NCBI GenBank assembly: GCA_017885385.1
Contig: JAFNGF010000103.1
Location: 1-33,298 of the forward strand
From: Planctomycetota bacterium
GTDB lineage: Bacteria > Planctomycetota > Phycisphaerae > Sedimentisphaerales > Anaerobacaceae
DNA length: 33,298 nt
Direction: 5' to 3'
How positions within the stretch are numbered: position 1 is the stretch's first letter; the number at the start of each line of letters is the position of its first letter. The translations under genes were made by a program, and so were the position numbers. The notes beneath the pieces were generated by a model. The model saw only the letters and a program-made list of their open reading frames with translations. It had not been told where the DNA came from and did not search any database. Of this stretch, positions 1 through 33,298 are shown piece by piece.

Positions 1-488
1 CTGAACCTGACAGGATATGGATCACCGACAGCAGGAGTAGTGATTGTTCCCAGCAATGTCACCTTGGCCGTGTCAAGGGCATAGTTGCCAAGAGTAGCCG
101 TGAGCATGCCTGGAGCGGTATTGTACGTAATCGTGCTTTCGTCCCACAAATCACCGTCTCCATCTATCAATCCATAGACCTGCACTACTTTTGCTGAGCC
201 TTTGAGAAAGGTCGCCTCAAATGTCAATGTGGCGCCGCTCATGTCCCCGACCGCGTCCCCGAGGTCAAACCTAATGTAACCAGTCTTGGAGCGTGTATCA
301 GCCAGTTGGCGGAACGCCCTCATCCTTACTTCTGCGCTCGTGTTCGTATTCGGGCCCTGGGGGCTGTCATTTGTAAGATACGTGTCCGCACCTTTGCCGT
401 CAGCAGTAGTGATCGTAAGTGCCTGAACACCACTGCCTATGCTTAGCAGCGTAATAACGGCAATTGAACAAGTTAGCTTCTGAAACAT
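1..488 (-). CDS. Secreted protein with DNRLRE/CBM96-like domain, N-terminal part only (runs off window start)
   Basis: Manual minus-strand translation: MFQKLTCSIAVITLLSIGSGVQALTITTADGKGADTYLTNDSPQGPNTNTSAEVRMRAFRQLADTRSKTGYIRFDLGD...; signal peptide, GGAGG upstream of the ATG at 488 (alternative starts at 494/503); open to window edge. Domain call from the T.TY...N...G.RFDL pattern. Confidence 0.65.
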   Translation of the reverse strand, partial: MFQKLTCSIAVITLLSIGSGVQALTITTADGKGADTYLTNDSPQGPNTNTSAEVRMRAFRQLADTRSKTGYIRFDLGDAVGDMSGATLTFEATFLKGSAKVVQVYGLIDGDGDLWDESTITYNTAPGMLTATLGNYALDTAKVTLLGTITTPAVGDPYPVRF

Positions 489-728
489 ACCCATAACCTC
501 CATTCCATAATATCAAGTAGATTTGTGCCAGATTGTCACATCTATATTAAGTGTAAAACCCGCTCGTGTCAAGAGGTTTCTTCCTGACTTGAGATGACGA
601 GGCAACATCGTATCCTCTCTTTTGTGGAGAAGCTGTATCCGGCAAAGGAGTTTTTCCAATCTCGTCTGGGCGAAGGCCCGGCCGCAGTCCGATGAGGCTC
701 TGGGAGTTGTGGGCTGGGAGGTGGAAGA

Positions 729-1856
729 TTATTCGATGCCGGCGATGTCGCTCTGCGGTTTACCAACAAGATATATCCTGTTTTTGCCGCTGCGCTTGGC
801 TTCCAACAAGGCCTTATCCGCCCGCAGAAAGAGCTGCTGGGCTGTCGATCCATCGCGGGGGAAGCTTGCCAGGCCGCCGCTTATGGTCAAAACCCCCTCA
901 CCATTCGGACCTAATAAATGAAGTTCGGCCCTCTCAAATTCTTTTCTGAAGCGATTGGCTATGAAGATCGCTTCTTTGGGCGGCTCCACAGTCGCCAGGC
1001 GTCTGTCCCGCCGAGCGGGAATCACTCGGCTTGGCTCGGGATAAGTTCCGAATTTCGTCCCGACCGAGTCGGGGTCGAGTTTTCCGGCCTTTGATCGGAC
1101 GGGCTGGTCGTCCCAGAAAACGACTGCAAATTCATCCCCGCCGATCCTGCCCACAACATCGTGTGCCCGGCAGCATCGCCGCGTCAAAACAGCAGCCTGT
1201 TTCAGGATATTGTCGCCGACCGTATGACCATAGACGTCGTTGTAATGTTTGAAGTTGTCGATATCAAAAATAAGTAGCGTCACCCGGCCGCTTTCATCCC
1301 GGGCGTGCTCTAAAATTTGCCTGGCAAACTCCCAAATATAGCGTCTATTCTTCAAACCGGTCAAATCGTCTTCGGTGGCCAATTTCTCGAGCTCTTTTAT
1401 CTTCCTTTCCAGAGTGTTCGATGCTTGACGCTGGATGCCCGATGTTCGATGCTCAATGCTCGCCAAAGCGACCGGACAAATCAAATAGTCGTCCGCAAGG
1501 CCTGCCGGAGGCCGCGAATCGAGGATCGAGGATCGAGGATCGAGATTTACGAGTTTTCTGGCTATCGGCTCTTGATACATCTGCGCCAACAATATGATTT
1601 TAGCCGCGGCGTTGGCCCGCCTTAACGATTGCAGAGCCGAACTCAACGACCCACGCGGAAGCGGGGACATCACCACGCCGATCACCGCAAAACTATTTTT
1701 CGCCGCAGCATCAATTCCATCGACCATATCCGCGTGGACTTCGCATCGCCGCTCTGTAATGGAATCCGGATCCAAAAAAGCTCTGCTGACGTCACCTATC
1801 AGCAAAATCTTTTGGCCGCTTCCACCAGAGAAAACTGGTATACCTGGGTCTGCCAT
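729..1856 (-). CDS. GGDEF-domain protein, probable diguanylate cyclase with degenerate receiver-like N-terminus
   Basis: DDLTGLKNRRYIWE, LLIFDIDNFKHYNDVYGHTVGD, RIGGDEFAVVFWDD, LTISGGLASFPRDG; intact GGDEF signature. Confidence 0.88.
   Translation of the reverse strand: MADPGIPVFSGGSGQKILLIGDVSRAFLDPDSITERRCEVHADMVDGIDAAAKNSFAVIGVVMSPLPRGSLSSALQSLRRANAAAKIILLAQMYQEPIARKLVNLDPRSSILDSRPPAGLADDYLICPVALASIEHRTSGIQRQASNTLERKIKELEKLATEDDLTGLKNRRYIWEFARQILEHARDESGRVTLLIFDIDNFKHYNDVYGHTVGDNILKQAAVLTRRCCRAHDVVGRIGGDEFAVVFWDDQPVRSKAGKLDPDSVGTKFGTYPEPSRVIPARRDRRLATVEPPKEAIFIANRFRKEFERAELHLLGPNGEGVLTISGGLASFPRDGSTAQQLFLRADKALLEAKRSGKNRIYLVGKPQSDIAGIE
1004..1085. repeat. Palindromic element in frame inside the GGDEF domain
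   Basis: Two perfect hairpins: TCCCGC-CGA-GCGGGA (1006-1020) and CCCGAC-CGA-GTCGGG (1059-1073); encodes LDPDSVGTKFGTYPEPSRVIPARRD. Confidence 0.6.
1418..1459. repeat. Degenerate heptamer array (6 units) inside GGDEF gene
   Basis: tcgatgc ttgacgc tggatgc ccgatgt tcgatgc tcaatgc. Confidence 0.75.
1518..1546. repeat. Near-perfect 7-bp tandem repeat (about 4 units) inside GGDEF gene
   Basis: aatcgaggatcgaggatcgaggatcgag; unit CTCGATC on the coding strand. Confidence 0.85.
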
Positions 1857-2013
1857 TTATCTAAACCGTAAGGACAATCTTGACGGTAAAAAATCAATTT
1901 TATGATAGCAAAACTCGCAAAAAAGTCAATCTTGACGCGGTGCCTGGCTCGTTTAAGCCACGCCTGGTGCCCCGCAGAAAAACCATCTCTGACGCTATGG
2001 CAAAAAGCGTCTG

Positions 2014-5000
2014 TCACCATCGGGTGTGCCAGAGCCAGTTCTCTGCCAACACCGCAAGGTCAAACCAGTCTATGATGCCGCTTTCATCCAGGTCGGCTGC
2101 CTGAGCAGCGTATGGTGAGACACTCGTTCGCTCAGCCAAAGTGTACCTGGCAAATTGAGCTGCATCCTCCGATTTGCCGGTCATCAAGTTTTCTGAAAGC
2201 ATGCCGAAGCCGTCACTCTCCCATCGACTACTGACCAACACATCAAATCCGACCACGTGACCCGGCTTTAGTTCGGTTACGATCGTAGTGCCACCGCTGA
2301 AACCTGCGTAATTATCAAACATCAACACGCCGGCCTCGTGTATTATCTGGTCGCCATTTACGGCGACGGCGTATTCCAAACCAACATCAGTTCCTAACGC
2401 CTCGCCGTAAGCCCAAGTCGCCCACGAACCGCCCGAAGTATTTGGGGCCATCATATACTGCTGCGCCACATCGTAAACTCGCAGCCAGGTGGTGCCGCCT
2501 TCAGCATCGCCCTGGCTGTAAATCTCAATCCGGTCACTCACATCCCATTTTATGTACTCATCGCTAAACACGTGGTTGCTATCGTTCACCATCACGGCAA
2601 CATAAATCTTGTCCGTATCCGGACTCCAGCGAAGAGCATACTTAGCGTCTCTCACATCAGCAGGATTGCCGTAATAAATCTTATCCAATGGTATCCAGTT
2701 TACACCCTCCGACCATTCACTAATGTCACCATCGACAATGGCGCTACCCATCGGTATCTCCATCGTGGGCAGCTCCCAGTACCCGGCAAGTATGGCGAAA
2801 TCAGTTAGATCAACATCTCCGTCGCCATCAATGTCCGCCGCGTTCGGCATAGGATAGTGATAGCCCATATCTACGATGCCGGTGTCGGCCACATTGTCGG
2901 TTCGCGTTGTGAATTCATCCATGCCCAGATTTACTGTTAAATCACTTCCTGCATCAACGCACGGACTATCCGCCGCCTGCCCTGCGGTAACTTGGCTTAA
3001 ATGATAATCGCCGTTAATCCACACCGCATTGGGGTCATCCGGCTCAACGACAGTATTCGGCTCATTCACATCGGTCCAACAACCTGGTCTTACAAACAGA
3101 GGGTCGGTCTGGCTGTTTCCAATACCCCAAATTAGGTTTGATCCCTGCTCAACATATACAGCCGAAGAGCCGCCTTGTATAGAACTGTAGATAACTTGCA
3201 GAGATGAAGGAAAGCAGTTTCCTTCAGAGTTGCAGTAAGTCTCCAAGGCGATTTCGCTACCGTGTGGAGCGCTATTTCCCCACACGATGCTATTGATAAG
3301 TACTGGATAGCCCGGGTCTAAGTCGTCACGCGTACAAAACATACCGCCACCTTTTTGAGCAGCTACATTGCCGGTTATCGTACATTGAGATATAACCGGC
3401 CAGGCGTGCCTCTCAAGGTACAAACCCCCACCAGAACTCAGGCCAAGACTTGCGTTACCTGTGATCAGGCAGTTGCGCAACGTGAAGACGCCATATCCGG
3501 ACAGTTCAATCCCTGCGCACCCATATCTGTTCGTGGTATTTCCGGTAACTTTACAATCGGCTATGGCGACTTTACCATTTGAATGGCAGGTAATGCCTCC
3601 ATAATTGTCACTTTGGTTTGCTGTTACTACGCATCGGGTAATAGTATAATTCTCGCCACTAAAGCGTATGCCGGGACCAATGTTATTCTCGACGAAACAG
3701 TCTGAGATAACACTGTTGGTGGCATTATCCTCAATACCACCACCCTGATTCCTGCAAATAGTACAGCCCGCCACAGTGAGTTTGCCGCCGCCGGCATCTA
3801 TAGCGCACCCGGGGGAAGTCGGATCACCGTTACTATTACCGAAAAACTGGCAGTCCCTTATTTCAAGAGTGTATCCCCAGCAGTCCAGTGCTGTTCCCCA
3901 ATTTGCATGGTTATCATCAAATGTACAATTGTTGATAGTATGTGCACCGCCTCTGATACATAAGGCACCACCATAACTGTCCCATCCACCCTGAAGGCCA
4001 GCCATATTGCCGCTAAACACAGAGTTGCTCACAGCCATGTTTCCCCCGTCGATGTACATACCTCCGCCGAAAGCGGTTACAAATCCTGTCTCGGACCAGG
4101 CGTCCGCTTTATTGTTATGAAACTGCGAATCGACCACAGTACCTGAAGAACAGTAGATGCCACCCCCGAATGACCAACTCCCTATAGAACCTCGGCCACC
4201 TCTGCCAGCGGTATTACTGCTGACTAAGCAGTTGCGCACTTTTAGCAGCGAAGACTTGTCGCAGAAAATGCCCGCACCCATGCCTCCTGCGCCGACGCTT
4301 GCTGTGCCACCAGCATATCCTCCCTGACCTGTGGTATTTCCGGCAACGACGGAGTCCTCTATCTCAAGCACGGAGTTATTCCTGCATGCAATCCCGCCGC
4401 CGTACCCACCGTCACCGCCATATGTGTACCAGGAAGATGAGGGGCTGTAACTATAGCACTCGGGGCTTCCTGCACCACCATTGCCTGTTGTGCTCGACCT
4501 TATCAGGCTTGATATAACTCTCACTGAGCTACGCGATAGATAGAGACCGCCGCCGTCACCACCGCACTGTCCGCGAACTGATGGGCACGAACCTGGCAGA
4601 CCGTCAAGTGTTGCATTCTCCTCGATGCAACATTTGTAAAGGGTGATTTCACTGCCTTCACAGTAAATTCCGGCGCCACTGTCAGCCAAGCCGTGGGTGA
4701 TCGTCAGCCCGGAGATCGTCGCTCCAGAGCATCCTTTCAGATAAAACCCTCGACCTTTACTTTCACAATCAATCACCGTTGCTGCCACAATATTTGGATC
4801 ATTTGGGTCGACGCTTCGGATGGTGATGGCTTTACCTTTGAGGTCTATGTCTCGATTGCCGGGCCCGGTGTAGATACCAGGAGCGATGATAATCATATCG
4901 CCATCAACAGCCTCATTTATCGCCTGCTGGATGGTCCCACACTCCAATGGCACCATCAGAGCAGCCTCATCGTACTCAACAAGGAGAGACACAGTTATCC

Positions 5001-6909
5001 TCTGCAGGCCGGTTTGGGCGCTGCGATCAACGACTTGAATTTGACAAGTATATAGACCCTTGGAAAGGACTGCCGGACTCACTATGAGAACCACCTCCTG
5101 GTGCTCTGCCGCACGCAAACTCCCCTCAGCAGGGATTACCCTCAACCAACCGCAGCTATGTTGGATGTGCCAATTAAGAACACCACCACCGGTATTGCTA
5201 ATGATGAAAGTCTGTTGGGCAGGCATCGCAGTACCGCCGGTACCCCGGAATCCGAACCCATACGAAGATAGCTCTATTACGGGCCCCCCGAGGTCCAGGT
5301 CAATACCGACGACCTGCGAGCTATTCTCTGAGTTTGGATCACTGATTGTCAATTTGCACTCATACCTGCCCCAGATCAGGCCTGTTGTGTCTACCTCAAG
5401 TGTGACCTGCTGGCTCTGACCCGCAAAACAGACGCCTGTGTCAGGAACCGGCCGTAGCCACGTTTGGTTACAAGACGCCTGCCAATACAGTGTTCCGCCT
5501 CCTGCATTTTTGATGGTCACCACCTGGTCAGGTGGATTCGCTCCACCCTCAAAAGCAGTAAAGCTTAATCTGTTCGGAGAAAGACTGACGATCGGCCCTA
5601 TGACATCCAAATTAACCTCGATTTGCCGAGGGCTGTTGATCGCACACGGGTCAGCAACCACAATGTGGTAGTTGTACTCTCCCCATCGCATGCCTGTCAC
5701 ATCAACGCCTAAAGCAACATCGTTCACTTCGGTTCCAGCTCTCCCGCTGGTTGGCTCAATGCTCAGCCAAGGGCAGTCTTCAATGATCTCCCATTCGAGG
5801 ATTCCCCCGCCACCATTGTATAAGTGCAGGACTTGAGGCATCGGGTCTGGCCCACCTTCATGTGCGACGAAGTCAAACCTCCTCTCAGACAAAGCAATGA
5901 AGGGGGGCACCATAGGATCAAACTCGTCAACACCCATGTCTATCCGCCCATTTATGACCCTCGGACCGCCGTCGAGATCCGTATCCTCTGGTTTAGGTAC
6001 ATATTTCGGATCCCCTGCATCGATGCAAGGTGAAGCTACCGACAAATGAAAATCGCCAGCTACAGGATCGGCGAACAGAGGATCAGCATCAATGTTGCCC
6101 TCACCCCAAACCAGCGTGTTCGAGTAGGTCAAGACGTTGGCCTGGCCGCCTTTTACGTCACAATATGAGACAGTAAGAGTGGCATACTCCACCGTAATAT
6201 CGTGGTATTTGTTTGTCCACAGTATACAATTTGTAACCCTCGTATGATATTGGGTAGGATCCTCTCTGGGCTCGCCAGAGAAGACTTCAATGCTGGCCTG
6301 GCGATTGCCCCAGAAAACACAATTCCTTATCATGGCACTGGCTCTGTCTGTAGATATAGCCGCTGGGTCGTTGTTGACGAATAAGCAATTCGTGATCAGC
6401 GAGGTACAGCCATATCCGCAGTAGATGGCACCTCCTTCAGCCGCCTTATTGTCTATGAACAAACAATGTGTAACCGTAGGGCTGCTCTCATTGTGGCAGT
6501 AGACCGCACCTCCGTAGCTGCCCCCACCGTTACTAAGTAGCATGCAGCTATTCATGATCGTCAAACCAGCCAAGACCGAATCAGGACCCTCACCACGTTC
6601 GAATTCGAAAGCGCGGTGGCGGTCTATCCCATTTGCTTGGCAGTCGATTATCGTCGCTGCCACCACACCCCAATCATGGGGATGGAAACTTTGAACAGTG
6701 ATGGCCTTGCCTTTGAAATCAATGTCGCGGTTGCCGTCGCCGGTGTATTTACCCGGTGCAATGATAACCTTGTCGCCATCAACGGCTGCATCTATTGCCG
6801 CCTGGATCGTGGGATATTCGCTCGGCACCAGCCGATCTATAGCTGAAGAAATTGAACCAAAGACCAAAACCGCCGCTGCGAAAGACAAGCTCATCAGTCG
6901 CCTCCGCAT
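2014..6909 (-). CDS. Large secreted right-handed beta-helix protein with BACON-like repeats, CBM9-like domain and two dockerin-type repeats
   Basis: Signal peptide MRRRLMSLSFAAAVLVFGSISSA; start moved to ATG 6909 (GGAGG upstream) from ORF start 7029; IQAAIDAAVDGDKVIIAPGKY; three GG.L.W.I....WL...P..G blocks; AIVDGDISEWSEGVNW...YVAVMVNDS (CBM9/DOMON-like); DIDGDGDVDLTDFAILAGYW and DLDESGIIDWFDLAVLAENWL dockerin-like. Confidence 0.85.
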   Translation of the reverse strand: MRRRLMSLSFAAAVLVFGSISSAIDRLVPSEYPTIQAAIDAAVDGDKVIIAPGKYTGDGNRDIDFKGKAITVQSFHPHDWGVVAATIIDCQANGIDRHRAFEFERGEGPDSVLAGLTIMNSCMLLSNGGGSYGGAVYCHNESSPTVTHCLFIDNKAAEGGAIYCGYGCTSLITNCLFVNNDPAAISTDRASAMIRNCVFWGNRQASIEVFSGEPREDPTQYHTRVTNCILWTNKYHDITVEYATLTVSYCDVKGGQANVLTYSNTLVWGEGNIDADPLFADPVAGDFHLSVASPCIDAGDPKYVPKPEDTDLDGGPRVINGRIDMGVDEFDPMVPPFIALSERRFDFVAHEGGPDPMPQVLHLYNGGGGILEWEIIEDCPWLSIEPTSGRAGTEVNDVALGVDVTGMRWGEYNYHIVVADPCAINSPRQIEVNLDVIGPIVSLSPNRLSFTAFEGGANPPDQVVTIKNAGGGTLYWQASCNQTWLRPVPDTGVCFAGQSQQVTLEVDTTGLIWGRYECKLTISDPNSENSSQVVGIDLDLGGPVIELSSYGFGFRGTGGTAMPAQQTFIISNTGGGVLNWHIQHSCGWLRVIPAEGSLRAAEHQEVVLIVSPAVLSKGLYTCQIQVVDRSAQTGLQRITVSLLVEYDEAALMVPLECGTIQQAINEAVDGDMIIIAPGIYTGPGNRDIDLKGKAITIRSVDPNDPNIVAATVIDCESKGRGFYLKGCSGATISGLTITHGLADSGAGIYCEGSEITLYKCCIEENATLDGLPGSCPSVRGQCGGDGGGLYLSRSSVRVISSLIRSSTTGNGGAGSPECYSYSPSSSWYTYGGDGGYGGGIACRNNSVLEIEDSVVAGNTTGQGGYAGGTASVGAGGMGAGIFCDKSSLLKVRNCLVSSNTAGRGGRGSIGSWSFGGGIYCSSGTVVDSQFHNNKADAWSETGFVTAFGGGMYIDGGNMAVSNSVFSGNMAGLQGGWDSYGGALCIRGGAHTINNCTFDDNHANWGTALDCWGYTLEIRDCQFFGNSNGDPTSPGCAIDAGGGKLTVAGCTICRNQGGGIEDNATNSVISDCFVENNIGPGIRFSGENYTITRCVVTANQSDNYGGITCHSNGKVAIADCKVTGNTTNRYGCAGIELSGYGVFTLRNCLITGNASLGLSSGGGLYLERHAWPVISQCTITGNVAAQKGGGMFCTRDDLDPGYPVLINSIVWGNSAPHGSEIALETYCNSEGNCFPSSLQVIYSSIQGGSSAVYVEQGSNLIWGIGNSQTDPLFVRPGCWTDVNEPNTVVEPDDPNAVWINGDYHLSQVTAGQAADSPCVDAGSDLTVNLGMDEFTTRTDNVADTGIVDMGYHYPMPNAADIDGDGDVDLTDFAILAGYWELPTMEIPMGSAIVDGDISEWSEGVNWIPLDKIYYGNPADVRDAKYALRWSPDTDKIYVAVMVNDSNHVFSDEYIKWDVSDRIEIYSQGDAEGGTTWLRVYDVAQQYMMAPNTSGGSWATWAYGEALGTDVGLEYAVAVNGDQIIHEAGVLMFDNYAGFSGGTTIVTELKPGHVVGFDVLVSSRWESDGFGMLSENLMTGKSEDAAQFARYTLAERTSVSPYAAQAADLDESGIIDWFDLAVLAENWLWHTRW

Positions 6910-7107
6910 TTGCGTTCCTCCATTCAATTGAGGGCCACCAAGTGCCAAAGTCCCGCAATTAGTTATGATATAAGTATACCGCAAACCCGACAGAAAATCA
7001 AGAATGGCATTCTCTTTTTGAAGGCACACCTATCCCCTCTGAGGTCAAATTGGGCACTGAGGTTCCTCGGCTGAACGTCTCTGTGCGGCGGAATTTTGGT
7101 TACTCAG

Positions 7108-9078
7108 CTATTCGACTGTGGGCAGGCCGGCGAGAGTCTTTTGCACCTGCTCGGCATAAATACTGCCGGGATACAAATTGATGAAGCTGGTCAGAGTTGC
7201 TCTGGTTTCAGCCAAAAGTTTCTTCTTAAGCTCTAAATTTGTCGCATCCTGCTGGGTCCACTGTCGCCGCTTCAGAAGTCCTAATTCGTACAGTGCCTGC
7301 ATTGCCCCGTCGGTTGCCTGGAATTTTTCGTGCAATTCTTTTAGCTTTTCGGCCCTGGTTTGCTCATCGGCAATGAGTGTGGTTTGGGCCAACAGAATAT
7401 TGTCCCGCAGCGGATCGGCATCGCCGATCTGCGCGAGTATTCTGCTCAAACGCCAGGAATAGTCCTGGCTGTGCGGGTTCAGCATTACGAACTCGGCCAA
7501 ACGCTTTCGGGCGGCCGGGTCTTGCGTTTGATTCTGCGGGCTTATCAGGGTGCGGGTCTGACTTATTCTTCGAGCCAGGTCGATTAGCTTTAGCTCCGTC
7601 ATTACAGAATCGGAAGGCTCTCGAAAAGGCCTCAGAAGTGTTTCACCGGCGCCCGGCTCTTTTTCGACCAGCTTGAGCTGTTGGGCGGCCATTTTCTGGG
7701 CCTCGGCAAGAAGCTCGTCTGCCTCGGTAAATCTGCTCAGACCAGCCCAACGCACGGCGATACGCCATCGCGCCTCCAGCGATTCCGGGGTATTTGCGAA
7801 CTCCCTGTACAGCCTGTACCAGAACTCCGCCGAACGCTCGTGCGGATAGTCAGTGTAAAAATGCAGCACTTCCTTTTGCCCCAAGAGATTGATATCCGGC
7901 GCGTACTCGCCGAGAAGCGCCTTACAGTAAAGTGCGATGAGCATTCGCTTGCTGGTCGAGCGTTTTTTTATCCATTCTGAGTACAGAAACACCGGCATCC
8001 ACCTGGGTCTGCGCGGGCTCATAAACAGCTCGTACTGCTGATTGAGCCATTGCCTTTTTTCCTGATACTTTATCTGGTCAGATACGGCGAACCAGCTCGG
8101 CCACCGGTCGTAGCTTAACTGAATCTGGATTTCCTTTTTGAGCTCTTCTCGCAGCGGTATCGGTTCGGTAGGGTAGAAAAAGCCCTCCAGATACCTTCTG
8201 ACCACAGGGTCTGTAATGGTCTTATCGAGCGCTTCGGTTATGCTGTAGTCCCGAAACTCGACGACGTTTTCAGGATTATTCTCGGCGACGTAAAATTGAT
8301 AGTCCAGCTCGTTAAGTCCGATTTTCGCTTCAAAGACAAGGACGGCTACCAGAAGAGTGGCAGCAGTAAATATCCAGACTATGCCCGGCCGGTACCGCGT
8401 GAAATGGCCTGTGGCCAGAACCTCCGCCGTTATTGTCAGGCCGACCAGCCACGCGCAAATCCAGGGAGCAAAAGAGAATCCCCACTTGGTGGGTTCTACG
8501 CCCCTTGCCCCGCCGAAATACCCCCAGTATAGAAGCTGCGGAGCCATGCACAGGGCTATCGCTACAAAGCGGGAGCGAAAACGAAACGGACGACACGCCG
8601 CAGCAAAACAACTTACCAAAAGGCAAACCGCAAAGCCCGGCAAGTTGGCCAGAAAAAACACCTCCAATATGAATATAAGGCTGTAGTGAAAGCTCAGAAG
8701 CTGAGATATCAACACCGGAACCGCCGCCATAATCCCCATAAGCAGACCAAAAACAAGAATCTGCCATGGGTACTCAAATATGCTTGCGCCTGTCATTATA
8801 AAGCGGTCCAGTCGCCAATTTGGGTCAGCTTGGAGGTCAAATGACCAGAATAAGCCCGTAACTATTCTTGACCAGAAGAAGCAGCATAGCCCGAACACTA
8901 TAACCGCAAGCAGCCAGCATCTCTGGACATTCTTATGGCTGTAGTGCAGCGTAGGCCCAACAGTCATAAAAGACTTCGAGACTGCCTTTGGAGGCTTTTC
9001 CTTCTGTTCTTTGGCCATCGACTTGACGCTCGATTCTTGATTCTCGACGCCCGTATCGTTTCCAGGAGCATCCGGCAT
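7108..9078 (-). CDS. Conserved multi-pass membrane protein with C-terminal helical (TPR-like) region
   Basis: About 6 hydrophobic segments in the N-terminal half, helical repeat-like C-terminal half (FTEADELLAEAQKMAAQ...). True start may be ATG 9018 (MAKEQKEKPP). Confidence 0.6.
   Translation of the reverse strand: MPDAPGNDTGVENQESSVKSMAKEQKEKPPKAVSKSFMTVGPTLHYSHKNVQRCWLLAVIVFGLCCFFWSRIVTGLFWSFDLQADPNWRLDRFIMTGASIFEYPWQILVFGLLMGIMAAVPVLISQLLSFHYSLIFILEVFFLANLPGFAVCLLVSCFAAACRPFRFRSRFVAIALCMAPQLLYWGYFGGARGVEPTKWGFSFAPWICAWLVGLTITAEVLATGHFTRYRPGIVWIFTAATLLVAVLVFEAKIGLNELDYQFYVAENNPENVVEFRDYSITEALDKTITDPVVRRYLEGFFYPTEPIPLREELKKEIQIQLSYDRWPSWFAVSDQIKYQEKRQWLNQQYELFMSPRRPRWMPVFLYSEWIKKRSTSKRMLIALYCKALLGEYAPDINLLGQKEVLHFYTDYPHERSAEFWYRLYREFANTPESLEARWRIAVRWAGLSRFTEADELLAEAQKMAAQQLKLVEKEPGAGETLLRPFREPSDSVMTELKLIDLARRISQTRTLISPQNQTQDPAARKRLAEFVMLNPHSQDYSWRLSRILAQIGDADPLRDNILLAQTTLIADEQTRAEKLKELHEKFQATDGAMQALYELGLLKRRQWTQQDATNLELKKKLLAETRATLTSFINLYPGSIYAEQVQKTLAGLPTVE
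9023..9050. repeat. Degenerate heptamer array (4 units) at the 5' end of the membrane protein ORF
   Basis: ttgacgc tcgattc ttgattc tcgacgc; same family as 1418-1459. Confidence 0.7.
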
Positions 9079-9138
9079 CCCATCAGGGGCGGCAGGGCCG
9101 CAGCTGCCGGACCTGAACGGCGAGTGACAAGTATCGTG

Positions 9139-10398
9139 CTATGTCCCTTCACCGCTGGTTGTAAGATAACCAACCTGCTCGGCGGTAAGTTTGTCTATCT
9201 CAATCGACATTGATTTCAATTTCAGCCTGCTTACCTGCCGCTCTATCTCCGCAGGGACATCATGGACGGCGACAGCAAGTTTGCCCTGGTTTTTTACTAC
9301 ATATTCGGCTTCCAACGCCTGGGTTGAGAAGCTCATATCCATCACGCTTGCCGGATGTCCCTCAGCCGCCGCCAGGTTAATCAACCGCCCCTCAGCGAGC
9401 AGATAAATCCGCTTGTTGTTTTTCAAAACATACTCGTCGACGTGATTTCGGATGCGGCGAGTCACCTTTTTGCTGAGCTTTCTCAGAGCGGGTATATCAA
9501 TCTCAACGTTGAAATGTCCGCTATTGGCTACCACCGCCCTATCTTTCATCACACGGAAATGTTCAGCACGTATGACATTCTTATTGCCGGTCAGTGTCAC
9601 GAACATTTCCCCCATTCTCGCTGCTTGCGCCATGGGCATTACTTCAAAGCCGTCCATAGCTGCCTCAAGGGCCCTGATTGCATCGACTTCTGTAACGGTA
9701 ACGATGGCCCCCATTCCTCTTGCGCGCATAGCAAAGCCTCGGCCACACCAGCCGTAACCTGCCACCACCACTTTTTTGCCGGCCAGAAGGTGTCCGGTCG
9801 CTCGCATAATACCGTCAACCGTCGATTGGCCGGTGCCATAGCGGTTGTCAAATAAATGCTTGGTCGCAGCATCGTTTACCGCGATAACGGGGAACTTTAA
9901 CCTGCCGGCATTTGCCAGCGCCCGCAGACGAAGTACTCCTGTGGTGGTCTCTTCCATACTGGCAATAATCCGGTGGGCTTCTTTTTTTCTGTGGGTGTGC
10001 AGCTCGTTGACCAGGTCCGCGCCATCGTCAAACGTAATGACCGGCTGATGGTCGATAGCTGCGTTTATGTGCTTGTAATAAGTGCTGCGATTTTCCCCGC
10101 AGACAGCAAACACCGGTATTTGATAGTCCTTCACCAGCGAGGCAGCTACGTCGTCCTGGGTGCTGAGCGGATTGGATGCGCACAGCACGACATTGGCCCC
10201 GGCGGCTTTGAGGGTCCTGGCAAGATTAGCCGTCTCGGCGGTTATGTGCAAGCAAGCTGAGACATTCTTGCCCTTTAATGGCTTACTCTCTGCGAACCGC
10301 CTGCGTATCGTCGCCAGAACGGACATATCGTTATCAGCCCACAGAATTCGCTTTTTGCCCTCATTTGCCAAGGATAAGTCTGCTACATCGTACTTCAT
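9139..10398 (-). CDS. ahcY: Adenosylhomocysteinase (S-adenosyl-L-homocysteine hydrolase)
   Basis: VVVAGYGWCGRGFAMRARGMGAIVTVTEVDAIRALEAAMDGFEVMPM, VVANSGHFNVEID, HPASVMDMSFSTQALEAEYV. Confidence 0.95.
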   Translation of the reverse strand: MKYDVADLSLANEGKKRILWADNDMSVLATIRRRFAESKPLKGKNVSACLHITAETANLARTLKAAGANVVLCASNPLSTQDDVAASLVKDYQIPVFAVCGENRSTYYKHINAAIDHQPVITFDDGADLVNELHTHRKKEAHRIIASMEETTTGVLRLRALANAGRLKFPVIAVNDAATKHLFDNRYGTGQSTVDGIMRATGHLLAGKKVVVAGYGWCGRGFAMRARGMGAIVTVTEVDAIRALEAAMDGFEVMPMAQAARMGEMFVTLTGNKNVIRAEHFRVMKDRAVVANSGHFNVEIDIPALRKLSKKVTRRIRNHVDEYVLKNNKRIYLLAEGRLINLAAAEGHPASVMDMSFSTQALEAEYVVKNQGKLAVAVHDVPAEIERQVSRLKLKSMSIEIDKLTAEQVGYLTTSGEGT

Positions 10399-10512
10399 TT
10401 ATGAACCCTTTCCATTCGACAAGCTCAGGATAAGTCAAGAAGCAGTCAAAAATCAGATTCTAAAGCCAACTGCACAGCTTTGCAATCCTTTGTTCCAGCA
10501 AATGCAGATGCA

Positions 10513-10719
10513 GTGTGTGACCAGATTCTATGGCAGGCCCTTGTCATTGCGAGCCCCGACTTGTCGGGGCGCGGCAATCTCAAAACTATCAATGGTAGAG
10601 ATTGCTTCGGTCGCGGAGTTTACCCTGAGCTCAGTCGAAGGGCTCCCTCGCAATGACAATGGGCTATAAGACCCTGTCACGAACGCTGTTATAGGCCGCC
10701 AGAAAAATTAGTCACACAC
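10513..10719. mobile_element. MITE-like nested inverted-repeat element, non-coding
   Basis: Outer arms GTGTGTGAC (10513-10521)/GTCACACAC (10711-10719); inner arms TTGTCATTGCGAG (10541-10553)/CTCGCAATGACAA (10647-10659); inner hairpins CCCCGAC-TT-GTCGGGG and GCAATCTC...GAGATTGC. Confidence 0.6.
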
Positions 10720-10848
10720 CGGGTGCAGGTGACGGCACACTGATGTCCACAGGGAGCATGCGCAGAATGTCGGCTTATTGTGAAATTGGTCCGGCTATGC
10801 TGAAAAAGATAGTCGGGCAGGAATTCCGTAAGAAGAAGGTTTTCGTTT

Positions 10849-10896
10849 ACCCCGCGATTTATCGCGGGGTCCGTCGCCGTACCGGCGACGGCTAAA
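10849..10896. repeat. Double hairpin followed by CTAAAC, 3' of the PilP-like gene
   Basis: ACCCCGCGAT-TT-ATCGCGGGGT (10849-10870) and CCGTCGCCG-TAC-CGGCGACGG (10871-10891) then CTAAAC. Confidence 0.8.
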
Positions 10897-10911
10897 CTAA
10901 TCTGGGCCTAA

Positions 10912-13089
10912 TTAACGCCTGGCTGGACCTCGCTGCTGCATATTCATCTCATCCAGCATCATCATATACTCCTCATCCTGCATACCTTCATATTCTTCCG
11001 GCATCGTTGTGCGCTTTTTGGCTGCGCTGAGCCGGCTATCCCAATCTCTAAAAGGCTGGGGCGGCTCCCGTTGAGCTCTTTGGATGTCATAAAACGCCAC
11101 CAGTATTTGCTCAGGCCAATTTCTCGCCTTAACCGGCATGTGTTCTATGTCCATACCATCATAGGTGTAGAGCATATCATGATAAAGCCTGGGATGTAAT
11201 TGTCCCGGACCGGCCCAATCATTCACAGCTACCGCATCCACTAACACCGCTCCGGTGCCGTAGTCTATTGTCTCAGGCACCACGGGCTTGTCTTTCATAA
11301 GCATCGGAGCACTCATAGCAAAAGCAACTCGGCGGTCTTTGGCGCGTTCCTCCGGCTTTGGAGCCTCGGTTTCTACGACCTTGCCGATAACTTCTCCCGG
11401 CTTTACCCTAAACTCCTGACTGTGCCAGTACCCTAAAACGTATTTGGAGACCTGCACAGTGACAGTCTTAGCCGCTTCTTGTATCTCGTTGGCAAAGAAG
11501 TACAATCTTGCCGGAATATGCACGGCTTGAGTTACGTCAGAAAAATTGCTCCATAGAACAACCTGGTTCTTTTCCGAATTGCCTTGTTTGTTTGTGTTTG
11601 ACGGATTCGCACCGGCTATCGGATTAAAAACCCCCAATCGAATTCTGTACCGGTAGATCTTTTTCGGCTCGACCGTATCATCGTGCCCCCAGAATACCAA
11701 AGGCTCACGCATCTTAGAAAGGTCTGTCCTTCGCGTAATCAGAATATCTTGATAGTCATAATAGACGTCACCTGTCGAAGGTCCGGTTGGAACCGCTCGA
11801 GGATTTAGCAAATAGTCTGCATCGATGTCACTCTGAGCTGGAGTCCTGGACCTCGTCCGGCGGTCTTTGTTGTCATAGACCCCGGTCTGCCCGTAAAGTC
11901 CGGTATCATCGTAAGCTCCCTGGCCTGTTCCGCGATCAACGCGGGTTCTTGTGCGTCTCTCTCTGGTGCCGCGCAGGCCCTCTTGACTCTGGGACCCGGG
12001 GTATGTTGCACCGGGCCCGGTTATCGTGCCCGGCCTGGTTGTGGTGCCCGACCTGGTTGTGGTGCCCGGCCTGGTTGCGGCGCCCGGCTGCGTTGCGAAT
12101 ATGCCGCCGCGCCGATCTTCGGGCCTTTGTCCAAGCTGACGCTCCTCCTCCTGCTTTTTCTCCTCCAGAGCCTTGCGTTTATCCTCCAGCTTTTCTTTCT
12201 TCTGCAAGTCCTCAAACTTTCTGTGCAGTAAAGGAGGGAACCACTCCACATTTGCCGATGCAATCTGATAAGCCATCGGCTGCAGCAAATCCATTCTCAC
12301 TTCAGGATTATCAAATTGAAGCAGTTGCACTTTTATTCCGCCGGGCGGCAGATTCTCTGTGTCCTGCATAACCTCAAACATCTGCTTTCGACTGTCAATT
12401 CTGGCACGAGGAACAGTTTGCCAATCACCCCAGCTACCGTCCTGGAGCAGCTCCTGTCTCTGCAACTGCACGGCGGCAAAGACAGGACTTGCCAGGCATG
12501 GGTCGCGCCACTCGATTGGAACATCCGCGGCTGCAAAACACTTGCGAAACTCATCATATAACGCCGCTACACCAAATTTTCCTTCGACCGTGACCAGATC
12601 GATATCGTTCGGCTCGCTTTTACCCTTATCATAGACATTCTGCTGAGTAACCGGTACGACAGGTACGTAAGCCGCCGCTCGGATATGCCCTACTGCCACG
12701 TCGGTGACACTGCCGATTTCAGGGACCCTGTACGGCGCTCTGCCCGCTACTGCCGTGGAGCTATTGTAGGGCAGAGGCAGAAACAGATTCGTATTGACAT
12801 CTTTTATCGAACAGTCCATCATCGCCAGGAAGCGGTCAACCTGAGGCTCATAAGCCGGCCCTGCTGTGGCCGACTGCTTCAGGTTGAACTCTACTTTCTG
12901 GGCTTGCGTCCTAATGTAAGGGTCGATTTCGCCAGGACTGAATTCCCTCTTTTCGTAAGGGACCATATTGGGGCTAAAGACGACCCGCGTCATCAACAGC
13001 CAGATACACACCAGCCCCACCACGCCCAGAACCACCTTTTCAATATGCTCTTCGAGAAGATTGCTGAGTTTTTTACCTATCAGATTCAT
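10912..13089 (-). CDS. Single-TM protein of PilM-linked cluster (PilP-like by position)
   Basis: N-terminal TM EKVVLGVVGLVCIWLLMTRVVF, long periplasmic-type region with low-complexity R/G/T linker; third gene downstream of PilM-like ORF. Confidence 0.55.
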   Translation of the reverse strand: MNLIGKKLSNLLEEHIEKVVLGVVGLVCIWLLMTRVVFSPNMVPYEKREFSPGEIDPYIRTQAQKVEFNLKQSATAGPAYEPQVDRFLAMMDCSIKDVNTNLFLPLPYNSSTAVAGRAPYRVPEIGSVTDVAVGHIRAAAYVPVVPVTQQNVYDKGKSEPNDIDLVTVEGKFGVAALYDEFRKCFAAADVPIEWRDPCLASPVFAAVQLQRQELLQDGSWGDWQTVPRARIDSRKQMFEVMQDTENLPPGGIKVQLLQFDNPEVRMDLLQPMAYQIASANVEWFPPLLHRKFEDLQKKEKLEDKRKALEEKKQEEERQLGQRPEDRRGGIFATQPGAATRPGTTTRSGTTTRPGTITGPGATYPGSQSQEGLRGTRERRTRTRVDRGTGQGAYDDTGLYGQTGVYDNKDRRTRSRTPAQSDIDADYLLNPRAVPTGPSTGDVYYDYQDILITRRTDLSKMREPLVFWGHDDTVEPKKIYRYRIRLGVFNPIAGANPSNTNKQGNSEKNQVVLWSNFSDVTQAVHIPARLYFFANEIQEAAKTVTVQVSKYVLGYWHSQEFRVKPGEVIGKVVETEAPKPEERAKDRRVAFAMSAPMLMKDKPVVPETIDYGTGAVLVDAVAVNDWAGPGQLHPRLYHDMLYTYDGMDIEHMPVKARNWPEQILVAFYDIQRAQREPPQPFRDWDSRLSAAKKRTTMPEEYEGMQDEEYMMMLDEMNMQQRGPARR
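12008..12097. repeat. 18-bp tandem repeat, 5 units, encoding TRPGTT-type hexapeptides
   Basis: Units gtgcccggcctggttgtg / gtgcccgacctggttgtg / gtgcccggcctggttgcg plus two diverged outer units. Confidence 0.85.
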
Positions 13090-13138
13090 ATTTGGCGTCT
13101 CTCATCTCAACTCCATAGGTTTTCAGTTTTTCGCCCCA

Positions 13139-14461
13139 TTACCGTTTGCCCGTTTGGATCTCCGCCTTTAGTTCATCTTTGATCGCTTGGGGCTTAATCG
13201 GCTCGTAGGCCGCCTTATTAAATACGTATTCGCCGATCAAATCCAGCTCCACCGCGGCATCTTCACCATAACGATAGTAATAATGGTCCTGGCTTTCCGG
13301 GTCAACGGCCTTGATGGTGCTTTCCAAGATCGTTATCTGATTATGCTTAAAAGTCTGCTCAGGACCCTCTTCGAAATAACCCTTGAACTTATGCTGCCTG
13401 GCACTGCACAGCTCCTTCATAAAAGGCAGAACTGCGCTGACGCCAACCACAGCCCGGACGCGGAAATGAATTACGTCAATATAACCGTCGCAATACCTTT
13501 GCGTGCAGGGCACGATAAGTGCATCTCCAACCGAACGGACATACCGAGGCTTCTCGACCGTATCTGTCTGCTTGGAGCCTCTTCTGAACCCTGTATAAGC
13601 GCCCCTGCGCCTGCCGTCGCCCAGACTAAAACTTACGTTGATAAGTCGTTTGACCGGCGAGGTGAACACACTTTTTGAGCCGGAGTTCATAGAGTTGACC
13701 GTATTGACAACATCTTCGGTGACCCAGTAACCTAATTGCCAATACCAGCAGTCCTTGACCGCCTCGTCTGCACCTGAATATTTGTACGCTGCCCAGAATT
13801 CGTATCCGCTCAAATCAGTCGCAAGAGTGTAAACGGACGCGGATTTGGCCCTCTCAAGGCAAATCTCTTCTACTATTGTACGGTTGATCTCAGCCGCCTT
13901 TCCAAAGCCATATCCCAAGTACGGCATGGTTTGAGAACTTCTGCCATATAGTGACGCTCTGCCAGCTCCTGCCCCTGTACGCGAACCGGTAGGCGACCGC
14001 TCCAGACTTCTGTCGATCTCGCCTTTGGTAGGGGGGGCGCCGGCTTTTGCCTCGGCCAACAGCCGGTCCACCGACTCACGAAACCGCTGACCAAATTTCT
14101 CGAAAATCAAAGCGGAGGTGGAACGAACATTCGGATCAAGGAATATCTCGTAACTTAATAGCTCTCTCTTAGTCGTTTGCTCTGCCAGCAAAGCTATTTG
14201 GTTGGCGTCCTGGGCATACCGCTCGTGATATTTTTCCTTCTGCTCCAACTGCTCGCGCGGAACAACCTCTATGCTCTGGATGCTTTTTCCCTTATTGACA
14301 CTGTCACTTTCAATTTGCTGCTTGAGCCTGCCGCTGAGCAACTGGTTTGGAATAAAAAGAACTACGGCCACAAGCCCTATTCCAATCGGCAGCAACAGCG
14401 ACGAATTAGTCCTGATGACACTCAATTTTTTTACAAGGTCTTTGAAATTGGGGATATTCAT
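13139..14461 (-). CDS. Single-TM coiled-coil protein of PilM-linked cluster (PilO-like by topology/position)
   Basis: Short cytoplasmic N-terminus, TM LLLPIGIGLVAVVLFIPNQLL, then charged coiled-coil; located between PilM-like and PilP-like ORFs. Confidence 0.5.
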   Translation of the reverse strand: MNIPNFKDLVKKLSVIRTNSSLLLPIGIGLVAVVLFIPNQLLSGRLKQQIESDSVNKGKSIQSIEVVPREQLEQKEKYHERYAQDANQIALLAEQTTKRELLSYEIFLDPNVRSTSALIFEKFGQRFRESVDRLLAEAKAGAPPTKGEIDRSLERSPTGSRTGAGAGRASLYGRSSQTMPYLGYGFGKAAEINRTIVEEICLERAKSASVYTLATDLSGYEFWAAYKYSGADEAVKDCWYWQLGYWVTEDVVNTVNSMNSGSKSVFTSPVKRLINVSFSLGDGRRRGAYTGFRRGSKQTDTVEKPRYVRSVGDALIVPCTQRYCDGYIDVIHFRVRAVVGVSAVLPFMKELCSARQHKFKGYFEEGPEQTFKHNQITILESTIKAVDPESQDHYYYRYGEDAAVELDLIGEYVFNKAAYEPIKPQAIKDELKAEIQTGKR

Positions 14462-14479
14462 TTTTGACTCACCAATCTG

Positions 14480-16777
14480 CTAAAACTCCGGAATGTCCAA
14501 TGACTTTCTTTTGCTTTTCTCTGTGGTAGTAGATGGGGCGCGCTGAATAAGCGGGCCTTGCGCACGCAGCACAGTCGCGCTGGCAGGTGGCTCAGGCGGT
14601 TTGGGCGCCTCTTTCCAAACAAACTTGGCATTTAACACAAACCAATGGTCGTTGACCTCATACACCGGCTGGCCACGATCCAGCTTCGGCTGTCCGTATT
14701 GGTCTAATACAGCCAGCTTGTTGATAACCTCCTTTGTCATAGGATCCAGCAGAATTCTTGTGCCCGTAGTGGCGAGCTCAGGGGCTTTTGCGGCAAATCT
14801 GACATCCAGAACACCCACGCCCGCAGGCACTCCGATCTCCAAATCTACCGGCTCATAGTGCAGGTCAAAATGGTTGACATCGGTTCGCTCGTACAGCTTA
14901 AACGGACTGTTGCCGTCGGCAACCATCTCGTCCAGGTGCAACAGGCGAGTGACAAGCCCCCACCTGCTCGGCTGACCTTCCGCCCCCGCAGGATCAAGCA
15001 ATTCACCTATGTTTTTGTACGGGCTGTAGCCGACTATGGTCACCACAAATCCAGATTTCTTCTCCTCTTTTTTAGCTGCTCCCTGTCCTGCCAGCCACGG
15101 CGCGTAGGTGCCTTGGGCGCCCCTCTCACCCATCATTGCGGACTCCTCCATCATCGCCATATATTCCTCGTCCATCTGATCCTCACCCGTCTGTATGGGG
15201 GAGCCCCTTCTCATCGTGGCTGTAACGCCGAACTTCGCCTTGGCAAGGTTGTCTGAAAAGTAAGCAGACATCTCCGTTATAAATACCTGTTTTCGCTCCT
15301 TCCGCGGAATCTGCACAATCGCTTCAACATCGCCTTTGGCAAAAGCCTCGTAGAGCACCTTCTGCTCGGGGTTGTTCTTAGCGTTGGGTAAGACCGACAT
15401 TACGGCCTCGTGCAGGTGCGGAACTACCTCACGATACTCAAAAGGCTTACTCGCTTTTTCTATTTTCTCTTTATAGGTGGAACTTTCGGTCTCCAGCTCC
15501 TTTATATTCCTACTCACATCCGTAGCTTGGCTCACTATATGGCCTATCTCCTGCCGGATTGGGCTGTTTTTCGCATAACTAACCTTATCCAGAGCAGTTC
15601 TAGCCAGGCACAGCAATGAAACCACAAGCACCAGGCAAGCGGCGGCGATGAAGTACCTGCGTTTGCTGGCCCAGGCCATCGACCGTGCGATACTACGCGG
15701 CAGCAGATTGCTTTCAATCCGGGCAAGGCCCAGAGCCTGCAAAGCAAGGCCGTAGACCACTCCAAAGTCGCAGACGTTCTCGTGGAATTTCGCCGCTGAA
15801 ACCGCCGGGCCCATCGCCAGCCTCTTAAATGCGTCCGGCCTTTCCACCGGTATCTGCAAAGTCTGCTGCAAGTACTTTAACAAGCCCCGCAGCTTTGTCC
15901 CTCCACCAACAGCGATAACCTGTGAGAACTTAGTGTTCGCATTGGCACTGGTGTAAAAGCCCAGCGACCGCTGAACTTCAGAGGCAAGGTCTGTAAAGAC
16001 CGGCCTCATAGCCTGAAATATCTGCCGGGCATACTTGCTCATCGGCGAGGTCCGCTTCAGTTTTTCAGCCTTTTCAAAGTTGAGCTTAAATGCTTCAGCT
16101 ATCGCCTTGGTAAAAGCGTTGCCCCCTATCAGAATACACCTTTGCCAAACCGTTGATTTTGTGCAGACAACCAAGTCGGTGTTTTCGGCGCCAATATTAA
16201 GAATGACAACTGCTCTATTATCGGAACCGAACAAATCCGGACGGTCATACAACAGGTAATTGTATAGAGCCATTGGCGCCATCTGAACATAGCTAACCTG
16301 CAGTTCCTCTCTGCTGAAATGTTCCAACGCCGAGTTGACAACCTCATTTTTAATGGCAAAAATGCCTACTTTCTTTTCGGGAGTGTCGGATTCTGTCATC
16401 AACTGCCAGTCCCACTGCACATCGTTGATGTCAAAAGGAATCTGCTGGACGGCCTCAAACCTGACAATCTCAGGAATGCGCTTCTGCTCAACCGGCGGCA
16501 GGTTCACAAAACGCGCAAAACTATTCTGGCTCGGCACAGAAATGATTATCTCCTCGTCTTCGCCCAGCTCGCTGCGCTGCACAAACTGGCGCAAGCTCAA
16601 CGCGGTCAGCTCATCTCGTTCGGCAGCTTTGATACCGCTTCCAGAAAGGATTTTCCCGTGCTGGATATTGTCGAAGCCGATCACCTGCGCCACTCCGCCG
16701 ACAACCGCCAAATGCAGCGCTTTAAGGGAATTATTGCCCAAATCTATTGCCCAAACTGTGTCTGATGGTAACGCCAT
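14480..16777 (-). CDS. pilM: Type IV pilus assembly protein PilM-like, with C-terminal TM/coiled-coil (PilN-like) extension
   Basis: TVWAIDLGNNSLKALHLA, ISVPSQNSFARFVNLPPVEQKRIPEIVRFEAVQQIPFDINDVQWDWQ, VILNIGAENTDLVV, VIAVGGGTKLRGL; TM YFIAAACLVLVVSLLCLA near residue 375. Confidence 0.8.
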   Translation of the reverse strand: MALPSDTVWAIDLGNNSLKALHLAVVGGVAQVIGFDNIQHGKILSGSGIKAAERDELTALSLRQFVQRSELGEDEEIIISVPSQNSFARFVNLPPVEQKRIPEIVRFEAVQQIPFDINDVQWDWQLMTESDTPEKKVGIFAIKNEVVNSALEHFSREELQVSYVQMAPMALYNYLLYDRPDLFGSDNRAVVILNIGAENTDLVVCTKSTVWQRCILIGGNAFTKAIAEAFKLNFEKAEKLKRTSPMSKYARQIFQAMRPVFTDLASEVQRSLGFYTSANANTKFSQVIAVGGGTKLRGLLKYLQQTLQIPVERPDAFKRLAMGPAVSAAKFHENVCDFGVVYGLALQALGLARIESNLLPRSIARSMAWASKRRYFIAAACLVLVVSLLCLARTALDKVSYAKNSPIRQEIGHIVSQATDVSRNIKELETESSTYKEKIEKASKPFEYREVVPHLHEAVMSVLPNAKNNPEQKVLYEAFAKGDVEAIVQIPRKERKQVFITEMSAYFSDNLAKAKFGVTATMRRGSPIQTGEDQMDEEYMAMMEESAMMGERGAQGTYAPWLAGQGAAKKEEKKSGFVVTIVGYSPYKNIGELLDPAGAEGQPSRWGLVTRLLHLDEMVADGNSPFKLYERTDVNHFDLHYEPVDLEIGVPAGVGVLDVRFAAKAPELATTGTRILLDPMTKEVINKLAVLDQYGQPKLDRGQPVYEVNDHWFVLNAKFVWKEAPKPPEPPASATVLRAQGPLIQRAPSTTTEKSKRKSLDIPEF

Positions 16778-16857
16778 GACAAACCTCCTGCTTTATCTGA
16801 CCGCGCTCGACTAACTTGTAAATAAGGACCAAAAACTGTAAATTATTGTATCATACT

Positions 16858-18255
16858 ATGATGACCTTTTCTATCGATACCCTTGGCTGTAAAGTTAATC
16901 AATACGAAAGTCAGCAGATTCGGGAGCTGCTCGAACGCCTCGGTCTCGAACAAGTCCAGACGTTCGACAAACCCGACGTGGTAGTTGTCAATACCTGCTG
17001 CGTGACCCACATCGCTTCTGCCAAGAGCCGACAATACATTCGCAAAGCCCAAAAGCTAAGTCCTGATAGCGCCGTCGTTGTATGCGGCTGCCTACCTACC
17101 GTCAAAATAGGCGAGCTGCACAACTTGAATGAAAATGTCCACCTTGTCACAAACAGGGACGAGCTTGCTGGTGCACTGCTGCAAATAGTCACCGGCAAAG
17201 TCCTCGCCTGTAACTGCCAGGCCCTGCGATACCGGCCCACATTCACAATTAAATCAGAAAACGTCGCTAAAGTCAAGCGTAAAAACGAGTTGCCTTTTTC
17301 CGCTACCCTTAAACCCCTAAGCTCATTCAAAGGCCAAACCCGAGCTTTTCTCAAGGTTCAAGATGGCTGTGATGGATATTGCACCTATTGTATTATACCC
17401 CAGGTTCGCCCCTTTGTTCATAACAAGTCACCTGCAGCTATTTTACAGGAAGCGCAGGCCCTTATTAAGGATGCGCATAAGGAAATTGTCGTTACAGGAA
17501 TTTTCCTCGGCGCTTACGGCCAGCCCACCGTCAGGCGAAAAGACTGGCCCAACGGGCAAAATGATAAACTGGCAGATTTGCTCGACAAACTGGCTGAAAT
17601 ACCTGGCCTGGCAAGGATAAGATTAAGCTCACTTGAGCCGGCTGACGTCACGCCCCGCTTACTCGATAGTTTCTGCGAACATCGTAACATTATGCCGCAT
17701 CTGCACTTGTCGCTCCAGTCCGGCTCAAATGCGATCCTGAAGAAAATGGCCCGCCAGTACAACGCCGATGAGTTTCTTGAGAAGGTCGAGTTAATTAAGT
17801 CCCGGCTGGGCAGGCCCGCTATCAGTACTGATATCATCGTTGGGTTTCCTGGTGAGAAGGACGCCGACTTTGAGCAGACTGTTAAAATAGCTAAAGATGT
17901 GGGCTTTGCCAAGATGCACGTCTTTGCCTTTTCGCCGCGAAAAGGCACCGCCGCAGCAGTAATGCAAGACAAGATAGACCCTAAAGTTATAAAAGAACGC
18001 TCGAAAATCCTGCGTGATTTAGACGCCCAACTCCAAAGAGAATTCCGCCAGCAATTTGTCGGCGAAACCGCAACGGTCCTGATAGAAAACGGGACGGGCC
18101 AGCCACATGGCCGAGCCGAGAGATACTTCATGGTCTATCTAAAGAACCCCTCGCAACAAGTTAAGAGGAATGATCTGGTTACTGCCAAGCTGCTCGAAAA
18201 TAGAGAAAATGGCGTAACTGGCGAAGTTCTCGCCGAGGTCAATCCGCACCTTTGA
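16858..18255 (+). CDS. mtaB: tRNA (N6-threonylcarbamoyladenosine(37)-C2)-methylthiotransferase MtaB
   Basis: TLGCKVNQYES, VVVNTCCVTHIASAKSRQYIRKA, VQDGCDGYCTYCIIPQVR (CxxxCxxC), LHLSLQSGS. ORF track start 16846 is TTG; ATG at 16858 preferred. Confidence 0.92.
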   Translation: MMTFSIDTLGCKVNQYESQQIRELLERLGLEQVQTFDKPDVVVVNTCCVTHIASAKSRQYIRKAQKLSPDSAVVVCGCLPTVKIGELHNLNENVHLVTNRDELAGALLQIVTGKVLACNCQALRYRPTFTIKSENVAKVKRKNELPFSATLKPLSSFKGQTRAFLKVQDGCDGYCTYCIIPQVRPFVHNKSPAAILQEAQALIKDAHKEIVVTGIFLGAYGQPTVRRKDWPNGQNDKLADLLDKLAEIPGLARIRLSSLEPADVTPRLLDSFCEHRNIMPHLHLSLQSGSNAILKKMARQYNADEFLEKVELIKSRLGRPAISTDIIVGFPGEKDADFEQTVKIAKDVGFAKMHVFAFSPRKGTAAAVMQDKIDPKVIKERSKILRDLDAQLQREFRQQFVGETATVLIENGTGQPHGRAERYFMVYLKNPSQQVKRNDLVTAKLLENRENGVTGEVLAEVNPHL

Positions 18256-18420
18256 CTTGGTCCTTCCACTGCCCAGCAGATAGCGGTTTTCAGCATTAAA
18301 AACGGGGGATGAGTATCCGGTATCGGGGATAAATTTTGGACACCTGGTTTTTAAGACTTTTCTGCAAAATTTTTGTAAGTGCTTGAGGCACAAGGGCATA
18401 AGTGCAAAAGCGAAAGAGTT

Positions 18421-18495
18421 CAAAAATGAGCAAAAATGCGCAGAAATGGACAGAATTGCGCAGGTTTTGAGCAGAAATGATCAAGAAATGCGCAC
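18421..18495. repeat. Degenerate direct repeats of AAAATGCGCAGAAATG type
   Basis: caaaaatgagcaaaaatgcgcagaaatggacagaattgcgcaggttttgagcagaaatgatcaagaaatgcgcac. Confidence 0.5.
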
Positions 18496-18775
18496 TTTTT
18501 GACATGGCCCAAAAGGGTCGACTTGACTTTTGCCGGACACATTCACTTCTGGCACGCAGGTTGCTGAGGCACGGACAAACACAGACTTGAACACCGACAG
18601 ACACGGACTATAATTGTGACTCTGGGATCTTATTGGGTTCCGCCGCGGCGGATTTCAATTTGTCAACGGATAGAATAGATCTCAGGTGTTTCAGGTATTG
18701 ACAGCACTCCTGATTTATGCCACAAGATCTCATCTGTCCCACTGAGAGGGCTGTTATTTGAGGAGTGCGAGATTT

Positions 18776-20923
18776 ATGGCAGAAACCAATCAGAAACAAT
18801 TGTCAGGTGACAGGCCACTAAAGGACCCACGGGATGACCGGCTCGGGTACGCGACTTTCGCGCGTCACATAGCCCGATCTTTATGTGAAATGATCCCGGT
18901 CGATGGGTTAGTTGTGACCATATATGGCCCCTGGGGTTGTGGTAAGACGACTGTGCTAAACTTTATTGAATACTACCTCAAGCATAACGGACAGGCAAAA
19001 AGTCCAGAGGTCATTTACTTCAATCCCTGGTGGTTTTCCGGTAGCGAGAACCTCATGCGGGATTTCTTTAATCAAGTGATTGCTTCTCTAGATCCGAAGC
19101 AGCAGACACTGAAGGAGATCCGCGAAACCCTGGCCCGGGTCGGTAACGTCTTGGCGAAAGCACCAATACCGGGAAGGGGATGGGTTGGCACGTTGACAGA
19201 GTGCATCTGGCCACGGGAGGTTAATCTGACTAAATTGCGAGAGAAACTGGAAAAGCTTTTGCGGTCACAAAAATGCCGATTTGTAATTTTTATGGATGAC
19301 ATTGACCGGCTGACGGCCGACGAAATGCGCGACCTATTCAAGGCGGTGAAAGCTATCGGGAATTTGCCGAATATCGTCTACGTTTTGGCGTTCGATAAAT
19401 CCGTAGTCGCAAACGCTCTGAGCGAAATACAGAAAGGTACAGGCGAAGAATACCTCGAGAAGATTGTTCAAGTGCCATTCGAACTACCATTTCCCGATAA
19501 GTCCTCTATCCGAAGCTTATTATTTGAGAGACTTGGTTCAGTTCTTGGAGAGGTGGATGAGTCCATGTTTGACCAGCAATACTGGGCGAACATCTATCTT
19601 GATGGGATTGATCCAGTAATCGAAACGCCCCGTGACATCAACCGGTTGTCTAATGCGATCTCGGTCACCTACCAGGCTGTTCGGGGTGAAGTGAACCCTG
19701 TAGATTTCATCGCAATAGAGACCATGAGGGTGTTCGTGCCCACGATCTATCACAAGATTCGCGCCAATCCTGAGAGCTTCACTGGATCGTCCGAGAGGAC
19801 TCCACGTGGCAGCGAAGACTCTGAACGCCAGTTCCACAACGGCTACATCGAGCAGATAGATAAGTCCATCCAGGAAGCAATGAAGAACCTGCTGCAGCGC
19901 CTTTTTCCCAGGCTTCAAGCCGTTTGGGCGAGGGTAGGCACGAGTTCAAGTTTTGAGGCGCAATGGAGACGAGAACTGCGCGTATGCAGCGCGGATGTGT
20001 TTCCAGTCTATTTCCGACTGGAGTTGGCCGAAGGCTCGATTCGAGCCCGGGACGTGAAGGAGTTTTTAGAGATAGGGAACGACCAAAATAAGGTAGCCGC
20101 CCACCTGAGCAAACTGACTGGTCAAACCCACCCAACTGGTATAACGTGTGCACATGCATTGTTGCAGCGGCTGGAAGACTACACCGGCGAACAGATCGCG
20201 ACCGAATGCATCAGGCCAATTTTGCTGGCGTTATTTGATGTGGGCGATGAATTGTGCGCGGCCGAACCAGACCGGCGCGGATTTTACGATTTTGGAGTCG
20301 AGACGCAGGTCGGCCGGATCATCTATCAATTGCTCAGACGCCAGCCCGAAACCGACCGGTTCCGCGTACTCGCAGAAGCCATCCAGAAAGGAAAAAGCCT
20401 AGCAACAATCGTTCGAGAAGTTTCTGTTTTCCGCCAGATGCAGGAGAAGCGCGATGGGCAAGAACCGTCCTCAGGTGAAGAGCACCTTGTCGCACGGGGG
20501 CACTTGGAGGAACTTGAGAGGCTTGCGGCAGAGAGAATCGCAAAAGAAGCCAAGGAGAGTTCGCTCGTCTGGCACATAGACTTAGCGCGCATACTTCTTT
20601 GCTGGAAAGATTGGGACAGGAATGGTCAGTACGAACCCTGGCTGGAAAAGATAAAATCAGAGGAGGCCTTCATAATATCGCTTCTGACAAGCATGCTTGG
20701 GGTAACATTTTCTCAGGGAATGGGACTCTTCGGTCTTGGGGATCGCGTCCCCAGACGTAGCTATAAAATCGACCTGAAGTTTGTCAGAGAGTTCGTGGAT
20801 CCTAAAGAAATCTACCCTATTGTGTCGAACGCACTCGAAGGTAGCACACTATCCGCGCGCGAACGGACAGCGCTCGAAACATTCCTCCAAGAGCTGGAGA
20901 AACCGGACGACCAGAAGCAATGA
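18776..20923 (+). CDS. KAP family P-loop NTPase
   Basis: GPWGCGKTTVLNFIEYYL (Walker A), VIYFNPWWFSGSENLMRDFF, CRFVIFMDDIDRLTADEMRDLFKAVKAIGNLPNIVYVLAFDKSVV, EEYLEKIVQVPFELPFPD. Start set to ATG 18776 (upstream AGGAG). Confidence 0.88.
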   Translation: MAETNQKQLSGDRPLKDPRDDRLGYATFARHIARSLCEMIPVDGLVVTIYGPWGCGKTTVLNFIEYYLKHNGQAKSPEVIYFNPWWFSGSENLMRDFFNQVIASLDPKQQTLKEIRETLARVGNVLAKAPIPGRGWVGTLTECIWPREVNLTKLREKLEKLLRSQKCRFVIFMDDIDRLTADEMRDLFKAVKAIGNLPNIVYVLAFDKSVVANALSEIQKGTGEEYLEKIVQVPFELPFPDKSSIRSLLFERLGSVLGEVDESMFDQQYWANIYLDGIDPVIETPRDINRLSNAISVTYQAVRGEVNPVDFIAIETMRVFVPTIYHKIRANPESFTGSSERTPRGSEDSERQFHNGYIEQIDKSIQEAMKNLLQRLFPRLQAVWARVGTSSSFEAQWRRELRVCSADVFPVYFRLELAEGSIRARDVKEFLEIGNDQNKVAAHLSKLTGQTHPTGITCAHALLQRLEDYTGEQIATECIRPILLALFDVGDELCAAEPDRRGFYDFGVETQVGRIIYQLLRRQPETDRFRVLAEAIQKGKSLATIVREVSVFRQMQEKRDGQEPSSGEEHLVARGHLEELERLAAERIAKEAKESSLVWHIDLARILLCWKDWDRNGQYEPWLEKIKSEEAFIISLLTSMLGVTFSQGMGLFGLGDRVPRRSYKIDLKFVREFVDPKEIYPIVSNALEGSTLSARERTALETFLQELEKPDDQKQ

Positions 20924-20988
20924 TATACCGAACATACGGCACGATTTGAAGATGGTGTGCGCGGCACAGCCGACGATTTGGTAGAACT

Positions 20989-21138
20989 ATGAACACAGAC
21001 TATTTTCGTTATTGTCCGAAGTGTGGGGCGAGGGCGCTGGAGCTGTGCCTGCCGGGAATGATTAAGTTCGGTAGGGTAGGCTCCGCCTACCATCGCAGGG
21101 ACAGTGTGCAGAGCACACCCTACGGGTTCGGCAAGTGA
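20989..21138 (+). pseudogene. Truncated N-terminal zinc-ribbon fragment (Nudix-like zinc ribbon), interrupted by palindromic repeat
   Basis: MNTDYFRYCPKCGARALELCLPGMIKF then repeat-derived [22 protein letters not shown]; first CPxCG knuckle only. Confidence 0.4.
21071..21123. repeat. Composite palindromic repeat GTAGGGT...ACCCTAC
   Basis: Outer GTAGGGT/ACCCTAC; inner GTAGGC-TCC-GCCTAC and GTGTGC-AGA-GCACAC. Confidence 0.8.
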
Positions 21139-21656
21139 CAGGAGCCTGGGCCGTGCTTTTCAAAGTAATGCTGGTGGTACTCCTCGGCACGGTAGAACTT
21201 TGAGGCTGGCGTAATCTCTGTCACGATCGGTTTGTCAAATCGGCCAGACTTTTCAAGCTCAAGCTTTGAGGCTTCGGCAGCAACTCGCTGCTGTTCGTGG
21301 TGATAGAAAATCGCTGAGCGGTATTGCGTGCCGACGTCGGGGCCCTGGCGGTTAAGAGTTGTCGGGTCGTGAATGCTCCAGAAGACATCCAGAAGCTGCT
21401 GATATGAGATTTGTGCCGGGTCATACGTAATCTCAACCGCTTCGGCATGGCCGGTCCTATCGGTGCAAACCTCTTTATAGGTTGGATTCTCTGTGTGGCC
21501 GCCGGTATAGCCGACCTGCGTCGAGACGACGCCGGGGACTTTAGCAAAGGCGGCCTCGACGCCCCAGAAGCAGCCAGCTGCGAAGGTGGCTTTCTCGTAC
21601 CGGCTTAACCGGCCAGCATCGGCGGATATTTCTTGCGCTGCATCTGAACTGTTCAT
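21120..21656 (-). CDS. msrA: Peptide-methionine (S)-S-oxide reductase MsrA
   Basis: [70 protein letters not shown]. Confidence 0.96.
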
Positions 21657-21702
21657 ATTGTCTCACCTAATAATATTATCGCCAAAATCTTCCGCAGGCA
21701 AG

Positions 21703-21733
21703 AAACCCCCCAGTGTAAAGCTGGGGGCTAAAC
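21703..21733. repeat. Hairpin-GGGCTAAAC dispersed repeat
   Basis: CCCCCAG-TGTAAAG-CTGGGGG followed by CTAAAC. Confidence 0.75.
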
Positions 21734-21873
21734 ATTTAAAAACCCCCAGGATAAACCCTTCGACCGCGCTCGGGACAGGCCTGGCGCTGAATATAGTTTA
21801 TATTTCTTGACGAATTGGCCGCAGGGTAATAAACTCACCGCTTTCCCAGACCGTTTTTTCAGGAAGTACGCAG

Positions 21874-22752
21874 GTGGAAGAAGCTATTGCTAAAGCTGGT
21901 GCCCTAATCGAGGCGATGGAATACATCCGCAAGTTCCGCGGAAAAATCGTCGTGGTCAAACTCGGCGGCAGCGTGCTGGATGATACTATCCTGCAAAAAA
22001 AGATGCTGACCGAAATCGCATTTATGAGCACGGTTGGAATGCAGCCAATCATCGTTCACGGCGGCGGAAAAGCCATCACCAAGGCGATGAACCAGGCCGG
22101 CCTTGAGCCTGTGTGGGTGCAGGGCCGCCGATACACCGACGAGCGGACCCTCAACATCGCAGAGCATACGCTGGTGCACAAAATCAATACGCCCATCTGC
22201 ACGACACTGGCTGAGCTCGGCTGCAAGCCGATGGGACTGCACTCCTTGAGTAGCTGCGTGCTGTTTGCAGAAGCCCTCAGATTGGCGGGCGAAAACGGTC
22301 GCAAAATCGACCTCGGACTGGTCGGGCAAATAATCGCGGTAAATGCGGAGCTTCTAAAGACGCTCTGCGCCGCCGGCAATATACCGGTTATTGCGTCCAT
22401 AGCGCTGGATAAGGCCGGCGGAAAACTAAACGTCAACGCCGATAGCGCCGCCGGCAAAGTAGCGGCAGAAGCGGCTGCTGAAAAACTGGTCGTAGTAAGT
22501 GACACCCACGGAATACGAACGGACATTGAAGACCCGAATAGTTGTGTTTCAAGCGTGAACCAGGAGCAGATTAAAGATATGATCGCCACCGGCATCATCA
22601 CCGACGCGATGCTGCCGAAGGTGGAAGCCTGCCTATCAGCTCTGGACGGCGGCGTGAAAAAGGCCCATATCATCGACGGGCGAATCGAACATTCGCTGCT
22701 ACTAGAAATCTACACCGATAAAGGCATCGGAACGGAAATAGTCAAGAATTAA
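21874..22752 (+). CDS. argB: Acetylglutamate kinase
   Basis: GKIVVVKLGGSVLDD, QPIIVHGGGKAITKAMNQAGLEPVWVQGRRYTDERTL, KLNVNADSAAGKVA; GTG start. Confidence 0.95.
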   Translation: MEEAIAKAGALIEAMEYIRKFRGKIVVVKLGGSVLDDTILQKKMLTEIAFMSTVGMQPIIVHGGGKAITKAMNQAGLEPVWVQGRRYTDERTLNIAEHTLVHKINTPICTTLAELGCKPMGLHSLSSCVLFAEALRLAGENGRKIDLGLVGQIIAVNAELLKTLCAAGNIPVIASIALDKAGGKLNVNADSAAGKVAAEAAAEKLVVVSDTHGIRTDIEDPNSCVSSVNQEQIKDMIATGIITDAMLPKVEACLSALDGGVKKAHIIDGRIEHSLLLEIYTDKGIGTEIVKN

Positions 22753-22785
22753 CCGCAGAAAGCACAGAGACCACAGAGAAGGAAA
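22748..22785. repeat. ACCACAGA-type repeat beginning at argB stop codon
   Basis: aattaaccgcagaaagcacagagaccacagagaaggaa. Confidence 0.65.
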
Positions 22786-22789
22786 AGTA

Positions 22790-23974
22790 ATGACAACGCA
22801 GGAAACAGTTGAGCTGTTTGATAAATACGTAATCAGCAATTATAAACGGCTGCCGCGGGTTATCGTTAAGGGCGAAGGCTGCTGGCTGTATGACGCCGAC
22901 GGCAACAAAATACTGGATATGTTTCCCGGCTGGGCGGTCAGCGGCATCGGACACTGTCACCCAAAGGTTGTTGATGCTATCCGCAATCAGGCGGCAGAGC
23001 TTCTGCACATCGACAACACGTTTTGCTCCGAGCCGCAGGGAAAATTGGCGCAGCTTCTGAGTGAGCGGGCGTTCGGCGGCAAGTGCTTTTTCTGCAACAG
23101 CGGCGCCGAGGCAAACGAGGCGGCCCTAAAATTGGCACGCCTGCACACCGCGCAGCAAAAATATAAATTTATTACCTTTGAAGGCAGCTTTCACGGGAGG
23201 ACCTTTGCCACGGTGACGGCGACCGCTCAGCCAAAGTACCACGAAGGATTTCTGCCGTTGCTGCCCGGCTTCATTTACGCGCCGTTTAACGATGTAGCCG
23301 CGCTGGAGTCGGCATTTAGCGATGAGGTCGCAGCAGTTATGGTCGAGCCTATACAAGGCGAGGGCGGAATAAATATTGCCGCCGCCGAGTTCTTGCGGGC
23401 GATTCGCTGCCTTTGCGACGAAAATGGAGCGGTGATGATTCTGGATGAAGTTCAGACCGGCATCGGCAGAACCGGCAAATGGTTCGCCTATCAGCATTTC
23501 GATGTCGAGCCCGATATTATAACTATGGCAAAGGCGTTGGGCGGCGGCGTGGCTATCGGAGCTATGATGGCTAAAGAAGAAATCGCCGCCTCACTGACTC
23601 CAGGCACACACGCTTCCACTTTCGGGGGCAACTGCCTGGCCTGCGCCGCGGGCATCGCCGTCATCGAGGCGATAGAAGAAGATAGTCTGCTGCAAAACGC
23701 CGCCGAGCTTGGCCAATATGCTAAAGACAAGCTCCTCGAATTGAAGCAAAAGCATTTCATCATTGATAGCATCCGCGGCATCGGCTTGATGATTGGCGTG
23801 CAGTTGACCAAGCCCGGCAAGGAAATAGTCGACAAGTGTCTGGAGAAAGGCTTGCGCATAAACTGCACTAACGAGACTGTGCTGCGGTTTATGCCGCCGA
23901 TGATCGTAACGAAGGACCAAATCGACCAGGCCGTTGACATTCTGGATGCGGCCCTGACCGAGAGCTGCAAATGA
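22790..23974 (+). CDS. argD: Acetylornithine aminotransferase
   Basis: CFFCNSGAEANEAALKLAR, SFHGRTFATVTATAQPKY, VMVEPIQGEGGIN, MILDEVQTGIGRTGKWFAYQHF, MAKALGGGVAIGAM. Confidence 0.93.
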   Translation: MTTQETVELFDKYVISNYKRLPRVIVKGEGCWLYDADGNKILDMFPGWAVSGIGHCHPKVVDAIRNQAAELLHIDNTFCSEPQGKLAQLLSERAFGGKCFFCNSGAEANEAALKLARLHTAQQKYKFITFEGSFHGRTFATVTATAQPKYHEGFLPLLPGFIYAPFNDVAALESAFSDEVAAVMVEPIQGEGGINIAAAEFLRAIRCLCDENGAVMILDEVQTGIGRTGKWFAYQHFDVEPDIITMAKALGGGVAIGAMMAKEEIAASLTPGTHASTFGGNCLACAAGIAVIEAIEEDSLLQNAAELGQYAKDKLLELKQKHFIIDSIRGIGLMIGVQLTKPGKEIVDKCLEKGLRINCTNETVLRFMPPMIVTKDQIDQAVDILDAALTESCK

Positions 23975-24882
23975 AAGATTTTATATCCATAAATGATTTT
24001 TCCCCTGAGCAGCTAAAAGAGCTGCTGGCCGAAAGCAGCCAGTTGAAGAGACTATACAAATCCGGCGGGCGAGATTTGTGCCTTACGGGCAAGACTCTGG
24101 CAATGCTGTTTGAAAAGCCCAGCCTGCGAACCAGGATCAGCTTCGAGGTGGCAATGACGGATCTCGGCGGCAACGCTATCTACATCAGACCCGAAGACAT
24201 CGGCGGCATCCGCAAGCAGGAGCCGATAAAAGACATCGCACGGGTGCTCAGCCGATATGTTGACGGCATAGTGCTGCGCACCTTCGAGCACAGCGCCGTC
24301 ACAGAATTAGCTGCGTTCGCAGCGGCGCCGGTAATAAACGCGCTGACGGACTGGTCGCATCCCTGCCAGGCGATGGCGGACGCGCTTACCATTAGCGAGC
24401 ATTGCGGGCGGATAGAAGGCGTAAAAATCGCCTTCATCGGCGACGGCAATAACGTAGCCCGGTCGCTTGCCTTTGCCAGCGCCAAGCTGGGCATCAAAAT
24501 GGTTATTGCCTCACCGGCTCGCTACGAGCTCGACGCCGATACGATCAATAAAGCAAATCAGGTCTCGGCAGGCAGCGTTCAGCAAATCAACGACCCCGCT
24601 GCGGCGGTTCGTGACGCCGAGGTAATCTATACCGATACCTGGGTGAGCATGGGCCAGGAAAAAGAAAAGCAGAAACGTATCGCAGATTTTGCCGGCTTCC
24701 AGGTCAATTCGGAGCTGCTCAAATCCGCACCGCCAGATGCCAAGATTATGCACTGCCTGCCCGCCTATCGCGGCTTTGAAATCACCGACGAAGCCGCCGA
24801 GTCAGCCAACTCCATCATATTCGACCAGGCCGAAAACCGCCTGCACTTCCAGCGGGCTTTATTAAAGAAACTTATGGCCTGA
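23971..24882 (+). CDS. argF: Ornithine carbamoyltransferase
   Basis: MLFEKPSLRTRISFEVAMTDLGGNAIYI, ALTDWSHPCQAMADALT, MHCLPAYRGFEITDE; ATGA overlap with argD. Confidence 0.95.
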   Translation: MKDFISINDFSPEQLKELLAESSQLKRLYKSGGRDLCLTGKTLAMLFEKPSLRTRISFEVAMTDLGGNAIYIRPEDIGGIRKQEPIKDIARVLSRYVDGIVLRTFEHSAVTELAAFAAAPVINALTDWSHPCQAMADALTISEHCGRIEGVKIAFIGDGNNVARSLAFASAKLGIKMVIASPARYELDADTINKANQVSAGSVQQINDPAAAVRDAEVIYTDTWVSMGQEKEKQKRIADFAGFQVNSELLKSAPPDAKIMHCLPAYRGFEITDEAAESANSIIFDQAENRLHFQRALLKKLMA

Positions 24883-24918
24883 CAAGACCGCGCGCGCAAA
24901 AATTACTGCTCGTGTAGC

Positions 24919-24978
24919 GACCCCACGTAAAACGCGGGGCTAAACACTATTTAGCCTGCGGTTTCACCGCAGGTTTCA
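24919..24978. repeat. Two adjacent hairpin-GGCTAAA repeats in opposite orientation between convergent genes
   Basis: ACCCCACGTAAAACGCGGGGCTAAAC on + and GAAACCTGCGGTGAAACCGCAGGCTAAA on -. Confidence 0.75.
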
Positions 24979-25791
24979 TCCCTGGTCACAGAGTTTTAAT
25001 TTCGCCAGTATCTCCTGGGCGTCCGCCGATTCTATCTGATAAATTTTGCCTCCTTGTTGTCTGAATTGCCGGCCAAAGTCGCTACACATTTGTCTATATT
25101 TTTCGTAAATATTCTTTTTGTAGCCCGAGTCCTGAGTAACGACCTGTACCTCTGCGGGGTTCCAGTACTTTATCAATAGGTTCTTATTCTTGAGCAGAAA
25201 GTCGGCGCTTACCATCCTGTCGCCTATTCTCAGAACTCTGTTCATTTGAAAATCTGCATTCTTGCCGGCCAGATATTGGCGAATTACCTCTCCGCCGTCG
25301 ATGTCTGTGGTCGCAGCTGCTTCTTGCCGGTCGGTCCTGGATGCCTTTAACCTCTCATTACGAGCCTTTAAATTCTCCTCGTATTTCTGCCTCATCCGGT
25401 AGTACAACAAGTCGGCAGACTCGTCACTGCTGACATACCCGGAGCGGCGAGTGTCACAGTCACCCGCACCAGACTGCCTGTAGCCCAAGGCATAATCCGA
25501 GTAGGAGGACCCGGACCAATAGTCACTAACCAAACCAGAAGGGTATTTGTAGCTGAAAGCATAAGGCGAGTACTGAACCCAGTAGGGAATCAAGCCCGAA
25601 CGGCCGTAGCCAAAAGCATACGGAGAGTAACGAAGCTCGCCGGAAATCAGGCCTGATGGATATTTGTAGCTGAAAGCATAAGGCGAGTAGCGAGTACGAT
25701 AACGCAGCGGAATGCGACCGGAGTAATAAGCGTTAGCTACGCTGGGCAGCAGCGTCAAAACTATTATTGTCAGCGTTGAAATCCTTTTCAT
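24976..25791 (-). CDS. Secreted protein with YSPYAF aromatic tandem repeats
   Basis: Signal peptide MKRISTLTIIVLTLLPSVANA; repeats YSPYAFSYKYPSGLIS / YSPYAFGYGRSGLIP / YSPYAFSYKYPSGLVS / YSDYALGYRQSG; RBS AAGGAG at proper spacing. Confidence 0.75.
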   Translation of the reverse strand: MKRISTLTIIVLTLLPSVANAYYSGRIPLRYRTRYSPYAFSYKYPSGLISGELRYSPYAFGYGRSGLIPYWVQYSPYAFSYKYPSGLVSDYWSGSSYSDYALGYRQSGAGDCDTRRSGYVSSDESADLLYYRMRQKYEENLKARNERLKASRTDRQEAAATTDIDGGEVIRQYLAGKNADFQMNRVLRIGDRMVSADFLLKNKNLLIKYWNPAEVQVVTQDSGYKKNIYEKYRQMCSDFGRQFRQQGGKIYQIESADAQEILAKLKLCDQG

Positions 25792-25834
25792 TTTAGTTCT
25801 CCTTCCGTGTCAAGGACGCCGTTTTTCCAGGTTT

Positions 25835-25940
25835 TTCCTGCAATCACCTCCTCTGTAAAAACGTGGTGGTTTCCCCACAAACCGGACCTTCTTTCGAGCA
25901 TTCGCGCTCACTGAGTAATTTCTTCCTGCAATCACCTCCT
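25835..25940 (-). promoter_or_regulatory. Leader with two identical extended Shine-Dalgarno sequences
   Basis: 18-bp identical AGGAGGTGATTGCAGGAA (minus strand) at 25835-25852 and 25923-25940, upstream of the 24976-25791 gene. Confidence 0.6.
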
Positions 25941-26947
25941 TTCGTGAAAAAAACTTCGCGCGGCGTCAAGATAACCGGTAACACCTTTCCGGCTTCACCC
26001 TACCCCCTTGATCTGAGTCGAACATCATTATAAGCCTTTTTGCTCGTCTTGACGAGGAATATTATCGGTCTTTTTGAAATTTTCTTGCAAAATTGCCGTC
26101 CAGCCGGCAATGGCAATGTGGGATCTGCCCATCATATCTTAACTGGAAGGGCTAAATCACTACCCTTATGTGGCGTGAATTTGCGTTCTGGCAGAGCCAA
26201 TACATACAAGCACACCTACCAGCAAACTACTATCATTAAGCCTTCAGCTCAAGCTGCTCAAGAACGAGCCGGTCTGAGGACATCGTCAATACCCTTGTTT
26301 GCTGCAATGCCACGGGACTGCCTTTGCGATGAAGACACGCCCGTAAGAGTGCTCAGCAAGAAATAAATGCCAAAAACCTTAGAGATAATTCTGACCCCGA
26401 CGGGCTTCAATATCCTATAATCACTTCGTTCTTAGGCCGCCAAGGAGCATAACAGAAAAAATGCCGGCCACTTTCAAAAATTTCTCCGGCTCGCTCTTGA
26501 CTTTTGTGAACTATTAGGATAGACTTATTGCTGTAAATCGTTCCGGGGGGCGTAATCGGAATGGGGGGTGTTCTTAAGTTTTCCTCTGCTGGACACCCAC
26601 GCAAAATTGTGTGTCACTTGAGCGTACAGATTCAAGTGCGATCTGCCGTGTAAGTTTTGACGGATCAAAAATCGCGACAGGGTAAGGCTGTTGCTCTGAC
26701 GTAAACTGCTATGACTATGCCTGCATTTACCGGTATCTGACTACCCGGCGATCAAATGGGGGCGATTGCTGCAAAGCAATGTTTCAAGCAGAAAAGGCAG
26801 CAACCAAAGACAATGACTGTGATTCGTTGCGTGTGATTCGTCGGCTGTCACCCAAGCGGCGAGTCACGAAGAGAGCTAACAGAGCAATTGGGGCTGCTGT
26901 GAGTGGCCAGCAACCTAAAAAATTATTATCGCAAAAGAGGTGAAAAA

Positions 26948-27706
26948 ATGAAGATGATGAAAGTAGCAAAAAGTCTGTGTGCGGTGCTTGTCCTGACTTT
27001 GCCGTGTCTGGCCGCACAAGCCGTATCGCCCGGCACCGTGGACATAGTACATTCCGGTTACGGCGCTTATGACCAAGCCGGCGTCGCGGTTTGGGGCGCG
27101 GGCCAAGAGGGCACAGCCATGTACGGTGGGCTGTATATGCTGAATAAGACAGCCGGAACGGGCCAAGGCACTACTTGGCCGAACGGCCTGATCGGCGGCC
27201 TCTGCATTGAATTGCACGAGCCGGCACCTGCCAGCACGTTCACCTACGATGTAGCCATGCCCAAAGATGCGTACAACAGTTTTCTCGAGGGGTCAATAGG
27301 CGCCGGCAAGGCCAATTATCTTAGCGAATTATGGGGCAGATTCTTCAAGCCGGCCTGGGCCGGCAGCGGACCATTTTCTCCCCAGCAAAACAGCAACGCC
27401 GAAGCCTTTGCCACCGCTGTATGGGAAATCATATATGAAGACCTTCCCACGTCACCGGCAGGCTGGGACGTCACAGTTGACGGTACAGCTTGCACCCGTG
27501 GCTTCCGTTCCGAAGGCGCCAATACAACCCTGGCAAATAGCTGGCTGCACAGTCTGACAGGTTGCGGCCCGAAGGCAGACCTGCGAGCCTTTGTTTATGA
27601 TGGAAAGCAAGACTACATCGTACAGGTGCCCGAGCCGGCAACAATAGTCCTGCTTGGCTTCGGTGGGGTAGTGAGCCTGCTGAGCAGGAGAAAGAGAGCC
27701 TGGTAG
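26948..27706 (+). CDS. PEP-CTERM sorting domain-containing secreted protein
   Basis: MKMMKVAKSLCAVLVLTLPCLAAQA signal peptide; C-terminal VPEPATIVLLGFGGVVSLLSRRKRAW; RBS GAGGTG; ORF start 26903 trimmed. Confidence 0.88.
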   Translation: MKMMKVAKSLCAVLVLTLPCLAAQAVSPGTVDIVHSGYGAYDQAGVAVWGAGQEGTAMYGGLYMLNKTAGTGQGTTWPNGLIGGLCIELHEPAPASTFTYDVAMPKDAYNSFLEGSIGAGKANYLSELWGRFFKPAWAGSGPFSPQQNSNAEAFATAVWEIIYEDLPTSPAGWDVTVDGTACTRGFRSEGANTTLANSWLHSLTGCGPKADLRAFVYDGKQDYIVQVPEPATIVLLGFGGVVSLLSRRKRAW

Positions 27707-27996
27707 GCAAAAACGACGGCAAATACAGCCGGTACGCCCGACAGCTCAGCTATGGAATCTTTGTCAACCGGTAAGAAATTCTTGAAATCTAAAAGGTCTT
27801 TGTCAATTCACCCGTGGTCTGGCTAAGAACCAATGTCGGACAATCGCGCAAGAAAGGGGGATGCTTATGATGACAGAAGATCATCGGTGATTAAAAGGAA
27901 TGTTTGCGAGCTTACGGATTGAAAACGTGACCATAATTGCTGCGTAACTTTGCAGTATCAAGAAAAGCAAAATTTAATATTACGGGAGGAAAAGAG

Positions 27997-28593
27997 ATGA
28001 AAAAGTTAGCGGTTGTTCTTATGCTGGTGGGGGTGGTGACGCTTCTGGGCACCGCCGCACAGGCAGGTTTTGTAAATCCTACAGATAGTCCCGGCGCGGC
28101 GCCTTTCACGTGCGAGTTCCCAAGCCCGGTGAATCAGCACAACTGGACATTCGACTACTCCGGACCGTCGCTGACCATGAATGAAGCTATCCACTCAGCG
28201 TCTAAAGACCTGGTGCTCATGAGCGGCCAAACAGACTCAGACCCGACATTTACCGTGGTTAAGACCATCCAGAACACCAGTGGTATCGACTGGACGAGCT
28301 ATATAGTGAGTCTATCCGGCGGCGGCGGGGCGACGTTCGTCGGGGGCAGTGCTAGTGCCGGAGGCAACAAGCTGCAAACGGTGGACTATATACACCCCGC
28401 AGCGATCAAGTTTACCGGGGCGAAGGCGGTCAAAAACGGCGAATTGCTCACGCTTTCGTTTGACATCAATGTTCCTACCTCTGGTTTGTTTAACTTTACA
28501 TTGACACAAGAGCCGATTCCCGAGCCGGCTACAATGGCTCTACTTGGTTTGGGCAGCCTGGGACTATTCTGCCGGCGCAGAGCTCATTGCTGA
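27997..28593 (+). CDS. PEP-CTERM sorting domain-containing secreted protein
   Basis: MKKLAVVLMLVGVVTLLGTAAQA; C-terminal IPEPATMALLGLGSLGLFCRRRAHC; GGGAGG RBS; ORF start 27937 trimmed. Confidence 0.9.
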   Translation: MKKLAVVLMLVGVVTLLGTAAQAGFVNPTDSPGAAPFTCEFPSPVNQHNWTFDYSGPSLTMNEAIHSASKDLVLMSGQTDSDPTFTVVKTIQNTSGIDWTSYIVSLSGGGGATFVGGSASAGGNKLQTVDYIHPAAIKFTGAKAVKNGELLTLSFDINVPTSGLFNFTLTQEPIPEPATMALLGLGSLGLFCRRRAHC

Positions 28594-28644
28594 CCTAAAG
28601 CCCCCCTCATATCGGGTTCCCGTCAAGCGGGAACCCAGACAAGA

Positions 28645-28679
28645 ACGAGCTATGGACTTACTCCCATAGCTCGTTTTTT
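28645..28679 (+). terminator. Rho-independent terminator after PEP-CTERM gene
   Basis: ACGAGCTATGG (28645-28655) / CCATAGCTCGT (28664-28674) stem followed by T-tract; preceded by hairpin GGGTTCCCG-TCAAG-CGGGAACCC at 28614-28636. Confidence 0.85.
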
Positions 28680-29359
28680 GTTTGGGTGAGCCGACAACGG
28701 CAGCTTCATCACAATCGGCGCCGCCGCCAAGCGAAGTAGAAGATGCCCCCGGGATAGAAACAGATTGGGGAATGTCTGCGCAAAAAAAAAGGGGAGACAG
28801 TGACCCCCCCATTATGTGCCACTTGGCTGGTCAGCCTGCCCCCCTTAGAAGAGAAGGAAGGAGTATTATGCGTAATTTTTCCAGAACATGATTGCTCCTT
28901 CATTGCTCCTTCACCTAAAGTATAAACCACTAATCGGCAAAGCCAAAAAATTCTGCCGGAATTTCCGCTTTTTTCGTCCATTTTGTTTTGATTGAAAGAC
29001 CCGCCGACTTGCAGATTTACCTGCTGTGCTGCGCGTGCCGCCCGCCCAACGGCGGGGGGCAGCAGCTCGCTGCGCTGGCCGCGGGGCAGCCCGCCTTGGT
29101 CCTATTTGTTTTATCGGGCGATTGACAAAAACGCCCAGCGCCTGGGCAAAGCACCAATGCAAAAGTCAATGCCCCTTATTCTTGACTTTTCGCCCGACCG
29201 AAGGTAATCTATGGCCCTGAAGGATACTGTCTTGTGGGAATACAAGTGCCTGAATCCGTGTACGGAAGTCCGGCCCCAACAGGTCTAAGGGCAGCGTTTT
29301 GGGCCAGACCAAGCCGGACAGAATGGGCAAGCCAGAATCATAAATAACGAGATACGGAT

Positions 29360-31891
29360 ATGACAGAAGTCACAAAAACCCAGGAGCGCATCGAGGACTT
29401 GCGCATCCTGGATGAGCTAAAGAACTCATACCTAAACTATGCGATGAGCGTCATCGTTTCGCGTGCCCTGCCCGACGTTCGCGACGGCTTGAAGCCCTCG
29501 CAAAGACGCATATTGGTGGCGATGAACGACCTGAATCTGGGGCCGCGAAGCGCACACCGCAAGTGCGCCAAAATCGTCGGCGATACCGGCGGCAACTATC
29601 ATCCTCACGGCGACCAGGCCACCTACGGAACACTGGTGCGTATGGCTCAGGACTGGAATATGCGCTATACGCTGATCGATCCCCAAGGCAACTTCGGCAG
29701 TATAGACGCCGATCCGCCGGCTGCCATGCGATACACCGAAGCTAGGATGGCCCGGCCAGCTATGGATATGCTCGAAGACATCGACCACGACACGGTCGAT
29801 TTTGTGCCCAACTATGATGAAACGCGGACGGAGCCGACTGTTTTGCCGTCGAAGTTTCCGAACTTGCTGGCCAACGGCTCGATGGGCATCGCGGTCGGGA
29901 TGGCCACAAACATTCCGCCGCACAATATCGCCGAGGTCTGCGATGCGCTGCTGGTGGTTATCAACGACCCGAACTGCGGATTCAAAGATATTATGAAGGT
30001 TCTGCCCGGCCCGGACTTCCCCACGGGCGGCATTATCTGCGGCACAAAGGGCATCAAGGACGCCTACACGACCGGCCGCGGCCATCTGACAGTGCGAGGC
30101 AAAGCAGACATCGAAGCCTCCAAAAAAGGCAAGACCAGAATCGTAATAACCGAGATACCTTATACGGTTATCAAAACTACAATTGTCTCGAGAATTGCCG
30201 ACTGCGTCCACAACGATGTGATCCCGGAAATAGCCGACGTTAGAGACGAATCCGACCGTCACGGGCTGCGCATCGTGGTGGACTTAAAGAAAGACGCCGA
30301 TGCCGAAATCGTGCTCAACAAGCTTTACCGTTACACGCCTCTGCAGAGCACCTTTGCCATCTCCAACATTGCTTTGGTTAATAACAGACCCGAAACCCTG
30401 AATATCAGGGGACTTCTTGACTGCTTCATTGACCACCGCAAAATCGTTGTCCGAAGGCGAAGCAGATTCCTGCTAAAAAGATGCAGAAATAGGGCCCACA
30501 TTCTGGAAGGCCTGATATTAGCAGTCAGTGACATTGACGAAATCATAGAGCTGATAAAGAAATCGCCCGACACGCCGACAGCGAAGCTTGGCCTGATGAA
30601 AAAGCCGCTGCGATTAGCTGAGGAAGCCACGCTGAAGAATATCCTGCCCAAGGCCTTTGTAAAGGAAAAAGCCAAAGGCAGGCATTTCCTGACCGGCCCA
30701 CAGGCTGATGCGATTCTGACCATGCAGCTGCAGCGGCTGACCGGCCTGGAAATGGAAAAGCTGGCCAAAGAATACGCCGAGCTTACCGAGCAGATAGAAG
30801 GCTACGAAGCAATACTGGCCGACGAGGCACTTCTGCTGGATATCATCCGCGAGGACATTCACGAGATAAAGGAAAAATACGGCGACACCAGGCGGACAAA
30901 AATCACCGCTAAAGCCGAGGAGCTCGAAATCGAAGACTTGATTGCCGAGGAGGAAGTCATTGTCACCGTCAGCCACGACGGGTACGTCAAGCGAATGCCG
31001 ATTGACACCTACCGCAGACAGGCCAGAGGCGGCAGAGGCATCATCGGCTCAGACACCAAAGAGGGCGATTTCATAAAGCACCTCTTTGTCGCCTCGACAC
31101 ATGATTATCTCCTTATTTTTACCAATCGCGGCAGATGCTATTGGCTGAAGGTTTATGATGTTCCGAGCATGTCGCGGCAGAGCAAAGGACGAAATATCGT
31201 GAACCTGCTGAAGCTCGCAGATCAGCAAATAGCCTCGGTGATTAATGTCAGCAGCTTCAACGGCGAACAGGACGAAAAGCAACAGCGGCAGCTTATCATG
31301 GCCACAAGGAACGGCATCGTAAAAAAGACAAAGCTCTCAGCCTACAGCAACCCAAGGTCGACCGGCGTAATTGCCATCAACCTTGACCCTAACGATGCCC
31401 TGATAGGAGCCTCGCTGACCAAAGGGTCCGACCATATCATCCTCGGTACGCGGGACGGAATGACCATCCGCTTCGACGAAAGCAAAGTCCGCTCGATGGG
31501 CCGGGCATCGAGGGGGGTGCGGGGAATAAAACTCCGGCCAGGAGATGCGGTGGTGGGAATGGTAATTGTCGAGGAAAAGGCGTCGCTATTTACGGTCTGC
31601 GAAAACGGCTACGGCAAACGAACCGCCACTGAGAGCTACCGGCCGCAAGGGCGGGGCGGCGTTGGCCTGAAGAACATAAAAACCACCGCTCGAAACGGCA
31701 AAGTAGTAGCACTAGAAGCGGTCCAAAGCAACGACGATCTGATGCTTATTACCGCTAACGGAATGATTATCCGAACCGGGCTGGACAAAATCCGCTCCAT
31801 CGGCAGAAACACGCAGGGCGTGCGGCTTATCAAGCTAAAACCCGACGACAAACTTGTTGCCGCAGAAAAAATAGTCGCTGAAGATAATTAA
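29360..31891 (+). CDS. gyrA: DNA gyrase subunit A
   Basis: [70 protein letters not shown]; GyrA-box RRQARGGRG. Confidence 0.96.
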   Translation: [843 protein letters not shown]

Positions 31892-31962
31892 CCACAGATT
31901 TCACAGATTACACGGAGAATAAGGACAAACTTGAAGATCCCAATCAGTGAAATCCGTGTAAT
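31887..31962. repeat. ACCACAGA-type repeat beginning at gyrA stop codon, with inverted arm
   Basis: aattaaccacagatttcacagattacacggagaataagg; ATTACACGGA (31907-31916) / TCCGTGTAAT (31953-31962). Confidence 0.65.
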
Positions 31963-31981
31963 GCCTGGTTGAAAAGCTAAA

Positions 31982-32929
31982 ATGATTTACGTATTTGCCG
32001 GCAAAAATGACTCGCTGGTCAACGCACAGTGCCAGGAATTTCTCCAGCAGCTTATAGAGCCCTCACAAAGAGCCACCGGGCTTTTTGTTGCCGATGCGGG
32101 CGAGGTCTCAGTTGCCGATGTTCTGGATGAACTTCGGACTGTTCCGTTCTTGACCCCAAAGCGCGTCGTTGTCGTGAAAAACGCAGATGAATTCGTATCG
32201 CAAAACCGCCCCTTGCTCGAAAAGTATTTCGATAATCCCTGCCGCACCGGACAACTAATATTGACGGTCAGGACCTGGGACGCCCGTACAAAACTGGCTA
32301 AAAAATTGCCCGAGGTCGGCAAATTAATCGAGGTGAAACAGCCTCCGTCCTGGCAGCTGCCCGGCCGCTTGTCAAAATACGCCGGCGACGCACACGATAA
32401 AAGGCTCGATAAAGACGCCGCCGAGCTGCTGATCGAGCTGACCGGCGACGACCTGCCGCGTCTATACAGTGAGATCGACAAGCTGGCTGTATTTGCCGAC
32501 GCGGAAAAGGTCATAACGGCTAAGCACGTAGAGTCACTCATCGGCTATAACCGCATTTACGGCGCCTTTGAGGTGATTGACGCTATGGTCGCCGGTAAGA
32601 CAGCAGAAGCGATAGCTCGCCTGCGAAACATGTTCGCAGAGGATAAAAACGCCGAATATACGGTAGTCGGGGCTTTTGCCTTTCATTTCCGCAGAATGTA
32701 TCACGCCACGGTGTTGCTTGAAAAAGGCACGAGCACCTCTGAAGTTGCCAAGCGCCTGCGAATTTGGGCCAATATAGAAGGCTTCTTTGAGCAAGTCCGT
32801 AAAATAACCTTGCCCCAGCTCAGCCGGATTCTGTCCCAATTGGGGACGATTGATTATGCGATAAAAACCGGCCAAACAAAAGCACAGGTGGCGATCGAAC
32901 AATTAGTATTAGATATGGCCCTTGGTTAG
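31982..32929 (+). CDS. holA: DNA polymerase III subunit delta
   Basis: MIYVFAGKNDSLVNAQCQEFL, VLDELRTVPFLTPKRVVVVKNADEF, ELTGDDLPRLYSEIDKLAVFA, GAFEVIDAMVAGKTAEAI. Confidence 0.88.
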   Translation: MIYVFAGKNDSLVNAQCQEFLQQLIEPSQRATGLFVADAGEVSVADVLDELRTVPFLTPKRVVVVKNADEFVSQNRPLLEKYFDNPCRTGQLILTVRTWDARTKLAKKLPEVGKLIEVKQPPSWQLPGRLSKYAGDAHDKRLDKDAAELLIELTGDDLPRLYSEIDKLAVFADAEKVITAKHVESLIGYNRIYGAFEVIDAMVAGKTAEAIARLRNMFAEDKNAEYTVVGAFAFHFRRMYHATVLLEKGTSTSEVAKRLRIWANIEGFFEQVRKITLPQLSRILSQLGTIDYAIKTGQTKAQVAIEQLVLDMALG

Positions 32930-33298
32930 CTAACTAACCAGTCACCACTGGCTATTTCCATGAGCCAGCGGTCTGATTCGGATTTACCGTAGCCTAAAAA
33001 GGCAGAATCCTTATCGTGCTTGCGGAAGGACTCATAGGCCCTGCTCTTATTCGCGTTGGCATAGCAATACACGCAGCCGTGCGGACAGGTGTCGTACGTG
33101 CCAATATCGATGCTCTCGATGCAGCCGCATTCAGCCCGTGTGGGCTTTTCCGTGTACTGGAACCCTTCCGGGAAAAATAACTTCTCGAGGATGCTGCCAT
33201 CGATGCAGTGAGCTTTTTTGATTCTGCCGCCTGCTAAGTAGTCGCTGCAGCAGGAAAACATCTCGATACCGTGACGCTCTGCAATAGCCGACAGCTCG
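32926..33298 (-). CDS. DUF1848 family protein, C-terminal part (runs off window end)
   Basis: ELSAIAERHGIEMFSCCSDYLAGGRIKKAHCIDG...ECGCIESIDIGTYDTCPHGCVYCYANAN; Cys-rich CxxxCxYCYAN motif; frame open to window edge. Confidence 0.82.
   Translation of the reverse strand, partial: ELSAIAERHGIEMFSCCSDYLAGGRIKKAHCIDGSILEKLFFPEGFQYTEKPTRAECGCIESIDIGTYDTCPHGCVYCYANANKSRAYESFRKHDKDSAFLGYGKSESDRWLMEIASGDWLVS

Follow-up and report, generated by a model that had tools for sequence, protein, structure and literature searches.

What sort of protein carries a tandem tyrosine-rich repeat behind a signal peptide, and what might it do for the planctomycete that makes it? The question is posed by one minus-strand gene in the window (the whole stretch of 33,298 nucleotides that was analysed), in which a first-pass annotation had seen a secreted protein with four repeat units, possibly of an undescribed family, followed by a separate C-terminal domain of about 100 aa. 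These claims were largely borne out: the four units lie exactly where they had been placed, on the minus strand at residues 35-108 (window 25468-25689), the C-terminal part does stand as a separate domain, to which a predicted fold can now be given, and secretion is supported, as a prediction, by the N-terminal sequence. The gene and its parts are laid out as follows (coordinates are those of the window).

24976..25791, minus strand: coding sequence of a 271-aa protein, with its stop codon (translation; 36 orthologues aligned)
25797..25804, minus strand: ordinary Shine-Dalgarno sequence of the gene, AAGGAGAA (read from the sequence)
25729..25791, minus strand: predicted Sec signal peptide MKRISTLTIIVLTLLPSVANA, residues 1-21 (read from the sequence)
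25630..25689, minus strand: repeat unit 1, YSPYAFSYKYPSGLISGELR, residues 35-54 (translation, unit count, codon comparison)
25573..25629, minus strand: repeat unit 2, YSPYAFGYGRSGLIPYWVQ, residues 55-73 (translation, unit count, codon comparison)
25504..25572, minus strand: repeat unit 3, YSPYAFSYKYPSGLV, with the spacer SDYWSGSS, residues 74-96 (translation, unit count, codon comparison)
25468..25503, minus strand: degenerate unit 4, YSDYALGYRQSG, residues 97-108 (translation)
25312..25467, minus strand: variable, basic linker with a predicted helix, residues 109-160 (36-orthologue alignment)
24979..25311, minus strand: C-terminal domain with a predicted Vsr/EDxHD-like fold lacking the catalytic acids, residues 161-271 (AlphaFold2, Foldseek, column counts)

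The reading frame is preceded by a good ribosome-binding site, AAGGAGAACTAAAATG, and opens with a stretch that looks like a signal peptide, MKRISTLTIIVLTLLPSVANA passing from an n-region with K/R through a hydrophobic core to an A-x-A end; the same apparent design (charged, then hydrophobic, mostly with a small-x-small end) is found at the N-terminus of the 36 members, and the order signal peptide, repeats, linker, C-terminal domain holds in 36/36.

How widespread is such a protein? The gene was present in 9/60 related genomes in a first protein search, and a profile run against each of the 89 genomes in the same GTDB family gave 36 members, one per genome (a member split into two matches being counted once), in 12 of the 45 genera; one carrier is a Phycisphaerae MAG from Lake Pavin. 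Paralogues within the same genome were sought and none was found. Further members were absent from 161 genomes of the order and from 391 other genomes drawn from the phylum, a search in which scoring was confined to the six best candidates of each genome, so that distant relatives could be missed. In the 89-genome table genome size tends to be larger in carriers than in non-carriers, a comparison confounded by kinship. Sequence searches of Pfam, NCBIfam, PHROGs and PDB gave no known-family match for the 271-aa protein, the sub-threshold matches (Allatostatin, 0.024; a de novo TIM barrel, 0.0068) looking like chance or like matches built from internal repeats, and the string 'YSPYAF' was not found in the literature searched, all in keeping with the supposition that the family was undescribed. 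Judged from sequence, the family is real, undescribed and lineage-specific, and its export is predicted.

The surroundings of the gene offer little help. It is flanked by a convergent ornithine carbamoyltransferase gene, with two PEP-CTERM genes and gyrA upstream (the adjacent PEP-CTERM proteins are encoded at 26903-27706 and 27937-28593 on the plus strand, upstream of gyrA). In the 29 loci compared, conservation of any neighbour stops at a few genera, and no operon partner is conserved across genera; the window and G027 both have gyrA and holA nearby. The gene looks monocistronic, and since there is no conserved partner gene the neighbourhood names no ligand. Elsewhere in the window, 2014-7029 (minus) encodes a 1671-aa secreted-type protein with right-handed beta-helix, BACON-like, dockerin-type and CBM9-like regions, and an 18-bp tandem repeat of about four copies (12014-12097), inside a 725-aa minus-strand ORF at 10912-13089, codes for a P-G-T-x-T-R-like repeat.

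Is the repeat itself more than a chance stretch of low complexity? Units 1-3 are full motifs of the form Y-[ST]-P-Y-A-F-x-Y-x(2,3)-S-G-L-[VI]; unit 4, YSDYALGYRQSG, has neither the P at position 3 nor L-[VI] after G, and occupies the site of the fourth unit of other members. Across the 36 orthologues there are 107 motif units, 2-5 per protein, which conform to Y-[ST]-P-Y-A-F-x-Y-x-x-S-G-L-[VI] with a period of 19 aa, the spacing being nearly always 19 residues and sometimes 20 or 14. Among 90 ungapped units G12 is invariant and Y1 (82), P3 (84), Y4 (82), A5 (82) and L13 (85) are each at least 90% conserved, F6 (67) and S11 (66) being more variable. In most close orthologue pairs the dN/dS of the repeat is 0.08-0.32, as low as that of the C-terminal domain (0.16-0.44), and the linker usually exceeds both; a single pair reached 1.3 for the repeat, with very few synonymous changes. 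Such low values argue that the repeat is functional protein sequence under protein-level selection, and together with the 107 units in 36 orthologues they rule out a low-complexity chance origin. Whether other proteins have the repeat, which the first-pass annotation had taken as its test, has a divided answer: 35 orthologues do, and no protein outside the family was found with it, a consensus three-unit query of 397 class genomes included.

The near-identity of units 1 and 3 had been read as a sign of recent duplication or conversion. They do share 39/45 nt, the first 29 nt being identical, but their last six codons all differ. Family-wide, units within one protein are more alike at the protein level than shuffles would allow (0/500 reach it), whereas codon identity is no higher between units of one gene (0.52) than between different units of different genes in the same genus (0.53). 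Conversion is therefore possible for units 1 and 3 and is not the general pattern, and concerted evolution by recent gene conversion can be set aside; the observed likeness stands and the conclusion drawn from it is weak.

To what, then, are the repeats attached? In the full-length AlphaFold model a helix of low confidence occupies residues 126-158 of the linker, and the last 110 residues are folded. The C-terminal domain modelled alone with AlphaFold2, from an alignment of two sequences (the query and one relative), has a pLDDT of 89.5 and a pTM of 0.82, with secondary structure in the order H-E-E-E-H-H-E-H and an alpha-beta-beta-beta-alpha-beta-alpha core. The best PDB match (Foldseek) is the EDxHD homing endonuclease I-Bth0305I (3r3p; probability 0.77, TM 0.49-0.54), and Vsr (1vsr), at rank 9, has the same predicted core in common. 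The top 25 matches among viral models (probability 0.98-1.00, TM 0.45-0.68) are, where functionally named, nearly all homing, Vsr or restriction endonucleases. TM-scores are moderate, rmsd in the top viral matches is 4.6-7.6 A, and the matches are not significant by E-value (best 1.2e-3 viral, 0.2 PDB); E-values of only about 1e-3 make this an assignment of fold, not a proof of descent. With that understanding the domain can be assigned, on its model, to the Vsr/EDxHD restriction-endonuclease-like fold, the alpha-beta-beta-beta-alpha-beta core of which is seen by predicted fold only. No nuclease family is among the Pfam and PHROGs matches listed, and about 400 class genomes gave no convincing occurrence of the repeat or the C-terminal domain in other proteins; the two best weak matches to the domain, a HEAT-like protein (E 0.0021) and a PAS/chemotaxis receptor (E 0.019), look on inspection like chance. 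The new family differs from I-Bth0305I and Vsr in being fused to repeats, in its predicted export, in lacking catalytic acids and in having no detectable sequence homology.

The fate of the active site can be followed by column. By eye, VSADFLLKNKNLLIKYWNP aligns with the D-F-x(7)-hydrophobic-E-x-D strand pair of DUF559 (e.g. IADFFCHEAKLVIEIDG in L089), so that the D-F-x(7)-hydrophobic-strand register resembles that of DUF559/MTES_1575 (PF04480, PF18741). Their strand, however, carries E-x-D where the new family has K-Y-W, and profile-profile comparison (hhalign) with three DUF559 sequences from related genomes was not significant, doing no better than reversed controls. Residue 206 is I/L/V/M, 208 is K/T/R/S and 210 is W/T/R/N in 36/36, so no member (0/36) has D or E at these candidate beta3 metal-binding positions. 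At the site of the first acid, on beta2, residue 197 is D in only 19/36. A canonical catalytic site (a beta2 acid with a beta3 acid and K or D/H) is absent from the 36 members under either register, and the lack of an acidic residue at the beta3 positions suggests that the domain probably acts by binding and not as a nuclease. There is a precedent: the RAP/FAST2 region of FASTKD4 is an inactive Vsr-like domain that binds without cutting, and mutation of its putative catalytic Asp was without effect, the protein acting by binding (PMC11879112). FASTKD4 is a mitochondrial RNA-binding protein with other domains, unlike the new family, and the likeness is one of fold.

We tentatively favour the view, at a little short of an even chance, that the protein is an exported binding protein in which a repeat contact module is joined to a pseudo-nuclease head. 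A single-copy, lineage-specific protein would be exported via the Sec pathway; its 2-5 tyrosine-rich units of 19 residues would probably form a multivalent contact surface holding it to the cell envelope or to partners; and the basic linker would carry the compact C-terminal domain of predicted Vsr/EDxHD fold. Having lost the acidic metal-binding residues, that domain would most likely bind a ligand, in place of cutting nucleic acid, at the old active-site strand, where K-Y-W-N is conserved.

Could the repeats instead be a self-assembling segment, amyloid-like or of the sticker-and-spacer kind, that builds an extracellular fibre or matrix with the C-terminal domain as cargo? The composition of the repeat region across the family (Tyr 16%, Ser 13%, Gly 11%, Arg 7%) would suit such a role, as would the strict period, the several copies and the signal peptide. 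We nevertheless think it unlikely, as most members have only 2-3 units, a small number for a protein that forms fibres, neither a second structural gene nor a chaperone or secretion channel is conserved adjacent to the gene, there is no match to curli or any other amyloid family in Pfam or NCBIfam, and the repeats are predicted to be without structure (pLDDT 22-25 in the full-length model). It seems quite unlikely, too, that the protein captures extracellular DNA or RNA at the envelope through its dead nuclease domain, aided by the basic linker and the repeats. The Vsr-like predicted fold, the charge of the linker (net 0 to +13) and of the repeats (mostly basic) in the 36 members, and the RNA binding of the catalytically dead FASTKD4 all lean that way; the C-terminal domain, on the other hand, is basic in some of the 36 members and not in others, with a pI of 4.5-9.4 and a net charge of -8 to +6, and so wide a variation speaks against a conserved nucleic-acid-binding face.

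Secreted proteins with choline- or glucan-binding repeats (of the Pfam CW_binding type) carry tandem units of about 20 aa that are rich in aromatic residues, and the units described here, with their length of 19-20 aa, aromatic pairs, invariant turn Gly and signal peptide, might be thought to be similar short aromatic beta-hairpins that bind surface glycans. We regard this as improbable: the motif is a different one, the 36 members have no Pfam match to a cell-wall or choline-binding repeat (E up to 1), and AlphaFold leaves the repeat unfolded. Least probable is an active secreted nuclease with non-standard residues, for which the fold resemblance, K208 (23/36) and D197 (19/36) might be adduced, given that neither possible beta3 position is acidic in any member and that residue 197 is N, A, V or T in the other 17/36. 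The expression of the gene may have an unusual feature of its own, involving the following sites.

25835..25852, minus strand: leader element copy 2, AGGAGGTGATTGCAGGAA, about 60 nt upstream of the ATG (sequence search)
25923..25940, minus strand: leader element copy 1, an identical AGGAGGTGATTGCAGGAA, about 149 nt upstream of the ATG (sequence search)
26027..26055, minus strand: candidate promoter-like site, TCGTCA-17-TATAAT (motif scan; three such sites found against 1.4 expected in shuffles)

The two 18-nt copies of AGGAGGTGATTGCAGGAA are the only exact ones in the genome. Many members have in their leaders, 40-60 nt upstream of the start codon and besides the normal Shine-Dalgarno sequence, AGGAGGTGA(T), which is complementary to the 16S rRNA 3' end. 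In 29 loci (858 kb, both strands counted) AGGAGGTGA occurs 11 times in leaders of the gene and nowhere else, and GAAAGGAGG 13 times in leaders and six times elsewhere. At least eight exact bases of the 16S-tail complement lie between -150 and -25 in 27/36 leaders, compared with 12% of shuffled ones, the related sequences not being independent. The 10-mer AGGAGGTGAT occurs 10 times genome-wide, and so is not a general regulon signal. Two other readings of the leader were rejected: a known riboswitch, for which Rfam gave no match, and a uORF, the starts of which vary between members and which, where an AUG is present, would have a spacing of 2-3 nt to it. We infer from the sequence that the element may be a ribosome standby or regulatory site. 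A T-run precedes both copies, which are separated by a terminator-like hairpin bearing a T-run (25862-25879, minus strand; two hairpins found, 1.5 expected in shuffles). Residues 1-5, MKRIS, are unusually well conserved for a signal peptide in the 36-member alignment, perhaps because of a constraint on translation initiation. That the whole forms one system, a lineage-restricted exported protein in which a pseudo-nuclease domain is displayed on a new tyrosine-repeat module, with translation governed from a conserved ribosome-binding element at which initiation does not occur (the perfect complement of the 16S tail, lying 40-60 nt ahead of the true start and acting as a standby or regulatory site), is a doubtful proposition.

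The family and its repeat are new to the family and structure libraries searched, and their wider importance is uncertain, being limited to one family of mostly uncultured Phycisphaerae. Within that family, they suggest that an exported domain with no catalytic role has been made out of a nuclease fold, which would be unusual, the known inactive Vsr-like example, FASTKD4, acting in organelles on RNA; and the gene-specific leader element would provide a testable example of an additional docking site for the ribosome, one that many genera have kept.
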